From Solwaraspora sp. WMMD791 (lineage in GTDB: Bacteria > Actinomycetota > Actinomycetes > Mycobacteriales > Micromonosporaceae), in contig NZ_CP120737.1 of the NCBI RefSeq assembly GCF_029581195.1, positions 1,240,001-1,304,000 of the forward strand: a DNA stretch of 64,000 nucleotides, read 5' to 3'. This document shows positions 1 to 64,000 of this stretch, piece after piece. The position numbers were made by a program, and so were the translations under genes. The notes beneath the pieces were generated by a model, which ran no database searches, had not been told where the DNA came from, and was given only the letters and a program-made list of their open reading frames with translations. Position 1 is the first letter of the stretch, and each line of letters begins with the position of its first letter.

Positions 1-2532
1 TCAACCCGAGCCGGCCCGCCGCAGACGTGGCATCCGGACCACGTGGGCACCGGGGTGCAACCGGGGTACGAGTGCCCCGACCACTCCGTCACAACCGCGC
101 CGCAGCACGGCGAGCAACTGGTCGGCACCGGCAGCCGCCGGGCCGAACAACCGGCCCTGCCCGGCGGCGCAGCCGAGCTCCCAGAGGGTACGCCGGTGCG
201 CCTCGGTGGAGACCCCGTCGGCGACGACGGTGTCGGCGAGGTCGCGTCCGAGGCCGATCAGGGACCGTAGCGCCAGCGGGGAGTTGTCCGCCGCGACGAG
301 CGACTGATGGTCCACCTTCACCAGGTGCACCGGGATCCTCAACAGCGCCGACAGCGGCGCGTCCGAGGTGCCGAATCCGGCGAACCCGATCCGGACGCCG
401 TCGTCGTGCAACTGGCGCAGCGCGCGCAGCGCCAGCTCCGGGCAGGGGGTCCCGACCGTCTCGGTCAACTCGACGGTCAGCAGGTCCGCCGGCACCTGGT
501 GGGCCGCCAGCAGCCGCCGGACCTCGGCGGGAAACGCCGGATCGAGCAGGCTGCGCGAGCTGATTCCGATCGACACCGGTATGGCGAACCCACCGTCGCG
601 CCAGCACCGGGCCGCGGCCAGCGCGCGGTCCATCGTGCCCCGGGTGAACTCGGCCAGCCACCCGGACCGCTCGACCAGGGTGAGCAGGCGTTGGGCCGGC
701 TGGTCACCGAGGTCCGGTTGCCCCCACCGGACGGTCGCCCCGGCTGCGACGACCGTACCGCTGCCGAGGTCGACGACCGGGTCGAAGGCCACCGTGTAGC
801 GGCGGGCGGCGAGCGCGCCGGGTAGCTCGCCGCCGAGCGCCAGCTGGTCGGGGTCGGCCGTGTCGCGGCTGCGGTCGTAGCGGCACAGGCCCTGCCCGTG
901 CTCCTTGGCCTGGTACATGGCGACGTCCGCCCGACGCAGCAGTTCCTCGGTGCTGGTGTTGCCGTCCGCGGTGGCCAGCCCGGCGCTCGCCCGCAGGCTG
1001 ATCCGGATCCCGTCGAGATCCATCGGATCCCGCAGAACCTGCAGGATCTGCCGTGCGTGGTGCTCGGCGCGGGCAGGGGCGGTCGGACCGGTGAGCAGGA
1101 CGGCGAACTCGTCCCCGCCGAGCCGCGCCACGAGGTCGTCGGTCGCTCCCTGACAGAGCCGCCGGGCGACCTCGATCAGCACCTGGTCGCCAGCGGAGTG
1201 CCCGAGGGTGTCGTTGACCTCCTTGAAGTGGTCAAGGTCGATCAGCAGCAGCGCGGTCCGGGGCAGGCTGCGTCGGTCGGACAACGCGCCGGCGAGGCGC
1301 TCCCGCAGGTACCGACGGTTGGCCAGGCCGGTCAACGGATCGTGGGTGGCGTCGTGCTCGTGCCGGGCCGCGAGTTCGGTGACCTGCGCGTAGGCGATGG
1401 CGTTGCGGATCGCGGTGCCGAGGGCGGAACCGAAGGTCCGTAGGGTGTAGCGCTCCCGGTCGGACAGCGCCGCGCCGGTGAAGCCGAGTCGCAACGTGCC
1501 GAGGCCCGCTGGCGCGGTCGCCGCCCCCAGCGGCACGCTGACCACCCCGTCGTCGGTACGCGGCGGTGCACGATCGGCCGGGCCGTCGTACCGTAGGCCG
1601 TGCTCATCGCCCCGGACGAGGCGGCGCTGTGGGCCGTGCTGGAATTCGATCTCGACGAGTCGCGCCGCGAACAACCGGCCGGCTCCCGACAGCGCGGTCC
1701 GTACGACGGCGTCCAGGTCCACGTCGTTGAGGGCGTCGGTGGTCTCGGCGAGCTGCCGCCACGCCGCCCGTTCCTCGGCGAGGTGCAGTCTGCGGCGGTA
1801 GCCGGAATGCAGCAGCAGCACGGCCAGTGGGGTGGCGACGAGCAGCCGCGCGTCGATCGCGACGACGACCACGGTCACCATCGCGATCAGCAGCGTGGCG
1901 ACCTTCACCACGGCGCGCATTCCGGCGCCGCGGCGGACCACCCGTCGCCAGGACGTGCGTTCCGCCAGCGAGACGACCGGCACCGGCAGGGTCTCGTCCA
2001 CCACCGCGTACGCCAGGGCCGCCGCGCACAACGCGAGTGTGGTCGTGGCCCAGGACCGGGTCAGGTGGGTGGTCGACCCGAGTGCCGGGGACAGTCCCCA
2101 CCAGGCGGCGGCCGAGGCGGCACCGAGTGCGCCGAGCGACTCCTTGGCACTGGCGAAGGCGACCTTGAGCGGAGTCGACCCGGCGACGAGTCGGCCGGCC
2201 GCCACGCCCAGCGCCGTGCAGACCACCACCCAGGACGGCGGCAGGACCGCCACCGAGACCAGCACCGCCGCGCTGGTCGGCGAGATGCCCTGCGGGGCAC
2301 GGATCCGGATCGGTACGGTGCATCCGCTCGCCACGGCGACCAGACTGGCCAGGACCAGCGGGTGGTGCAGGGCGGGCAGGCTGGGCGTTGTCGCGATCTG
2401 CGACACCGCCCATGCCAGCGCCACCAGGCCACAGCAGACGATGAGTCCGACGAGTGGCACCAGCCGCCGGTCCGCCTCATCATTACGCACCGCCGCCGTC
2501 GCCTCACTTCCCGTTCGGACAGCACCCTCCAC
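1..2532 (-). CDS. Membrane-bound GGDEF diguanylate cyclase with degenerate EAL domain
   Basis: This 843-aa protein is predicted to make cyclic di-GMP. Residues 25-240 hold about six to seven hydrophobic segments (a MASE-like membrane sensor) and residues 255-385 look like a GAF domain. The cyclase domain starts at DPLTGLANRRYL (398-409) and carries an intact GGDEF at 472-476. No RxxD inhibitory site is visible just upstream of it. The C-terminal EAL-type domain (about 570-830) has lost its signatures: the EAL triplet reads GAT (598-600), DDFGTG reads AGFGTS and the EGVE-type motif reads DGVS. It therefore probably binds or regulates rather than hydrolyses c-di-GMP. The start is GTG at 2532 behind a modest GAGG. 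The gene stands alone, with a long AT-rich leader and a tiny upstream reading frame. Confidence 0.9.
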   Translation of the reverse strand: MEGAVRTGSEATAAVRNDEADRRLVPLVGLIVCCGLVALAWAVSQIATTPSLPALHHPLVLASLVAVASGCTVPIRIRAPQGISPTSAAVLVSVAVLPPSWVVVCTALGVAAGRLVAGSTPLKVAFASAKESLGALGAASAAAWWGLSPALGSTTHLTRSWATTTLALCAAALAYAVVDETLPVPVVSLAERTSWRRVVRRGAGMRAVVKVATLLIAMVTVVVVAIDARLLVATPLAVLLLHSGYRRRLHLAEERAAWRQLAETTDALNDVDLDAVVRTALSGAGRLFAARLVEIEFQHGPQRRLVRGDEHGLRYDGPADRAPPRTDDGVVSVPLGAATAPAGLGTLRLGFTGAALSDRERYTLRTFGSALGTAIRNAIAYAQVTELAARHEHDATHDPLTGLANRRYLRERLAGALSDRRSLPRTALLLIDLDHFKEVNDTLGHSAGDQVLIEVARRLCQGATDDLVARLGGDEFAVLLTGPTAPARAEHHARQILQVLRDPMDLDGIRISLRASAGLATADGNTSTEELLRRADVAMYQAKEHGQGLCRYDRSRDTADPDQLALGGELPGALAARRYTVAFDPVVDLGSGTVVAAGATVRWGQPDLGDQPAQRLLTLVERSGWLAEFTRGTMDRALAAARCWRDGGFAIPVSIGISSRSLLDPAFPAEVRRLLAAHQVPADLLTVELTETVGTPCPELALRALRQLHDDGVRIGFAGFGTSDAPLSALLRIPVHLVKVDHQSLVAADNSPLALRSLIGLGRDLADTVVADGVSTEAHRRTLWELGCAAGQGRLFGPAAAGADQLLAVLRRGCDGVVGALVPRLHPGAHVVRMPRLRRAGSG

Positions 2533-2585
2533 ATGAGCCTCGCGTTAGCGTCTCATAACTCACCGTCCACACAACAGGTCCCGGA

Positions 2586-2609
2586 TCAGATCCAATCGTT
2601 GTCACGCAT
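2586..2609 (-). other. Possible 7-codon leader ORF in the leader of the GGDEF gene
   Basis: Reading leftward, GGAGGAGGT sits a few bases before ATG at 2609, which opens a seven-residue frame (MRDNDWI) ending in TGA at 2586. The stop lies 54 bases before the GGDEF start. This Shine-Dalgarno is far better than that of the main gene, which suggests a translated leader peptide. The stretch 2640-2730 upstream is strikingly AT-rich for this genome and probably holds the promoter; no clean -35/-10 pair was identified. Without ribosome data this is only a candidate. Confidence 0.3.
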
Positions 2610-2815
2610 CTCGCCACCTCCTCCATCCGACGCTTCGGAGCGAAGGATAAAGAAGATAAGTGACGGTTGGTATAGCTAAATGTCTTTTACTCCAGTACGC
2701 GATCAATATTGCTAATATAACTTTACGCCCGTTTCTGGAAACAGCCCGTGAAGCTCGCCCACGACACCGATCGACGTGGACACCCCAGGTGCCGCCATGA
2801 TCGGTGACGCCGGAC

Positions 2816-3853
2816 TCAGCAAGGAAGCGCGCGGGCGACAGCGCGTCGACCGTCGAGCAGAAATTCGTAGGCACGAGGAAAATCACGCAGGGTCGCAGAG
2901 AATACACTCAGCGTTCTAAGGAGCCCGGTATGCGGAACGCCACGTGCCCGCAGCACCTCGACCGTCCACGAAACGGCATCGACGAACAGGTCACCGTCGT
3001 CCATGTAGACAGCCGCCGCGAGAAAGTCCACCAGATGACCGAGATCGGCGATCGTGGCGTCCCACTGTGCCTGCGTGTAACCGGAGGTGATCCGTTCGGA
3101 GTGGCGCAGGTCGTCCAGCGCAAGGTCGATGATCTCGGCCCGCCGCTTCACCAGCCCCGCGTACTCCTCGCCGCCGAGCCGGCCCGTCGGCGCCGCCGTC
3201 CCGGACGACACCTCGCCCGCGGCGGCGAGCAGGTCGGCGGCGGCACGGGCGTCCGGTGCCCAGGCCACCCCGAACGCACGCGCCCACCGGCCGTCCGGGC
3301 CGAAGCCACGGCCGCCGACCAGGATCGGCACGTCGGCCCGACGGCAGGCCTCGATCATCTGATGTGCCTGCGGCAGTCGCATCGGCAACGCGCAGGCCAG
3401 GGCCAGCGCCACCGCGTCGTGCCGGTGCAGGTACGCCATCAGGTGTACGGCGGGCACACTCGCACCGAGGAAGGTGACCTGCCAGCCGCGCAGTCGCAGC
3501 ACCTCGGCGACCAGCCGGGGCGGCAACGCGTGCCACTCGCCGTCCATGCAGGCGACGATGACCCGCCCCCGGCACGCTCGGGGAGCGGCCCGAGCGACGA
3601 CCGCGGTCACCACCTGTTCACTGATGTGCGTGGCCGCGTGTTCCTGGGCCACCGACCACTCGTTACGCTGCCACCACCGACCGACCTGCACCTGTGCCGG
3701 TGCGACGAGATCGAGCAGCACCGACTCCGCCGGGAGCCCGGCGTCCAGCAGGTCGTCGACCAACTCCCTGGCGCCGGACTCGTCGGCCTCGGCCAGACAG
3801 TCGAGAAACGCCGGGTACGCGGCAGTGACGTCGACGGGCGAGACAGCCGTCAC
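2816..3853 (-). CDS. CarH-type cobalamin-binding sensor without DNA-binding domain
   Basis: A 345-aa protein with the two-part cobalamin-binding fold of CarH and LitR photoreceptors. The four-helix B12-cap (about 10-90) contains the Wx9EH signature exactly (Trp61, Glu71, His72). The Rossmann part (about 95-215) has ExH (106-108, the presumed lower cobalt ligand His108), Ser132 in GAS and a GG at 180-181. The residue after the cap Trp is Gln62, where CarH has the His that binds cobalt after photolysis, so the light chemistry may differ. There is no MerR domain. Instead a helical tail (about 235-345) follows, probably a partner-binding domain. The GTG start overlaps the TAG stop of the upstream phosphatase gene by one base, indicating translational coupling. 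Confidence 0.85.
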   Translation of the reverse strand: MTAVSPVDVTAAYPAFLDCLAEADESGARELVDDLLDAGLPAESVLLDLVAPAQVQVGRWWQRNEWSVAQEHAATHISEQVVTAVVARAAPRACRGRVIVACMDGEWHALPPRLVAEVLRLRGWQVTFLGASVPAVHLMAYLHRHDAVALALACALPMRLPQAHQMIEACRRADVPILVGGRGFGPDGRWARAFGVAWAPDARAAADLLAAAGEVSSGTAAPTGRLGGEEYAGLVKRRAEIIDLALDDLRHSERITSGYTQAQWDATIADLGHLVDFLAAAVYMDDGDLFVDAVSWTVEVLRARGVPHTGLLRTLSVFSATLRDFPRAYEFLLDGRRAVARALPC

Positions 3854-5628
3854 TACCGTCCGTCCTCCGCCACCTCGGGGTCGGGAACGGCGCGCAGGTG
3901 GCGGTCCCGCTGGCGGCTCGCCGGCGGCTGCGCCCGGACCGCGAGGACCGCGATGTCGTCATGGTCGCGGCCGGCCAGCCAGTCCCCGGCCAACTGTTCG
4001 ACCCGCTGTGCCAGCGCTGGCGCTGGCATCCGATGACACCCGCGTAGCGCCGCACAGAGCCGGGCGAGGCCGTACTGCTCGGTGCCGTACCGCCCGCCGC
4101 GCGCCTCGGTCACCCCGTCGCTGTAGAGCAGGCAGGTGTCCCCCGCCGCGAGCTCCACGGTGAGCTGGCCGATCCGCGGGTCCGGCACCACTCCGATCAG
4201 CATTCCGGTCAACGGCACCGTCTCCACCGTGCCGTCACCACGCAGCACCAGCGGCGGCAGGTGCCCTCCGCCGGCCAGGGTCAGGCTCAGCCCACCGTCA
4301 CGCGTCGGGCTCGCGGTCCCCAGCACCATCGTGGCGAACCGGCCCTGGCCGTGCGCCTGGGTGGTCTCCAGCACCGACTCGTTGAGCAACCGCAGCAGCC
4401 GCCGGGGATCGGTCTCGACGTTGCGCAGCGCCTGCAGTCCCTGTCTGACCTGGCCGGTGAAGACGGCCGCGTCGACACCCTTGCCGGAGACGTCACCGAG
4501 GAAGAACAGGACGTCGCGGTCGGCGAGCCCGAAGGCACCGTAGAAGTCTCCACCGATACGCAACGACGACTGCGCCGGCCGGTACGCGGTGCCCCACTGC
4601 ACGCCGGGCACCGGATGCGGGTCGGTCGGCAACAGGCTGGCCTGCAACGTCTCGGCGATCTCCGACTGGTGCCGGTAGAGGACGGCGGCGTCGAGAGCGG
4701 AACCCGCGCGGGCGGCGAACCCGCCCAGCAGATGCAGGTCCGCCTCGTCGAAGCCGACCGCACAGCGCCGCGCGACGAGCAGGGCACCGGTCGGTCGTGC
4801 GCTGCCGGGCAACCCCACCACCCGTACGGCGGCGTCGGACGCCTGTGCCGGAGTCAGCCAGCCGAGGTCGACGATCTGCTCGGCGAGCCAGTCCACGGAT
4901 GTCGCCGCCGCACCGGCGAGTGTCTCGACGAAGGCCGCCGGCAGGTCACCGACGGCGAGCACGCCGCCGTCGACCTGCGGGTCGGCGGTGCCTTCGCTGC
5001 GTGCCCGCCACCACCGCGCCTGTCCCCGGCGTGCCGCGACGACCAGCACGGCGACGTCACCCAGCGTCGGTACGGCGAGGCGGACCACGGCCCGGGCGGC
5101 GCGATCCTCGTGGAGCGGATTACCCAGCCGTTGGCTGGCCGTCGCGAGGAACATCCAGCGGGCCCGCTCGGCGAGCAGCGCGTCGGAGCGCGCCGTGCTC
5201 TCCGTGGCGTCGTCGACGTACCACGCGGTCCGGTCCCGGCCCAGAGGCACCCGGCGGAGTCGCAGGCGCAGCCCACGATGGGTCAGCTCGCCGCCGTCGT
5301 CGCGCATCGCCGCGTCCAGCCCACCGACCCCGCTCACCGCGACGACCTGTCCGACCACGAGCTCCGGCAGCAACCGACGCGCCGTGGCGTCGATGTGTCG
5401 CACCACCGCGGTGGCGTCGCAGATCACCAGTCCTTCGCGGAAGTTGTCCATCGCGGCGGCCATCTCGAACCCGGGCCCCGCCGCGGGCGCGACAGCGGGT
5501 GCCGTGGGGCGGTCCGCGGGCGGCGCACCGGCGTCGGACGGATCGGACCCCCCGGCCACGGTCGCCGGCTCGGGTGTGGATGTCCGCCCGTCGCCCGAAT
5601 CCCAGTTCGTGACGTCGGCGGTGCTCAC
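3853..5628 (-). CDS. SpoIIE/RsbU-type PP2C serine phosphatase with PAS and GAF regions
   Basis: This protein is expected to dephosphorylate a STAS anti-anti-sigma factor in a partner-switching pathway. It has an acidic, Pro/Ala-rich N-terminus, a PAS-like segment (EGLVICDATAVVRHID), a GAF-like middle and a C-terminal PPM domain. Metal-binding motifs are present: RIGGDFY, GDVSGKGVDAA, YSDGVTEA and HDDIAVL. It is cytoplasmic, with no membrane segment. I chose GTG at 5628 because GAGGAG lies upstream (14-base spacing). A longer frame reaches GTG at 5676 but has no ribosome site. It is followed with a one-base overlap by the cobalamin sensor and lies divergent from a STAS protein, so all three probably form one signalling unit. 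Family assignment is firm; its substrate is inferred. Confidence 0.9.
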   Translation of the reverse strand: MSTADVTNWDSGDGRTSTPEPATVAGGSDPSDAGAPPADRPTAPAVAPAAGPGFEMAAAMDNFREGLVICDATAVVRHIDATARRLLPELVVGQVVAVSGVGGLDAAMRDDGGELTHRGLRLRLRRVPLGRDRTAWYVDDATESTARSDALLAERARWMFLATASQRLGNPLHEDRAARAVVRLAVPTLGDVAVLVVAARRGQARWWRARSEGTADPQVDGGVLAVGDLPAAFVETLAGAAATSVDWLAEQIVDLGWLTPAQASDAAVRVVGLPGSARPTGALLVARRCAVGFDEADLHLLGGFAARAGSALDAAVLYRHQSEIAETLQASLLPTDPHPVPGVQWGTAYRPAQSSLRIGGDFYGAFGLADRDVLFFLGDVSGKGVDAAVFTGQVRQGLQALRNVETDPRRLLRLLNESVLETTQAHGQGRFATMVLGTASPTRDGGLSLTLAGGGHLPPLVLRGDGTVETVPLTGMLIGVVPDPRIGQLTVELAAGDTCLLYSDGVTEARGGRYGTEQYGLARLCAALRGCHRMPAPALAQRVEQLAGDWLAGRDHDDIAVLAVRAQPPASRQRDRHLRAVPDPEVAEDGR

Positions 5629-5904
5629 CAGCCCAGGCCCCACTCCTCGTATCGATCGTCGACTCCGGGACGACACCCAGCGTCACTGCCCGTGCCCCAC
5701 CCTACGCGGCGGCTGGCGAAGCGCCACCCGAGCGTGCGGCCGAGCACGCTGGCGCGGACGGGTCTACCCTGTAGCTGAGCCGGGCCCGACCTGCCGCAGA
5801 TCAGACGACGGAGGCGGACACCGGCGCGAGGAGACGACGACCGGACCGCCACGTCCGGCGGCAGAACGAAACGCCACTGACGGCGCAGAAGGGGTGATTC
5901 TCCG

Positions 5905-6282
5905 GTGTGGGGTGGCGGATCGGACACCACAGCGGCCCCACTCGTCGTGACCACGGACACGAACGCGCCGCAGGACGCCGTACTACGTCTCGCCGGCGAC
6001 CTCGACTTCCAGACAGCCGCCCTGGTACACCAGCAGGTCGACCTGGCCCTCGCCGCACGACCGGCTCAGCTGGTCCTGGACCTGCGTGGGCTCACCTTCA
6101 TCGACAGTACCGGCCTCGCGGCGATCGTGTACGCCTGGCGTGTCGCCCAGGAGCAGCAGGCGACAGTACGGTTGCACGAGGTTCCTGCCTTCCTCGCCAG
6201 CGTGCTGGACATCACCGGCGTCGGTGAGCTGCTGGCGCGGCCGCTGCCCGAGGCGGCCGACCCGGATGCCAGCACGGCGTGA
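5905..6282 (+). CDS. STAS-domain anti-anti-sigma factor
   Basis: A 125-aa single-domain STAS protein of the SpoIIAA/RsbV type. The hallmark phosphorylation loop is present as FIDSTGLAAI around residues 70-79, with Ser72 the likely phosphoacceptor, preceded by the conserved strand QLVLDLRGL. When dephosphorylated, such proteins bind an anti-sigma kinase and free a sigma factor. The start is GTG at 5905 behind AGAAGGGG. It is divergent from the PP2C phosphatase gene, sharing a roughly 275-base promoter region, which makes it the natural substrate candidate. No anti-sigma kinase or sigma gene is seen in the window, so the regulated sigma factor is unknown. Confidence 0.9.
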   Translation: MWGGGSDTTAAPLVVTTDTNAPQDAVLRLAGDLDFQTAALVHQQVDLALAARPAQLVLDLRGLTFIDSTGLAAIVYAWRVAQEQQATVRLHEVPAFLASVLDITGVGELLARPLPEAADPDASTA

Positions 6283-6314
6283 GCGACACGGCGGACCCCG
6301 GCCAAGACGGCAGC

Positions 6315-6339
6315 CGGGCCCGCCAGCACGGCGGGCCCG
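6315..6339. terminator. Bidirectional hairpin between convergent STAS and glycosyltransferase genes
   Basis: A perfect 10-bp stem (CGGGCCCGCC / GGCGGGCCCG) with loop AGCAC lies between the two convergent stops. There is no clear T-run on either side, which is common for actinobacterial terminators. Confidence 0.6.
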
Positions 6340-6396
6340 TCACCGGGATCGATCGGCGCCGGCGGCCTCCACCACGGCGGGCCGACACCACGCCGG

Positions 6397-7530
6397 TCAG
6401 CCGCTGGCGACCGCCGGGAGCAGCTCGGCTGAGGTGGCCGCCGGCCCGGCCGGCAACGTCGCCGGCATCGCGTGCTTCCACCGGTGGTAGATGCGCTCGT
6501 ACCGGGACGCCATCAGATCCGGTGAGAACGACGTGCGGACATGCTCGGCACAGGCCTGCGGATCGAACTGACGCGACTGCTCGATCGCGGCCGGCAACTC
6601 GGCCGGGTCGTCACACACCACTCCAGTCTCACCGTGACGGATCACCTCGGGCACCGCACCCCGGTTGAGCGCCACCACCGGGGTACCACACGCCATCGCC
6701 TCCAGCATCACCATGCCGAACGGCTCCTCCCAGCGGATCGGCATCAGCAGGCAGCGCGCCGCGCCCAGCAGCTGCCAACAGCGCGCCCGGTCGGGGTTGA
6801 CCAGCAGCTCCACATCAGGGCCGAGCATCGGACGGACCGCCTCGTCGAGGTAGCGCTGTTCCGACGGTTCGGTCGCCTTGCCGGCCAGCACGAGCCGGAC
6901 ACCGGCCTGCCGGACGGCCTCGATGGCCAGGTCAGGGCCCTTGTCGGCAGAGAATCGGCCCAGCCACAACACCGGGCCGTCGGTCGGCGCCGGTTTGGGC
7001 CGGATCTCGGCGGCCAGACCGTTGTGCACGGTGGCCGCCCACGGCAGACCGGCACCCACCCGGCGCTGGGCGTACGAGATCGCCACCAGGGCCACCGCCC
7101 GGTCGATACCGCGCAGATACTCGCCGAGCTCGCCGTCAGGTGAATTGTGCACCGTGACCACGGTCGGCACCCGGCGCTGGGCGGCGGCCAGCGGCCCCAC
7201 CGTCGTGTGGTCGTGCACCACGTCGAAGGTGTCGTCCTCGATCAGCCGGTCCACCCGGGCCAGGTGCACGAGCTCAGGCAGCGAATGGCCGAGCCGGTCG
7301 GCTTGCAGTTCCCGTACGGTGCTGACGAAGTTGGCGGCGGTGCCGGTCTTGCTCCCGGCACCGAACAGGGTGACTTCGTTTCCTCGGGCCACCAACGCGT
7401 CGACGAGCGCCGCGCAGACCTGTTCGACGCCGCCATATCCGGGTGGTGGAAGTTCGTAGTAGGGCGGCACGATCATCGCGATCCGCAACGGCTGCTGCTG
7501 CTCGGTGTGCGTGGACGGGACATCGTTCAC
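6397..7530 (-). CDS. GT4-family glycosyltransferase
   Basis: A 377-aa GT-B fold retaining glycosyltransferase. The N-terminal Rossmann domain has the family's glycine motif GYGGVEQV near residues 31-38. The C-terminal domain has the sugar-nucleotide site EPFGMVMLEAMACGTP, with the E-x7-E spacing of GT4 enzymes, followed by NRGAVPEVI. It has no signal peptide, so it acts in the cytoplasm, with donor and acceptor not predictable. The start is GTG at 7530 behind AGGGGG. It is a single gene with a 46-base gap to the peroxiredoxin gene upstream on the same strand, so the two could be co-transcribed. Related actinobacterial proteins are often annotated as glycogen or trehalose-type glycosyltransferases, but nothing here proves a substrate. 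Confidence 0.88.
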   Translation of the reverse strand: MNDVPSTHTEQQQPLRIAMIVPPYYELPPPGYGGVEQVCAALVDALVARGNEVTLFGAGSKTGTAANFVSTVRELQADRLGHSLPELVHLARVDRLIEDDTFDVVHDHTTVGPLAAAQRRVPTVVTVHNSPDGELGEYLRGIDRAVALVAISYAQRRVGAGLPWAATVHNGLAAEIRPKPAPTDGPVLWLGRFSADKGPDLAIEAVRQAGVRLVLAGKATEPSEQRYLDEAVRPMLGPDVELLVNPDRARCWQLLGAARCLLMPIRWEEPFGMVMLEAMACGTPVVALNRGAVPEVIRHGETGVVCDDPAELPAAIEQSRQFDPQACAEHVRTSFSPDLMASRYERIYHRWKHAMPATLPAGPAATSAELLPAVASG

Positions 7531-7576
7531 GGCGCACCCCCTGCGTTAGCCGACACTACGGCCGGATAGATTCGGC

Positions 7577-8116
7577 TTACCCCGTGAAAGCAGGATAAAA
7601 ACTGATATCTGTGGAGCGGGCGCGGATGGCGGCCGGCTCACCGGGCGGAATGCGCCGGATCGCGTCGAGGATCCCGTCCACGCCCGGATCGTCGTCGATC
7701 GACGCCAGGTGGGTGTAGGTCACCACACCGTCGCCGTCGAGCACGAACAGCGCCCGGCCGGCCATGGCCTCCTGCGGCTGGTAGACGCCGTAGCGGCGGG
7801 CCACCGCGCCCCGGGGTACCGAGTCCGACAGAAGCGGGAAGCCGATCCCCTGTCGCTGGGCGAACGCCCGGTGGGAGCGGTGCCCGTCCACCGACAGCCC
7901 CAGCAGCACCGCCCCGTACCGGTCGAACTGCGCCAGCGCCGCCGAACAGCCGGCCAGCTGGGCCGCGCAGACCGGGCTGTCGTCGGCGGGGTAGAACAAC
8001 AGCACCACCGGACGTCCGCGCAACGAGGCCAGGCGCAGCCACCGCCCGGCACCGACCGGCAGACAGAAGTCCGGCGCCGCGGCGTCCGGCAGCGGTACGC
8101 CTTCTCCAGTGCTCAT
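7577..8116 (-). CDS. Peroxiredoxin, AhpC/TSA or BCP-like
   Basis: A 179-aa thioredoxin-fold peroxiredoxin that would reduce hydroperoxides in the cytoplasm. The active-site loop reads FYPADDSPVC, with peroxidatic Cys50 and Ser47 in place of the usual Thr of the PxxxTxxC motif; Ser is a tolerated variant. A second cysteine, Cys57, might be the resolving residue, but the C-x6-C spacing differs from the C-x4-C of typical PrxQ. The start is ATG at 8116 with a poor ribosome site. It lies divergent from the large LuxR-type regulator gene, with 165 bases between, and upstream of the glycosyltransferase gene. Confidence 0.85.
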   Translation of the reverse strand: MSTGEGVPLPDAAAPDFCLPVGAGRWLRLASLRGRPVVLLFYPADDSPVCAAQLAGCSAALAQFDRYGAVLLGLSVDGHRSHRAFAQRQGIGFPLLSDSVPRGAVARRYGVYQPQEAMAGRALFVLDGDGVVTYTHLASIDDDPGVDGILDAIRRIPPGEPAAIRARSTDISFYPAFTG

Positions 8117-8281
8117 GCGGGCGATCGTCGCGCCGTCGCGGATGAGCGCCGTTCACTCGCCCGGGGTGGTTATGCCTCCGGCCGGCGCGTTAGATCCGCA
8201 GCGGTCGGGGAACGCGCTGCGACGACAACCACCTCAGGCCGGCCCGCCAGCGGTACGGCCGGATCGCGACGGGAGCGGCGG

Positions 8282-11032
8282 ATGCGTACAGCCGGACAGG
8301 ACACCGTGGCGGAGCCGAACCACGCGCTGCGGCCGACCGACCCGGTGGGCGTCGGCCCGGTACCGCTGCTGGCCTCGAAGATCACCGCCGCCGGCCCGCC
8401 AGCGGGTCTGATCGAGCGCCCGCGCCTGGCCAGTCGGCTGGACACCGGTACGCACGGACCGCTGACCCTGCTGGTAGCTCCTGCCGGCTGGGGCAAGACG
8501 GCCCTGCTCGCCGGCTGGTTCGCCGCGCGGCAGGGGTCCGGCATCCTCGCCTGGCTCACGGTGGAACCGGCGGACCGGGGCACCCGCTTCTGGACCTACC
8601 TGCATGCCGCACTCGACACCGCGCTCGGCCGCCGACCGGCGGACCGCCCCGGGCTGCCGGTGCCAGGTGACGACGTCGAGCTGTTCCTGCCCCGGCTCGC
8701 CTCGGCACTCGCCGCCCAACCCGAGCCGGTGCTGGTGGTACTGGACGACATGCACACCGTGTCGGACGTCGGTGTGTTGCGCGGGCTGGAATTCCTGCTG
8801 CGGCACTGCCGGGGCCGGTTACGTCTGGTGATCGCCGGCCGCAGCGAGCCGCCACTGGCCCTGCACCGACTGCGGCTGACCGGCGAACTCACCGAGATCG
8901 GCACCACCGAGTTGGCGTTGACCTGGGACGAAACCCAGCGTCTCGTCGCCGAGCAGGGCCTCGACCGGCCGGTGGAAGTGGTCCGCGACCTGCATCGGCG
9001 GGCCGAAGGGTGGCCGGCCGGGGTACGCCTGGTGAGTCTGACGGTCGGTCCACCCGACGAGGGCGCCGCCGGACAGCCCGGCGGCGATGGCGGCGCGGAC
9101 CCGGTTATCGCCGACTATCTGCGGGCCGAGGTGCTGGGCGCGCTCGACCCGGCGGCGCGGCAGACGCTCGTACACACGGCGCTGCTCGACCAGGTCTGCG
9201 CCCCACTGGCCGACGCGCTGACCGGCCGGGCCGACGCCGCCGACCGGCTGTCCGCCGCCGCCCGCGTCGCGGCCGGTTTCGTCAGCACCAGCGGCGGTGA
9301 CCCGACCTGGTACCGCTGTCACCCGATGCTGGCCGACACGCTGCGCGCTGAACTGCTGCACCACTACCCCGACGAGGTCCCACGGTTGCACCATCGGGCC
9401 TACACCTGGCACCGCGACCAGGGCCGCCCACTCGCCGCGCTGCGGCACGCACTGGTCGTGGCCGATGTCGTCGGGGCGGCCGCGCTGGCCGACGCGCACT
9501 GGCCCGAACTGCTGCTCTGCGGCCACCAGGACGCCACGGCCGGGCCACTACCGACGACCGCCGCCGACCATCCGGCGTTGCTGCTGGCGGTAGCCCTCGA
9601 CCGGATCGAGACGAACGGCACCGCCGGCACCCCGCCCGTCCCCGGGACCGGTGCCGACTGTGCAGACCCGACGGCCGACGGCGGCCAGTCGGGCGTCATC
9701 GCGGCGCGGTTGGCTGCGGCCCTCGTCGAGGGCCGGTTCACCCCGGCGGTGCGGTACGCGGAGCAGCTGCTCTCCGCCACGACCGCGATGCCGCGGCCGG
9801 TGGCGGATCGGGCACGGACGGTGGCGTCGGTGCTGTTGGGCACCGCCCGGTACGGGTCGGGCGACCTGTCGGGCGCCGAAACCGTACTGGCCGAGGTCGT
9901 CGATGCGGGTGACGGCGTGTCCCCCTGTGCGCGCCGGTTCGCCGCCGGTCAGTTGGCGCTGCTGAGCGCCGAGGGCGGCCGGCTCACCGAGGCACACCGG
10001 CATGCACAGACCACGCTGACCACACCGGCCTGCCCGGGGCGGCGGTGCGCCGGCCACGCCGCCGCCGCGCATCTCGCGCTGACGCTGATCGCCCTGCACC
10101 GCGACGACCTGCCCGACGCCGCCCGCCAGCTGGGCCAGGTCGCGGCGCTGGCGGGGCCGGGCGCGGTGGCTACCGTGGCCGGACTGGAGCCACTGGCACA
10201 GGCCTGGCTGCGCCACGCGGAAGGCGACTTCGGGGCGGTCACCGAACTGCTCACTCCGGCCGACGGCGCGGGTGCCGGCGGCCATCACGCGGGCCTGCGT
10301 CGACTGGCCGTGGCGGAGACCCGGATGGCCTGTGGCGACTTCGGCGGGGCCCGGGAGCTGCTGACCACACTGGCGGGGGCCGCCGCCGGGCCGGGGCCGG
10401 TGGCCGACCCGGCCGCGACAGGCGTGGCCGACCCGACGGCGTACCCGCAACTGGTCCGTACGCAGGCCCGGATCGCGCTGGCCAGGCTGCACCTGTTGGC
10501 CGGTGAACCGGCCGCCGCCCTGGCCGCGCTGTCCCCGGACTCCCTGGCGGGCCCCGACGCGCTGACCCGACTGCAGCGACTGGACAGCGGCGTGATCGAG
10601 GCGGTGGCGACGCGGGCGCTGGGTGACCAGCGACGGGCCCGCGAGCTGCTGGAACGGGTGCTCGACCGAGCCGTGTCGGACGGTCACCGGCGAGTTTTCA
10701 CCCAGGCCGGCACGCCGGTGCGGGAACTGCTGGTGGAACATCTCGACTCGGGCACCCGCCACCGGGGGTACGTCAACGATCTCGTCGACTCCGCCGGTCG
10801 GCGGCCCGCCGACCGGCACCGGCCGGTGACGACGCTGGCCGAGCCGCTCACCGAGCGGGAACTGACGGTGCTGCGCTACCTGCAGGGCACGTTGTCCAAT
10901 GGGGAGATCGCCGCCGAACTGTTCCTGTCGGTCAACACCGTCAAGACCCACGTGCGCAACATCTACCAGAAGCTCGGCGCCCCGCGCCGTCGGGAAGCCG
11001 TGCGCCGGGCCCGGGAGTTGCGGCTGCTCTAG
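8282..11032 (+). CDS. LAL/MalT-type ATP-dependent LuxR family regulator
   Basis: A 916-aa STAND-class transcription factor. The Walker A motif [11 protein letters not shown] is at about 66-76 and a Walker B-like [13 protein letters not shown] at about 155. A long helical TPR-like region fills the middle. A LuxR helix-turn-helix closes the protein (last 65 residues: [12 protein letters not shown], then [16 protein letters not shown]). The signal is probably a small molecule bound by the repeat region. The ATG at 8282 was chosen because GGGAG lies seven bases before it; the open frame extends further upstream without support. The BON-domain gene follows 34 bases later on the same strand and may be in the same transcript. 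Confidence 0.92.
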
Positions 11033-11066
11033 ACAGCCGGGCCAGGCAACGCCATGGGAGGACACG

Positions 11067-11747
11067 ATGACCGCCGCCACGGTACGTACCGACGAGGAGA
11101 TCCAGCGCGATGTCCTGGAGGAGCTCAAGTGGGACGCCCGCGTGCAACCCAACCAGATCGGCGTGACCGTGCGGGACGGGGTGGTGACGTTGCTCGGCTG
11201 GGTCGACAACTACGGCAAGAAGTGGGCGGCGGAGCGGACCACGCACCGGGTACGCGGCGTCGTGGCCGTCGCCAACGACGTGGAGGTACGGCTGCCCAGC
11301 TCGGCGGAGCGCACCGACGCCGACGTCGCGGGTGCCGCGACCCGGGCTCTGGAATGGGACGCGTTCGTCCCGATCGAACGTCTCGAGGTGACCGTGGCGC
11401 AGGGCTGGGTCACGCTCAAGGGCGAAGTGGAGTGGGAGTTCCAGCGCCGAGCCGCGGAACGGGCGGTCCGCCGCCTTTCCGGGGTCCGTGGCGTCACCAA
11501 TCTGATCGCGGTCCGGCCCCGGATCAACCCGTCGGCGCCGCAGTTGCGCCGCAGCATCACCGACGCGCTGATCCGTAGTGCCACCACCGACGCACGGCAG
11601 ATCACCGTCGACACCGACGGCGGCCGGGTCGTCGTCAAGGGTGTGGTCCGGTCCTGGTTGGAACGTGAGGAGGCGGAACGGATCGCCTGGTCGGCACCGG
11701 GGGTGACCTCGGTGGAGAACCGGCTGACCGTCGACCCGGGAGCCTGA
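11067..11747 (+). CDS. Protein with three BON domains
   Basis: A 226-aa protein made of three consecutive BON (bacterial OsmY and nodulation) domains, about residues 8-75, 82-150 and 155-224. Each ends in a characteristic short motif: [22 protein letters not shown] and [14 protein letters not shown] domains bind phospholipid or ligands and are linked to osmotic and envelope stress in OsmY and related proteins. There is no signal peptide, so it is probably cytoplasmic or peripheral to the membrane. GGGAGG precedes ATG at 11067. It sits just upstream of an MscS channel gene, a neighbour consistent with an osmotic-stress role. Confidence 0.92.
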
Positions 11748-11750
11748 CCG

Positions 11751-11806
11751 ACCGGCGGGCAGCGACCGGCCGGGTCCGCGACCGGCGGACAGCGACCGGC
11801 GGGTCC
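11751..11806. repeat. Two imperfect direct copies of a ~27-bp GC-rich unit
   Basis: Two tandem copies of an ACCGGCGG(G/A)CAGCGACCGG unit followed by CGGGTCC lie between the BON and MscS genes. They differ by a substitution and a one-base indel. No function is evident; it may be a replication-slippage product or a spacer. Confidence 0.6.
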
Positions 11807-11859
11807 CCGCCGGGGGCGACGCGACACGACGCGCACGTGGGTGGGGAGGCGACCGGAGG

Positions 11860-13137
11860 ATGTGGGACGAGCAGGTGGGCCGCCTGGTGCTGGCGGTGAT
11901 CGCCTCGGTCGGCGGGGCACTCGCCCTCGCCTGGTTGTCGGCCCGGGTGATCCGCCTGGCCGCACGGGGCCGGTACGCCGCGTTCCTCACCACGTTGCAC
12001 CGGGAGTGCCACCGTCCGTGGCGGGCGACGTTACTGGTCGGCGGGCTGCTGACGGCGGTGCCGTTCAGTGGCCTCACCGGTGACCTGCGTGGTGACGTTC
12101 TGCACATCCTGCTGCTCGGGCTGATCTACGCCGGTGCCTGGTTGGTGATCCGGATCCTGTTCGTCTTCGAGGACACCGCCTTCCGTCGGCTGCCGGTGGA
12201 CATGGCCGACAACCGGCGACGTCGACGGGCCCGTACCCAGATCGGGCTGTTGCGCCGCCTCACCGCGGTGATCATCGGCATCGTCGCGCTGGCCGCGACC
12301 CTGATGACGTTCTCCCAGCTGCGGGCCCTCGGCGCATCGCTGCTGGCTTCGGCCGGGGTCGCCGGTGTGGTCGCCGGCCTGGCGGCGCAGTCGGTGCTGG
12401 GCCATGTCTTCGCCGGCCTGCAGCTGGCGTTCAGCGACGAACTGCGCCTCGACGACGTGGTGGTGGTCGACCAGGAGTGGGGCCGCATCGAGGAGATCCG
12501 GCTCACCTACGTCGTCGTCCGGGTATGGGACCAACGTCGACTGATCCTGCCGACGTCCTACTTCACCACCACGCCGTTTCAGAACTGGACCCGCAACGAG
12601 GCCCAGGTGCTGGGCAGCGTGATTCTGCACCTGGACTTCACCGCGGACATCGACGTGCTGCGGGCCGAGGCACACCGGATCGTCGACGCCTCCGCCCTGT
12701 GGGACCGTCGCGAATGGGTGATGCAGGTGGTCGACGCCACCGAGACGACGATCTGCGTCCGCGTCATCGCCTCGGCCGCCGACGCGCCCAGCTCCTGGGA
12801 CCTGCGCTGCGAACTGCGCGAAGGGCTGTTCGGGTTCCTGCGGCGGCATCATCCGGACTGGCTGCCGCGGGCCCGCAGCGAGCTCGCCGGGCCAGCCGAG
12901 GCAGCGGAGCTGGCACCGCCCAGCGACCATCCGACCGCAGCGCCGGGCCGGCCGACGACCGCGCGACTGGGCCGCCCCGGGGCGGGCGGACCCGACCCCG
13001 GCAGCAGTAGGGGGACCGGTCCGCGTGGTCGGGCCGCCCGTACCGCCGGGGGCCGCCAGCAGTTCGGCAGCGCCGAGGCTCGTCGTCAACAGGCGATCGG
13101 GTCGGCGGCGGACCGGCCGTCGGCCGCCGGCGGCTGA
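11860..13137 (+). CDS. MscS-family mechanosensitive ion channel
   Basis: A 425-aa small-conductance mechanosensitive channel. Hydrophobic segments lie at about 8-28, 50-70, 82-105 and 127-180. The pore-lining helix is rich in Ala and Gly (LLASAGVAGVVAGLAAQSVLG), followed by the beta domain (about 190-240, with DDVVVVDQEWGRIEEI) and the mixed C-terminal domain. The last 80 residues are a low-complexity Pro/Gly/Arg tail of no known function. It opens under membrane tension and vents solutes after osmotic downshock. The start is ATG at 11860 behind GGAGG. The gene is convergent with the Hsp70 gene, only 33 bases apart. Confidence 0.9.
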   Translation: MWDEQVGRLVLAVIASVGGALALAWLSARVIRLAARGRYAAFLTTLHRECHRPWRATLLVGGLLTAVPFSGLTGDLRGDVLHILLLGLIYAGAWLVIRILFVFEDTAFRRLPVDMADNRRRRRARTQIGLLRRLTAVIIGIVALAATLMTFSQLRALGASLLASAGVAGVVAGLAAQSVLGHVFAGLQLAFSDELRLDDVVVVDQEWGRIEEIRLTYVVVRVWDQRRLILPTSYFTTTPFQNWTRNEAQVLGSVILHLDFTADIDVLRAEAHRIVDASALWDRREWVMQVVDATETTICVRVIASAADAPSSWDLRCELREGLFGFLRRHHPDWLPRARSELAGPAEAAELAPPSDHPTAAPGRPTTARLGRPGAGGPDPGSSRGTGPRGRAARTAGGRQQFGSAEARRQQAIGSAADRPSAAGG

Positions 13138-13170
13138 CCGCCGGAAACTGGGCGGGCGTCGGCCGGAGCG

Positions 13171-14949
13171 TCACCGACGACGGCTGGTGGTGGCCTCGGC
13201 GGTGAAGGCAGCGGCGACCTGCCGCAGTTCGGCGGCGAGGGTACGCAGCCGGTCCGCCGGTGCCCGCTCGGCGATCGCACCGCGCGCGTCGTCGACCACC
13301 ATCCGCGCCCGGGTCTGCTCGTGCACCGGCGCGGTGGTGGCGTCGGTCAGGGCCCGGTCGACCAGGTCGGCCAGGGCGGCCAGTTCGCGGCCCGGATCGG
13401 CGGTGTCGTCCACGTCCGGCGACGGACCGGGACCGGCCACGGTGCCGGTCGGGGCCTCGACCTGCGTGACGGTGACCGACCGGCTGCGGTCACCGTCGAC
13501 GTCGCGAGCCGAGATGGTGACGATGCCGTCGACGTCGATGTCGACGGTGACCTCGATCCTCGGCACGCCGCACGGTGCCGGCCGGATGTCGGTGAGCCGG
13601 AACCGGCCCAGTATCCGGTTGTCCGCCGCCCGGGTGCGCTGCCCCTGCCGGACGACGACGTCGACACTGGTCTGGCCGTCGCGCGCGGTGGAGACGACCT
13701 GGGTACGGCGGACCGGGAGGGCGGTGTTGCGCTCGACGATCGTCACCATCGTCTCGTCGTGTGCCTGCAGCCCCAGCGCCAACGGGGTCACTTCCCGCAG
13801 CCGCGCCCGGCTGCCGCCCCCGGTGAGCACCCCGGCCTGGACCGCCGCGCCCAACGCCACCACCTCGTCGGCGTTGATCAGCAGTTGCGGCTCATGGCCC
13901 TCGGTGAGCCGCCGCAGCAGGTCGCGCACCGCCGGGATCCGGGTGGCACCCCCTACCATCAGCACCTGGTCGAGGTCGGCCGGGCCGACGCCGGCGGCGC
14001 GCATCGCCTGCTCCACCGGTGCCTGGCACCGTCCGACCAGATCGGCGGTGAGTTCGTCGAACCGGGCCCGGTCGACGAGGGTACGCAGATGTCGCGGCCC
14101 GGTCGGGTCGGAGGCGACGAACGGCAGGTTCACCTCGGCCTCGGTGACCGAGGAGAGTTCCTCCTTGGCGCGCCGCGCCGCCTCGGCCAACCGTTGGCCG
14201 GTCTGGGCGTCGGCCGCCAGGTCGATGCCGTGGTCGCGGTGGAATTCGGCCACCAGGTGCTCCACCAGCCGGTGGTCGAAGTCGTCGCCGCCCAGATGGG
14301 TGTCCCCGGCCGACGCCCGGACCTCGACCACCCCGTCGCCGACGTCCAGGACGCTGACATCGAAGGTGCCGCCGCCGAGGTCGACCACCAGGACCGTCCG
14401 CCGGTGGCGCAGATGCAGGCCGTAGGCGAGCGCCGCCGCCGTCGGCTCGTTGATGATCCGCAGGATCTCCAGGCCGGCGAGCCGGCCGGCCCGCCGGGTC
14501 GCGGTGCGCTGGGCGTCGTCGAAGTGCGCCGGTACGGTGATCACCGCCTGATCGATCCGCTCGCCCAGGACCGCTGCCGCCTCGTCGGCCAGGGTACGCA
14601 GCACCACCGCACTGATCTCCTCAGGTGCGTACCGCCGGCCTTTGACCTCGAACCGGGCCATCGCGCCCTCGCCGACGACGTCGAACAGCACTGCGGCGGC
14701 CTCCCGGCCGACCTCGTCGTAGCGACGTCCGGCGAACCGCTTCGCGGAGTGGATCGTGCCCTTCGGGTTGAGGACCGCCTGGCGCCGGGCGGCGTCGCCG
14801 ACGAGCCGGGCGCCGGCTTCGGTGAAGGCCACCACCGACGGTGTGGTCCGCAGCCCGGCGGTGTTCGGCACGACGGACGGACGTCCCCCGCAGACCGCGG
14901 CGACGACGGAGTTGGTGGTGCCCAGGTCTATACCCACTGCGCGCGGCAT
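13171..14949 (-). CDS. Hsp70 (DnaK-like) chaperone, solo paralogue
   Basis: A 592-aa Hsp70. ATPase motifs are intact: GIDLGTTNS near the start, VPAHFDDAQR, VVDLGGGTFDVSV and VGGATRIPAVRDLL. The substrate-binding domain (about 375-490) has PLALGLQ and a recognisable beta sandwich. The helical lid is short and the C-terminus ends in TTSRRR without an EEVD-type tail. No grpE, dnaJ or hspR gene is adjacent, and no HAIR or CIRCE operator was seen, so this is a secondary DnaK rather than the housekeeping one. ATG at 14949 was chosen because GAGGGGGA precedes it; the frame extends further upstream without support. The surrounding BON and MscS genes suggest a stress-related client set, which is inference. 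Confidence 0.93.
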   Translation of the reverse strand: MPRAVGIDLGTTNSVVAAVCGGRPSVVPNTAGLRTTPSVVAFTEAGARLVGDAARRQAVLNPKGTIHSAKRFAGRRYDEVGREAAAVLFDVVGEGAMARFEVKGRRYAPEEISAVVLRTLADEAAAVLGERIDQAVITVPAHFDDAQRTATRRAGRLAGLEILRIINEPTAAALAYGLHLRHRRTVLVVDLGGGTFDVSVLDVGDGVVEVRASAGDTHLGGDDFDHRLVEHLVAEFHRDHGIDLAADAQTGQRLAEAARRAKEELSSVTEAEVNLPFVASDPTGPRHLRTLVDRARFDELTADLVGRCQAPVEQAMRAAGVGPADLDQVLMVGGATRIPAVRDLLRRLTEGHEPQLLINADEVVALGAAVQAGVLTGGGSRARLREVTPLALGLQAHDETMVTIVERNTALPVRRTQVVSTARDGQTSVDVVVRQGQRTRAADNRILGRFRLTDIRPAPCGVPRIEVTVDIDVDGIVTISARDVDGDRSRSVTVTQVEAPTGTVAGPGPSPDVDDTADPGRELAALADLVDRALTDATTAPVHEQTRARMVVDDARGAIAERAPADRLRTLAAELRQVAAAFTAEATTSRRR

Positions 14950-15145
14950 GGCCGTTCCCCCTCGTGCCGGTGTCCGGCGCAGGGCTGACGTCAGCTGTCG
15001 ACGGCACGGTCCGGGTCGGTGCCGACGCCCTGCGGCGTCCGGTGTCAGCGCCATCGTGGCGTCGGACCGGGCGATTCCGGCTCATCCTGTGGGAGTGATC
15101 GGCCCGCCAGGCGTAGACCCGCCGGTCGGCGGGTAGGTGTGCGGT

Positions 15146-15300
15146 CTTGACGTCCTCCCGCCTTCGAAGGAAGGGGTGCTCCCTTGGTCGCCCTCGGGGT
15201 TTCTGTTCCACCGACGACCGCCCCGTGCGTTCACGTCCCGGTCGTGGGTCCGCCCGCACCACCGGCAGGTCCACGACCGGACAGCCAACGGCAACCGCCG
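15146..15300 (-). pseudogene. Remnant of an IS200/IS605-family tnpB 3' end
   Basis: In the 409-base gap between the Hsp70 gene and the next gene, the minus strand encodes RLPLAVRSWTC, then RWCGRTHDRDVNA. This is the last zinc-ribbon CxxC and the RuvC-III aspartate motif of TnpB nucleases. Everything upstream (RuvC-I/II and the first CxxC) is missing, and the reading frame loses similarity after the motif. The fragment ends near GGAGGACGTCAAG at about 15146, resembling the end of the TnpB guide-RNA region and right element. It is a dead fragment, not a functional element. The rest of the gap presumably contains promoters for the flanking divergent genes. Confidence 0.6.
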
Positions 15301-15358
15301 CGCAGGAGTTGCCTTTCCTCCTCGACCTGAAGACCGACACATCCACGGAGGGGCTCTG

Positions 15359-15547
15359 ATGACGGACGCGCTGTGGCTGGCAGACCATGCCGAGGGTCTG
15401 GACTTCCCGCTGTCCCGGGAGGATCTCATCCGCCGGGCGCAGGAGCTCGGCGCCGACACCGCGGTGCTGCAGGCGCTGCGGGCGCTGCCGGTCGAGCGGT
15501 TCACCAGCGTCGAGCAACTGCTCGCGGCGGTGGGCGAACCGCGCTGA
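15359..15547 (+). CDS. Small DUF2795-like protein
   Basis: A 62-aa acidic helical protein with the pattern DFPLSREDLIRRAQ, then LQALRALPVERFTSVEQLL. This matches the actinobacterial DUF2795 family, whose members are small and of unknown function. A good GGAGGGG site lies just before ATG at 15359. It is 42 bases upstream of the BON-methyltransferase gene and probably co-transcribed with it. No catalytic residues are visible. Confidence 0.75.
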   Translation: MTDALWLADHAEGLDFPLSREDLIRRAQELGADTAVLQALRALPVERFTSVEQLLAAVGEPR

Positions 15548-15589
15548 CCGGCGGCGTTTCGCCCCGGCGTCACCGGGTACCGGCGACGG

Positions 15590-16303
15590 GTGTTCTACAC
15601 GGAGTTCTCCCACGCCCGGCACCAGCTGCACGACGGGTACCTGTCGGCCGTCGCCGCCGACCTGCTGGCCACCGATCCCCGGCTACGTGACCTCGACATC
15701 GAGGTCCGCTTCGACGGTGGGGTGGCCCACCTGACCGGCGACGTCGCCGACGACGACCAGCTCCGGCGGGTACGCGAGGCGCTCGGCCGGCTGGCCGGGG
15801 TGCACGGGGTGTGGGACCGGGTACGGGTCGCCGGCCGGGAACCGGTGATCCTCGACATCGGGTGCGGCGAGTGTCCCCAGTATCCGGGCAACATCGGGTT
15901 GGACCAGCGACCCGGCAAGGCCGTGTCGGTGGTGGCGGACCTACGCAACGGGTTGCCGGTACGCGACGGATCGGCCGACCAGATCTTCGCGGTGCATGTC
16001 CTGGAGCACCTGACCGACTACCTGAAGCTGCTGGACGAGTGCCACCGGGTGCTGCGCCCCGGCGGCGTACTGCATGTGCTTTCGCCCTGGTGGCGGCATG
16101 TCAACGCGGTAGCCGACCCGACCCACCTGCGGTTCTTCGATCTGCAGACGATCAAGGGCATCTGCCAGCAGCCGGCTCCGGCCGGCCGCTGGTACCCGCA
16201 GCACGCGTCCTGTGACGGGGCCACGGTCTTCGCGGACCTGGTCGCCGCCCGGGCTGCGGACCCGGAGCCGGACCCTCAGCACCTCGCCCGGTTCTTCGAC
16301 TGA
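15590..16303 (+). CDS. BON domain fused to class I SAM methyltransferase
   Basis: A 237-aa two-domain protein. Residues about 10-78 form a BON domain (VRFDGGVAHLTGDV, then GVHGVWDRVRV). The rest is a class I methyltransferase with motif I as ILDIGCGE near residue 87, an acidic strand-2 region (GLDQRPG), VVADLRNGLPVRDGSADQI and the post-motif HRVLRPGGVLHVLSP. The C-terminus is short for the family. The substrate is unknown; a BON domain could tether the enzyme to membranes or to other BON proteins. The start is GTG at 15590 with a weak ribosome site, so translation may be coupled to the upstream small gene. The gene is convergent with the alpha/beta hydrolase gene. Confidence 0.8.
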   Translation: MFYTEFSHARHQLHDGYLSAVAADLLATDPRLRDLDIEVRFDGGVAHLTGDVADDDQLRRVREALGRLAGVHGVWDRVRVAGREPVILDIGCGECPQYPGNIGLDQRPGKAVSVVADLRNGLPVRDGSADQIFAVHVLEHLTDYLKLLDECHRVLRPGGVLHVLSPWWRHVNAVADPTHLRFFDLQTIKGICQQPAPAGRWYPQHASCDGATVFADLVAARAADPEPDPQHLARFFD

Positions 16304-16384
16304 CCCGTCGGCACGACACGGGCCACCGGGACCGGTACCGGAAATGCCCGGCGCGTGCGGCGGGTCCGTGATCCGGCGCAGGAG

Positions 16385-17788
16385 TCAGATCGGTGCACCC
16401 GCCCGGCCGACCAGGCCGCCAGCGGCCAGCACCAGCCAACTCAGCTCGGGATGGACGATGTCGCTGTGCGCCCCGGCCGGTGGACCGCCCCGGCGCACCA
16501 CCGCGGAGACGTCGACATTGACCATTCGCCGATGCTCGAGCCGGTAGCCGGCCCGGTCCCCGGCTGCGGCCATTGGCACGGACACCGCGTCGACCGCGCT
16601 GGCACCGTGGTAGCCCAGGGCACCCCAGCGTTGCCCGAGCGTCGGCAGCGCCGCCGCGTCGTCGCCGACGGCCACCGACGCGAGCGGGTAGAACACGGCC
16701 AGCGCCGCGTCGTTGACCGATCGGCAGACCACCACCGGTCCGTCTATCCGTCGGGCCAGTCCGGCCAGCGCGCCGCGCCGGTCGACGGCGAACGGCAGCC
16801 GAGGGGCGAACGCGTACCGGGACAGGGCCCCCTGCAGCAGCGTCACCGACCGGACGGTGACGCTGGCGTGGGCCGCCGCGAAGCTCACCAGGCGGGCACC
16901 GAAGCTGTGGCCGACCAGATGGACCCGGATGCCGGGTGCCGCGGCCGGCAGCCGGTCCAGCACCGGGCCGAGTCCGGTCTGCCCGACGACCCCGGCCCGG
17001 TTCTTCATCTGCCAGTACGTCAGCTGCCGCAGCGCCTCCTTGGCACCGTGCCAGATCCCGCGCAGCGGATCGGCCAGGGCCGCCGCGCCGGAGGGCGCCG
17101 GTTCGGCCAACGGTGTCCGGCAGCGGCGCAGTTCGTCGAGGAACCGGCGGTAGACGTCGGTCGGTTCGGCGGCCAGCATCCCTGGCAGCGGCACCGCGTC
17201 GGGGCGGGCCGGCCCGCTCTCGCCGTCGTCGAATCCGTCGGCCACGACCAGCGCGAACCCGCGCAGTTCGGTGGCGAACGCACGGACCAGGGTCGGGGTC
17301 GGCCGGGTCAGCAGCAACGCGGCCATCCGGTCCAGCGCCGGCGCTCCGGCGGGAAACGTCGACCGCAGGGCGCGCAGGGTGGCGTCGTCCAGCCCGGCCG
17401 GGCGCGGTGCGCCGTCGTGGTCGGGCCGGCGGGTGACGGTGGCTGCGCCGGCCGGTACGTGGTCCGTCAGCGGATCGCTGGCCGGGAAGTCCGGCACCGG
17501 CTCGTCCGGCCACCGGCGCGCCGGCCAGTGCACGCCGAGCAGGCCGATGCTGTCCGCCCACGGTCCACTCCGCCGGGCCTGGGCGGCCAGCAGACCCAGG
17601 AAGCCGTCGTAGAGCGTCGCCGCCATGGCTCCGTCGTTGTTCCATCCGTGGGCGAAGACCACCAGGTCGGTGACGGCACAGGCGCGTACCCCGGACAGCA
17701 GCGCCGCGACCGCCGCCGGATCGGCGTCGCCGGCCGCGTCGAAGCGGACCTGCCAGAACGGCAGCCCGCCGATGCGTCGAAGCGTCAT
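16385..17788 (-). CDS. Alpha/beta hydrolase paired with subtilisin
   Basis: A 467-aa alpha/beta hydrolase fold protein. FAHGWNN (45-51) is the oxyanion-hole segment, GHSFG (293-297) is the nucleophile elbow with Ser295, and a late histidine (His441 or His446 in AHSDIVHP) is the likely catalytic base. A long insertion (about 75-280) separates the first two motifs. Other striking segments are LLGVHWPARRW and TYWQMKNRAGVVG. There is no signal peptide or membrane helix, so it is cytoplasmic. It begins 18 bases after the subtilisin gene, with GAGGAGACGGAG before ATG 17788, and is clearly in one operon with it. The substrate is unknown; lipase, esterase or peptidase activity are all possible. Confidence 0.8.
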   Translation of the reverse strand: MTLRRIGGLPFWQVRFDAAGDADPAAVAALLSGVRACAVTDLVVFAHGWNNDGAMAATLYDGFLGLLAAQARRSGPWADSIGLLGVHWPARRWPDEPVPDFPASDPLTDHVPAGAATVTRRPDHDGAPRPAGLDDATLRALRSTFPAGAPALDRMAALLLTRPTPTLVRAFATELRGFALVVADGFDDGESGPARPDAVPLPGMLAAEPTDVYRRFLDELRRCRTPLAEPAPSGAAALADPLRGIWHGAKEALRQLTYWQMKNRAGVVGQTGLGPVLDRLPAAAPGIRVHLVGHSFGARLVSFAAAHASVTVRSVTLLQGALSRYAFAPRLPFAVDRRGALAGLARRIDGPVVVCRSVNDAALAVFYPLASVAVGDDAAALPTLGQRWGALGYHGASAVDAVSVPMAAAGDRAGYRLEHRRMVNVDVSAVVRRGGPPAGAHSDIVHPELSWLVLAAGGLVGRAGAPI

Positions 17789-17806
17789 CTCCGTCTCCTC
17801 CGCGGG

Positions 17807-19633
17807 TCACACCGCCTGCAAAGCCCGGAGCAGATCCACCAGGCCACGGCCCTGGAAACGTCGGTCCCGGCCGAGCGGTACGGCCGTGTCGAGCAGCACC
17901 TGCTTGACCCGGTCGGGCTGGCCGATGAACTCACGGCGCACCGACAGGAACGCGGCGACCGCGCCGGAGACGTGCGGTGCGGCCACGCTCGTCCCGGACT
18001 CCTCCAGGTAGACGGCGACCGGTGGGCCGGTCCAGCCGGAGAGGGCCGCCGTCAGCCGGGCCCCCGCCGCGCAGGAGACGATCCGTTCACCGGGGGCGAC
18101 CAGGTCGGGTTTTGCCCGCCCGTCACCGGTCGGCCCCTTGGACGAGAAGTACGACACCCCGTAGGTGTGCGGCATGTCACGGTGGGTCGAGCCGACGGTG
18201 ATGGCGCGTTCGGCGTTGCCGGGGTCGTTGATCGTCGACCCGAGCACGAACCGTGACGGTACGCCGTACGACGCTCCGACCGTGCCGTAGCCGGAGTTGC
18301 CGGCCGCGGTGACCACGACGACACCGGAGCGGACCAGTTTGTCGACCTCCCGGCACAACGGTGACTGCCCGCATGCGAACCATTCGGGGTCGAACTCGTA
18401 GCCGACGCTGAGGTTCACCCCGTGGATCCGCATGACCCGGTCGCTCTGGGCGTTGACCTGCCGTACGTAGGCGAGCGCGCTGATCACCCGGGACACCCGT
18501 TCGGCGAGTCCACCGCCACCGTGCAGCACCTTGAGGCTGACCAGTCGGGTCTGCGGTGCGATCCCGGTCAGCCGGTCCGGATCCACCTGCTCGCGCGGCA
18601 CCGGGATCGGCTCGTCGGGGTTGTCGAGGTCGTGGTGGTACTCGATGACCCGCGCGGTACGTTGCCGGTCCTGGGCGGCCCAGCGGTCGATCCCGCCGGC
18701 GATGATGCCCGCGACGTGGGTGCCGTGGCCGCTGTCGTCGACCAGCGCGCCGTCGGGCTGCGGCGCACCGCCGGCGGGGAAGCTGCGGTGCAGGTCCCGC
18801 ACCTCCGGGGCGCTGAGCGTGGCGTAACTGGTGAAGTGCGGGTGGTCGGCGTCGATGCCGGAGTCGATCACCGCCCAGACGATCCGGTCGCCCCGGGCGC
18901 CGAAGGTACGGCGGGCCGCGTCGGCCTTGATCGTCGCGGCCGACGCGTCCAGTTGCGGACGAACCGGGAAGTCCGGCCAGATCCGGTGCACGCTGCGGCC
19001 GGCCGGGTCGGCGGCCACCGTGTCGGCCGCGACCAGCCGCTTCATCTGGTTGAGGCTGAGTTCCCCGGCGACGTACTCGCCGGCGAGTGGGCGGGGATGC
19101 TGCCCGGCGGTGACCCGGAACCAGAGTCCGGCCAGGTGTTCGGCGGCCCGCTGCGCGCCACCGGCGAAGTGCAGGTTGAGCGCCACCAGAACCGGCATCG
19201 GCTCGTCCGGGCCGGCAGGAAAACCCAGGCGTCGGCGACCGCCGGCGCCGCGCAGCGGGTCGGCTATCACGCCGGGGGCGGCGATCGGGGTCGGTGGCGG
19301 CGGGTCCGGGCCGGCCGGTGGAACCGTCTCGGAGGGGACGGACGTCACCGGTGCCGCGGCGGCGAGGGCGGCGGCACGCTGCCGGCCGGCCGGGGTGAGC
19401 CGCACGGTACGCAGGCCGTCGACCAGCCCGGCCGACCGCAGCCGGTCCAGTGCCGACCGGACCGCCGCGTGCCAGGCGGGTCCATCGGCGAGGCAGGCAC
19501 GGTCGGCGTCGGTGAAGGTCTCCGCGAACCGGATGGCGACCTCCCGCAGCACGGCTGGTAGGCCGGGTGCCGCCCGGGACCGGCCCGCCAGAGCGAGCAG
19601 CGTACGGCTGTCCCATTCGTCCGGCTCCGCCAT
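17807..19633 (-). CDS. Subtilisin-family (S8) peptidase with N-terminal winged helix
   Basis: A 608-aa serine peptidase. The catalytic triad is complete: Asp257 in VIDSGIDADHPHF, His304 in SGHGTHVAGI and Ser549 in SGTSVAAPHVSG, with an AAGNSG oxyanion motif. There is no signal peptide, so unlike most subtilisins it should stay in the cytoplasm. Residues about 40-92 look like a winged helix of the Mrr_N kind (WHAAVRSALDRLRSAGLVDG, then RLTPAGRQRA). A Pro-rich linker and an inhibitor- or propeptide-like segment (about 145-220) precede the protease. GGGAGGGA supports ATG at 19633. It is first in an operon with the alpha/beta hydrolase. The winged helix and cytoplasmic location suggest a regulated intracellular effector; this is inference. 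Confidence 0.88.
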   Translation of the reverse strand: MAEPDEWDSRTLLALAGRSRAAPGLPAVLREVAIRFAETFTDADRACLADGPAWHAAVRSALDRLRSAGLVDGLRTVRLTPAGRQRAAALAAAAPVTSVPSETVPPAGPDPPPPTPIAAPGVIADPLRGAGGRRRLGFPAGPDEPMPVLVALNLHFAGGAQRAAEHLAGLWFRVTAGQHPRPLAGEYVAGELSLNQMKRLVAADTVAADPAGRSVHRIWPDFPVRPQLDASAATIKADAARRTFGARGDRIVWAVIDSGIDADHPHFTSYATLSAPEVRDLHRSFPAGGAPQPDGALVDDSGHGTHVAGIIAGGIDRWAAQDRQRTARVIEYHHDLDNPDEPIPVPREQVDPDRLTGIAPQTRLVSLKVLHGGGGLAERVSRVISALAYVRQVNAQSDRVMRIHGVNLSVGYEFDPEWFACGQSPLCREVDKLVRSGVVVVTAAGNSGYGTVGASYGVPSRFVLGSTINDPGNAERAITVGSTHRDMPHTYGVSYFSSKGPTGDGRAKPDLVAPGERIVSCAAGARLTAALSGWTGPPVAVYLEESGTSVAAPHVSGAVAAFLSVRREFIGQPDRVKQVLLDTAVPLGRDRRFQGRGLVDLLRALQAV

Positions 19634-19720
19634 GGCGGTCCCTCCCAGCAGGCCACCTCAGTCGGTCGATCGACGACCACGGCGACCATTTCCAGCATAG
19701 AGCGAGCATCTGATTACTTA

Positions 19721-19740
19721 AAGTGACCAGTTGGCCACTT
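19721..19740. promoter_or_regulatory. Operator-like dyad in the protease/P-type ATPase divergent promoter
   Basis: A 20-bp near-palindrome (AAGTGACCAGTTGGCCACTT, one mismatch per arm) lies in the AT-richer 229-base gap between the divergent subtilisin and P-type ATPase genes. It could bind a dimeric repressor controlling either gene. No cognate regulator is identified. Confidence 0.4.
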
Positions 19741-19871
19741 CTCGAGCGGGCGGGACGTATCCAGAAAAGGAGAAAGTGCCTCGGATCCATCGCGGGCGGA
19801 TCTACGGTGGGTAAGCGACAAAGACCATCACCGTCCTCCCCCCGGCGGGCAGCCATTGGGAGGTGACGCCC

Positions 19872-22800
19872 ATGCTGGAGCGTCCGGCAGCCACCGTCAG
19901 GTCGGTACGGCGACACCGGATGGCGCACGCCCGGCATGCCTGGGCCTACGACGGCCACGCCCACTTGGAGGTCAGCACCGACGACCACGGCCAGGTCGTC
20001 GCCGACGTCGCGGAGCTGGAGCAGGCGCTGCAGAGCGTCAACGGGGTGCAGTGGGCGGCGTGGAACGGCGCCCTGTGCCGCATGGTGGTCCGGTTCGACC
20101 CCGACGTCCTCAGCGGCAGCCGGCTGATCGCCGCGCTCACCCGGGCGGAGCGGCAGGTCGCCCCGCAGGCCACCGGCACCACCCACGTAGACTCCGGCAC
20201 CGGCAACATGGTCTCGCTTGCCGGTGACCTCATCGGCGCTGGCGTCGGCGCGCTCGGCAAGGTGCTCCGACTACCCGCGATGCCCAACGAGATCGCGGCG
20301 CTACCGGCGGCCTTCGAACACGTACCTCAGTTGCGGGCCTGGCTGCGCCGGACCCTCGGGCCGGTCGGGGCCGACCTGGGCCAGGCCCTGTTCAGCACCG
20401 CGGTGGCCGCCGCCTCCCAACGCCCACTGACCAGTCTCACCGACGCCGTGCTGCGGGCCTCGCTGATCGCCGAGGACGCCGCGTACCACGACGTGTGGGC
20501 GCGGCGGGTCCACGAACTGCATCCCGACGCCGACGCCAGCCGCGCCCCGGTGCTGCCGCCGCCGACCCGTCCCCGGCCGCTGCCCGACGGGCCGATCGAG
20601 CAGTACGCCCAACGGATGAGCACGATGACCCTGGTCGCCGCCGGCATCCTCACCATGCTGCCCGGCGGCCGGCAACGCGCCGCCCGGGTCACCGCCGTCG
20701 CCTCCCCCCGCAGCGCCCGCACCGGTCGCGACGCCTATGCCGGTCAGCTCGGCCGGACCCTGGCCAGGCACGGGGTGGTGGTCCGTGAGGCCGCCGCGTT
20801 ACGACGCCTGGACCGCGTCAACACCGTGGTCGTCGACGCCTCGGTGCTGCTCACCGGCCGCACCTCGATCACCGCCGTGGTCACCGTCAGCGGCACCGAG
20901 GAGCAGGCCCGGCAGCAGGCGACGCGGCTGGTGGACGCCGGTGCGGGCCGTGGTACCGCCGGGTGCAACGACGGCTGGGCGCTGACCCCACCGCACCGGT
21001 TGCACCGTCCGGTGCCCGCCGACGCGCTGGACCGGGTCGGTGCCGGACCGTCGGGCGACGGCACGGCATCCGACGTCCTGGCGCTGACCCACGACGGCGA
21101 ACTGATCGCCCTGGTCCGGGCGGAGGCGGAACTCGACCCGCAGGCCGAGGCGCTGACCACCGCCGCCCGCCGGGTCGGACGGTTGCTGATCGCCGGACGT
21201 GCCAGCGCCGGACGCAACCCGGCCGGCGGCTCCTCCGGCAGCGCCCTGGCCCGGCGCTGCCAGGCCGACGGCACCGTGGCCAGTGGCTCGAAACTGGCCG
21301 CCTCGGTGCGCACCCTGCAGCAGGCCGGCCACGGGGTGATCCTGGTGGCCGCCCGCAACGACGTGGCCCTGGCCGCCGCCGACTGCGGCATCGGGGTGAT
21401 CCGTGCCGCCGCCCGCCGGCCCCCGTGGGGTGCCCACCTGATCTGCGCACCCGGACTGGAGACGGCCTGGCTGGTCCTGGAGGCCACCGCCCTGGCCCGC
21501 TCGGTGAGCGCCGCGAGCGCGCAGCGGGCCATGATCGGCTCGCTGGCCGCCGCCGCGCTCGGCGTGCTCGACGGTACGCAGCGTGGCGCCGCCCGGTCCC
21601 TGCTGATCGACAACGTGGCGGGACTGGTCAACCTCGCCCTCGGCCACCGCGCCGCCCGCGACCTGGGGCACCGGCCGACGCCCGCGCCGGCGACCGACAC
21701 GCCGTGGCACACCATGCCGGTCGACGAGGTGTTCGACCGGCTCGACGCCGGTCCCGACGGGCTCAGTGAGGCGCAGGCCCGGCAGCGACGGGCCGAGCAG
21801 GGCGAGCGTACGGAGGCGGACACCACCCGCGGACTGTGGCAGGCCGCCGCCGAGGAACTCGACACCCCGCTGACCGGGCCGCTGGCCGCCGGCGCCGGCG
21901 TGTCGGCGATCACCGGATCCACGGTCGACGCCCTCATGGTGCTGTCAGTGATCATGGCCAACGCGTTGCTCGCCGGCGCCCAGGAGGTCACCGCCGGGCG
22001 GGCCCTGCGGCGGCTGCTCAGCGCCGGTGCGCTACGGGTACGGCTGCGACGCGGCGGCGAACAGCGCGTCGGACCGGCCGAGGAGCTGGTCGTCGGCGAC
22101 CTCATCTGCCTGGAACCCGGTGACTCGGTGCCCGCGGACTGTCGGCTGGTCACGGCCAACGGCCTGGAGATGGACGAGTCCAACCTGACCGGTGAGTCGA
22201 CCCCGGTCGCCAAGTCCGCCGACCGCACCGGTGCCGCCGATCTCGCCGACCGGACCAGCATGGTGTACGCCGCCACCACCGTCGCCGCCGGAACGGCGAC
22301 CGCGGTCGTGGTCGCCACCGGCCGCGCGACCGAGGCGGGTCGCTCGACCGACCAGGTCCGCGACGAGGCACCGCGCGGCGGCGTTCAGGCCCGGCTGCGG
22401 CAGCTCGCCGCCGCCTCGGTGCCGACCGCGCTGGCCGCCGCCGCGGCGACCCTCGGCAGTGGCCTGCTGCGGGGCCGGCTCGGCGAATCGGTCGGTTCCT
22501 CGGTCGCGCTGGCGGTGGCCGCCATCCCCGAAGGGCTGCCGTTCGTCGCCACCGCCGCGCAACTGAGCGCCAGCAAGCGGCTGTCCCGCCACAACGTGCT
22601 GATCCGCGACCCCCGGGCGATGGAGGCACTCGGCCGGGTCGACGTGATCTGCTTCGACAAGACCGGAACCCTGACCCAGGGTGCGATCCAGCTGCAGGCC
22701 GTCTGCGACGGTCGACGCACCGAACCGGTGGACGCACTCGGCCACGGGCACCGGCACATCCTGGCGGCGGCGCTGCGGGCCACCCCGGTTCCGGACGGCG

Positions 22801-24365
22801 ACCAGCGGCTGCCGCATCCGACCGACCAGGCCGTCGTCGACGGCGGACACCGGGCCGGGGTCGGCATCCGGGAGGGTGCCGACGGTTGGGAACTGCTGGC
22901 AGAGCTGCCGTTCGAACCGGGACGAGGCTTCCACGCGGTGCTCGGCTCCTGCCCGGACGGGGCGACGATCAGCGTCAAGGGCGCACCCGAGACCGTGCTG
23001 CCCCGGTGCGCGACCTGGCGCCGCGACGGGGAGGTGGTCCCGTTGGACGACACCGGCCGCCGCGAGATCGACGCCGCGATCGACCGGCTCGCCCGCGACG
23101 GGCTGCGGGTGCTGGCGGTGGCCGGCCGGACCGCGTCCGGCCGACGCGACCTCGACGACGACCGGGTCGGCCAACTCGAACTGCGGGGCCTGCTCGGGCT
23201 CGTCGACCCGCCCCGCGACAGCGCCGCCGCAGCGATCGGTCGGCTGCGCCAGGCCGGCATCGCCGTGGTGATGCTCACCGGCGACCATCCGAGCACGGCC
23301 GAGTCGATCGGCGCGCAGCTCGGCCTGCTCAACGGCAGCGCCGTGGTCACCGGGGCCGAGCTCGACGCGGCCGGTGCCGACGAGCTGGCCGATCTGGTGT
23401 CGCGTACGGCGGTCTTCGCCCGGGTCAGCCCGGCGCACAAGGTCGCCGTGGTGCGCGCGCTGCGTCAGGCCGGCCGGGTCGTCGCGGTCACCGGCGACGG
23501 CGCGAACGACGCCCCCGCGATCCAGCTCGCCGACGTCGGCATCGCGCTGGGCGACCACGGCACCAGCGCCGCCCGGCAGGCCGCCGACATGATCGTGGTG
23601 GACGGCCGGATCGAGAGCATCGCCGAAGGCGTGACCGAGGGCCGGGCGATGTGGATCTCGGTACGCGAGTCCCTCGCGCTGCTGCTCGGCGGGAACCTGG
23701 GCGAGATCCTCTTCTCCGTGCTGAGCTCACTGCTGTCCGGACAGCAGGCGCTCAACCCTCGGCAGATCCTGTTCGTCAACCTGATGACCGACCTGCTCCC
23801 GGCGATCACCGTCGCCGCCCGTCCGCCGCGCGGGCGTACCGCCGACGAGCTGGCCCGCGAGGGACCGGAGTCGTCACTGGGTGCGAGCCTGCACCGCGAA
23901 GTGGCCCGGCGGGCCGCGGCGACCGCGCTGGCCACCACCGGTGGCTGGCTGGCCGCCCGGTTCACCGGCACCCCCGCGCGGGCCAGCAGCGTGGCGCTCG
24001 CCAGCCTGGTCGCCGCGCAGCTGGCCCAGACCGCCGTCGCGGCCAAGGGTGACCCGATGGTGCTCGCCGCTGCCGGCGTCTCGATGGGCGCCCTCTTCGG
24101 GGTGGTGCAGACCCCGGTGGTCAGCCACTTCTTCGGCTGCCGCCCGCTGGGGCCGGTCGGCTGGTCCATCGTCGGTGGATCGGCGGCCGCTGGGGCCGCG
24201 TTGGGTCTGCTGCCGTTGGAACGCATCGACCAGCTCCGGCGTACCCGGTTGGGCCGGCTCACGGTCGACGTCGCCCGCCGCAGCCGCGACCTGCGGCCCC
24301 GCCGGACGGTCCGACCGGTCCGTCGGCTCACGCCGACCGGCGCCGATGCCCCGCAGCCGGTCTGA
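19872..24365 (+). CDS. CtpI-like giant P-type cation-transporting ATPase
   Basis: A 1497-aa P-type ATPase, close in size and layout to mycobacterial CtpI. The C-terminal half is a complete pump: TGES (about 775), IPEGLP in a membrane helix, phosphorylation site CFDKTGTLTQG (Asp near 928), MLTGDHPSTA and VTGDGANDAP. The PEGLP helix places it nearer to P2-type pumps than to CPC heavy-metal pumps. The N-terminal half has a heavy-metal-associated-like start and a decayed HAD-like domain (VVVDASVLLTG near 318) that mirrors the real phosphorylation region but lacks DKTGT, so it cannot turn over. ATG 19872 sits eight bases after GGGAGG; GTG at 19863 is an in-frame alternative. The transported ion is unknown. 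Confidence 0.9.
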   Translation: MLERPAATVRSVRRHRMAHARHAWAYDGHAHLEVSTDDHGQVVADVAELEQALQSVNGVQWAAWNGALCRMVVRFDPDVLSGSRLIAALTRAERQVAPQATGTTHVDSGTGNMVSLAGDLIGAGVGALGKVLRLPAMPNEIAALPAAFEHVPQLRAWLRRTLGPVGADLGQALFSTAVAAASQRPLTSLTDAVLRASLIAEDAAYHDVWARRVHELHPDADASRAPVLPPPTRPRPLPDGPIEQYAQRMSTMTLVAAGILTMLPGGRQRAARVTAVASPRSARTGRDAYAGQLGRTLARHGVVVREAAALRRLDRVNTVVVDASVLLTGRTSITAVVTVSGTEEQARQQATRLVDAGAGRGTAGCNDGWALTPPHRLHRPVPADALDRVGAGPSGDGTASDVLALTHDGELIALVRAEAELDPQAEALTTAARRVGRLLIAGRASAGRNPAGGSSGSALARRCQADGTVASGSKLAASVRTLQQAGHGVILVAARNDVALAAADCGIGVIRAAARRPPWGAHLICAPGLETAWLVLEATALARSVSAASAQRAMIGSLAAAALGVLDGTQRGAARSLLIDNVAGLVNLALGHRAARDLGHRPTPAPATDTPWHTMPVDEVFDRLDAGPDGLSEAQARQRRAEQGERTEADTTRGLWQAAAEELDTPLTGPLAAGAGVSAITGSTVDALMVLSVIMANALLAGAQEVTAGRALRRLLSAGALRVRLRRGGEQRVGPAEELVVGDLICLEPGDSVPADCRLVTANGLEMDESNLTGESTPVAKSADRTGAADLADRTSMVYAATTVAAGTATAVVVATGRATEAGRSTDQVRDEAPRGGVQARLRQLAAASVPTALAAAAATLGSGLLRGRLGESVGSSVALAVAAIPEGLPFVATAAQLSASKRLSRHNVLIRDPRAMEALGRVDVICFDKTGTLTQGAIQLQAVCDGRRTEPVDALGHGHRHILAAALRATPVPDGDQRLPHPTDQAVVDGGHRAGVGIREGADGWELLAELPFEPGRGFHAVLGSCPDGATISVKGAPETVLPRCATWRRDGEVVPLDDTGRREIDAAIDRLARDGLRVLAVAGRTASGRRDLDDDRVGQLELRGLLGLVDPPRDSAAAAIGRLRQAGIAVVMLTGDHPSTAESIGAQLGLLNGSAVVTGAELDAAGADELADLVSRTAVFARVSPAHKVAVVRALRQAGRVVAVTGDGANDAPAIQLADVGIALGDHGTSAARQAADMIVVDGRIESIAEGVTEGRAMWISVRESLALLLGGNLGEILFSVLSSLLSGQQALNPRQILFVNLMTDLLPAITVAARPPRGRTADELAREGPESSLGASLHREVARRAAATALATTGGWLAARFTGTPARASSVALASLVAAQLAQTAVAAKGDPMVLAAAGVSMGALFGVVQTPVVSHFFGCRPLGPVGWSIVGGSAAAGAALGLLPLERIDQLRRTRLGRLTVDVARRSRDLRPRRTVRPVRRLTPTGADAPQPV

Positions 24366-25011
24366 GCCGCGCCGGTCCGGGGCCCGGCACCCGCCCTGGC
24401 AACTGCTGGCGCTCGCCGGCCTCGGCGTCGGTGTGGCCGGCGGCGTGGCACTCACCGGGCCGACGTTGCTGGGGCCGCTGGTCGGCTGGGGCGTCACCGC
24501 CGGCGGATACCTGGCGTGGCGGTGGCCGGTGATCTGGCGCAGCGACGCCACGGCGACCGCCCGTGCGGTCGACCAGGTCGATCCCGGCCGGCTCCTTGCC
24601 GACGTGGTGCTGCTCGGTGCGGCGGTGGCCAGCCTGCTGGCGGTGGCGGCGCTGCTCGGCGCGCCGCAGGTGGGTCACGACCCGGCAGGCGTGCTGCACA
24701 TCGGGGTGAGCGTGGGCACCGTGGTGCTGTCCTGGGCGGTCATCCACGAGGTGTTCACCGGACGCTACGCCCGCCTGTACTACGGCGGGAGTCAGGTCGG
24801 CGGCATCGACTTCCACACCGACGAGCCGCCCCGGTTCAGCGACTTCGCCTATCTGGCGTTCACCGTCGGCATGACGTTCCAGGTCTCCGATCCCCAGCTG
24901 ACCAGCAGCGCGATGCGACGCAGCGTACTGGGCCACGCGATGTTGTCGTTCCTGTTCGGCGCGGTCATCCTCGCGGTGCTGATCAACCTCATCGGCAGCC
25001 TGGTGCGCTGA
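24346..25011 (+). CDS. DUF1345 family membrane protein
   Basis: A 221-aa integral membrane protein with about five hydrophobic segments and the family's conserved motif region HEVFTGRYARLYY, then GGIDF and DFAYLAFTVGMTFQVSD. DUF1345 has no established function. The start ATG at 24346 lies inside the end of the P-type ATPase gene (20-base overlap), so the two are co-translated and probably work together, for instance as an accessory membrane protein of the pump. It is convergent with the following minus-strand gene. Confidence 0.85.
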   Translation: MPRSRSEPRRSGARHPPWQLLALAGLGVGVAGGVALTGPTLLGPLVGWGVTAGGYLAWRWPVIWRSDATATARAVDQVDPGRLLADVVLLGAAVASLLAVAALLGAPQVGHDPAGVLHIGVSVGTVVLSWAVIHEVFTGRYARLYYGGSQVGGIDFHTDEPPRFSDFAYLAFTVGMTFQVSDPQLTSSAMRRSVLGHAMLSFLFGAVILAVLINLIGSLVR

Positions 25012-25044
25012 GGAGCACGGCGCGGACGGGGTGGTCGGCGACGC

Positions 25045-25614
25045 TCAGGCGGCCCGGCTGACCTGGCTCTCGAACCGCTTGCGCAAGGCGTCCGCGCGGC
25101 CCGGGTCGCTGAACCCCTTGAACGACTGCTCCACGAACTCCGCCGGCATCATCGCCTCGACCTGTGTGCGGAAGTCCTCGTCGAGAGCGGTGACGGTGAT
25201 CTGCGGTGGGTCGGTCAGCCGCGCGACGATCGGACCGGCGTTCATCCGCGACAGCATGTACGGTGTGCCCGGCGTACCGGTGGCGCACAGGTAGTAGCCG
25301 TAGGCGGTCGCGGCACCGCTGGCAGTGGTTGGTTCGTCGATCTTCCAGATCTCGGCCGTGCACAGCATCCGCTCGTCCGGGTTCACCTCGTGGCCGTGCG
25401 CGGCGTGCTCGTCGCTGGTCGACTGCTCGATCGTCACCGCGATCCGCGCCGCCGCGTCCGCGCGCGCCTGGTCCTCGGTCAGCGTCGGCGCGGCCACGGC
25501 CGTCGAGTAGTAGAAACCGACGCCGAGCAGCGCCAGCGCCAGCGCCTCGGGCAGCAGCCACCAGGAGCCGGCTCGACGCCGCCGAACCAGCGATGAATCG
25601 ACATCTCTCGACAC
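25045..25614 (-). CDS. Membrane-anchored hypothetical protein
   Basis: A 189-aa protein that I do not recognise. Residues about 18-42 form a single hydrophobic helix (LLPEALALALLGVGFYYSTA) after a basic stretch, so it is probably a signal anchor with the rest outside the membrane. The extracellular part has two cysteines (in MLCTAE and YYLCAT) that could form a disulfide, and a C-terminal amphipathic stretch. The GTG start at 25614 has AGGGG almost touching it, so the exact start is uncertain. It lies downstream of the NuoF-like gene on the same strand, behind a hairpin. Confidence 0.65.
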   Translation of the reverse strand: MSRDVDSSLVRRRRAGSWWLLPEALALALLGVGFYYSTAVAAPTLTEDQARADAAARIAVTIEQSTSDEHAAHGHEVNPDERMLCTAEIWKIDEPTTASGAATAYGYYLCATGTPGTPYMLSRMNAGPIVARLTDPPQITVTALDEDFRTQVEAMMPAEFVEQSFKGFSDPGRADALRKRFESQVSRAA

Positions 25615-25694
25615 CCCTGCAGTGTCGCAGGTGAGCGCCGGGAAGAAAAGCCGACGGCGGATGCGGAGACCGCTCGACGTGGCGCCCGCCTGCC

Positions 25695-25733
25695 GGATGC
25701 CCGGGCCCGGTCACCCCGGGGATCCGGGCATCC
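25695..25733 (-). terminator. Hairpin after the ferric-reductase/NuoF-like operon
   Basis: A 10-bp stem GGATGCCCGG / CCGGGCATCC with a GC-rich inner loop sits just after the stop of the NuoF-like gene. No T-run follows it, so it may be an intrinsic terminator of the actinobacterial type or a processing site. Confidence 0.5.
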
Positions 25734-25744
25734 GACGTGGACCG

Positions 25745-27226
25745 TCAGTGGCCGCTCTTGCCCTCGCTGAGCCGCAACGCCAGCGCCGGACAGACGTTGA
25801 CCGCCTTGCGGGCACCCGGCTCCAGCCACACCGGCACCGGGCTGGACGGAAAGGCCGGGTACCCGTTGGCGTCCAGCCGGATGTACTCGGGCACCACGTG
25901 TGCGCAGAGCCCATGGCCGTCGCAGCGGGTCCAGTCCACGCTCAGCCGTTTGGTGCCACCGGACGGCGCGTCCACCGGCAACGGCAGGACGCCCTTCACC
26001 GGCTTGCCGCAGCCGTCGCCACCGGCGTGCGCGGCGAGGTCCTCGGCGAAGACGTCCAGCGCGGAGATCGCGAACCGCGAGGTGCCGTCCGGATGGCTGC
26101 ACGCCCCCCGGCCCTTGATCACACTCGCGGCGGCCCGGACCGCGTCGACCGCAGCGCTCCCGATGACCAGCGAGTCGATGGTGCGGGCCATGTCGGGTAG
26201 GCCGAGCCGGCACGGCCCACACTGGCCGGCGGACTCGCCCGCCATGTAGTGCACGACCCGGGCGACCTCGCCGAGCGGGCAGGTCCCCTCCCCCAGCGGA
26301 ATGGTGATCCCGGCGCCGAGGGTGCCGCCCACCTTGGTGAACCCCTTGCGGGAGACCTCCACGGTGGCCACCGCCTCCGGCGTGATCCATTTGCCGTGGT
26401 ACCCGCCGATGAGCAGGCCCGGTCCGACCGGTGCCTCACACAACTCCAGGATGTCGCGCAGCGGCGTGCCGGTCGGGCACTCCACCACTGCCGGCCGGGC
26501 GGCCGACCCGCCGATGGTCAGCAGTACCGTACCGGGCTCGTCGGGCAGGCCGACCGCGCAGTACTCGTAGGGGCCGAGCCTGGCGGCGACGGCCAACTGC
26601 GAGAAGGTCTCGGCGTTGGACAGCAGGGTGGGCAGGCCGGACACGCCGGAGTCGCTGGCCCGGACCTTGACCCCGGGCGGGATGTGCGGCAACCCGTTGA
26701 TGCCGCGCACCAGCGCGCCACCTTCGCCGGAGATGAACCGGTGCGGCACCGTGACGATGCTGGTCGGCACCGGCATCCGCCGTTCTGCCAGGGCGGCCGA
26801 CAGCGAGCCGCCGCCCACCCCGTCGTCGGCCACGCCGATGACGATCTCCTCGGCCTCCAGCGCGAACGCGGCGAGCGCGGCACCGTCGAGGATCAGGTGG
26901 GGGGCCCGGGTGAGCAGGACCTTGTCCTTCCAGCTGGCCGGCTCACCCTCGGTCGCGTTGACCACGACGACAACCGGCTTGTCCTGCTTGTCGGCCGAAT
27001 CGACGACTGCTTTGACCTTGCGGTGGAACGGGAATCCGGCCCCGCCGCGGCCTTTGAGGTCGATCGCCTCACCGAGGCGCATCAGGTCGTTGACCGACAG
27101 TGGCCCCACACCTCCGTGCACCTCCTCGTGTGCCCGCAGGTCCAATCGACCGAACTCCTCGAACCCGGCGGTCAGCCGGGGCGGGCCGACGGTCGCGACG
27201 GGGGGAACGGTCGTCGTCGCCCTCAA
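25745..27226 (-). CDS. NuoF-like flavoprotein fused to C-terminal ferredoxin
   Basis: A 493-aa electron-transfer protein. Its order matches the NADH-binding subunit of complex I: FMN/NAD site GRGGAGFP (about 59-66), VNATEGEPASWKDK, an SLBB-like part and the 4Fe-4S-binding motif ESAGQCGPCRLG. Unlike NuoF it ends in a ferredoxin-like domain (CDGHGLCAHVVPE, then VNVCPALAL), typical of single-cluster ferredoxins. It would move electrons between NAD(P)H and a membrane partner. The TTG start at 27226 overlaps the TGA of the upstream gene (TTGA), with GGAG upstream, so it is translationally coupled to the ferric-reductase-like membrane protein. No other complex I genes are nearby. Confidence 0.88.
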   Translation of the reverse strand: MRATTTVPPVATVGPPRLTAGFEEFGRLDLRAHEEVHGGVGPLSVNDLMRLGEAIDLKGRGGAGFPFHRKVKAVVDSADKQDKPVVVVVNATEGEPASWKDKVLLTRAPHLILDGAALAAFALEAEEIVIGVADDGVGGGSLSAALAERRMPVPTSIVTVPHRFISGEGGALVRGINGLPHIPPGVKVRASDSGVSGLPTLLSNAETFSQLAVAARLGPYEYCAVGLPDEPGTVLLTIGGSAARPAVVECPTGTPLRDILELCEAPVGPGLLIGGYHGKWITPEAVATVEVSRKGFTKVGGTLGAGITIPLGEGTCPLGEVARVVHYMAGESAGQCGPCRLGLPDMARTIDSLVIGSAAVDAVRAAASVIKGRGACSHPDGTSRFAISALDVFAEDLAAHAGGDGCGKPVKGVLPLPVDAPSGGTKRLSVDWTRCDGHGLCAHVVPEYIRLDANGYPAFPSSPVPVWLEPGARKAVNVCPALALRLSEGKSGH

Positions 27227-28872
27227 TTCGCCTCTCCTCGTAGCTGGGTCCAGTAGTCCTCGTCGGTGTCGTCGGCCGCACCGCGGCGACCACGGGTGCG
27301 GCGGCCGGCCGATTCGGCGGCTGCGGCCCGCTGGGCGCGGCGGGATGCCAGGTCGACCAGCGTCGGGGTGTCGTCACCCGGCGGGTAGTCGTCGATCTCC
27401 CGACCGACCGGCGCCTGCGCCTCGGCCCGCCGGCGGGCCGACCGGCTACGGGCCGGTTCGGCCGAGACCGGCCGGTCGTCGAAGCGGCCGCGCGGCCCGG
27501 CTCCGGAGACCGGACGGTCGTCGGCGAACCGGCTGCGCGCACCGGCTCCGGAGACCGGACGGTCGTCGGCGTACCGGCCCCGGGAGCCGACCGGCTCCTC
27601 CGGCGCCCGCCGGCTGTCGTAGCCACGGTCGTCGTAGTCGCGCTCGTCGTCGGCGTAGCGGCGACGGGCACTGTCCGGCTCGGCCTGGCGCCGCCGCTCG
27701 GCGTCGTCGCTGTAGCGCCGTCGCGACCCGGTGTCGTCGTCGGCGTACCGGCCCCGGCCGGCCGGTTCCTCGTCCCGCCGATCCCGGTCGACGGCGTCAC
27801 CACGACCGGCCGCGCCACGGCGGGTGGCAGGCCGGTCCTCGGCGTACCGGCCGCGGCCGTTGTCCTCCTCGCGGGGTGCGTCGATCTGGCGGTACGCCCG
27901 GGTCTGCTCGGCCACCGACGACCGGGCAGCCGGCTGCGGCACCTCCGGTACCCGGTACCGGTCAGCCGAGCGGCTGGCCGGTCCGCGCCCGGCACCGGCC
28001 GGCGCCCACGAATCGATCATGTCGACCGGACGGTCACCGAAGGAGCCGAACCGAGCGGTCGCCGGTTCCAGGCTGACCCCCTCGTCCCGGCTACCCCGCC
28101 GGCGGCTCGACGAGGAGCGGGAGTCGTCGGCCATCTTGCCCACCGGCTTCATCGACGTCCCGGTGGCCTGCGACACGAACGGCTTCTTCTTGCCCACCCC
28201 GGTCGCGAAGCGGACCAGCAGCCCGATGACCACCATCAGGACACAACCCAGGTAGCTGAGCGTCACCCAGGTCGCCGGCGGCCGCCCGGCACCGAGGCCG
28301 TGGGTGATGCCGATCGGCCAGGCCACGTACGCACCACTGTGCAGCGCCCGCCACAGCCACGGCGGGCCGACTCCGACCCAGCGGGCCCGCGCCAGGCCGG
28401 TCCAGAGGATCGCGAACATCAGGTACGCCGCGAAGGTGCCGAGCCCGACGTAGACGGCCTGGCCACCACCGAGGAACGGGATGAACGCCCCCACCGCCGA
28501 GACGGCACCCGTGGTGATCTGGGTGACGATGTGCAGCACCAGGAAGACGATCGCCATGATCCCGGTGGTCCGGTGCGCCGACTGCAACAGCACCCGGTGC
28601 CGGGGCAGCAGCACGATGCGATCGGTCGCGGCCAGGCCGATCATCACGGTGAGACTCAGCGCCACCAGCGCGAAGACGCCACCGAAGAAGTCCAGGAAGA
28701 AGAACGTGTAGACGTAGGCCACCCGGCCCGCCGACGTGAGCATCGCCAGTGCCCAGAAGACCGCCAGGACCGATGCCGACAGAATCAGGACCGACAACCG
28801 CGACGGCTGCCGCCCGCCGGCGAGTTCGGGCCTGGGTCCGGCGGGTCGCTGGTTCTGGTTCGTCCGCGCCAT
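27223..28872 (-). CDS. Ferric reductase-like transmembrane protein with long charged tail
   Basis: A 549-aa protein. The first about 230 residues contain six hydrophobic helices of the ferric-reductase-like (cytochrome b) type, with likely haem histidines in HRTTGIMAIVFLVLH and ALHSGAYVAWPIGITHGL. The remaining about 300 residues are disordered, rich in Arg, Asp and Ser, with repeats such as RFADDRPVSGAG. It lacks the FAD/NAD-binding part of true ferric reductases; the coupled NuoF-ferredoxin protein would supply electrons. ATG at 28872 follows GAGGAGCAC and was preferred over a longer frame. The electron acceptor is unknown. Confidence 0.85.
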   Translation of the reverse strand: MARTNQNQRPAGPRPELAGGRQPSRLSVLILSASVLAVFWALAMLTSAGRVAYVYTFFFLDFFGGVFALVALSLTVMIGLAATDRIVLLPRHRVLLQSAHRTTGIMAIVFLVLHIVTQITTGAVSAVGAFIPFLGGGQAVYVGLGTFAAYLMFAILWTGLARARWVGVGPPWLWRALHSGAYVAWPIGITHGLGAGRPPATWVTLSYLGCVLMVVIGLLVRFATGVGKKKPFVSQATGTSMKPVGKMADDSRSSSSRRRGSRDEGVSLEPATARFGSFGDRPVDMIDSWAPAGAGRGPASRSADRYRVPEVPQPAARSSVAEQTRAYRQIDAPREEDNGRGRYAEDRPATRRGAAGRGDAVDRDRRDEEPAGRGRYADDDTGSRRRYSDDAERRRQAEPDSARRRYADDERDYDDRGYDSRRAPEEPVGSRGRYADDRPVSGAGARSRFADDRPVSGAGPRGRFDDRPVSAEPARSRSARRRAEAQAPVGREIDDYPPGDDTPTLVDLASRRAQRAAAAESAGRRTRGRRGAADDTDEDYWTQLRGEAN

Positions 28873-29195
28873 GTGCTCCTCGATCTCCCGCTCGGTGCCA
28901 CCCACACCTGCGGCGCTCCGCGCTGTGTGCCCGGATCGCCGTCAGTATCCTGCCCTCGGCTTGGCGCCGGGAGAAACCGTACCGCTTCCCGGTTGTTTCA
29001 CCCGCTCCAGTGCCCGTCCCTCAGCATCTACGTACCGGAGGCGTCGGCGGATGAACGGTGCCGCAATTTGATTGCGGCCTGGCCGCTGCGTCGGAATCAT
29101 CCCGCTAGTTCCCGGTCGGACCTTGCCGCCCGACGCTGCGGATATCACCCAAGGTGATTGCCGGGTCACCGATAATTTTCAGTGGAAATTAAGAT

Positions 29196-29234
29196 GCCCC
29201 TCCGGTGCCGCGAGGAGTGCGGCACCGGAGGGGC
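29196..29234 (-). terminator. Strong intrinsic terminator of the duplicated-domain secreted protein gene
   Basis: A perfect 16-bp stem (29196-29211 pairing with 29219-29234) with a 7-base loop is followed, reading leftward, by a T-rich stretch (ATCTTAATTT). It lies 44 bases after the stop of the gene ending at 29278. Confidence 0.9.
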
Positions 29235-29277
29235 CGGTTCCCGGGTGAGCGGCGGGAACCCGTTCGTGATGGTCGGT

Positions 29278-30123
29278 TCAGCCCTGTAGCTGGCAGGTCG
29301 CGAGCGACTCCAGGCCGACCGGCCGGGCACCCTGACGGCCGATCGAGATCGCGATCCGCTCCAACGCCGCCGTCCGCTTGTCCTCCAGTGGCCCGAGGAT
29401 CGCGTTGTCGACGAAGTTCGGACCACCCTGACCCTGGCTGCTGACCAGCCGCGCGTTCGCCTCGTCGATCTGCGTCTGCAGCTGCTGCAGGTTCCGGTCC
29501 ACCTCGGCCCGCGCCGCCGCCGGAACCGCCGGCAACCGGTCGGCCACGCTCGGGCAGACGATCGTGCCGGCACCGGTGTTGGCACCGTTACCGTTGTTGC
29601 CGTTGCCGTTGCCGGCGGGCGCCGCAGCCGTGGCGGGCGGTTCAGCGGCGGCACCCCCGCCGGCCGCCGATCCGGCTACCAGCTGGCAGGTCGCCAGCGA
29701 CTCCAGGCCGACCGGCCGGGCACCCTGACGGCCGATCGAGATCGCGATCCGCTCCAACGCCGCCGTCCGCTTGTCCTCCAGTGGCCCGAGGATCGCGTTG
29801 TCGACGAAGTTCGGACCACCCTGACCCTGGCTGCTGACCAGCCGCGCGTTCGCCTCGTCGATCTGCGTCTGCAGCTGCTGCAGGTTCCGGTCCACCTCGG
29901 CCCGCGCCGCCGCCGGAACCGCCGGCAACCGGTCGGCCACGCTCGGGCAGACGATCGTACCGACGTCGGCCGAGCTGGAGGTGTCGGCCGACGCCAGGCC
30001 GAGCCCTGCCCCCATGATGACGGCGGCCAGACCGACCGTGCCGGCGATCTTCCAGCGCCGCGAGTTCAACGGCGAGGCAGCGTCCGGGTGGTCCACCTTG
30101 CGGCGGGGAGTACGGGAATACAT
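29278..30123 (-). CDS. Secreted protein with two near-identical repeats
   Basis: A 281-aa protein of unknown function. A basic N-terminus and a hydrophobic stretch ending in GLASA (about 25-46) form a signal peptide or anchor. Two copies of a roughly 94-aa helical domain follow. Each starts at IVCPSVADRLP and ends at SLATCQL, so one Cys at each end could close a disulfide. They are joined by a Gly/Asn/Ala-rich linker (GNGNGNNGNGAN). The copies differ at very few residues. The start is ATG 30123; the ribosome site is poor (AAGGG, distant). The gene is monocistronic, with a long structured leader and a strong terminator. Confidence 0.8.
   Translation of the reverse strand: MYSRTPRRKVDHPDAASPLNSRRWKIAGTVGLAAVIMGAGLGLASADTSSSADVGTIVCPSVADRLPAVPAAARAEVDRNLQQLQTQIDEANARLVSSQGQGGPNFVDNAILGPLEDKRTAALERIAISIGRQGARPVGLESLATCQLVAGSAAGGGAAAEPPATAAAPAGNGNGNNGNGANTGAGTIVCPSVADRLPAVPAAARAEVDRNLQQLQTQIDEANARLVSSQGQGGPNFVDNAILGPLEDKRTAALERIAISIGRQGARPVGLESLATCQLQG
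29288..29569. repeat. 282-bp direct repeat, copy 1 (3' domain)
   Basis: This copy matches 29681-29962 base for base except at two positions by eye (near 29301 and at 29566), a fixed offset of 393 bases. It encodes the second domain of the secreted protein. The near-identity, silent sites included, indicates a very recent duplication or gene conversion. Confidence 0.95.
29681..29962. repeat. 282-bp direct repeat, copy 2 (5' domain)
   Basis: Partner of the repeat at 29288-29569; it encodes the first domain of the secreted protein. The two copies are separated by a 111-base linker that includes an imperfect GTTGCC/GTTACC tract. Confidence 0.95.
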
Positions 30124-30260
30124 GGGACTGACAACCCAACCCTTCTGGGGACAGCTGCCGGTAGCCGCGCCGCTCGATCGACGGCGTCCCGGGGGCCGTT
30201 CGGCCCGTGTCCGGATGACGCCCCGAGCGTGGGGTCACCGGACACTGTCGGAATGTTTCG
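30124..30260 (-). promoter_or_regulatory. Structured 5' leader of the secreted repeat protein gene
   Basis: The leader, read leftward, contains a long hairpin closed by GTGTCCGG/CCGGACAC (about 30208-30245) with an inner CCCC/GGGG stem, then a small GGGCC-GAAC-GGCCC hairpin (about 30190-30206). It could be a regulatory RNA element, but it does not match any riboswitch I recognise. From 30261 to 30709 I see no gene, RNA or clear signal apart from scattered short inverted repeats. Confidence 0.35.
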
Positions 30261-30709
30261 GTGAGGCGTCGACGGTTTCCGCCGGGTCTCGACCATGCAT
30301 ACGGTGGTCCCACAGGGACGGTTCAACACCGCCCGGTGGATGTTGCGCGGATTTTCCCGCCGTCCCGATCGGGCGACACCCGGCCGATCGACACAGGCAA
30401 ATCATCATGCGATCAGCGCCACACTCGGTCGACGGCGTCGCGGCGCGACAGGCGGCGGGGCGGTCAACCGGGGCAAGTAGGTGGGGCGACGCAGCCGACT
30501 CTTGCGGGAGACCGACGTTAAGGCGCGCCGCCCCGGCTGCACACCCTACTCCCGCACCCTGCGAAAAGGATCGCTGGACGCGCTGTAGCGGACTAGCAAT
30601 TGCTTGGGCGACCAGCCGGTGGCCGTTGCGTCAGTGAGTCGTCACTCAGCGACGGGCCCCGCCGCGCCGCTACCGGACGACCGGGCTCGACGGTGCGACA
30701 ATGCCGCTG

Positions 30710-31111
30710 ATGAGCACACCGGAATCCTGGTTCAGCGACGCACTGGTCGACTTCTGGCGCGAGCGACATCTGTGCACGCTGACCACACTGCGCCGCGACG
30801 GCACCCCGCACGTCGTACCGGTCGGGGTGACCGTCGACCCGGACACCGGCACCGCCCGGGTGATCACCTCCGGCGGATCCCGCAAGGCCGCCCACGTGCG
30901 CGCTGGCGGAGCCGGCGGTGCCCGAGTGGCGGTGTGCCAGGTGGACGGGGCGCGGTGGTCGACGCTGGAAGGCATCGCCCGGGTCCACGACGACCCGCAG
31001 ACCGTACGGGACGCGGAGCAGCGCTACGCCCAGCGGTACCGGGTGCCACGCCCCAACCCCCAACGGGTGGTGATCGTGATCACGATCACCCGACGGCTCG
31101 GCAACGTCTGA
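30710..31111 (+). CDS. Pyridoxamine 5'-phosphate oxidase-like, probably F420-binding
   Basis: A 133-aa split-barrel protein. LCTLTTLRRDGTPHVVPVGV near the N-terminus is the classic first strand pair of the PNPOx-like/F420-dependent family, followed by RVITSGGSRKAAHVR and a central ARVAVCQVDGARWSTLEGIARV. Such small actinobacterial members usually bind F420 or flavin and reduce diverse substrates. The start may be ATG 30710 or the ATG three codons earlier; neither has a strong ribosome site. It lies 127 bases upstream of cobL on the same strand, but a shared function is not evident. Confidence 0.8.
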   Translation: MSTPESWFSDALVDFWRERHLCTLTTLRRDGTPHVVPVGVTVDPDTGTARVITSGGSRKAAHVRAGGAGGARVAVCQVDGARWSTLEGIARVHDDPQTVRDAEQRYAQRYRVPRPNPQRVVIVITITRRLGNV

Positions 31112-31238
31112 GGTCCCGGCGGGCCGCCAGCATCGGCTGGTCCCGCCCGGCACCGTCGGAGCCGGCAGCGGCCCGACGACCGTGACCGGCGACAGGGCGA
31201 CTATCCCGGCAGCCGGGGCACCGGTTACGGTCGCAGCC

Positions 31239-32468
31239 ATGCCACCCGCCGTCACGCCCGCCAGGATCACCGTCGTCGGCATCGGCGCCGACGGATGGGA
31301 CGGGCTCTGCGGGGCCGGCCGGGCGGCGCTGCGCCGGGCCGACGTCCTCATGGGCAGCCGACGGCAGATCGACGCGGTGCCGCCACCGCACCGGCCGGCG
31401 ACGACCGTCACCTGGCCCACCCCGCTGCTGACCCACCTGCCCCGGTTGCTCGACGAGCATCAGGGGCGCCGGCTCGTCGTGCTGGCCAGTGGCGACCCCA
31501 TGCACTTCGGCATCGGCGCCACGCTGGTGCGACTCGTCGGTGCCGACCGGGTCCACGCGGTGCCGCACCCGTCGGCGGCCTCGCTGGCCTGCGCCCGTCT
31601 CGGCTGGCCGGTCGAGGAGACCGACGTGGTCAGCACCGTCGGACGCCCGGTACAGCTGCTGCACCCACGGGTGCAGCCCGACCGGCGGCTGCTGGTGCTC
31701 AGCGCCGGCCCGCACACCCCCGGCGAGGTGGCCGCGCTGCTCACCGCCCGCGGCTACGGCCCGAGCACCCTGACCCTGCTCGAACAGCTCGGCGGCCCCA
31801 GCGAACGGATCCGGGTCGGCACCGCAGCGGACTGGGCCGGCCCACAGGCCGATCCACTCAACGTGGTCGCCGTGCACTGCCGGGCCGCACCGGACGCGGC
31901 GACCCTGCCGACCGTGCCGGGACTGCCCGACGACGCCTACCAGCACGACGGTCAGCTGACCAAGCGGGAGGTCCGGGCGATCACCCTGGCCCGGCTGGCC
32001 CCGTCACCGGGACAGCTGCTCTGGGACATCGGTGCCGGCTCGGGCAGCATCGCCATCGAATGGGCCCGGGTGCACCCGCAATGCCGCGCGATCGCCGTCG
32101 AACGGCACCCTCGGCGCGCCGAGCGGATCACCAGCAACGCTGCCGCGCTCGGCGTACCAGGGGTGCGGGTCCTCGTCGCCGACGCCCCGGCCGCGCTGGC
32201 CGGACTACCGCCACCGGACGCGGTCTTCGTCGGCGGCGGGGTGACCGCCACCGGGCTGCTCGAATCCGCCTGGGCGGCGCTGCGGCCGGGTGGGCGGCTG
32301 GTCGCCAACGCGGTCACCATGGAGTCCGAGGTGCTCCTCGCCGACTGGTACGCCCGCCACGGCGGGGACCTCACCCGGATCGCGATCAGTCGGGCCGCGC
32401 CGGTCGGCGGCTTCACCGGTTGGCGCCCGGCGATGCCGGTCACCCAGTGGGTGGTGCACCGCCGATGA
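31239..32468 (+). CDS. cobL: CobL, precorrin-6Y C5,15-methyltransferase (decarboxylating)
   Basis: A 409-aa fusion of the CbiE-type methyltransferase (N-terminal half: ITVVGIGADGW, then VVLASGDPMHFGIG) and the CbiT-type decarboxylating methyltransferase (C-terminal half: QLTKREVRAI, DIGAGSGSIAIEWAR, VFVGGG). It methylates C5 and C15 and decarboxylates the C12 acetate of precorrin-6B in the aerobic cobalamin pathway. ATG 31239 was chosen; GTG at 31182 is a possible earlier start, and neither has a clear ribosome site. It overlaps cobM by four bases (ATGA). Confidence 0.95.
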   Translation: MPPAVTPARITVVGIGADGWDGLCGAGRAALRRADVLMGSRRQIDAVPPPHRPATTVTWPTPLLTHLPRLLDEHQGRRLVVLASGDPMHFGIGATLVRLVGADRVHAVPHPSAASLACARLGWPVEETDVVSTVGRPVQLLHPRVQPDRRLLVLSAGPHTPGEVAALLTARGYGPSTLTLLEQLGGPSERIRVGTAADWAGPQADPLNVVAVHCRAAPDAATLPTVPGLPDDAYQHDGQLTKREVRAITLARLAPSPGQLLWDIGAGSGSIAIEWARVHPQCRAIAVERHPRRAERITSNAAALGVPGVRVLVADAPAALAGLPPPDAVFVGGGVTATGLLESAWAALRPGGRLVANAVTMESEVLLADWYARHGGDLTRIAISRAAPVGGFTGWRPAMPVTQWVVHRR

Positions 32469-33208
32469 CCGTCCACTTCGTCGGGGCCGGCCCCGGTGCC
32501 GCCGATCTGATCACCGTCCGTGGCCGCGAGGTCATCGCGACCAGCCCGGTCTGTCTGTACGCCGGCAGCCTCGTACCGACCGCACTGCTCGCCCACTGCC
32601 CAGCCGACGTCCGGCTGGTCGACACGGCCCGCCTGACCCTCGACGAGATCGTCACCGAGATGGTCGACGCGCACGCGGCCGGGCACGACGTGGCCCGGCT
32701 GCACTCCGGTGACCCGTCGGTGTTCAGCGCCGTCGCCGAGCAGATCCGCCGGTTGGCGGCGGCCGGGGTGCCGTACCGCATCGTGCCGGGGGTGCCGGCG
32801 TTCGCCGCCGCGGCCGCCGCGCTCGGCCGGGAGTTGACCGTTCCCGAGGTCGGGCAGACGGTGATCCTGACCCGCGTGTCGGCCAGGTCGACCCCGATGC
32901 CCCCCGGTGAGGAGCTGGCCGTCCTCGGCGCCAGCCGGGCGACCCTGGTGCTGCACCTGGCGGTGCAGCGGATCGACGCGGTCGTCGCCGACCTGGTGCC
33001 GCACTACGGCGCGGACTGTCCGGTGGCGGTGGTGGCGCGGGCCAGCCGGCCCGACGAGGTGGTGTTGCGCGGCACCCTGGCCGACATCGCCGCCGCCGTG
33101 CACGCCGCCGGCATCGTCCGTACCGCCGTGATCGTCGTCGGCGCGGTACTCACCGCCGCCGGTTTCCCCGACAGCCACCTGTACAGCGCCGACCGGTGCC
33201 GGCGGTGA
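32465..33208 (+). CDS. cobM: CobM, precorrin-4 C11-methyltransferase
   Basis: A 247-aa SAM-dependent methyltransferase of the corrin ring. Family motifs are VHFVGAGPGAADLITVRG at the N-terminus, the conserved CLYAGSLVP, RLHSGDPSVFSAVAEQ and IVPGVPAFAAAAAALG. It converts precorrin-4 to precorrin-5. The ATG overlaps the cobL stop (ATGA), and its own stop overlaps the cobK start, so cobL, cobM and cobK form one tightly coupled operon. Confidence 0.96.
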   Translation: MTVHFVGAGPGAADLITVRGREVIATSPVCLYAGSLVPTALLAHCPADVRLVDTARLTLDEIVTEMVDAHAAGHDVARLHSGDPSVFSAVAEQIRRLAAAGVPYRIVPGVPAFAAAAAALGRELTVPEVGQTVILTRVSARSTPMPPGEELAVLGASRATLVLHLAVQRIDAVVADLVPHYGADCPVAVVARASRPDEVVLRGTLADIAAAVHAAGIVRTAVIVVGAVLTAAGFPDSHLYSADRCRR

Positions 33209-33996
33209 CCGGTCACCGGCCCGGCCCGGCCGGTGGTCCCCGGGTGCTCATTCTCGGCGGCACCACCCAGGCCCGTCAGCTCGCCGCCGCGTTGGCGGCC
33301 GACCCGGCGGCGCGGGTGGTGACCTCGCTGGCCGGTCGGGTCGCCCGGCCCCGGCTGCCGCACGGCGAGACCCGCGTCGGTGGCTTCGGCGGACCGGACG
33401 GGCTGGCCCGCTGGCTGCGGGTCGAACGCATTGGCGCGGTGGTGGACGCCACCCACCCGTTCGCCACCCGGATCTCCGCCTCGGCCGTGCGGGCCTGCGC
33501 GCGGACCCGCACGCCGCTGCTGGTGCTGCGCCGCCCCGGCTGGGTCGCCGGTGCGGGCGACGTCTGGCACCGGGTGCCGGACCTGGGCGCGGCCGCCGCC
33601 ACCCTGCCCCGGCTGGGCACCCGGGCGATGCTCACCACCGGACGGCAGAGCCTGGCCGCCTTCGCCCCGCTGGCCGGGATCTTCTTCCTGATCCGTACGG
33701 TGGACCCGCCGCAGCCGCCGCTGCCGGCCGACCGGGTGCTGCTACTCGACCGTGGTCCGTACACGGTGGATGGTGAGCGGGCGCTGATGCGTACGCACGC
33801 CATCGACGTCCTGGTGACCAAGGACAGTGGCGGCGACGAGACGTACGCCAAACTGGTCGCCGCCCGCGAACTCGGACTGCCGGTGCTGATGGTCGACCGG
33901 GCCGCCGCGCCACCCGCGCCGACGGTCGCCGACGTCGAATCCGCCCTGACCTGGCTGGCCGACCTTCCCGCGGCGACCGGTGCTCAGCCCGGGTAG
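33205..33996 (+). CDS. cobK: CobK, precorrin-6A reductase
   Basis: A 263-aa NADPH-dependent reductase of the CobK/CbiJ family. The N-terminal nucleotide site is LILGGTTQARQLA, followed by the family signature VVDATHPFATRIS and, later, LLLDRGPYTVDGE and VTKDSGGDETYAK. It reduces precorrin-6A to precorrin-6B (6Y). Start: GTG 33205, overlapping the cobM stop (GTGA); GTG 33196 is in the same frame. The 3' end overlaps the convergent cobIJ gene by 13 bases. Confidence 0.94.
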   Translation: MTGHRPGPAGGPRVLILGGTTQARQLAAALAADPAARVVTSLAGRVARPRLPHGETRVGGFGGPDGLARWLRVERIGAVVDATHPFATRISASAVRACARTRTPLLVLRRPGWVAGAGDVWHRVPDLGAAAATLPRLGTRAMLTTGRQSLAAFAPLAGIFFLIRTVDPPQPPLPADRVLLLDRGPYTVDGERALMRTHAIDVLVTKDSGGDETYAKLVAARELGLPVLMVDRAAAPPAPTVADVESALTWLADLPAATGAQPG

Positions 33997-35507
33997 TGCC
34001 GTGGGGTGAACACCACCGGCGTCGCGGCTGTGCCATGGCTGACCTGGGTCGCCGACGAACCGACGATCAGCAGGGTCCGCATGTCGACCGTGGCCGGATC
34101 CAGATCGGCCAACGCCACCACGTCGACGCGTTCGCCCGGGCCGCCGACGTCGCGGCCCAGCACCACCGGGGTGTGCGCCGACCGGTGCTCCAGCAGCAGA
34201 TCCCGGGCCCTGGCCAGCTGCCAGGTCCGGCTGCGCGACGCCGGGTTGTAGATCGCGATCACCAGATCGGCGCGGGCGGCGGCGAGCAGCCGCCGCTCGA
34301 TCACCGGCCAGGGCTTGAGCCGGTCCGACAACGACAGCACGCAGTAGTCGTGCCCGAGTGGTGCCCCGACCCGGCTGGCCACCGCCTGGGCGGCGGTCAC
34401 GCCGGGCAGCACCCGGACCGGTACGTCCTTCCAGCGGGGCTCGGCGGCGACCTCCAGCACCGCCGTGGCCATCGCGAACACCCCGGGATCGCCGGAGGAG
34501 ACCACCGCGACCCGGGCGCCGTCGGCCGCCAACTGCAGCGCGTGCGCGGCCCGCTTGGCCTCGACCTGGTTGTCCGACGGATGCCGGCGTTGCCGGGGGT
34601 TGGCCGGCACCCGGTCCAGATACGGTCCGTAGCCGACCAGGTCGTCGGCGGCCGCGAGGGCGGCCTGGGCCTGCGGGGTGATCCAGTCCCGGCCGGCCGG
34701 TCCGAGGCCGACCACCACCACCTCGCCCCGGGCCGGCCGCTCCGGCTCGGCGGGGCTCGACGGGACGGTGCCGCCGCGTCGGCTGGCCAGCAGCGCGAGA
34801 GAGAAGTACGGCACCGTCGCCGGGTCGACGTCGGCCAGCGGCGCGACGCGTTGCCCACCGGTGCTGGCCCGCTCGACGTACCAGGCGTCGTCGAGGCGGC
34901 CGGCGGCGGTCAACGCGTCGCGGACCGCCGGGAAGGTCCGACCCAGCTTGAGTACGGCGGCCGCGTCGGTGTCGGCCAGCCGTCGGGTCAGTTCCCCGCC
35001 GTCGAGGGTGCCCGGCAGGACGGTCAGCACCTCGTCGGCCTCGACCAGCGGCCGGCCGAGCGCGGCGGCCGCCCCGCTCATCGAGGTGACCCCGGGCACC
35101 ACCTCGGTCGGGTACCGGTCGGCCAGCCGCTTGTGCAGGTGCATGTAGGAGCCGTAGAACAGCGGGTCGCCCTCGGCGAGCACGACCACGGTCCGACCGG
35201 CGTCGAGGTGGGCGGCGAGCCGCCGGGCGCAGTCGGCGTAGAACTCGTCCAGCGCCGCCCGGTAGCCGCCGGGGTGGGTGCTGCGCTCGGTGGTCACCGG
35301 GTAGACCAGCGCCTCCTCGATCTGTCCGGCGCGCAGGTACGGCTCGGCGATGGACCGGGCGACGCTGCGGCCGTGCCGGGCGCTGTGGTGCACGATCACG
35401 TCGGCGGCGGTGATCAGTCGTGCCGCCTTCACGGTGACCAGTTCCGGGTCACCGGGGCCGACGCCCACGCCGTACAGTCGACCCGGTCCGTCGCGCCGCG
35501 TGCTCAA
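33984..35507 (-). CDS. cobIJ: CobIJ, fused precorrin-2 C20- and precorrin-3B C17-methyltransferases
   Basis: A 507-aa fusion. The CobI half (1 to about 240) has [33 protein letters not shown] and [16 protein letters not shown]. The CobJ half (about 260-507) has [53 protein letters not shown] and [10 protein letters not shown]. The length is almost the same as the CobIJ of M. tuberculosis (508 aa). The TTG start at 35507 overlaps the cobH stop (TTGA) behind GGTGGGG, so it is translated by coupling. It is last in the cobG-cobH-cobIJ operon. Confidence 0.95.
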
Positions 35508-36139
35508 TGCCCCACCTGTCCCTCGTCGTCGCTGGCGATCGCGTTGAGCGCGGCCGCGGCCATCGCGCTGCCGCCGCGCCGGCCCCGGACCACCAGGTGT
35601 TCCAGTCCACCGTGGTCGATCAGGGCCTGTTTGGACTCGGCCGCGCCGATGAAGCCGACCGGTACGCCGAGCACCGCCGCCGGCCGGCCGGCGCCGGCGT
35701 CGACCAGCTCCAGCAGCCGGAACAGCGCGGTCGGCGCGTTGCCGACGGCCACCACCGCGCCGTCGAGGTGGTCGACCCACAACTCGACGGCGGCGGCGCT
35801 GCGGGTGGTGCCGAGCTTGTCCGCCAGCGCGGGCACCCGGTGGTCGGTCAGGGTGCACAGCACCGGGTTGGCGGCCGGCAGCCGGCGTCGGGTGACCCCG
35901 GCGGCCACCATCGTGGCGTCACAGAGGATCGGCGCTCCGGCGCGCAGCGCTGCCCGGGCCGCCGCCACCACCTGCGGCGAGAAGACCAGGTCGTCGACCA
36001 GGTCGACCATCCCGCAGGCGTGGATCATCCGGACGGCGACCCGGGCCTGTTCGGCGGTGAGCCGGCTCAGATCGGCCTCGGCGCGGATGGTGGCGAACGA
36101 CTGCCGGTAGATCTCGGCCCCGTCGCGGACGTGGTCCAT
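35504..36139 (-). CDS. cobH: CobH, precorrin-8X methylmutase
   Basis: A 211-aa methylmutase that moves the C11 methyl to C12 to give hydrogenobyrinate. Landmarks are the opening [15 protein letters not shown], the catalytic His in RMIHACGM, the substrate loop [18 protein letters not shown] and the C-terminal [14 protein letters not shown]. The ATG shares one base with the cobG stop (TGATG), and its own stop overlaps the cobIJ start, so the gene is the middle of a coupled three-gene operon. Confidence 0.96.
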
Positions 36140-37410
36140 CACGGCTCCTCGCGTGCGGTACGGACGGCGGCGGCCAGCGCCGCCCCTGGCGGGACGTGGA
36201 CGGTGGGTCGGCCGGGCGCGCTCACCTGGTAGCCGTCGCCGGTGGCGAGCACCCGCAGCACCGGTCCCGCCGGGGTGCCGCAGCCGCGTTCGCAGCCGAT
36301 CCAGTGCACCGGCAGGTACCCGCCGCCGCCGGTCGGGGTCGGCCGCGTGGCATGCGTCGCTGCCGCGTCGGCCCGCACGTCGGCCCGGGACCGGGCGCAG
36401 CCGGGCCGGCCCGCGCAGGCGGTGACACCGAGCCACGGCGACCCGGGTTCGGTGCCGAGGCCCGCGCGGTGCAGCCGGTGCGCCCAGCCCGGTGCGTCGG
36501 TGAGCCGGGGAAGCACCACCGCCCGCCACGGGGTGATCCGCAGCTGTGGGGCGGCGGCGGCGAGCAGGTCGGCCTGCGCGGCGGTGAGCCGGCCCAGCGG
36601 TACGGCGAGCGCGAGCGCGTGGTCACCGTCGGGGCGGCGCAGCACGCCCACCGGTGGTACGCCGGGCTGTCGCGGTGCCGGCGGCGGATCGGCCGCCAGC
36701 GTCCGGTGCACCCCCGGCGTGGTGGCGAGCGCCGCGACGATCCGGGCCAGTTCGGCAGCGGCCAGGTCACCGATGCGCCAGATCCTGCCGGCCACGGCCC
36801 GTCCGTCGGCGAGGAAGATCCGGGCGGCGGCGACCGCCACCCGGACCGCGTCGGTCGGCGCGGTCCGTAGGCCGTGGTCGACCCCGGCGAGCCAGATCCC
36901 GACCCGGCCGTCCGCGCGGGGCAGCAGGCCCACGTCGGGGCGCGCCGCGACGGTGGCGCCCCGGCCGTCGTCGACGGCGAACAGGAACCGGCCGGACAGC
37001 CGGGCCAGGTCCGGCTGTGCGCAGATCGCCGTGTCGAGGGCGCGGACCTGCGCCGCGACGTCCCACCGGGGAGTGCTGTCCACACCGGCAAGCGGAGCGC
37101 CGAGGATGTTGCGGGCCCGGTCGTGTCCGGGTGCGGGCAGCAGCCCGGCCGCGCTCAGCCTGCCGGCGAGTACCCCGGCTGCGTCGGCGGCCACCCCCCG
37201 CAACTGCAGGTTCGCCCGGCTGGTCAGCTCCAGGTGCCCGTCGCCGAGGTCACGGGCGGCTGCGGCCAGTGTGGTCAGCTGGCCGGTGGTGAGCAGCCCA
37301 CCGGGGCAGCGGACCCGGGCCAGCAGACCGTCAGCGGCCGGATGCAGCTGCAGCGCTCCGGGGCAGGCGTCGGGGCCGCCCCGGACGGGCGGCGACGGCG
37401 AGGCGGGCAC
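36139..37410 (-). CDS. cobG: CobG, precorrin-3B synthase
   Basis: A 423-aa member of the nitrite/sulfite reductase-like family. It has the N-terminal ferredoxin-like repeat ([17 protein letters not shown]) and the 4Fe-4S/sirohaem cysteines at CAGRPGC and later CERGC. CobG uses molecular oxygen to make precorrin-3B, so the pathway here is the aerobic one. The true start is uncertain. GTG 37410 is used; the open frame continues to 37596, but that part runs through the antisense of a cobalamin riboswitch and cannot be coding. The operon runs cobG-cobH-cobIJ, divergent from cobN. Confidence 0.92.
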
Positions 37411-37470
37411 GCGGCGGATACTACGGGCTGCCACCGGCGGGCGACGCCCTCGCGGCGAATAGATCACACC

Positions 37471-37499
37471 TTGACGAAACGTCCACGGGTCGTGACAGT
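37471..37499 (+). promoter_or_regulatory. Likely promoter of the cobN riboswitch transcript
   Basis: TTGACG at 37471-37476 is followed, after 17 bases, by GACAGT at 37494-37499. This would start transcription just before the riboswitch. The -35 is good and the -10 is weak. Confidence 0.45.
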
Positions 37500-37504
37500 G
37501 GTCG

Positions 37505-37665
37505 GTAGCCAGCTGCGGCGGCACGTGGAGGAAGCCGGTGTGATTCCGGCGCGGTCCCGCCACTGTCACCGGGGAGCGGACCCCACCGACGGCCACGGCC
37601 CCGATCCACGGGGCGGGAAGGCCGGGGCGAGCCTCGATCCGGGAGCCAGGAGACTCCGGTCGCCG
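37505..37665 (+). promoter_or_regulatory. Cobalamin riboswitch upstream of cobN
   Basis: This has the conserved parts of the cobalamin aptamer in the right order: GGAAGCCGGTGTGATTCCGG, CCCGCCACTGTCACCGGGG, GCGGGAAGGC, and the B12 box AGCCAGGAGAC at 37644-37654. It ends about 48 bases before cobN. Adenosylcobalamin binding should lower cobN expression, probably by masking the ribosome site. Confidence 0.95.
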
Positions 37666-37712
37666 CGACCGACGACCCGGGGCGCGGACCCCGAGGGAGG
37701 ACCAGGCGTCCG

Positions 37713-41333
<3,621 letters not shown>

Positions 41334-41343
41334 GGCAGGCAGG

Positions 41344-41373
41344 CCGGTCGACCACGCCGTCGTGGTCGACCGG
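41344..41373 (+). terminator. Hairpin terminator after cobN
   Basis: A perfect 13-bp stem (CCGGTCGACCACG / CGTGGTCGACCGG) with a CCGT loop begins ten bases after the cobN stop. There is no T-run. Confidence 0.7.
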
Positions 41374-41406
41374 GCGGCGTGGCGGCGCCGCGCGTAGGGT
41401 CGGGGC

Positions 41407-42378
41407 ATGAGTGCGGCAGGGTCGGAGAGCATCCGGTACGACGGGACCGTGGTCGCCGGCGCGCAGCCGGAGAGCGTGCTGCTGCCCGGTCACGACGTGC
41501 CGTTGGGCCGCTACACGACGGTCCGCCGGCTGCTGCCGCAGCGGCCCCGGCGGATGGTCGGGGCCTGGTGCTTCGTCGACCACTTCGGGCCGGACGACGT
41601 GGCCGGGCGGCCCGGCATGCAGATCCCGCCGCACCCGCACACCGGGCTGCAGACGGTGACCTGGCTCGTCGACGGTGAGATCCTGCACCGCGACAGCCTG
41701 GGCAGCGTGCAGCCGATCGTGCCGGGGCAGCTCAACCTGATGACCGCCGGGCACGGCATCGCCCACTCGGAGCAGTCGCCGCCGGCCCATCCACCGGTGA
41801 TGCACGGGCTGCAGCTGTGGGTGGCCTTGCCGGAAGCCGCCCGGCACGGCGCGCCCCGGTTCGACCACCATGCCGCGTTGCCGCAGGTCGGTGCCGACGA
41901 CGCGCGGATCACCGTGGTGGTCGGCGAGTACGCCGGTGTCCGGTCCCCGGCCGAGATGTCCAGCCCCATCGTCGGAGCACAGGTGGACATCGGCACCGAC
42001 GCGCCCGTCGCGCTGACGCTGCGCATCGATTTCGAGTACGCCCTCCTGGCGATGTCCGGCACAGCACGGGTCGACGGGGTGGAGCTGGCCCCGGGCGGGC
42101 TGCTCTACCTGGGCGAGGGCCGGTCGGGCACGACGGTGACCACCGACGGCCCGGCCCGGCTGTTCCTGCTCGGCGGTGAGCCGTTCGACGAGCCGCTCGT
42201 CATGTGGTGGAACTTCGTCGCCCGTAGCCACGAGGAGTTGGTCGCGGCCCGCGACGACTGGGCGGCCGGCCGGCGGTTCGGTACGGTGACCGGCTGCGTG
42301 GACGCCCCGCTGCCGGCACCGGAGATGCCGATCACCCGGATCAAGGCCCGCGACCGGCACGGACGTACCGTCGGCTGA
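41407..42378 (+). CDS. Pirin family protein
   Basis: A 323-aa bicupin of the pirin family. The metal-binding motif PHPHTGLQTVTWL (about 77-89) and the later GHGIAHSEQSP give the usual His/His/His/Glu iron site of the N-terminal cupin; the C-terminal cupin is complete. Bacterial pirins act as quercetinases or redox-linked regulators, and the role here is open. It starts with ATG 41407 and is followed by a 135-base AT-rich gap and the LPMO gene. Confidence 0.92.
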   Translation: MSAAGSESIRYDGTVVAGAQPESVLLPGHDVPLGRYTTVRRLLPQRPRRMVGAWCFVDHFGPDDVAGRPGMQIPPHPHTGLQTVTWLVDGEILHRDSLGSVQPIVPGQLNLMTAGHGIAHSEQSPPAHPPVMHGLQLWVALPEAARHGAPRFDHHAALPQVGADDARITVVVGEYAGVRSPAEMSSPIVGAQVDIGTDAPVALTLRIDFEYALLAMSGTARVDGVELAPGGLLYLGEGRSGTTVTTDGPARLFLLGGEPFDEPLVMWWNFVARSHEELVAARDDWAAGRRFGTVTGCVDAPLPAPEMPITRIKARDRHGRTVG

Positions 42379-42513
42379 CCGTCGCACGGTCGACTGACAT
42401 TCGTCGACGTATCGAAATTATTCGTTCATATTCTTTACTGTTAAGAGTCTTTACGCTAACTTCGTCGACACGGCCGGCCGCCCCACCGCCACCCACGACG
42501 TGCGGAGCGCCCC

Positions 42514-43284
42514 ATGCGACGACGGATCATCCTGCCCCTGCTCGCCACCGGCACCATCCTCGGCACCCTGCTGATCGCCACCCCGGCCAGCGCCCACGGT
42601 TACGTCTCCTACCCGCCCAGCCGCCAGGCGATGTGCGCGCAGGGCCGGGTCGCGAACTGCGGCCCGATCGTGTGGGAACCGCAGAGCGTCGAAGGCCCCA
42701 AGGGCCAACGCACCTGCCACGGCGGGGTGAGCCGCTTCGCCATCCTCGACGACGACAGCGTCAACTGGCCGGCCACCACGGTCGGCGGGTCGGTCACCTT
42801 CACCTGGACGCTGACCGCCCGGCATGCCACCAGCACCTGGGAGTACTTCGTCGGCGGCACCCGGATCGCGGTGTTCGACGACGGCGGCCGACAGCCCGCC
42901 GCCACCGTGTCGCACACCGTGAACCTCGGCGGCCGCACCGGCCGGCAGAAGGTGCTGGCGACCTGGAACATCGCCGACACCGCGAACGCCTTCTACTCCT
43001 GCGTGGACGTCCAGATCGGTGCCGGGCCCGGCCCGTCGCCGACCCCGCCACCCCCGCCGTCACCCACCCCGACGCCACCACCGCCGACCACCACGCCCCC
43101 GACCACCGCGCCCCCGACCACCGCGCCACCCGGCCAGCCAGGCGGCACCTGGGCCGCCGGCACCACGTACCAGGTCGGTGCCGTCGTCAGCTACGCCGGC
43201 GTCAGCTACCGGTGCCGGCAGGCGCACACCGCACTCGTCGGCTGGGAACCACCGAACGTACCGGCACTGTGGCAACGGCTCTGA
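42514..43284 (+). CDS. Secreted AA10 lytic polysaccharide monooxygenase with CBM5/12
   Basis: A 256-aa copper-dependent LPMO. A signal peptide (1-27, ending PASA) is cleaved before His28, which with His104 (ARHATSTWEY) forms the histidine brace. The catalytic domain ends near residue 168. A Pro/Thr-rich linker follows (about 170-205), then a CBM5/12 chitin-binding module with TYQVGAVVSYAGVSYRCRQAH and WEPPNVPALW. It should oxidatively cleave crystalline chitin outside the cell. The upstream gap (42379-42513) is unusually AT-rich around 42410-42460 and presumably contains a regulated promoter; no clear operator was found. Confidence 0.94.
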   Translation: MRRRIILPLLATGTILGTLLIATPASAHGYVSYPPSRQAMCAQGRVANCGPIVWEPQSVEGPKGQRTCHGGVSRFAILDDDSVNWPATTVGGSVTFTWTLTARHATSTWEYFVGGTRIAVFDDGGRQPAATVSHTVNLGGRTGRQKVLATWNIADTANAFYSCVDVQIGAGPGPSPTPPPPPSPTPTPPPPTTTPPTTAPPTTAPPGQPGGTWAAGTTYQVGAVVSYAGVSYRCRQAHTALVGWEPPNVPALWQRL

Positions 43285-43306
43285 CCGTCCGGTGCATGAT
43301 GTACGG

Positions 43307-44533
43307 ATGCCACAGTCACCCCCGCTCGGCCGGCCGTTCTGGCGGTTCTGGAGCGCAGCCACCCTCGCCAACATCGGTGACGGGATCCGGGTCGCCGCGT
43401 TCCCGCTGCTGGCCCTGTCGCTGACCGGGGATCCGCTCGGGCTGGCCGTCGTCGCCACCGCGCAGACCCTGCCCTGGCTCGTCGCCGGGCTGGCCGCTGG
43501 CGCGCTCGCCGACCGGGTGGCACCCCGTACGCTGCTCGCCGTCGCCGACACGGTACGCGCCCTGCTGCTGGTGGCCCTGGTGGCGACGGTGGCCACCGGC
43601 ACCGCCACGATCGCCCTGGTCGCGGTCTGCGCGTTCGGTCTCGGCGTCGGCGAGGCGGTACGCGACACCGCCGGCCAGGTGGCCGTGCCGAAACTGGTGC
43701 CGCCGGCCGCGCTGGAGCGGGCCAACGGCCGGCTCACCGCCGGCACGATCGTCGGCAACGAGTTCGTCGGCCCACCGGTCGGCGCCGCGCTGTTCGTCGT
43801 CGGCGCGGCCGTACCGTTCGCGGCCAACGGGGCCAGCCTGGCGCTCGCTGTGATGCTGGTGCTGACGTTGCCGCTGAGCCTGGTCCGTACCCCCACGGCC
43901 ACGGCGGCGGCCGCCGCCACGACGGTCGGCCCGAGCATCCGGGCCGGGCTGCGCTGGCTGGCCCACCACCGGACGCTGCGCGCCCTGGCCGTGGTGGTCG
44001 CGGCGGTCGCCGCCGCCGACGCGGCCTGGTTCGCGATCTTCCTGCTGTACGCCCGGGACGTGCTCGGTGTCGGCGCGCTCGGCTACGGCCTGCTGCTGTC
44101 CGCTGGAGCAGGTGGCGGCCTGGCCGGGGCGTTCCTGGCCGACCGGCTGGTCGCCGGCCGCCGGCACCGGCTGGTGCTGGCCGTCTCACTCGCGGTCACC
44201 GCCGGGGTGCCGGCGCTGCTCATCGCCGTACCGCAGATCTGGGTGGCGGTGGCGGTGACCGTGGTGTCCAGCGGCGCGTTCGCGGTGCTGAACATCTGCG
44301 CGGCGACGCTGCGGCAGCGCACCGTACCGGACGGACTACTGGGGCGGGTAACGGCGGCGTCCAAGACGCTGATCTACGGTGGCGCCGGCGGCGGCGCACT
44401 GCTCGGTGGCGCGCTGGCCGCCGGGGTCGGGCTGGCCGCCCCGTTCGGCTTCGCCGCGCTGGTCGGTGTGGTCGCCACCGCCGGCTGGTGGCTGGCCACC
44501 CGGGGCGACACGACGTCTGTCCGTCTCGCCTGA
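43307..44533 (+). CDS. MFS transporter
   Basis: A 408-aa major facilitator with about twelve membrane segments, of the enterobactin-exporter/MFS_3-like group: FWRFWSAATLANIGDGI at the N-terminus, loop 2-3 GALADRVAPRTLL and a second half that repeats the pattern (FLADRLVAGRRHRL). The substrate cannot be predicted; drug or metabolite export is likely. ATG 43307 is only 23 bases after the LPMO stop, but the gene has no evident functional link with it. Confidence 0.9.
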   Translation: MPQSPPLGRPFWRFWSAATLANIGDGIRVAAFPLLALSLTGDPLGLAVVATAQTLPWLVAGLAAGALADRVAPRTLLAVADTVRALLLVALVATVATGTATIALVAVCAFGLGVGEAVRDTAGQVAVPKLVPPAALERANGRLTAGTIVGNEFVGPPVGAALFVVGAAVPFAANGASLALAVMLVLTLPLSLVRTPTATAAAAATTVGPSIRAGLRWLAHHRTLRALAVVVAAVAAADAAWFAIFLLYARDVLGVGALGYGLLLSAGAGGGLAGAFLADRLVAGRRHRLVLAVSLAVTAGVPALLIAVPQIWVAVAVTVVSSGAFAVLNICAATLRQRTVPDGLLGRVTAASKTLIYGGAGGGALLGGALAAGVGLAAPFGFAALVGVVATAGWWLATRGDTTSVRLA

Positions 44534-44662
44534 GCGGCGGGGCGGTCGACTGTAGACGACGGTCCGTACCGGCCCTGACCACCATGACCAGCGGTTGTCG
44601 TTGACCGGCCAATGCCGCAGGCGCGACGGTGCGGTAACGGTACGTGCGCCACCCTTGCGGCC

Positions 44663-46576
44663 ATGTCAGCAGCAGGTCCTCCGCCGAAGCGGCAGTTCCG
44701 GGGCTTCTGGCTGGCGACGGTCGCCAACCTGGACTGGCCGAGCCGACCCGGACTGGCGCCGGACGCCCAGCAGGCGGAGCTACGCGGCTGGCTCGACCTG
44801 GCCCGGCAACTGCGCTGCAACGCCGTCGTCGTACAGGTGCGTCCGAGCGCCGACGCGTTCTGGCCGTCGCCGTACGAGCCGTGGTCGGCGGTGCTCACCG
44901 GGCAGCAGGGCGGCCACCCCGGCTACGACCCACTCCGATACCTGGTCGACGAGGCGCACGCCCGCAACCTGGAGCTGCACGCCTGGTGCAATCCGTACCG
45001 GGTCGCCAACCACGCCGACCCGACCCGGCTGGTCGCCGGCCATCCGGCCCGCCGCAACCCGGAGTGGGTGATCGCGTACGCCGGCCGGCTCTACTACGAC
45101 CCGGGCCAACCGGCGGTACGGTCCTTCGTCCAGGACGCGATGCTCGACGCGGTCACCCGCTACGACATCGACGCGCTGCACTGGGACGACTACTTCTACC
45201 CGTACCCGGTCGCCGGGGAGGTCTTCGCCGACCAGGCCAGCTTCGCCGCGTACGGGGCCGGCTTCGACAGCGTCGCCGCGTGGCGCCGGCACAATGTCGA
45301 CCAGCTCGTCGCGCAGATGAGCGACCGGCTGCGGGCGGTCAAGCCGTGGGTGCGCTTCGGCATCAGCCCGTTCGGCATCTGGCGCAACGCCGCCACCGAC
45401 CCGCTCGGTTCGCGGACGAACGGGTTGCAGTCCTACGACGCGATCTACGCCGACAGCCGCCGCTGGGTGCGGGAACAGTGGATCGACTACATCGTGCCGC
45501 AGCTGTACTGGCACATCGGTCACCCGGCCGCCGACTACGCCGAGCTGGTCCGCTGGTGGTCCGCGACGGTGTCAGGCACCAGTGTGCAGTTGCTCGTCGG
45601 CCAGTCGACGTACCGGGTCGGCGTCGCCGGGCAGGACCCGGCCTGGCAGGACCCGGCCGAACTGAGCCGGCACCTGACGCTGCACCACAGCTACCCGCAG
45701 GTCCGCGGCGACCTGCAGTTCAGCGGCAAGGACGTGCGCGCCGACCGGCTCGGCGGGGTCAGCCGGCTGGTCGCCGAGCACTACCCCCGGCCCGCGCTGC
45801 TGCCGGTCGCGGCCGGGCGCGGCGGCGTGCCGGCCCCGGGCGTCGCACCGCCGCCGCCGGCGATCACCGCCGCGACCCGCACCCCGGCCGGGGTACGGCT
45901 GGACTGGCTCGCCGCCACCGGCGCCGCCGTCCCGACGGCGTACGCGCTCTACCGCTGCCCCGGCACCGACGCGGCCGACCCGACCGCGTTCGACGACGCC
46001 CGGCACCTGCTGGCGACGGTACGGGCCACCGGCACCGGCGGCTCCTTCACCGACGTGACGGCGGCGCACGGTTCTGCGTACACGTATCTGGTCACCGCTC
46101 TGGACCGCCAGCACCGGGAGAGCCCGGGCGGGCCGGCGCGGGTGCTGGCCGCCGGCAGCGACGCGTTCAGCGTGATCGTCGACAACCGCACGCCGGGCGG
46201 GTTCACCGCCAGCGCCGCCTGGGGCACGTCGAGCTGGTCCGCCGGACGCTACGGCACCGACTACCGGTTCACCAGCCCGCAGCCGGTCAGCGACCCGGCC
46301 TGGTTCACCGTCACCGTGCCGGCGGCCGGCAGCTACCGGGTCGACGTGTGGCATCCGGCGGCGTCCGGCTACCACCCGGCCGCGCCACACCTGGTGCAGA
46401 CCACCACCGGGCTGGTCAGCCGGCCGGTGGATCAGCGCACCGACGGCGGCCGCTGGCGGGAGCTGGGCGTCTTCGCGCTGGCGGCGGGCCGGCGGCCGGT
46501 GGTCGGGGTGAGCCGGTGGGCCCCCGCCGGCGGCCACATCGTCGCCGACGCGGTACGCCTGACCCGGGTCGGCTGA
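44663..46576 (+). CDS. GHL10/DUF187-type glycoside hydrolase-like protein with C-terminal sandwich domains
   Basis: A 637-aa protein. Residues about 10-360 match the glycosyl hydrolase-like 10 (YngK/FenI) TIM-barrel family: RGFWLATVANLDWPS, ELHAWCNPYR, DALHWDDYFYPYPV and YIVPQLYWHIG. A fibronectin-III-like part follows (about 400-500) and a golvesin-like beta-sandwich closes the protein (FSVIVDNRTPGGF to the end). The family acts on peptidoglycan or glycans. From ATG 44663 there is no signal peptide, which is odd for such an enzyme; a nearby earlier ATG (44612) does not add one either. Confidence 0.88.
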   Translation: MSAAGPPPKRQFRGFWLATVANLDWPSRPGLAPDAQQAELRGWLDLARQLRCNAVVVQVRPSADAFWPSPYEPWSAVLTGQQGGHPGYDPLRYLVDEAHARNLELHAWCNPYRVANHADPTRLVAGHPARRNPEWVIAYAGRLYYDPGQPAVRSFVQDAMLDAVTRYDIDALHWDDYFYPYPVAGEVFADQASFAAYGAGFDSVAAWRRHNVDQLVAQMSDRLRAVKPWVRFGISPFGIWRNAATDPLGSRTNGLQSYDAIYADSRRWVREQWIDYIVPQLYWHIGHPAADYAELVRWWSATVSGTSVQLLVGQSTYRVGVAGQDPAWQDPAELSRHLTLHHSYPQVRGDLQFSGKDVRADRLGGVSRLVAEHYPRPALLPVAAGRGGVPAPGVAPPPPAITAATRTPAGVRLDWLAATGAAVPTAYALYRCPGTDAADPTAFDDARHLLATVRATGTGGSFTDVTAAHGSAYTYLVTALDRQHRESPGGPARVLAAGSDAFSVIVDNRTPGGFTASAAWGTSSWSAGRYGTDYRFTSPQPVSDPAWFTVTVPAAGSYRVDVWHPAASGYHPAAPHLVQTTTGLVSRPVDQRTDGGRWRELGVFALAAGRRPVVGVSRWAPAGGHIVADAVRLTRVG

Positions 46577-46599
46577 CGCGCGGTCGTACACTGCCCGCC

Positions 46600-47802
46600 G
46601 TGGCATGGCGGGCGTACGAACAGGGACTGATCTGCCTCGGGCGTCGCGACGTCGCCGCCGCCCGGGCCCACCTCGAATCGGCCGGGGCGGACCCGCGGGC
46701 GCTGCTGCTGTTGGGGCAGTTGGCCGGCGGCGACGGCGAGCCGGCCGACCCCTCGCGGGCGCGGCGGCTGTACGCGCAGGCCGCCGCACTCGGCAGCGCC
46801 GACGCCGCGTACAACCTGGCGGCGCTGTACGCCACCGGGCGTGGTGGCGATCGCGACGACGCGGCCGCGCTGACCTGGTACCTGCGCTCGGCCGAGCTGG
46901 GCAGCGCCGACGCCCGCCGGATGGTCGGCCTGATGTACGCCCACGGTCAGGGTGTGCCCGCCGACGACGCCGAGGCCGAGCGGCACTGGCGGGCGGCGGC
47001 CGCCGACGGCCAGGCACCGGCGATGCGTGATCTGGGTGCCCTGTACGCGCGGCGCGGGGACGATCCGGCCGAGGCGGCGTTCTGGTACCTGGAGGCCGCG
47101 AAGTCCGGCGACACCACGGTCGGCCAGGAACTGGCACGACTCGTGCCCCGGCTGCGCGAACGGACGGCGGCCGATCAGCGGGCGCAGACCCTGCTCGGGG
47201 TGATCCTGGCCTTTCATCTCGACGATCCGACAGCCGCGGTGCCACTGCTGACCGCTTCGGCGGGCCAGGGCGACCCGGTCGCGCAGCGGACCCTCGGGTT
47301 CCTGGTCGAACGCGGCATCGGCACAGACCTGGACGTACACCGGGCCGCCGAGCTGTACCGGTCGGCGGCGGACGCGGGTGACGGCCCGGCCGCGTTCAAC
47401 CTCGCGGTGCTGCACCCCGACTCCCCCGGGACGGTGACGTGGCTGCGCCGCGCCGCGACGAACGGCGTCGTCGAGGCGTACCCCCGGCTCGGTGACCGGC
47501 TCAGCGAGCAGGACCTCGACGAGGAGGCCCTGCGCTGGTACGTCCGTGGTGCCGACGCTGGCGACAAGGGCAGCATGCTGGCGGCGGCCTGCTGGTACCG
47601 CGACGGCTTCGGCGGGCCGGTCGACCTGGTGCAGGCGCTGCGCTGGTGCCTGGCGATGCTCGACGTCGGCAGCGGTGACGGCATCCACGAGGCCCACGGT
47701 TTCGTGGCGCAGATGAGTGTGGACGACATCCACGAGGCCGGTCGGTTGTCCGGCCGGCTGACCGAGGCGGACCTGCTCGCGCAGCGGTCGGATCCGCAGT
47801 GA
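46600..47802 (+). CDS. Sel1/TPR-repeat protein
   Basis: A 400-aa all-helical protein built of Sel1-like repeats, for example ARRLYAQAAALGSADAAYNL, ALTWYLRSAELGSADARRM and AAELYRSAADAGDGPAAFNL. Sel1 proteins are scaffolds for protein-protein contacts. It starts with GTG 46600, 23 bases after the glycoside hydrolase-like gene, and is probably in the same transcript. No signal peptide or catalytic motif is visible, and the partner is unknown. Confidence 0.85.
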   Translation: MAWRAYEQGLICLGRRDVAAARAHLESAGADPRALLLLGQLAGGDGEPADPSRARRLYAQAAALGSADAAYNLAALYATGRGGDRDDAAALTWYLRSAELGSADARRMVGLMYAHGQGVPADDAEAERHWRAAAADGQAPAMRDLGALYARRGDDPAEAAFWYLEAAKSGDTTVGQELARLVPRLRERTAADQRAQTLLGVILAFHLDDPTAAVPLLTASAGQGDPVAQRTLGFLVERGIGTDLDVHRAAELYRSAADAGDGPAAFNLAVLHPDSPGTVTWLRRAATNGVVEAYPRLGDRLSEQDLDEEALRWYVRGADAGDKGSMLAAACWYRDGFGGPVDLVQALRWCLAMLDVGSGDGIHEAHGFVAQMSVDDIHEAGRLSGRLTEADLLAQRSDPQ

Positions 47803-47821
47803 CAGGCCCGCGCGTCGCACG

Positions 47822-48496
47822 CTACGTCGGCCGGTCGAGGCCGGCGCGGACCCGGCCGGTCTCGTACGCCCAGATCGCGACCTCGACCCGGTTGCGGACG
47901 CCGAGCTTGGTCATCAGGGCCGCGAGGTGGCTCTTGACCGTGCTGAGGCTGATGTACAGCTCGCCGGCGATCTCGGTGTTGGTGCGGCCACGGGCGACGG
48001 CGACGAGCACCTGCTCCTCGCGGTCGGTCAACGGGTCGAGCGGTTGGCGGGCCGGTGCCACCGGACCGGCGGCGGCGAAGGCGCTGAGCAGCCGGGTGGT
48101 GACGGCCGGCGCGATGAGCGCGTCACCGGCGGCGGCGGCCCGGACGGCCTGGGTGAGCAGCGCCGTGCCGGCGTCCTTGAGCAGGAAGCCCCGGGCACCC
48201 GCGCGCAGCGCCGCGTAGACGTACTCGTCGAGGTCGAAGGTGGTGATGACGACCACGGCGAGCGGGTCGACGACGCCGGGGCCGGCGAGGCGACGGGTGG
48301 CCTCGATGCCGTCCACATCGGGCATCCGGATGTCGAACAGGCACACGTCGGGACGCAACCGGTGGGCGAGGTCGACCGCCCGGCGGCCGTCGGCCGCCTC
48401 GCCGACGACCTCGATGCCCGGCTGGGCGTCGAGAATCATCGTCAGCCCGGTCCGGACGATCTCCTGATCGTCGGCGACGACCACCCGGATGGTCAC
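47822..48496 (-). CDS. NarL/FixJ-family response regulator
   Basis: A 224-aa response regulator. The receiver domain has the acidic pair DD near residues 9-10, the phosphoacceptor Asp in LFDIRMPDVDG, a Thr in VVVITTFD and a Lys in GFLLKDAG. The LuxR-type DNA-binding domain covers the last 65 residues (LTDREEQVLVAVARGRTNTEIA, with the recognition helix in STVKSHLAALMTKLG). The GTG start overlaps the TGA of the histidine kinase gene (GTGA), so the two are translated together. Target genes are unknown; the divergent DUF2306-like gene is a candidate. Confidence 0.95.
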   Translation of the reverse strand: MTIRVVVADDQEIVRTGLTMILDAQPGIEVVGEAADGRRAVDLAHRLRPDVCLFDIRMPDVDGIEATRRLAGPGVVDPLAVVVITTFDLDEYVYAALRAGARGFLLKDAGTALLTQAVRAAAAGDALIAPAVTTRLLSAFAAAGPVAPARQPLDPLTDREEQVLVAVARGRTNTEIAGELYISLSTVKSHLAALMTKLGVRNRVEVAIWAYETGRVRAGLDRPT

Positions 48497-49659
48497 GTCC
48501 CTGACCGACCGGCCGGGGCCTGGCGGGGCAGGGCCACGGCGACGGTCCAGCCCCGATCAGGGCGCGGTCCCACGTCGCAGGTGCCGCCGAGCAGGGCCGC
48601 CCGCTCGGTCATGCCGACGATGCCGAAGCCGCCGGTGGCGGCGGGCCGCGCCGTGCCGGTGTCGCCGTCGTCGCTGACCCGCAGCCGTACCGCGTCTGCG
48701 TCGACGTCGACGCGGACCTCGATCCGGGTGGCGTGCCGGGCGTGCCGGCGGGCGTTGGTCACCGACTCCTGGGCCAGCCGGTAGACCGCGGTCGCGACGG
48801 TCGACGGGATGTCATCGACGTCGCCGTGCAGGGAGACGTCGACGACCGGGCCGGGCTGCGTCCGGCTGGCGAGTCTGGCGACGTCGCCGATTCCGGGGTT
48901 CGGGGTGAGGTCCGCCGGGGCCAAGTGTCCGGCGGGTTCGCCGTGGCGCAGGCCGCGCACCATCAGCCGCATCTCGGCCAGGGCGCGGGTCGCCTCGGCC
49001 TCGATCACCGCCAGCGCGTCGAGGGCCGCCGCCGGTCGGGTCGGTGCCACCGCGATGCCCGCCTGGGCGCGGATCGCCATCGCCGACACGTGGTGGGCCA
49101 CCGTGTCGTGCAGGTCGCGGGCGAGCCGTTCCCGTTCGGCCGACTTGGCCTGGTCGAGTTCGCGGGCCCACAGCGTCGCCCGGTACCGCAGGGCGGTGGC
49201 CACGGCCATCGCGGCGGACACCACCACCGTCCCGCCGACCACGTCGGCGAGGTCGAGGTGGCCGACCGCCGCCGACAGGCCCATCTTGGCCAGGATGACC
49301 GCCGTGCCGGCCACGATCTGCCGGCCGGAACCCCAGCGGTACAGCGCGTACGGCAGGATCAGCAAATAGACACCGGTGACCAGCTCCGGTTCGTGGCCGG
49401 CCAGCAGCGCGGCCACGGCGGTGACCGGGAAGGCGACGGCGACCATCAGCAGCGGCCTGGTCCGGCGCCACAACAGCGTCGGCGCCAACACGAGGGCGAC
49501 GATCAACGAGTACGCGGGCGACACCAGGTCGGTACGCAGCAGCCCTTCGATGGTCGCGGCGACCCAGACCGCGCCGAGCAGCACCCAGTCCCGCCAGACC
49601 CGTGTCGGCGGGTCGGCGACGCGGGGCTCGCCCCACACCGACCGCAGCAGCGCACGCAC
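48493..49659 (-). CDS. HisKA_3-type sensor histidine kinase
   Basis: A 388-aa membrane histidine kinase of the NarL-partner class. Four to five hydrophobic segments (about 20-160) are followed by the phosphoacceptor helix RERLARDLHDTVAHHVSAM, with His in LHD, and a HATPase_c domain (QESVTNARRHARHA, SDDGDTG, GGFGIVGMTERAALLGG). No periplasmic sensor domain is seen, so it probably senses within the membrane. GTG 49659 is chosen because a longer frame would run into the divergent promoter; the ribosome site is weak. Partner: the response regulator overlapping its 3' end. Confidence 0.92.
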   Translation of the reverse strand: MRALLRSVWGEPRVADPPTRVWRDWVLLGAVWVAATIEGLLRTDLVSPAYSLIVALVLAPTLLWRRTRPLLMVAVAFPVTAVAALLAGHEPELVTGVYLLILPYALYRWGSGRQIVAGTAVILAKMGLSAAVGHLDLADVVGGTVVVSAAMAVATALRYRATLWARELDQAKSAERERLARDLHDTVAHHVSAMAIRAQAGIAVAPTRPAAALDALAVIEAEATRALAEMRLMVRGLRHGEPAGHLAPADLTPNPGIGDVARLASRTQPGPVVDVSLHGDVDDIPSTVATAVYRLAQESVTNARRHARHATRIEVRVDVDADAVRLRVSDDGDTGTARPAATGGFGIVGMTERAALLGGTCDVGPRPDRGWTVAVALPRQAPAGRSGT

Positions 49660-49790
49660 ACCGCGATCGTACGCAGCCGACCGCGGCGGCGTACCGGCCA
49701 CAAGTACGACGAGCGGCCCCGTCCAACGGCGGGGTCGACGCCGGCCCGCGCGGCGATGACCGCTCGCCGCGCCGCCGCGACGATCGAGCC

Positions 49791-50537
49791 ATGTCCACAC
49801 CCGTACCGGATCCACGGTCGATGCCCCAGCCCACCGTCCGCACCGTCGCCGGCCGTTGCGCCCCTGCCAACTGGCTGATCCCCACCGGGCTGGTGCTGCT
49901 CAGCCTCGTGCCGGTGGTCGCCGGCAGCCTGCGACTGGCCGAGCTGGTCGGCGGGCCGCCCATCGTGCCCGACGGCGACCGGGTCACCGCTGCCCCGGTG
50001 GCGCTGGTGACGCACATCGTCAGCGTCACCATTTTCAGCCTCGTCGGGGCGTTCCAGTTCGCGCCGGGTCTGCGGCGACGCCACCGGGCCTGGCACCGGG
50101 CCGCCGGGCGGGTCCTGGTTGTCTGTGGGTTGCTCACCGCCGGGACCGGCCTGTGGCTGACCCTGTTCCTGCCGCCGGCGGCGGTCGACAGCGAGCTGCT
50201 GGTCGCCATCCGGGTGGTGGTGAGTGTGGCGATGGCGGCGTGCGTCGGGGTCGGTTTCCGCGCGGTCCGGCGCCGCGACTTCGCCGCGCACCGGGCCTGG
50301 ATGATCCGGGGGTACGCGATCGGGATGGGTGCGGGCACCCAGTTCTTCACCCAGATGGCCTGGCTGGCCGTGGTCGGCCCGGTGACGGCGTCGGGCCGGA
50401 CCGGCACCATGGCCGCCGGTTGGCTGATCAACGTGGTGGTGGCGGAGTGGGTCGTCCGGCGTCGCGCCGCCGGCCCTCGCCGACGACGCGACGCGGTACG
50501 GGTCAGCGGATCCGCTCGACCACGACCCGCCGGATGA
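49791..50537 (+). CDS. DUF2306-like membrane protein
   Basis: A 248-aa protein with six or seven hydrophobic segments. The family pattern is conserved: HIVSVTIFSLVGAFQFAPGLRRR, then HRAAGRVLVVCGLLT and RRDFAAHRAWMIRGYAIG. His residues in these motifs resemble haem or quinone sites of small cytochrome-like proteins, but the function is not established. ATG 49791 is divergent from the two-component system. The 3' end overlaps the convergent secreted-protein gene by 35 bases. Confidence 0.8.
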   Translation: MSTPVPDPRSMPQPTVRTVAGRCAPANWLIPTGLVLLSLVPVVAGSLRLAELVGGPPIVPDGDRVTAAPVALVTHIVSVTIFSLVGAFQFAPGLRRRHRAWHRAAGRVLVVCGLLTAGTGLWLTLFLPPAAVDSELLVAIRVVVSVAMAACVGVGFRAVRRRDFAAHRAWMIRGYAIGMGAGTQFFTQMAWLAVVGPVTASGRTGTMAAGWLINVVVAEWVVRRRAAGPRRRRDAVRVSGSARPRPAG

Positions 50538-51138
50538 CGAACTTGCCCGGTTCCCGGACCTGTTCGAAGGCGGCGTCGTTGAGCAGCACGCAACTGGCCG
50601 ACGGGCTGGTCACCGTGACGGTGATGCTCCGGTCGTTGTCGAGGTTGGTCACCTTGAGCACGGTGCCGATCGGGAAGGTGCCGCTGGAGGCGGCCGGGGC
50701 GGCGTCCTCGTTGAACAGGGTCACCGTCGAGCCGGCGCAGACGACCTCACCGGTCCCGGGCGCACCGGTGTCCGGCGCGGCACCGGAGTCCGTACCGCTG
50801 GGTGGTGCTGGCTGCGGCGCCGCCGGGGTGGTCGGTGCCGCGACCGGGGCACCGGCCTGCACGTCGGCAGTGCAGCCGGCGGCGGCCCGCCGCTGCTGGA
50901 TCAGGTCGACGACGGCCTGCCGGTTGGCGATCCGGTCGGCGGACAGGGCGTCCGGGTTGGCCCGCTGGTCGGCGATGAAGGTGAGGTTGTTGCGCAGCGC
51001 GGTGTCCAGTCCGTCGCAGTTCTCCCCCGCGTTGCCCAGCCCGGTGCCGACCGCCAGCCCGCCGCCGAGCAGGGCGGCAGCCGCCACCCCGATGAACACC
51101 TTGCGCGCCCGTCCGCTTCTGACGTCCCACCCGTACAT
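50503..51138 (-). CDS. Secreted or anchored hypothetical protein with Cys-bounded helical domain
   Basis: A 211-aa protein. A basic stretch and a hydrophobic helix (about 12-34, KVFIGVAAAALLGGGLAVG) make a signal peptide or anchor. A helical segment follows, bounded by cysteines (ENCDGLD ... RRAAAGC), then an Ala/Pro-rich linker and a beta-rich C-terminal part with two more Cys (VVCAGS, SASCVLL). The Cys-helices-Cys layout resembles the repeats of the secreted protein at 29278-30123. GAGGAGCGGGTGC supports ATG 51138. Function unknown. Confidence 0.72.
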   Translation of the reverse strand: MYGWDVRSGRARKVFIGVAAAALLGGGLAVGTGLGNAGENCDGLDTALRNNLTFIADQRANPDALSADRIANRQAVVDLIQQRRAAAGCTADVQAGAPVAAPTTPAAPQPAPPSGTDSGAAPDTGAPGTGEVVCAGSTVTLFNEDAAPAASSGTFPIGTVLKVTNLDNDRSITVTVTSPSASCVLLNDAAFEQVREPGKFVIRRVVVERIR

Positions 51139-51279
51139 GCACCCGCTCCTCTCGTCGCGCCGCTGCGCGATCGCAGCCCACCGACCGGTACGGGTGGCGA
51201 CGCCGAGTGGATCTACCGCAGGACTGAAGTTTTGCTTAAGAATCCTCACAGAAGCGACGGCGGTGCCCGCCGCAGCGGT

Positions 51280-51498
51280 CTATCGGCCGGCGGGGGCCCG
51301 CACTACCAGGCGGTCCAGCAGGTCACGGCTGGCGGCGGCCACGGCGGCCACCGCCGCCTCGAACGCTTCGGCGTTGTGTGCGGCCGGCTGCCGGAAACCG
51401 GAGATCTTCCGTACGTACTGTAGGGCGGCGGCCTCGATGTCGGCGTCGGTCACGTCCGGGGTGTACGGCTCACGCAACGTCTTGATGCTTCGGCACAT
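51280..51498 (-). CDS. DUF2277 family protein
   Basis: A 72-aa protein starting with the family signature MCRSIKTLREPYTPDVTDAD, then AALQYVRKISGFRQPA. DUF2277 members are small, widespread in actinobacteria and of unknown function; the early Cys and the Arg-rich helix are conserved. ATG 51498 was used because the family begins there, although an ATG three codons earlier is open. It is divergent from the TetR gene. Confidence 0.85.
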   Translation of the reverse strand: MCRSIKTLREPYTPDVTDADIEAAALQYVRKISGFRQPAAHNAEAFEAAVAAVAAASRDLLDRLVVRAPAGR

Positions 51499-51541
51499 GC
51501 GTTCCATCGTGCCTCAGTCGGCGTCGCCGCGGGGACCCGAG

Positions 51542-51582
51542 TTGACAACATTGGCTAATGCTATTAGCTTTCAAGCTATGCT
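51542..51582 (+). promoter_or_regulatory. Promoter with overlapping operator-like dyads before the tetR gene
   Basis: A TTGACA at 51542-51547 and TAGCTT at 51565-51570 are 17 bases apart. Overlapping the -10 are three perfect dyads: GCTAAT-GCT-ATTAGC (51554-51568), AGCTT-TC-AAGCT (51566-51577) and AAGC-TAT-GCTT (51574-51584 approximately). This is the expected layout for an autoregulated repressor. Confidence 0.65.
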
Positions 51583-51605
51583 TGGTAGCTCGACATCCCG
51601 CGCCG

Positions 51606-52175
51606 GTGGCCGACGTGCCTAGGGTCGGCCTCACCCCGGACGCCCTGGTGGACGCCGCGATCGCCCACATCGACGAGCACGGCCTCGACGCGCTGACGCT
51701 CAACGCGCTCGCCGGCCGGGTCGGTGTCGCCGCCCCGTCGCTCTACAAGCACGTCGGCGGCGGGCTCACCGAGCTGCGCGCCCTCGTCGCCGTACGGGTG
51801 ATCGACGAGGTCGCCGACGAACTCACCCGGCACACCCTCGGTCTGAGCCGCGACGCCGCCGTCGCCGCGCTGATGCGGGCCAGTCGCGGCTACGTCCGCC
51901 GGCACCCGGCCCGCTGGGCGGCGATGCCCGCCGACCCGCTGAGCCAGCCGGCCACGGCCGCCGCCGGCACCCGGCTGCTGGAGGTGTTCCTCGCCGTACT
52001 GCGCGGGTACGGGCTGGACCCGGCCACGACGGTCCACGCCACCCGCTGCCTGCGAGCGACCGTGCACGGCTTCGTCGCGCTGGAGGTCGCCGGCGGCTTC
52101 GGCCTTCCGGAGGACCTGGAGCAGACGTACGACCGGCTCATCGCCATGGTCGTCGCGAGCCTGCCGCGCGGCTGA
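51606..52175 (+). CDS. TetR-family transcriptional regulator
   Basis: A 189-aa regulator. The N-terminal helix-turn-helix reads ALTLNALAGRVGVAAPSLYKHV, and the C-terminal ligand domain is of the WHG/TetR_C type (RATVHGFVALEVAGGFGLPED). The open frame extends upstream into the promoter, so the start is one of two GTGs (51606 or 51615); 51606 is used. It probably represses its own promoter and perhaps the divergent DUF2277 gene. The ligand is unknown. Confidence 0.88.
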   Translation: MADVPRVGLTPDALVDAAIAHIDEHGLDALTLNALAGRVGVAAPSLYKHVGGGLTELRALVAVRVIDEVADELTRHTLGLSRDAAVAALMRASRGYVRRHPARWAAMPADPLSQPATAAAGTRLLEVFLAVLRGYGLDPATTVHATRCLRATVHGFVALEVAGGFGLPEDLEQTYDRLIAMVVASLPRG

Positions 52176-52214
52176 GCGGGGCCCTCGTTGCCGTTCCACA
52201 CGGGGCCGATGCCC

Positions 52215-52234
52215 GGCCCGGTGGCGACCGGGCC
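52215..52234. terminator. Bidirectional hairpin between tetR and cobB
   Basis: A perfect 8-bp stem (GGCCCGGT / ACCGGGCC) with loop GGCG lies between the convergent stops, directly at the cobB 3' end. There is no T-run. Confidence 0.55.
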
Positions 52235-52237
52235 GCG

Positions 52238-53632
52238 TCACCGACGGCGCGCGGCGGCGACCAGCCGGGCCGCGATCTGCGGCCGCGCCGCCCAGTGCAG
52301 ATGCAGGTACGACGCGTGCACCCCGGCGGCCACGAAACCCTCCGGCGCGCCCCCACGCCATCCCCACGCCGCCGTCACGCCGGCTCGCGGCGTCACCTCG
52401 GTTCGGTGGAACTCGTGTCCGGTCAGCCGGCTGCCGACCGGCACCGCGACGTTGTCGGTCAACGCCACCGCGTCGCGGTAGCCGAGGGTCAGCCGGGGCG
52501 TCATCCGGGCGTCCGCCGGCAGCACCCCGCACATCGGAGCACCATCGAGGGTGCGGCACAACCACAGCAGACCGGCACATTCGGCGACGACCGGTGCTCC
52601 GCTGGCGGCGACCGCCGCCACCTGCGAGCGCAACCCGGCGTTGGCGGTCAGCTCACCGGCGTACACCTCGGGGAAGCCACCGCCGACGACCAGCGCCGCC
52701 GTGCCGGCGGGCAGTCGCTCGTCGCGGACCGGATCGACGGTACGCACCTCGGCGCCGGCCGCTGTCAGCAGCTCCACGGTCTCCGGGTAGCCGAAGCTGA
52801 ACGCCGGGCCGGCGGCGACCGCGACGACCGGCCGGTGACCGGCCGGGACCGGCTGCCCGCCGGCACCCGACCCGGCACCACCGTCGGGGTCGGCGACACG
52901 GACGGCCGCTGTCGGGGACCATACGTCGGACGCCAGCATGGGTGCGCGGCGCGCCACCGCCGCCACGGCGTCCAGGTCCACCGACGCGGCGACCAGTGCC
53001 GCCAACGCCTCGACCGAGGCGCGCGCCTCGACGGTGCGTTCGACCGCCGGCACCAGACCCAGGTGCCGCGACGGGGTGTCGACCGACGGCTGTCGACGCA
53101 GCACCCCGAGCACCGGGGTGCCGACCTCCTCACAGGCGTCCCGCAGGACCTGCGCGTGCCGGTCGGAGCCGACCCGGTTGAGGATCACCCCGGCGATGTG
53201 GACCTGACCGAACGACCGGAAGCCGTGCACCAGGGCGGCCACCGACCGGCTCTGCCCGGCCGCGTCGACGACCAGCAGCACGGGCGCGGCCAGCAGCGCG
53301 GCGACGTGCGCGGTGGAGCCGACGTCACCGGCGCCCACCCGGCCGTCGTAGAGGCCCATCACGCCTTCGATCACGGCCAGGTCGACGCCGGCGGCACCAT
53401 GGGCGAACAACGGCGCGACGAGGTCCTCGCCGACCAGCACCGGATCCAGGTTGCGGCCCGGCCGACCGGCGGCGAGCGCGTGGTAGCCGGGATCGATGTA
53501 GTCCGGGCCGACCTTGAACCCGGCGACCCGGACCCCGCGGGCGGCGAAGGCGGCGAGCAGCCCCGTGGCCACCGTCGTCTTGCCGTGGCCGGATCCGGGG
53601 GCGGCGATCACCACCCGGGGTACGGCTACCAC
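52238..53632 (-). CDS. cobB: CobB, (hydrogeno)byrinate a,c-diamide synthase
   Basis: A 464-aa glutamine amidotransferase that amidates the a and c acetates using ATP. The N-terminal P-loop is APGSGHGKTTVATGL, followed by FKVGPDYIDPGYH and IEGVMGLYDG. The C-terminal GATase domain has the nucleophile Cys in AECAGLLWLC and a His in GHEFHRTEV. GTG 53632 overlaps the end of cobO by seven bases. It is last in the chelatase-cobO-cobB operon. Confidence 0.95.
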   Translation of the reverse strand: MVAVPRVVIAAPGSGHGKTTVATGLLAAFAARGVRVAGFKVGPDYIDPGYHALAAGRPGRNLDPVLVGEDLVAPLFAHGAAGVDLAVIEGVMGLYDGRVGAGDVGSTAHVAALLAAPVLLVVDAAGQSRSVAALVHGFRSFGQVHIAGVILNRVGSDRHAQVLRDACEEVGTPVLGVLRRQPSVDTPSRHLGLVPAVERTVEARASVEALAALVAASVDLDAVAAVARRAPMLASDVWSPTAAVRVADPDGGAGSGAGGQPVPAGHRPVVAVAAGPAFSFGYPETVELLTAAGAEVRTVDPVRDERLPAGTAALVVGGGFPEVYAGELTANAGLRSQVAAVAASGAPVVAECAGLLWLCRTLDGAPMCGVLPADARMTPRLTLGYRDAVALTDNVAVPVGSRLTGHEFHRTEVTPRAGVTAAWGWRGGAPEGFVAAGVHASYLHLHWAARPQIAARLVAAARRR

Positions 53633-54228
53633 TCGATGCCCTGCTGGCCCTTGCGCCCGGCGTCCATCGGATGCTTGACCTTGGTCATCTCGGTCACCAG
53701 GTCGGCGAGGTCGATCAGCTCCGGTGCGGCGTTGCGCCCGGTGATCACCACATGCTGGCTGCCCGGCCGCTCCCGCAGCACCGACACCACCTCGGCGACG
53801 TCGATCCACCCCCAGGTCATCGGATAGGTGAACTCGTCCAGCACGTAGAACCGGTACGCCTCGGCGGCCAGGTCCCGACGGATCTGCGCCCAGCCCTCGG
53901 CGGCCTCGGCGGCGTGGTCGCGCTCCGCGCCGGGGCGCTGGATCCAGGACCAGCCCTCCCCCATCTTGTGCCAGGTCACCGGTGCCCCACGGCCCGACTC
54001 ACCGAGGGTACGCAGGGCCGCCTCCTCGCCTACCTTCCACTTCGGAGACTTGACGAACTGGTAGACGACCACCGGCCAGCCGGCCGACCAGGCCCGCAGC
54101 GCCATGCCGAACGCCGCCGTCGACTTGCCCTTACCTGGCCCGGTGTGCACCGCAAGCACCGGCTGGCGACGCCGGGCCCGGGTGGTCAGCCCGTCGTCGG
54201 GGACATGTTCCGGTCTCCCCTGTGGCAT
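53626..54228 (-). CDS. cobO: CobO, corrinoid adenosyltransferase
   Basis: A 200-aa CobA/CobO-type ATP:cob(I)alamin adenosyltransferase. P-loop VHTGPGKGKSTAAFGMALRA near residue 28, then VVYQFVKSPKWKVGE, YRFYVLDEFTYPMTWGW and VVITGRNAAPELIDLADLVTEM. It adds the upper adenosyl ligand, the form bound by CarH-type sensors and by the riboswitches. The ATG shares one base with the stop of the chelatase gene (TGATG). Confidence 0.96.
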   Translation of the reverse strand: MPQGRPEHVPDDGLTTRARRRQPVLAVHTGPGKGKSTAAFGMALRAWSAGWPVVVYQFVKSPKWKVGEEAALRTLGESGRGAPVTWHKMGEGWSWIQRPGAERDHAAEAAEGWAQIRRDLAAEAYRFYVLDEFTYPMTWGWIDVAEVVSVLRERPGSQHVVITGRNAAPELIDLADLVTEMTKVKHPMDAGRKGQQGIEW

Positions 54229-56231
54229 CAGGCAGCCCTCCGCCGGTCGTGGACACCCGGACCCGTCGCCGACAACGCGGCCAGCGGCAGCCACTGTGCG
54301 GTGAAGCCGGCGGCGAGCCGGCGCGCCAGCCCGAGCCGCACCGGGCCGGCCTCGCAGTCGAGCACCACCATCGGGGTGCCGGCGAGCAACGGCGCCAGCG
54401 TCATCGGGTCCGGGCCGCTGGTCGCCCGCCCGTCGGTGACCAGCAGGACCAGCGGCCGGCGACGCGGATCCCGGCGGCGCTCGGCGGTGACGGTGGCCGC
54501 GGCGACGCGCAACCCGGCGGCGATCGGGGTACGCCCCCCGGTGCGCAGCTGCGCCAACCGGGTGACGGCGACCCCGTGGCTGCTGGTCGGCGGCAGGACC
54601 AGGTCGGCACCGGCGCCCCGGAAGGTGATCATCCCGACCCGGTCGCGCCGGTGGTACGCGTCGCGCAGCAACGACAGCACGGCGGTCTTGACCACGCTCA
54701 TCCGGTGCCGTGCCGCCATCGAACCCGAGGCGTCGACCACGAACAGGATCAGGTTCGCCTCCGTGCCGACGAAGCGGGCCTGACGCAGGTCGGCGGAGAC
54801 GATCCGCCGGCCACCACGCGACGCGGTGGCGCGTACCGTCGCCGGCAGATGCACGGCCGATACCCGCCCGGTCGGTGCCGTGGCGCCCACCACCCTGCCC
54901 CGGTCCGCGTGGGCGGCCGACCGCCGGCCGGGCGTGCCGCCATCGCCGAGTCCGGGCAGCCGCAGCGTCCGGGGCCGGTACGCCGGACCGGCCGCCGCCG
55001 GCGCCGGACCGGCCTCCGCCGAACCGTCCGGGCCGGTAGCCGAACCACCGGCGCTGTCGTCGTCGCGGCGGGCACCCTCCTGACCGTCGCGGCGCTGACC
55101 GTCACGGCCGTCACCGCGGCCGTCGCCCGCCTGCGGTGGAGGTCCGTCCGCGCTGGTCGGCGGCCTACCGTCCGGCGGTGCGGGAGGTCCCGGGGGCGGT
55201 GCGGGGTCCGGGTCGTCGTCGGGACACTCGTCACGCAACACCTCGTCGAGACGCTGTGCGTCGGCACCGGGCGGATCCAGCGGATCCCGTCGCCGCCGGT
55301 GCGGCAGGGCCAGCCGGGCGGCGTCGGCGACCTCCGCGGCCGTGACCGCCGGCAGGCCACGCCAGGCGGCCAGGGCCACGGCGGCACGGGCCATCACGAT
55401 GTCCGCCCGCAGCCCGTCCACCTGGTACGCGAGGCAGATCCGGGCGATCCGGTCGATCTCGGCGTCCGGTAGGGTCACCGCCGGCAGGGCGGCCCGTGCC
55501 GCGCGTACCCGTCGTGCGAGTTGATCGTCGGCGGACCGCCAGTGGGCCGCGAAGGCCGCCGGGTCGGCCTCGTAGGCCAGCCGGCGGCGGACCACCTCGG
55601 CCCGGTCGGCCACCTCGGTCGGCGCGGTCACCGACACGACCAGGCCGAAGCGGTCCAGCAGCTGCGGACGCGGCTCCCCCTCCTCCGGGTTCATCGTGCC
55701 GACCAGCAGGAACCGGGCGGCGTGGCTGACCGACACCCCGTCGCGTTCGACGTGTGCGCGGCCCATCGCCGCCGCGTCCAGCAGCAGGTCGACCAGGTGG
55801 TCCGGCAGCAGGTTGACCTCGTCGACATAGAGCAGGCCACGGTGGGCGGCGGCGAGCAGTCCCGGCTCGTACGCCTTCACCCCGGCGCTGAGCACCCGCT
55901 GGATGTCCAAGGTCCCGACCACCCGGTCCTCGGTGGCCCCGACCGGCAACTCGACCAGGGCCGCCGGCCCGCCCCGGGCGGTGATCGGCGCGGTGTGCGG
56001 GCCGTCCGGGCAGGTCGGGTCGACGGCGATCGGATCGCAGCCGAACCGGCAGCCGGCGACCCGGTCGACCGGCGGCAGCAGGCCGGCCAGGGCCCGGACC
56101 ATCGTCGACTTCGCGGTGCCCTTCTCGCCACGGATCAGCACCCCGCCGATACCGGGGTGCGCCGCCGCCAGCAGCAGGGCCTGCCGCAACTCGGGCAGGC
56201 CCACGATGGCGGTGAACGGGTACGCCGTCAT
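54228..56231 (-). CDS. ChlI/ChlD-type (BchI-BchD fusion) chelatase ATPase subunit
   Basis: A 667-aa fusion of a MoxR/ChlI-like AAA+ ATPase (Walker A GEKGTAKSTMV near 35, Walker B GLLYVDEVNLL, sensor LVGTMNPEEGEPRPQLLDRFG) and a C-terminal VWA domain with MIDAS FVVDASGSMAARHRMS. An acidic and Pro/Gly-rich linker (about 340-470) separates them. In actinobacteria this protein takes the place of CobS/CobT and powers cobalt insertion together with CobN. ATG 56231 has a weak ribosome site, which may be the target of the riboswitch upstream. It is first in the operon with cobO and cobB. Confidence 0.92.
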   Translation of the reverse strand: MTAYPFTAIVGLPELRQALLLAAAHPGIGGVLIRGEKGTAKSTMVRALAGLLPPVDRVAGCRFGCDPIAVDPTCPDGPHTAPITARGGPAALVELPVGATEDRVVGTLDIQRVLSAGVKAYEPGLLAAAHRGLLYVDEVNLLPDHLVDLLLDAAAMGRAHVERDGVSVSHAARFLLVGTMNPEEGEPRPQLLDRFGLVVSVTAPTEVADRAEVVRRRLAYEADPAAFAAHWRSADDQLARRVRAARAALPAVTLPDAEIDRIARICLAYQVDGLRADIVMARAAVALAAWRGLPAVTAAEVADAARLALPHRRRRDPLDPPGADAQRLDEVLRDECPDDDPDPAPPPGPPAPPDGRPPTSADGPPPQAGDGRGDGRDGQRRDGQEGARRDDDSAGGSATGPDGSAEAGPAPAAAGPAYRPRTLRLPGLGDGGTPGRRSAAHADRGRVVGATAPTGRVSAVHLPATVRATASRGGRRIVSADLRQARFVGTEANLILFVVDASGSMAARHRMSVVKTAVLSLLRDAYHRRDRVGMITFRGAGADLVLPPTSSHGVAVTRLAQLRTGGRTPIAAGLRVAAATVTAERRRDPRRRPLVLLVTDGRATSGPDPMTLAPLLAGTPMVVLDCEAGPVRLGLARRLAAGFTAQWLPLAALSATGPGVHDRRRAA

Positions 56232-56299
56232 ACCGGGCACCAACTGGTGCGCATGGTGAATCCCTTCCGCGGGTGTCCACGCCCGCGTGCCGGTGGACC

Positions 56300-56460
56300 A
56301 GGGAGCGGCCGGAGTCTCCTGGCTGCCGGATCGACACCACGTCCCGAGCCTTCCCGCCGTCGTGGCAGTGGCTGTCTCATGGGGACGTGACTCCCCGGTC
56401 ACAGTGGCGGGACCGCCCCGGATTCGCACCGGGTTCCTCCGCGTACCGCTCGTGCCGGCC
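56300..56460 (-). promoter_or_regulatory. Cobalamin riboswitch upstream of the chelatase-cobO-cobB operon
   Basis: Read leftward it has GGAACCCGGTGCGAATCCGG, CCCGCCACTGTGACCGGGG, GGCGGGAAGGC and the B12 box GCAGCCAGGAGACTCC (56325-56311 approximately). The aptamer ends about 70 bases before ATG 56231. Confidence 0.95.
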
Positions 56461-56528
56461 ATGCTCCCCTACCGCGAGCGCCACCGTCAATGTGGCGCCG
56501 CTCCCTGCGCTGGTCGTGGCGGTGGGCA

Positions 56529-56558
56529 TTGTCCGGCCGGGCGAACCGGCGGTACGCT
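56529..56558 (+). promoter_or_regulatory. Likely promoter of the cbtB riboswitch transcript
   Basis: TTGTCC (56529-56534) and TACGCT (56553-56558) are 18 bases apart and would start transcription at about 56565, just before the aptamer. Confidence 0.5.
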
Positions 56559-56561
56559 GCG

Positions 56562-56720
56562 CGAGCCACGGTGTTCGGGAAGCCGGTGTGATTCCGGCGT
56601 GGTCCTCGCCACTGTGACCGGGGAGTGTCCGTTCCACCACGCCACTGGGCCGACGACAACGGCTTGGGAAGGCGGGACGGCCGCGACGATCCGGGAGCCA
56701 GGAGACCGGCCGTGGCACGC
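56562..56720 (+). promoter_or_regulatory. Cobalamin riboswitch upstream of cbtB-cbtA
   Basis: Conserved blocks in order: GGGAAGCCGGTGTGATTCCGG is split at 56577-56597, then CGCCACTGTGACCGGGGAG, GCCACTGG, TTGGGAAGGC and the B12 box GAGCCAGGAGACCGGCC (56695-56711). The aptamer ends about 45 bases before ATG 56761. Confidence 0.95.
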
Positions 56721-56760
56721 ACCGCATCGCCACGAGGCATGGACGAGAGGATCACCTGGC

Positions 56761-56961
56761 ATGACTGCACCTTCTGTCGGCGGCGAGGTCACCACCCCCG
56801 CCATCCGCGTACCGCTGGCCGGCTGGCTGCTGGCCGCCGTCGCGGCGGTCGTCATCTACCTGGTCGCGCAGGACAACGGACTGGTGCTGGCCGGCGCCGC
56901 CGAGTTCGTGCACGAGTTCACCCACGACGGCCGGCACGCCCTCGGCGTCCCGTGCCACTGA
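56761..56961 (+). CDS. cbtB: CbtB, cobalt transporter small subunit
   Basis: A 66-aa membrane protein with one transmembrane helix (about 20-38) and the signature C-terminal histidine motif EFVHEFTHDGRHALGVPCH. CbtB was proposed, with CbtA, as a B12-regulated cobalt transporter. The gene is directly behind a cobalamin riboswitch, which fits. ATG 56761 follows GAGAGGATCACC. CbtA follows after 16 bases. Confidence 0.93.
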   Translation: MTAPSVGGEVTTPAIRVPLAGWLLAAVAAVVIYLVAQDNGLVLAGAAEFVHEFTHDGRHALGVPCH

Positions 56962-56977
56962 GCGGGGGTCGGCTCCG

Positions 56978-57736
56978 ATGAGCGGCTACCCGTTCGGCAC
57001 CGTACTGCGTCGTGGTCTGCTCGCCGGGCTCGCCGCCGGGGTGGCCGCAGCGGCGGCGGCCCTGCTGATCGTCGAACCCCGGATCGAATCGGCGCTGGTC
57101 GTCGAGGAGGGCCGGGCCACGCCGGGCGGCGGCGGACACGGCCACGAGGAGGAACTGGTCAGCCGTGGCGTGCAGATCCTCGGTGGACTGGTCGCGACCG
57201 TCGCGGTCGCGGTCTGCCTGGCCGTGATCGTCGCCGTGGTCTTCGGGGCCACCCGGCACCTGCTGCCCGGCCGCGACGACTTCCGCCGGGTCGGACTGCT
57301 GGCCGGGCTCGGCTTCGTCGTGGTGGCGTTGCTGCCGGCCATCCGTTTCCCGGCGAACCCGCCCGGCGTCGGTGACCCCGACACCGTCAACCAACGCACC
57401 GGCCAGTACCTATCGTTCATCGTCGCGGCGGCGGCGGTCACCTGGCTGGCCCTGCTGGTGCACCGGCGGCTGGCCGCCTGGTCACGGCCGACGCCGTACC
57501 GGGCCGTGGCCGCGACCGTCGTCGCCGTCGTCGGCTACACGCTGCTGCTGACGCTCTGGCCGGCGACCGCTGTCGAGGTGCCGGGAGACGTACCGGCGGC
57601 GCTGCTGTGGGAGTTCCGTCTGGCGTCGCTGGCGCAGCTCGCCACGATGTGGACGGTCCTCGGGGTGGTGTTCGGGCTGCTGCTCACCCCGGCCCGGGCC
57701 GACCACCGGCGGCCGATCACCGCCGACGTCGCGTGA
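56978..57736 (+). CDS. cbtA: CbtA family cobalt transporter
   Basis: A 252-aa membrane protein with about six hydrophobic segments and a histidine-rich stretch, GGGGHGHEEELVSRG, after the first, expected to face the cell exterior and bind cobalt. RFPANPPGVGDPDTVNQRTGQY is split by about residue 140 and is a CbtA hallmark. It is the second gene of the riboswitch-controlled operon, and its stop overlaps the start of the [2Fe-2S] protein gene (GTGA). Confidence 0.93.
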   Translation: MSGYPFGTVLRRGLLAGLAAGVAAAAAALLIVEPRIESALVVEEGRATPGGGGHGHEEELVSRGVQILGGLVATVAVAVCLAVIVAVVFGATRHLLPGRDDFRRVGLLAGLGFVVVALLPAIRFPANPPGVGDPDTVNQRTGQYLSFIVAAAAVTWLALLVHRRLAAWSRPTPYRAVAATVVAVVGYTLLLTLWPATAVEVPGDVPAALLWEFRLASLAQLATMWTVLGVVFGLLLTPARADHRRPITADVA

Positions 57737-58125
57737 CGGAGGGCGCCGACGCCGCGCGTACACCACTGGGGCAGTCGGCCCGGATGACGGTCTGCCGGGG
57801 GTGCTGCTGCGGCACCCGGCGCAAGCACCCCGACGTCGACCACGACCGCCAGCTCGACGTTCTACGGACGGCCGGACCAGTACAGGTGTCGGACTGCCTC
57901 AACGCCTGCGAACGGTCCAACGTGGTCGTGGTACGGCCGGCACCCCTGGGCCGCCTGCTCGGGGCCCGGCCGGTCTGGCTCGGCGGGGTGCTCGAGGACG
58001 CGACGTCGTCCGCCGTCGCGCGGTGGGTCACCGCCGGCGGACCGGGGCTGGCCGCGCCACCCGACCAACTCACCGGGCTGCGCTTCGCCGCACCCCGGTG
58101 GGGGAAGCCCACACCACCGTCCTGA
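57733..58125 (+). CDS. Small thioredoxin-like [2Fe-2S] ferredoxin in the cbt operon
   Basis: A 130-aa protein with the cysteine layout of thioredoxin-like [2Fe-2S] proteins: VCRGCCCG near the N-terminus (Cys21, 24, 25, 26) and a later CLNAC (Cys55, Cys59). The last 70 residues (RPAPLGRLLGARPVWLGGVL) fit the fold. GTG 57733 overlaps the cbtA stop; ATG 57784 is an alternative. The extra cysteines could bind metal. Its place in a cobalamin-riboswitch operon suggests an electron donor or cobalt-handling role, for example in cobalt reduction before adenosylation. This is inference. Confidence 0.82.
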   Translation: MTEGADAARTPLGQSARMTVCRGCCCGTRRKHPDVDHDRQLDVLRTAGPVQVSDCLNACERSNVVVVRPAPLGRLLGARPVWLGGVLEDATSSAVARWVTAGGPGLAAPPDQLTGLRFAAPRWGKPTPPS

Positions 58126-58261
58126 CGACGACGCACCGATGGCAGCCGGCCACAGTGCCGGCGGCCGACCGCCGTCTGGCACCGGCAAGCTCCACCGCGA
58201 ACTGGTTGCATGATTGTGCAACCGCCCGGGATTGCGGACTTCCCGACGACGGCACGGCTGT

Positions 58262-58291
58262 GGGCCGGGACACCGCGCGGTGTCCCGGCCC
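58262..58291. terminator. Bidirectional hairpin between cbt operon and adhE
   Basis: A perfect 13-bp stem (GGGCCGGGACACC / GGTGTCCCGGCCC) with loop GCGC lies 16 bases from the adhE stop and serves both convergent transcripts. The gap 58126-58261 shows nothing else. Confidence 0.8.
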
Positions 58292-58307
58292 GACGGACGG
58301 CGGACAG

Positions 58308-61010
58308 TCAGCCCTGTTCGCTGCCCGCGTCGACACCGGTGCCCGGGCCGGCGTCAGTGTCCGGGCCGGCGTCGGCCTTGCCGTAGTAGGCGGCCCGCAT
58401 GAGCTGCTGCATGTCGTCGAGCATCGGCATCCGAGGGTTGGCCGGCGCGCACTGGTCCTCGTACGCGTTGACCGCCTGCTGCGGCAGGCTCGCCAGGAAC
58501 GACGCCTCGTCGACCCCGACGGCCTGGAACGACGGCTCGATGCCGACGGCGTCGCGCAACCGTTCGACGGCGGCCGCGTACGACTCCACGCCTTCGGCGG
58601 GGGTGGCCGCCGGCCGGCCGAGCATCCGGGCGATCTCCTGGAACCGTTCCGGAGCCCGGTAGTTCTCGTACTTCGGCCAACCGGACAGCTTGCCAGGTCG
58701 CGCCCCGTTGTACCGGATCACGTGCGGCATCAGGATCGCGTTGGTCCGACCGTGGGCGATGTGGAACGTCGCGCCGAGGGTGTGCGACATGGCGTGCACG
58801 ATGCCGAGGAAGGCGTTGCCGAACGCCATCCCGGCGATCGTCCCGGCGTTGTGCATCTTCTCCCGGGCCTCGGGGTCGGCGGCGCCGTGCCGCACCGCCC
58901 GCTCCAGGTGGGCGAAGATCAGCCGGATCGCCTGCAGGGCGAGCCCGTCGGTGTAGTCGTTGGCGTACACCGACACGAACGACTCGGTGGCGTGGGTCAG
59001 CGCGTCGAAGCCGCTGTCGGCGGTGACCACCGGTGGCAGGTCGGCGGCGAGCACCGGGTCGATGATCGCCACGTTCGGGGTGAGCGCGTAGTCGGCCAGC
59101 GGGTACTTCTTGCCGGTCACCGTGTCGGTGATCACCGCGAACGGGGTGACCTCGGCCCCGGTCCCCGACGTCGTCGGGATGCAGACCAGCTTGGCCAACT
59201 CGCCCGGCGCCGGGAAGGTGAACGCTCGCTTGCGGATGTCGAAGAACTTCTCCCGCATGTCGGCGAAGACCACCCCGGGGTGCTCGTAGCGCAACCACAT
59301 CACCTTGGCCGCGTCCATCACCGAACCGCCGCCGAGGGCGATGATGGTGTCCGGGCGGAAGTGACGCATCTGCTCGGCACCAGCGTCGACGGTACGGATG
59401 CTCGGCTCCGGTTCGACGGTGTCGATGATCTGCAGCGCCACCCGCTGCGCCCGGCCCTGCAGCACGGTCAGCACCCGGTCGACGAACCCGAGCCGGGTCA
59501 TCGTCGCGTCGGTGACCACGGTGACCCGGTGCACGTCCGGCATGTCGGCCAGGTACCGGATCGCGTGCGGCTCGAAGTAGATCTTCGGCGGCACCTTGAA
59601 CCACTGCAGGTTGTTGGTCCGCCGGGCCACCCGTTTGATGTTGAGCAGGTTCACCGCGGTCACGTTGTTCGACACCGAGTTGCGCCCGTAACTACCGCAG
59701 CCCAACGTCAGCGACGGAGCGATCGCGTTGTACATGTCACCGATCGCGCCCTGCGAGGCCGGCGCGTTCCAGATGATCCGTACCGCCTTGACCCTGCGGC
59801 CGAACTCCTCGGCGAGAGCGGCGTCACTGGTGTGGATGACAGCGCTGTGGCCGAGGCCGTGGAACTCGACCATCTGCTCGGCGTACCGGATGCCGGTGGC
59901 GTGCCCGTCGGCGCGCAGCACCGCCAGCACCGGGCAGAGCTTCTCCCGGGTCAGCGGCTCGGCCGGGCCGACCTCGTCGACCTCGACCAGGATTATCGAC
60001 GTGTCGGCGGGCACGGTGAAGCCGGCCTGCGCGGCGATCCAGACCGGTGACTGCCCGACGACGGCGGGGTTGAGCGCGGCCCCGGCGCAGCCCGCCGATC
60101 CGGCGGCGACCCCGAACAGCAACTCCTCCAGCTGGCGCTTCTGCTGTGGAGTCGCACGGTGGGCATGCAGCGTGGCGAACTCGGCCATCGCCGGTTCGTA
60201 GATTTCGTCGTCGATGATGACCGCCTGCTCGGAGGCGCAGACCATGCCGTTGTCGAACGCCTTGGACAGCACCACGTCGTTGACGGCCCGGGCCAGCTTC
60301 GCCGTCCGCTCCAGGTACGCCGGGACGTTGCCGGCACCGACGCCCAGAGCAGGCTTGCCGGCCGAGTACGCCGCGCGGACCATGCCGTTGCCGCCGGTGG
60401 CCAGGATCAGCGCCACCCCGTCGTGGCGCATCAACGCACCGGTGGCCTCGACCGACGGGTGCTCGATCCACTGGATGCAGTGGGCCGGCGCACCAGCGGC
60501 GATCGCCGCGTCGCGGACCACCCGGGCCGCTTCGGCGCTGCACCGCTGGGCGGCCGGGTGGAACGCGAAGATGATCGGGTTACGGGTCTTCAGCGCCAGC
60601 AAGGCCTTGAAGATGGTCGTCGACGTCGGGTTCGTGACCGGGGTGACCCCGCAGATCACGCCGACGGGTTCGGCGATCTCGACGATGCCGCTGATGTCGT
60701 CGCGACCGACCACACCGACGGTCTTCAACGTCGCCATGCTGTGGGTGACGTGTTCGCAGGCGAAGATGTTCTTCACCGCTTTGTCTTCGAAGACGCCGCG
60801 GCCGGTTTCCTGCACCGCCATCCGGGCCAGGTCGCTGTGTCGACCGAGCGCGGCGACCGATGCCTTTCCGACGATCGTGTCGATCCGCTCCTGATCGAAC
60901 TCTGCGTAGTCGTCGAGCGCCTTGGACGCCGCCGCCACGAGGGCGTCGATCGCGATCTGCGTCTCGGTCGACACGGCCGGCTTCGTGGACATCTGGACGC
61001 CTGCGGTCAT
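58308..61010 (-). CDS. adhE: AdhE, bifunctional acetaldehyde-CoA/alcohol dehydrogenase
   Basis: A 900-aa fusion that converts acetyl-CoA to ethanol using two NADH, or the reverse. The aldehyde dehydrogenase half has catalytic Cys258 in NGMVCASEQ and an NAD site GGNGMVRAAY. The iron-dependent alcohol dehydrogenase half has GGGSVMDAAK and iron ligands in DSGFDALTHATES, MSHTLGATFHIAHG and ILMPHVIRYN. It probably assembles into spirosomes like E. coli AdhE. ATG 61010 follows GAGGTGATCGGAA. The gene is monocistronic, with a strong hairpin in its leader. AdhE in an aerobic actinomycete points to survival or redox balancing under low oxygen. Confidence 0.96.
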   Translation of the reverse strand: MTAGVQMSTKPAVSTETQIAIDALVAAASKALDDYAEFDQERIDTIVGKASVAALGRHSDLARMAVQETGRGVFEDKAVKNIFACEHVTHSMATLKTVGVVGRDDISGIVEIAEPVGVICGVTPVTNPTSTTIFKALLALKTRNPIIFAFHPAAQRCSAEAARVVRDAAIAAGAPAHCIQWIEHPSVEATGALMRHDGVALILATGGNGMVRAAYSAGKPALGVGAGNVPAYLERTAKLARAVNDVVLSKAFDNGMVCASEQAVIIDDEIYEPAMAEFATLHAHRATPQQKRQLEELLFGVAAGSAGCAGAALNPAVVGQSPVWIAAQAGFTVPADTSIILVEVDEVGPAEPLTREKLCPVLAVLRADGHATGIRYAEQMVEFHGLGHSAVIHTSDAALAEEFGRRVKAVRIIWNAPASQGAIGDMYNAIAPSLTLGCGSYGRNSVSNNVTAVNLLNIKRVARRTNNLQWFKVPPKIYFEPHAIRYLADMPDVHRVTVVTDATMTRLGFVDRVLTVLQGRAQRVALQIIDTVEPEPSIRTVDAGAEQMRHFRPDTIIALGGGSVMDAAKVMWLRYEHPGVVFADMREKFFDIRKRAFTFPAPGELAKLVCIPTTSGTGAEVTPFAVITDTVTGKKYPLADYALTPNVAIIDPVLAADLPPVVTADSGFDALTHATESFVSVYANDYTDGLALQAIRLIFAHLERAVRHGAADPEAREKMHNAGTIAGMAFGNAFLGIVHAMSHTLGATFHIAHGRTNAILMPHVIRYNGARPGKLSGWPKYENYRAPERFQEIARMLGRPAATPAEGVESYAAAVERLRDAVGIEPSFQAVGVDEASFLASLPQQAVNAYEDQCAPANPRMPMLDDMQQLMRAAYYGKADAGPDTDAGPGTGVDAGSEQG

Positions 61011-61031
61011 TTCCGATCACCTCGTTCGGTC

Positions 61032-61060
61032 AGCACCGGCGGCACCTTGCCGCCGGTGCT
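61032..61060 (-). promoter_or_regulatory. Perfect 13-bp hairpin in the adhE leader
   Basis: AGCACCGGCGGCA and TGCCGCCGGTGCT flank a 3-base centre, 22 bases before the adhE ATG and directly before its ribosome site. It may be an operator, an mRNA stabiliser or a translation-control hairpin. It does not match the Rex consensus. Confidence 0.5.
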
Positions 61061-61169
61061 CACCCTCATCGTCACTCCGGACGGTGATCGCGCGCTGCCG
61101 CCGTACGTCCCCGATCGCCGGGACCTAGGTCACCGGGTCCACCCGCACCCCGGTGACCGGTCGAGGTGG

Positions 61170-61982
61170 TCAGCTGCCGGACCGTGCCGCTGCGAGCTCC
61201 CGCGCCCGGGCCGGCCAGTTCGGCAGGCTCGCGGTGGCCCGCACGCCAGCGGCGCGCACCGCCGCGCGCAGGGTCGCCTCGTCGGTCGCGCCCAGCTCGT
61301 CGTACGTGCGGATGCCGGCGGACTGCAGGGCGGCGGCCATCTTCGGCCCGATGCCCTCGATTCGCCGGAAGTCGTCGGCGGGTCCGGAATCCACGGTCAC
61401 CGGGGCCGCAGCCGGCTCCGGCTCGACGACCGGCTCGACGACCGGCTCGGCAACGGCAACCGGCTCGGCAACCACCGGCTCGGCAACCACCGGCTCGGCA
61501 ACCACCGGCTCGGCGGTAGCAGCGACCGGCTCAGGTTCCACGACCGTCGGCTCAGGCTCCACGACGGCGACCGGCTCAGGCGCGGCTGCCACCGGCTGCG
61601 GCTCGACGGCTGGTGCAGACTCGGCAACCACCGGCTCCGCCACCGCTGGCGCGGTCTCGATCGGCGCGGTCTCGACACGTCGTGGCGACGGCACCGTGGC
61701 AGCGGGCGGCACTGCCGGTTCCGCCGTGGACGCCGAGTCGACGGTGGCCGTCGCGGCGGGGGTGGTCTCCGTGGCCGGCTCCGGAGCAGGGTCGGCAGCG
61801 GTTGCCGTCGCCGCCGTGGTGTCGGCAGGCGCCGTGGTGTCGGCCGTCGAGTTCCCGGGCCGGACGGGCGGCTCGGCGGTGCTGGCGGCTGCGGACCGGC
61901 GGCTCATCACGAGCCAACCGGCGACCGCGCCGAGCAGCACGACGACCAGCAGAATCAGTACGTTTCCGAGGGACCAGTCCAC
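61170..61982 (-). CDS. Membrane-anchored helix-hairpin-helix protein with Ala/Pro/Val/Glu repeats
   Basis: A 270-aa protein. The N-terminus is one membrane helix (about 5-27, GNVLILLVVVLLGAVAGWLV). A long low-complexity region (about 30-200) follows, including repeats of EPVVA. The C-terminal about 65 residues are a helix-hairpin-helix domain like DUF4332 (DDFRRIEGIGPKMAAALQSA, then IRTYDELGAT). Such HhH domains bind DNA or proteins. A membrane-tethered version with a flexible arm is unusual; it could link nucleoid and membrane, which is speculation. GGAGG five bases before GTG 61982 decides the start. Confidence 0.82.
   Translation of the reverse strand: MDWSLGNVLILLVVVLLGAVAGWLVMSRRSAAASTAEPPVRPGNSTADTTAPADTTAATATAADPAPEPATETTPAATATVDSASTAEPAVPPAATVPSPRRVETAPIETAPAVAEPVVAESAPAVEPQPVAAAPEPVAVVEPEPTVVEPEPVAATAEPVVAEPVVAEPVVAEPVAVAEPVVEPVVEPEPAAAPVTVDSGPADDFRRIEGIGPKMAAALQSAGIRTYDELGATDEATLRAAVRAAGVRATASLPNWPARARELAAARSGS
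61461..61513. repeat. 15-bp tandem repeat inside the HhH protein gene
   Basis: Three and a half perfect copies of CGGCTCGGCAACCAC, with degenerate copies on both sides (about 61425-61530). They encode the EPVVA pentapeptide and are a likely slippage-variable tract. Confidence 0.9.
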
Positions 61983-62090
61983 GGCAACCTCCAGCAGCAA
62001 AAAGTCAGAATTGCGAAAGGGTCTCGTTGTGGCCTTGCCGCTGTCAAACTACGGGCAGCGGCAGAACGTGACGAGGGCAGGGATGCTTCG

Positions 62091-63272
62091 CTACTCTTCG
62101 CCGACTGTCGAGGAACGGTGCGTACCGCCGAAGAACGGCGCACGAACGCCGGCCGGTCGCACCGCCGACGAATCAGCCGGGGCCAGACCGACCCGGCCGG
62201 TGACGGCCCGTACCAGATGCGCCCGGTCCCATCCGCGTGCCGCGCGCACCGGTGCCAGTGTGGTGCCCGCCGCCAGTGCCACCACCAGGTCGCCCGCCGC
62301 CTCGGTCAGCCACGGGGGGACGCCGAGGCCGTCGGCCAGGTCGACACCGTGGACGGCCAACTCGACGACCCGGGTGGCCTGGAAATCGGTCAGGGTCATC
62401 GGATCACCGTGCCGGGTGACGACCATCCGGTCCATCGGCGCGGCCGCGACCTGCGCGGCGGCGCTCGCTGTCCGGGCCGCGAGCTCGTCGACCGCGTCGT
62501 CGACCGTCAGGGCCGCCGCCCACCGCTGCGCGTCGACGACCCGGGCCCCGTCCACGTCGGGACGGAACCGGGCGTCCGCCACGTAGTAACCGATCGCGTC
62601 CACCAGGCCGCCGGAGTCGGCGGCGGGCTCGCCGCCAGCAAGCATCTCCACGGTACGGGACAAGGCGATCACCGTATGTCCCAGTAGTTCCTTCACCGTC
62701 CAGGGCGTACACCGGGTCGGTCGGTCGAAATGTGCCGCCGGGACCGTCCGTAGCGCCTCGACCATCGCCCGGCTCTCCGCCGCGTAGGCCGCCGCCACCT
62801 CGTGGGCCCGCCAGATCCGCTGCACCACCCGGAAACGTTCGGCCACCACCATGGTCCGGTCGTCGACGGTGAAGGTGTCGTCACCCAGTGCCGCACGCAT
62901 CGGCGCAGACTGCCAGAAGTCGACGTGCGCCCGACGCCAGGCGGCCACGTCGGCGAACCCTTCGCCCTCGTCCATGGCGTGCGCCAGGTCCACCTCGGCC
63001 AGCGGGACCACCCGTACCTCGGTGGTCTCCAGCACCGCGCACGGCCGGCCCGCCGAATCCACCAGGACGGACCGGTCCCCGGGCACCGGCAGCGGCTCGT
63101 CGTCGTGCTCGTACTCGCGCAGCAGCCCGGAGGTGGTGGTCTTCGCACCGGTGAGGATCGCCGCGACCAGTCGGTCCCGCAGCGGTCCGGGAAACGCGAA
63201 CTGCGCGGGTGGCAGATCGTCGTGCCGACGCGGTACGTCCCGACCGGCACCACGCTCCGCCTCGATCGCCAC
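62091..63272 (-). CDS. ASCH domain fused to mycothiol-type maleylpyruvate isomerase/DinB domain
   Basis: A 393-aa two-domain protein. Residues about 20-155 form an ASCH domain (FPGPLRDRLVAAILTGAKTT, then VVPLAEVDLAHAMDEGEGF and DDRTMVVAERFRVVQRI), a fold related to PUA that binds RNA or nucleotides. Residues about 160-350 are an MDMPI/DinB-like four-helix domain with the metal-type His in LLGHTVIALSRTVEML and ELAVHGVDLADGL, typical of mycothiol-dependent enzymes. The GTG start at 63272 has no good ribosome site. The combination suggests a thiol-dependent enzyme guided by a nucleic-acid-type domain, but no function is known. Confidence 0.82.
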   Translation of the reverse strand: MAIEAERGAGRDVPRRHDDLPPAQFAFPGPLRDRLVAAILTGAKTTTSGLLREYEHDDEPLPVPGDRSVLVDSAGRPCAVLETTEVRVVPLAEVDLAHAMDEGEGFADVAAWRRAHVDFWQSAPMRAALGDDTFTVDDRTMVVAERFRVVQRIWRAHEVAAAYAAESRAMVEALRTVPAAHFDRPTRCTPWTVKELLGHTVIALSRTVEMLAGGEPAADSGGLVDAIGYYVADARFRPDVDGARVVDAQRWAAALTVDDAVDELAARTASAAAQVAAAPMDRMVVTRHGDPMTLTDFQATRVVELAVHGVDLADGLGVPPWLTEAAGDLVVALAAGTTLAPVRAARGWDRAHLVRAVTGRVGLAPADSSAVRPAGVRAPFFGGTHRSSTVGEE

Positions 63273-63390
63273 ACTCGCAGTCTACTGACAGCAGGTGTCA
63301 CCCGAGCCTGCCCCGGGTGGGACACCGGCGCTCCCCGGGGGGTCCCGCAATTGACGTGACGGCACGCGCCTGGTGGGCCACGATGTCCCC

Positions 63391-63924
63391 GTGACGACGA
63401 CCGGATCGCGCGCGGTGACGCTGCACCCGATGACCCAGGCTGAGTACGACGTGCGCATTCCCGCCCTGATCGCCGGCTATGCCGGCAGCCTGCTGCGGTC
63501 CGGGCGGGCCACGACCGCGACGGCGCTGGCCGAGTCGCGCCGGCAGCACGCCGAACTGCTGCCCGACGGGCTGGCCACCGAACGGATGATCTTCCTGGTG
63601 GCCCGGCCGGCGGATGTCGACGACGCGCCACCGGTCGGTTGGATCTGGGTGGGACTACCCGGTCCCGCCGAGCCGGAACGGCCCGCCTGGATCTACAACA
63701 TCGAGGTCGACGCGGCGCAGCGCGGCAACGGGTACGGCCGGGCGCTGCTGGCCGCCGTGGAACCGCTGCTCGCGGCGCGCGGAGTTACCCGGCTCGGGCT
63801 CAACGTCTTCGCGGACAACCCGGTGGCCCGCCGGCTCTACGAGTCGACCGGGTACGCGGTCACCGCCCAGCAGATGGTCAAACCGATCGGTCCCGCCTCC
63901 GCACCGCCGGCCGACCCGGCGTGA
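63391..63924 (+). CDS. GNAT family N-acetyltransferase
   Basis: A 177-aa acetyltransferase. The acetyl-CoA site is YNIEVDAAQRGNGYGRALL, with the R/Q-x-x-G-x-G/A motif as QRGNGYG, followed by LGLNVFADNPVARRLYESTGY, the usual C-terminal strand-helix pair. The substrate is unknown; related proteins acetylate amino groups of proteins, amines or antibiotics. GTG 63391 is chosen; GTG 63373 is in the same frame. No clear ribosome site precedes either one. Confidence 0.88.
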   Translation: MTTTGSRAVTLHPMTQAEYDVRIPALIAGYAGSLLRSGRATTATALAESRRQHAELLPDGLATERMIFLVARPADVDDAPPVGWIWVGLPGPAEPERPAWIYNIEVDAAQRGNGYGRALLAAVEPLLAARGVTRLGLNVFADNPVARRLYESTGYAVTAQQMVKPIGPASAPPADPA

Positions 63925-63946
63925 CGGTGCCGCTCGCCGGGCTTGC

Positions 63947-63965
63947 ATCTCAAGCCGCTTGAGAT
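63947..63965 (+). promoter_or_regulatory. Palindromic operator-like site
   Basis: A perfect dyad ATCTCAAG-CCG-CTTGAGAT lies just before a new gene start at the window edge, in the position of an autoregulator's operator. Families such as MarR or PadR use sites of this size, but the match is not specific. Confidence 0.5.
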
Positions 63966-63980
63966 CGCATAGTGGGCGTC

Positions 63981-64000
63981 GTGGACATGAACGAGCTCTA
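63981..64000 (+). CDS. Start of a further gene, cut by the window end
   Basis: GTG 63981 or ATG 63987 opens a frame (MDMNEL) that runs off the window. With the palindrome just upstream, a transcriptional regulator is a reasonable guess, but too little sequence is present to identify it. Confidence 0.3.

Follow-up and report, generated by a model that had tools for sequence, protein, structure and literature searches.

A predicted photocobilin encoded with a SpoIIE-family phosphatase in Solwaraspora: a probable two-protein light switch

How might a cobalamin-binding sensor that has no DNA-binding domain pass on its signal? The locus considered here lies in a window of 64,000 nucleotides from Solwaraspora sp. 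WMMD791 (Table 1), and the original prediction described it as a CarH-type B12 sensor wired to a PP2C phosphatase and a STAS protein. We put a probability of about 0.7 on the reading that the locus is a two-protein light switch, in which a photocobilin acts on a PAS–GAF–PP2C phosphatase by protein contact, with STAS/sigma output downstream. The directly computed basis comprises the identity of the parts, the chromophore residues, the conserved overlapping gene pair, the co-presence and co-absence of its members, and the separate grouping of the phosphatase relative to sampled unlinked SpoIIE proteins.

Table 1 Features of the locus (window positions)
Feature	Position	Strand	Basis
GGDEF-EAL gene, downstream neighbour, judged outside the unit	1..2532	-	Pfam; retained in congener G060 without the pair
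Photocobilin-type photoreceptor gene	2816..3853	-	345 aa; phmmer to 8j2x/8j2w, Pfam, AF2/Foldseek
C-terminal globin-like, putatively bilin-binding domain, residues about 229–345, D270 and W296 as SasPcob	2819..3169	-	Alignment, AF2
AdoCbl-binding module: four-helix bundle (W61/E71/H72) and Rossmann part (E106-x-H108)	3224..3817	-	Pfam PF02607, PF02310; SasPcob-numbered residues
One-base TAG/GTG stop–start overlap, PP2C/photocobilin	3851..3855	-	Sequence; 4-nt or 1-nt overlap in 146/169 relatives' pairs
PP2C phosphatase of the SpoIIE family; ORF from 5676, with the GTG near 5628 as likely start	3853..5628	-	Pfam SpoIIE; conservation
Catalytic PP2C/SpoIIE domain, residues 359–582	3931..4602	-	Pfam, own-genome search, Foldseek
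Long helix, PP2C residues 311–348, GAF-to-PP2C connector	4633..4746	-	AF2
GAF-like domain, PP2C residues 190–304	4765..5109	-	AF2, reading of fold; Pfam GAF_3 sub-threshold, E 0.11
PAS-like domain, PP2C residues 72–156	5209..5463	-	AF2 secondary structure, name is a reading of the fold; no Pfam match
TAGGGT, possible -10 element of the PP2C–photocobilin pair (weak)	5699..5704	-	Block conserved in two congeners (3-sequence alignment)
Divergent STAS anti-anti-sigma-like gene, DSTG site (Ser68); optional partner	5905..6282	+	Pfam, TIGR00377, phosphosite pattern; ortholog linked in 3 of 6 congeners with the pair

The sensor resembles photocobilins

The photocobilin family was described in 2024 (PMC10979010). 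According to the available text of that paper, its standalone member SasPcob, from Saccharothrix syringae (crystal structures PDB 8J2W/8J2X), responds to green light with a water/hydroxide-ligated light state, and AbDPcob (8J2Y) is a photocobilin–diguanylate cyclase fusion in which light activates the protein's own cyclase and AdoCbl binding alone gives lower cyclase activity than that of the apo protein. Light-adapted SasPcob carrying both AdoCbl and biliverdin (BV) stimulates a cyclase in trans; with AdoCbl only, the effect of light on a cyclase was the opposite. SpoIIE and STAS proteins are named there as predicted SasPcob partners, and the function of standalone members is called less clear.

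Pfam matches in the Solwaraspora sensor are limited to B12-binding_2 (residues 16–84) and B12-binding (residues 96–198), with no helix–turn–helix or other DNA-binding domain in this search, as had been predicted; the predicted cap signature (W61-x9-E71-H72) and ExH ligand motif (E106-W107-H108) are present, and residue 62 is Gln. The closest relative of known structure is SasPcob, with 53–54% identity over residues 13–342 and phmmer E-values of about 1e-96 (8j2x/8j2w), and AbDPcob (8j2y) is matched at 5e-42. Foldseek with the whole AF2 model also ranks 8j2w/8j2x first (E 1.8e-22). The phmmer alignment to 8j2x reaches residue 342, and what the original prediction called a helical tail (residues about 229–342), all-helical in the AF2 model, corresponds to the globin-like bilin-binding domain of photocobilins. 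Residues W61, Q62, E71, H72, H108, H137, D270 and W296 are identical in the two proteins, so that the sensor keeps the BV-pocket residues Asp270 and Trp296 of SasPcob as well as His137 from the neighbouring chain. On sequence grounds the sensor is a photocobilin, combining AdoCbl with a bilin-binding globin domain, and a bilin is probably its second chromophore; by analogy, it would bind AdoCbl and BV and photoconvert in green and red light.

The AdoCbl and BV contact residues, Gln62 included, are those of SasPcob, and both gene types predicted as SasPcob partners occur at this locus, in a different genus. AbDPcob shares the cobalamin-binding and globin domains but has a fused cyclase, whereas here a separate gene, that of the PP2C, would supply the output; AbDPcob also has His at the position of the BV-binding Asp (PMC10979010, available text), which is D270 in the sensor. 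With CarH and LitR the sensor shares the AdoCbl module with its W-x9-EH and ExH motifs, but it differs from them in having an additional globin domain, no DNA-binding domain and no His at the bis-His position. Membership of CarH was rejected: the NCBIfam CarH score is 50.9 against a cut-off of 400, there is no helix–turn–helix, and Gln62 takes the place of the upper-ligand His; the label 'CarH-type' gives way to photocobilin, SasPcob being nearest. The suggestion that Gln62 points to sensing of AdoCbl level or to unusual photochemistry is weak, position 62 being His in none of 178 aligned relatives. Because SasPcob, which also has Gln62, is green-responsive with a water/hydroxide-ligated light state, this residue is no evidence against light sensing.

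The phosphatase

The Pfam SpoIIE match of the phosphatase is strong (E 8e-42; 143.8 bits against a cut-off of 25), and its GGDF, GDV, SDG and DD motifs, which we take to be the metal site, are invariant in 40 aligned sequences. Conservation in this alignment begins at about L16/V17, in agreement with the congener alignment, and the internal GTG near 5628 is probably the start, rather than 5676. Foldseek relates the catalytic domain to the phosphatase domains of RssB, SiaA, SpoIIE and Rv1364c, and searches with the protein also return phytochrome photosensory modules. A motif in the PAS–GAF linker occurs in only 27 of 168 linked PP2Cs. A sigma-70 promoter scan upstream of the pair returned nothing and did not pick up the TAGGGT block.

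The sensor and phosphatase genes form a conserved pair

On the minus strand, a single G at 3853 belongs both to the PP2C stop codon TAG (3855–3853) and to the sensor start codon GTG (3853–3851), confirming the predicted one-base overlap; GGAGG lies about 10 nt upstream of the GTG, and the two proteins are probably co-translated. The predicted link between a B12-type photoreceptor and a PP2C phosphatase is borne out by a survey of homologue neighbourhoods, in which the pairing is very common among sampled actinomycete relatives: of 187 distinct photocobilin hit sequences (187 rows from 181 loci, including tandem second copies and 9 short pieces of broken or cut genes), 176 have a SpoIIE gene upstream on the same strand. 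Several families and paralogous cassettes are represented. Among 169 pairs, stop and start codons overlap by 4 nt in 132 and by 1 nt in 14; the start codon used was the one closest to the stop of the PP2C, a choice that biases the count towards overlaps. Neighbours were clustered with a home-made GC3 gene caller that may miss small genes; in the independent annotation of Streptomyces microflavus, the genes for the PP2C, a cobalamin-dependent protein and a STAS protein are joined by 4-nt overlaps. In the 6.93 Mb of the host genome there are 10 SpoIIE matches; this, and the recurrence of the adjacency in 176 of the 187 sequences, shows that the arrangement is not due to chance.

Pairing has exceptions. 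There is no PP2C neighbour in 11 of the 187 sequences (one of which, L153, covers only 63 nt upstream), in one of three Streptomyces plasmid copies examined, or at the 11 photocobilin-like loci scanned from outside the class, with flanks of 1.5 kb or shorter. No photocobilin–SpoIIE fusion in one reading frame occurs among the relatives' loci examined.

Photocobilin and PP2C distances are correlated (r = 0.87, Mantel test on 75 representatives, uncorrected for shared species history). In a tree, 80 linked SpoIIE entries lie apart from 56 unlinked ones, a few genes occurring twice, in both sets; support is 0.093 for the exact split and 0.956 for a split holding 77 of the 80. Within the genus, a PP2C ortholog is found in the same six of seven genomes as the photocobilin, the window genome included, and the seventh lacks PP2C, photocobilin and STAS genes between intact flanking genes. 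Given how regularly the two genes stay side by side in related bacteria, the sensor very probably acts on this phosphatase, as far as gene neighbourhoods indicate.

The neighbouring STAS gene

The divergent STAS gene predicted beside the phosphatase is confirmed; its product scores 63.2 with the NCBIfam anti-anti-sigma model TIGR00377, above the cut-off of 53.45, and retains the phosphosite as D-Ser68-T-G. A SpoIIE-family PP2C together with a STAS protein bearing a DSTG site recalls the RsbU/SpoIIE–RsbV/SpoIIAA partner switches (PMC11418112, available text), in contrast to which the proposed activator here is a co-encoded photoreceptor rather than RsbT. The locus also departs from those relatives that have a same-strand STAS gene downstream (102 of 187; divergent in 74, in any orientation in 132); here STAS is divergent and the downstream gene encodes a GGDEF-EAL protein that seems to be unrelated. 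The host genome has 36 HATPase_c_2 matches, a profile that describes a general ATPase fold.

Proposed mechanism

In the proposed switch, the standalone photocobilin would contact its PP2C partner by protein–protein interaction. If it behaves like SasPcob, the sensor with AdoCbl bound would be a head-to-tail dimer in the dark, and green light, or red light if BV is bound, would break the Co–C bond and yield a monomer without bis-His ligation. Formation of the monomer would then change PP2C activity, which would most likely be higher in the light, as for AbDPcob and its cyclase; the sign is uncertain because the effect of light on a cyclase was reversed for SasPcob with AdoCbl only. The PP2C would dephosphorylate a STAS anti-anti-sigma protein, either that encoded at 5905–6282, a plausible direct substrate, or another of the genome, and the dephosphorylated STAS protein would bind an RsbW-type kinase, freeing a sigma factor. 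What we infer is the photochemistry of the sensor, that it contacts and controls the PP2C and in which direction, which protein is the substrate, and the release of a sigma factor.

The photocobilin family and the predicted SpoIIE/STAS partner of SasPcob are already published (PMC10979010, available text). With an overlapping conserved pair, a PP2C group of its own and an empty site in one congener, that prediction becomes specific enough to test, each sensor now having one definite phosphatase candidate. Beyond this locus, we lean towards the view that in Actinomycetes standalone photocobilins are devoted to regulating, in trans, a single PP2C subfamily that evolves along with them. Sensor and phosphatase would form a two-gene switch, usually overlapping, that turns light into dephosphorylation, comes and goes as one unit and drives partner switching by STAS proteins; B12 photochemistry would thus reach transcription through a phosphatase and not through DNA binding. 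If so, light sensing by B12, and possibly by bilin, would govern stress-type signalling in many actinomycetes, and the sensor–PP2C pair could be put to use as a phosphatase tool controlled by light.

Alternative signals and outputs

The phosphatase may instead feed another output, a STAS protein encoded elsewhere or a non-sigma target, the adjacent STAS gene being an unrelated neighbour or an older partner in the course of being lost. This is possible, though we consider it rather unlikely. The linked STAS ortholog is missing in three of the six congeners with the pair, the window genome being among the three that have it, so the linked STAS protein need not be the substrate; the host genome has 8 STAS matches, and a linked STAS gene is absent in 44 of 176 SpoIIE-linked sequences (the upstream stretch is shorter than 2.6 kb in 38 of the full 187 rows). 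Against it stand the frequency of linked STAS genes among relatives (the 132 of 187 given above) and their phosphosites, 194 of 219 linked matches carrying DS(S/T/A)G; 3 have DGAG and 22 do not fit, the 8 of these that were inspected having DSMG or DSVG. Alternatively, the sensor could report AdoCbl (B12) status rather than light, phosphatase activity being set by holo-dimer versus apo-protein. The lowering of AbDPcob cyclase activity by AdoCbl alone would suit this improbable reading, as would the cobalamin genes of the window: the predicted cobO (53626–54294, minus) and many further cob genes are indeed found, with three cobalamin riboswitches, and on one Streptomyces plasmid the gene immediately upstream of the pair encodes an adenosylcobinamide amidohydrolase. 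The cob genes of the window, cobO included, are however roughly 27–54 kb from the sensor, which keeps the chromophore residues of photoactive SasPcob, among them the W61/E71/H72 cap that surrounds the adenosyl group. The host has one heme oxygenase; of 104 family genomes that have a photocobilin (E <= 1e-40), 31 show no PF01126 heme oxygenase match, which also favours B12 status and makes family-wide BV use doubtful, and co-occurrence of heme oxygenase with photocobilin was not significant (Fisher p 0.10).

A third reading, in which the photocobilin of this genus acts on the downstream GGDEF-EAL protein, either in place of the PP2C or in addition to it, has precedent in the light activation of cyclases by AbDPcob and, in trans, by holo SasPcob (PMC10979010, available text), and the window genome and the loci L065–L068 and L216 all have a GGDEF gene downstream on the same strand. 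We regard it as very improbable: the gap to the sensor gene in the window is about 280 nt, and no GGDEF-EAL homologue was found at E <= 1e-3 in the relatives' loci L002–L064. The gene was rejected as a member of the unit, congener G060 keeping a 79% identical ortholog at the same site without sensor and PP2C.

Identity of the sensor

The sensor is well supported as a further standalone photocobilin. Its closest solved structures, aligned over residues 13–342, are the two entries of SasPcob, a standalone photocobilin of Saccharothrix syringae (8j2x, E = 2e-96; 8j2w, E = 3e-96), compared with 5e-42 for 8j2y, a photocobilin–diguanylate cyclase fusion, and approximately 1e-9 for CarH chains. An AF2 model (mean pLDDT 76.6, 19 sequences) again matched photocobilin entries best. 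SasPcob carries AdoCbl, contacted by W61, E71, H72 and H108, and biliverdin, with D270 and W296 at its site; it is dimeric in the dark and monomeric in the light, and its light state has a water or hydroxide ligand without bis-His coordination (PMC10979010). The sensor is identical to SasPcob at all six of these positions, and at Gln62 and His137. Among 178 aligned relatives (at least 880 nt, no internal stop), W61 is conserved in 177, E71 in 178, H72 and H108 in 176 each, W296 in 177 and D270 in 152, and none has His at position 62. The Gln62 stressed in the original prediction is therefore not peculiar to this sensor, as His62 is missing throughout the sampled family and SasPcob itself has Gln62. 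The C-terminus, previously read as a helical tail, is the bilin-binding globin domain, judging from the SasPcob-type residues and the alignment to residue 342.

Pfam finds two B12-binding domains in the sensor and nothing else, in keeping with the lack of a DNA-binding domain noted earlier; SpoIIE plus two sub-threshold matches in the adjoining SpoIIE-family phosphatase (PP2C); and STAS in the third ORF. One base is common to the TAG that ends the PP2C gene and the GTG that opens the sensor gene, as had been noted. The probable PP2C start is placed by conservation in relatives, which begins at about L16/V17, and by a concordant congener alignment. The window does carry cob genes, as noted earlier. 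Three cobalamin riboswitches (73–100 bits) lie near them, the neighbouring genes being cobG, cobN, cobO, a CobB/CobQ-like gene and CbtA.

Features of the photocobilin locus and its cobalamin surroundings
Feature	Positions	Strand	Remark
Sensor ORF	2816-3853	minus	345 aa
PP2C ORF	3853-5676	minus	probable start near 5628
STAS ORF	5905-6282	plus	
Cobalamin riboswitch	37529-37655	plus	Rfam RF00174
Cobalamin riboswitch	56312-56439	minus	Rfam RF00174
Cobalamin riboswitch	56552-56728	plus	Rfam RF00174

Linkage of photocobilin, PP2C and STAS genes

Relatives were collected from public genomes with exact peptide patterns (63 loci, almost all Micromonospora). To these were added the top matches from two draws, one of 200 genomes of the family and one of 394 genomes of the class, and, so that the sample was not limited to best matches, 75 stretches from lower down both lists; five loci and four congeners were taken again with longer flanks. 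Leaving out the window locus, SpoIIE, oxygenase and kinase loci of its own genome, matches below 60 bits and identical sequences gave 187 distinct photocobilin sequences from 181 loci; nine of the sequences are only fragments, from genes that are broken or truncated.

A SpoIIE gene lies upstream on the same strand in 176 of the 187, so the pairing extends well beyond the window, as the original prediction called for. The other 11 all score below 430 bits against the photocobilin profile; three have a GGDEF gene in place of SpoIIE, and for one (L153) the sequence covered extends only 63 nt upstream. When the possible sensor start nearest to the PP2C stop is chosen, the overlap is 4 nt in 132 of 169 pairs and 1 nt in 14. 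STAS genes are found downstream on the same strand in at least 102 of the 187, divergently upstream in at least 74 and in any orientation in at least 132; linkage counts are lower bounds because the sequence covered reaches less than 2.6 kb upstream in 38 of the 187 cases. Adjacency by chance should be rare, given only 10 SpoIIE matches in the 6.93 Mb window genome.

Six plasmid records contain a long match, and three were inspected. The Streptomyces microflavus plasmid is annotated with a PP2C, a cobalamin-dependent protein and STAS, and that of S. fungicidicus with a GAF–SpoIIE phosphatase followed by a cobalamin-dependent protein; the plasmid of Streptomyces sp. SGAir0924 carries a photocobilin without PP2C, shortly before gas-vesicle genes. 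Within the short flanks of 11 photocobilin-like loci outside the class (phylum draw), no SpoIIE neighbour was found, and two had GGDEF upstream.

A separate phosphatase group

The SpoIIE tree comprised 80 entries linked to a photocobilin (75 representatives and 5 found again) and 56 unlinked ones (30 loci out of 90 matches), which came from the window genome, from its genus and from four further genomes; some genes are present twice. The two sets are fully apart, with low support for the exact edge (0.093) and a support of 0.956 for an edge holding 77 of the 80 linked entries. Photocobilin and PP2C distances correlate across the 75 representatives (r = 0.87; none of 999 permutations reached this value), and in Micromonospora-family genomes every paralogous cassette comes with a PP2C of its own.

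Among the seven genomes of the genus, window genome included, six match the photocobilin (one in pieces), and the same six have a PP2C ortholog (at least 75% identity); in three of these six, an ortholog of the divergent STAS gene is linked as well. The seventh, G060, has no photocobilin match and only distant PP2C matches (at most 35%). At its corresponding site PP2C, sensor and STAS are all missing, and the GGDEF-EAL gene, which in the window lies downstream of the sensor, is approximately 0.5 kb from the glycosyltransferase gene, versus approximately 3.9 kb in the window. Because it persists there, the GGDEF-EAL gene was rejected as part of the unit and is regarded as a neighbour.

The genomic evidence for PP2C as the putative output enzyme of the sensor is unusually strong. 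The photocobilin family and a hint of its partners were already known: among the literature matches listed, most of the others seen by title, one sentence in one paper connects photocobilins with SpoIIE, naming SpoIIE and STAS partners of SasPcob as predicted interactions only (PMC10979010). The present analysis adds the extent of the pairing, the distinct PP2C group and the vacant site in G060.

Putative output and biliverdin supply

Our reading of an AF2 model of PP2C (mean pLDDT 73.3, pTM 0.52) is that a PAS-like and a GAF-like fold precede a long helix and a PP2C domain; this last domain matches the phosphatase domains of RssB, SiaA, SpoIIE and Rv1364c. Because photocobilins have been demonstrated to work in trans, on an enzyme that is a protein of its own (PMC10979010), the likeliest role of the sensor is to control the phosphatase encoded with it. 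In RsbU/SpoIIE pathways, as described in PMC11418112, the phosphatase dephosphorylates STAS, which then binds the kinase, freeing the sigma factor. Light control of the phosphatase and sigma-factor release would be the putative outputs here; the sign of control is uncertain, because light effects of AdoCbl-only and AdoCbl–biliverdin SasPcob on a cyclase are opposite (PMC10979010).

Biliverdin use by the sensor is plausible on the basis of the one heme oxygenase in the window genome. Family-wide, such use is doubtful: in the 200-genome family draw, heme oxygenase (PF01126) is matched in 73 of 104 photocobilin genomes and 56 of 96 others; 23 of the 31 photocobilin genomes without a match belong to one genus (g4).

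Variant cassettes

In many Micromonospora loci (L002–L064, for example L027) the order PP2C–photocobilin–STAS is followed, approximately 0.5 kb past the STAS gene, by a single-domain response regulator, which we take to resemble the phytochrome-linked Rcp1 regulators. A second cassette type (L198–L200, L202, L204–L208 and L212) has another SpoIIE-domain protein approximately 1.2–1.4 kb downstream of the photocobilin (Pfam SpoIIE 1.1e-36 in L198). At L216, in congener G114, the photocobilin is in pieces, and the reading frame of the PP2C upstream of it is not interrupted by a stop; barring sequencing error, this may be a natural phosphatase that lost its sensor. L098/L173 and L103/L174 have one PP2C, two tandem photocobilin genes and then STAS, and the tandem products possibly form a heterodimeric sensor.
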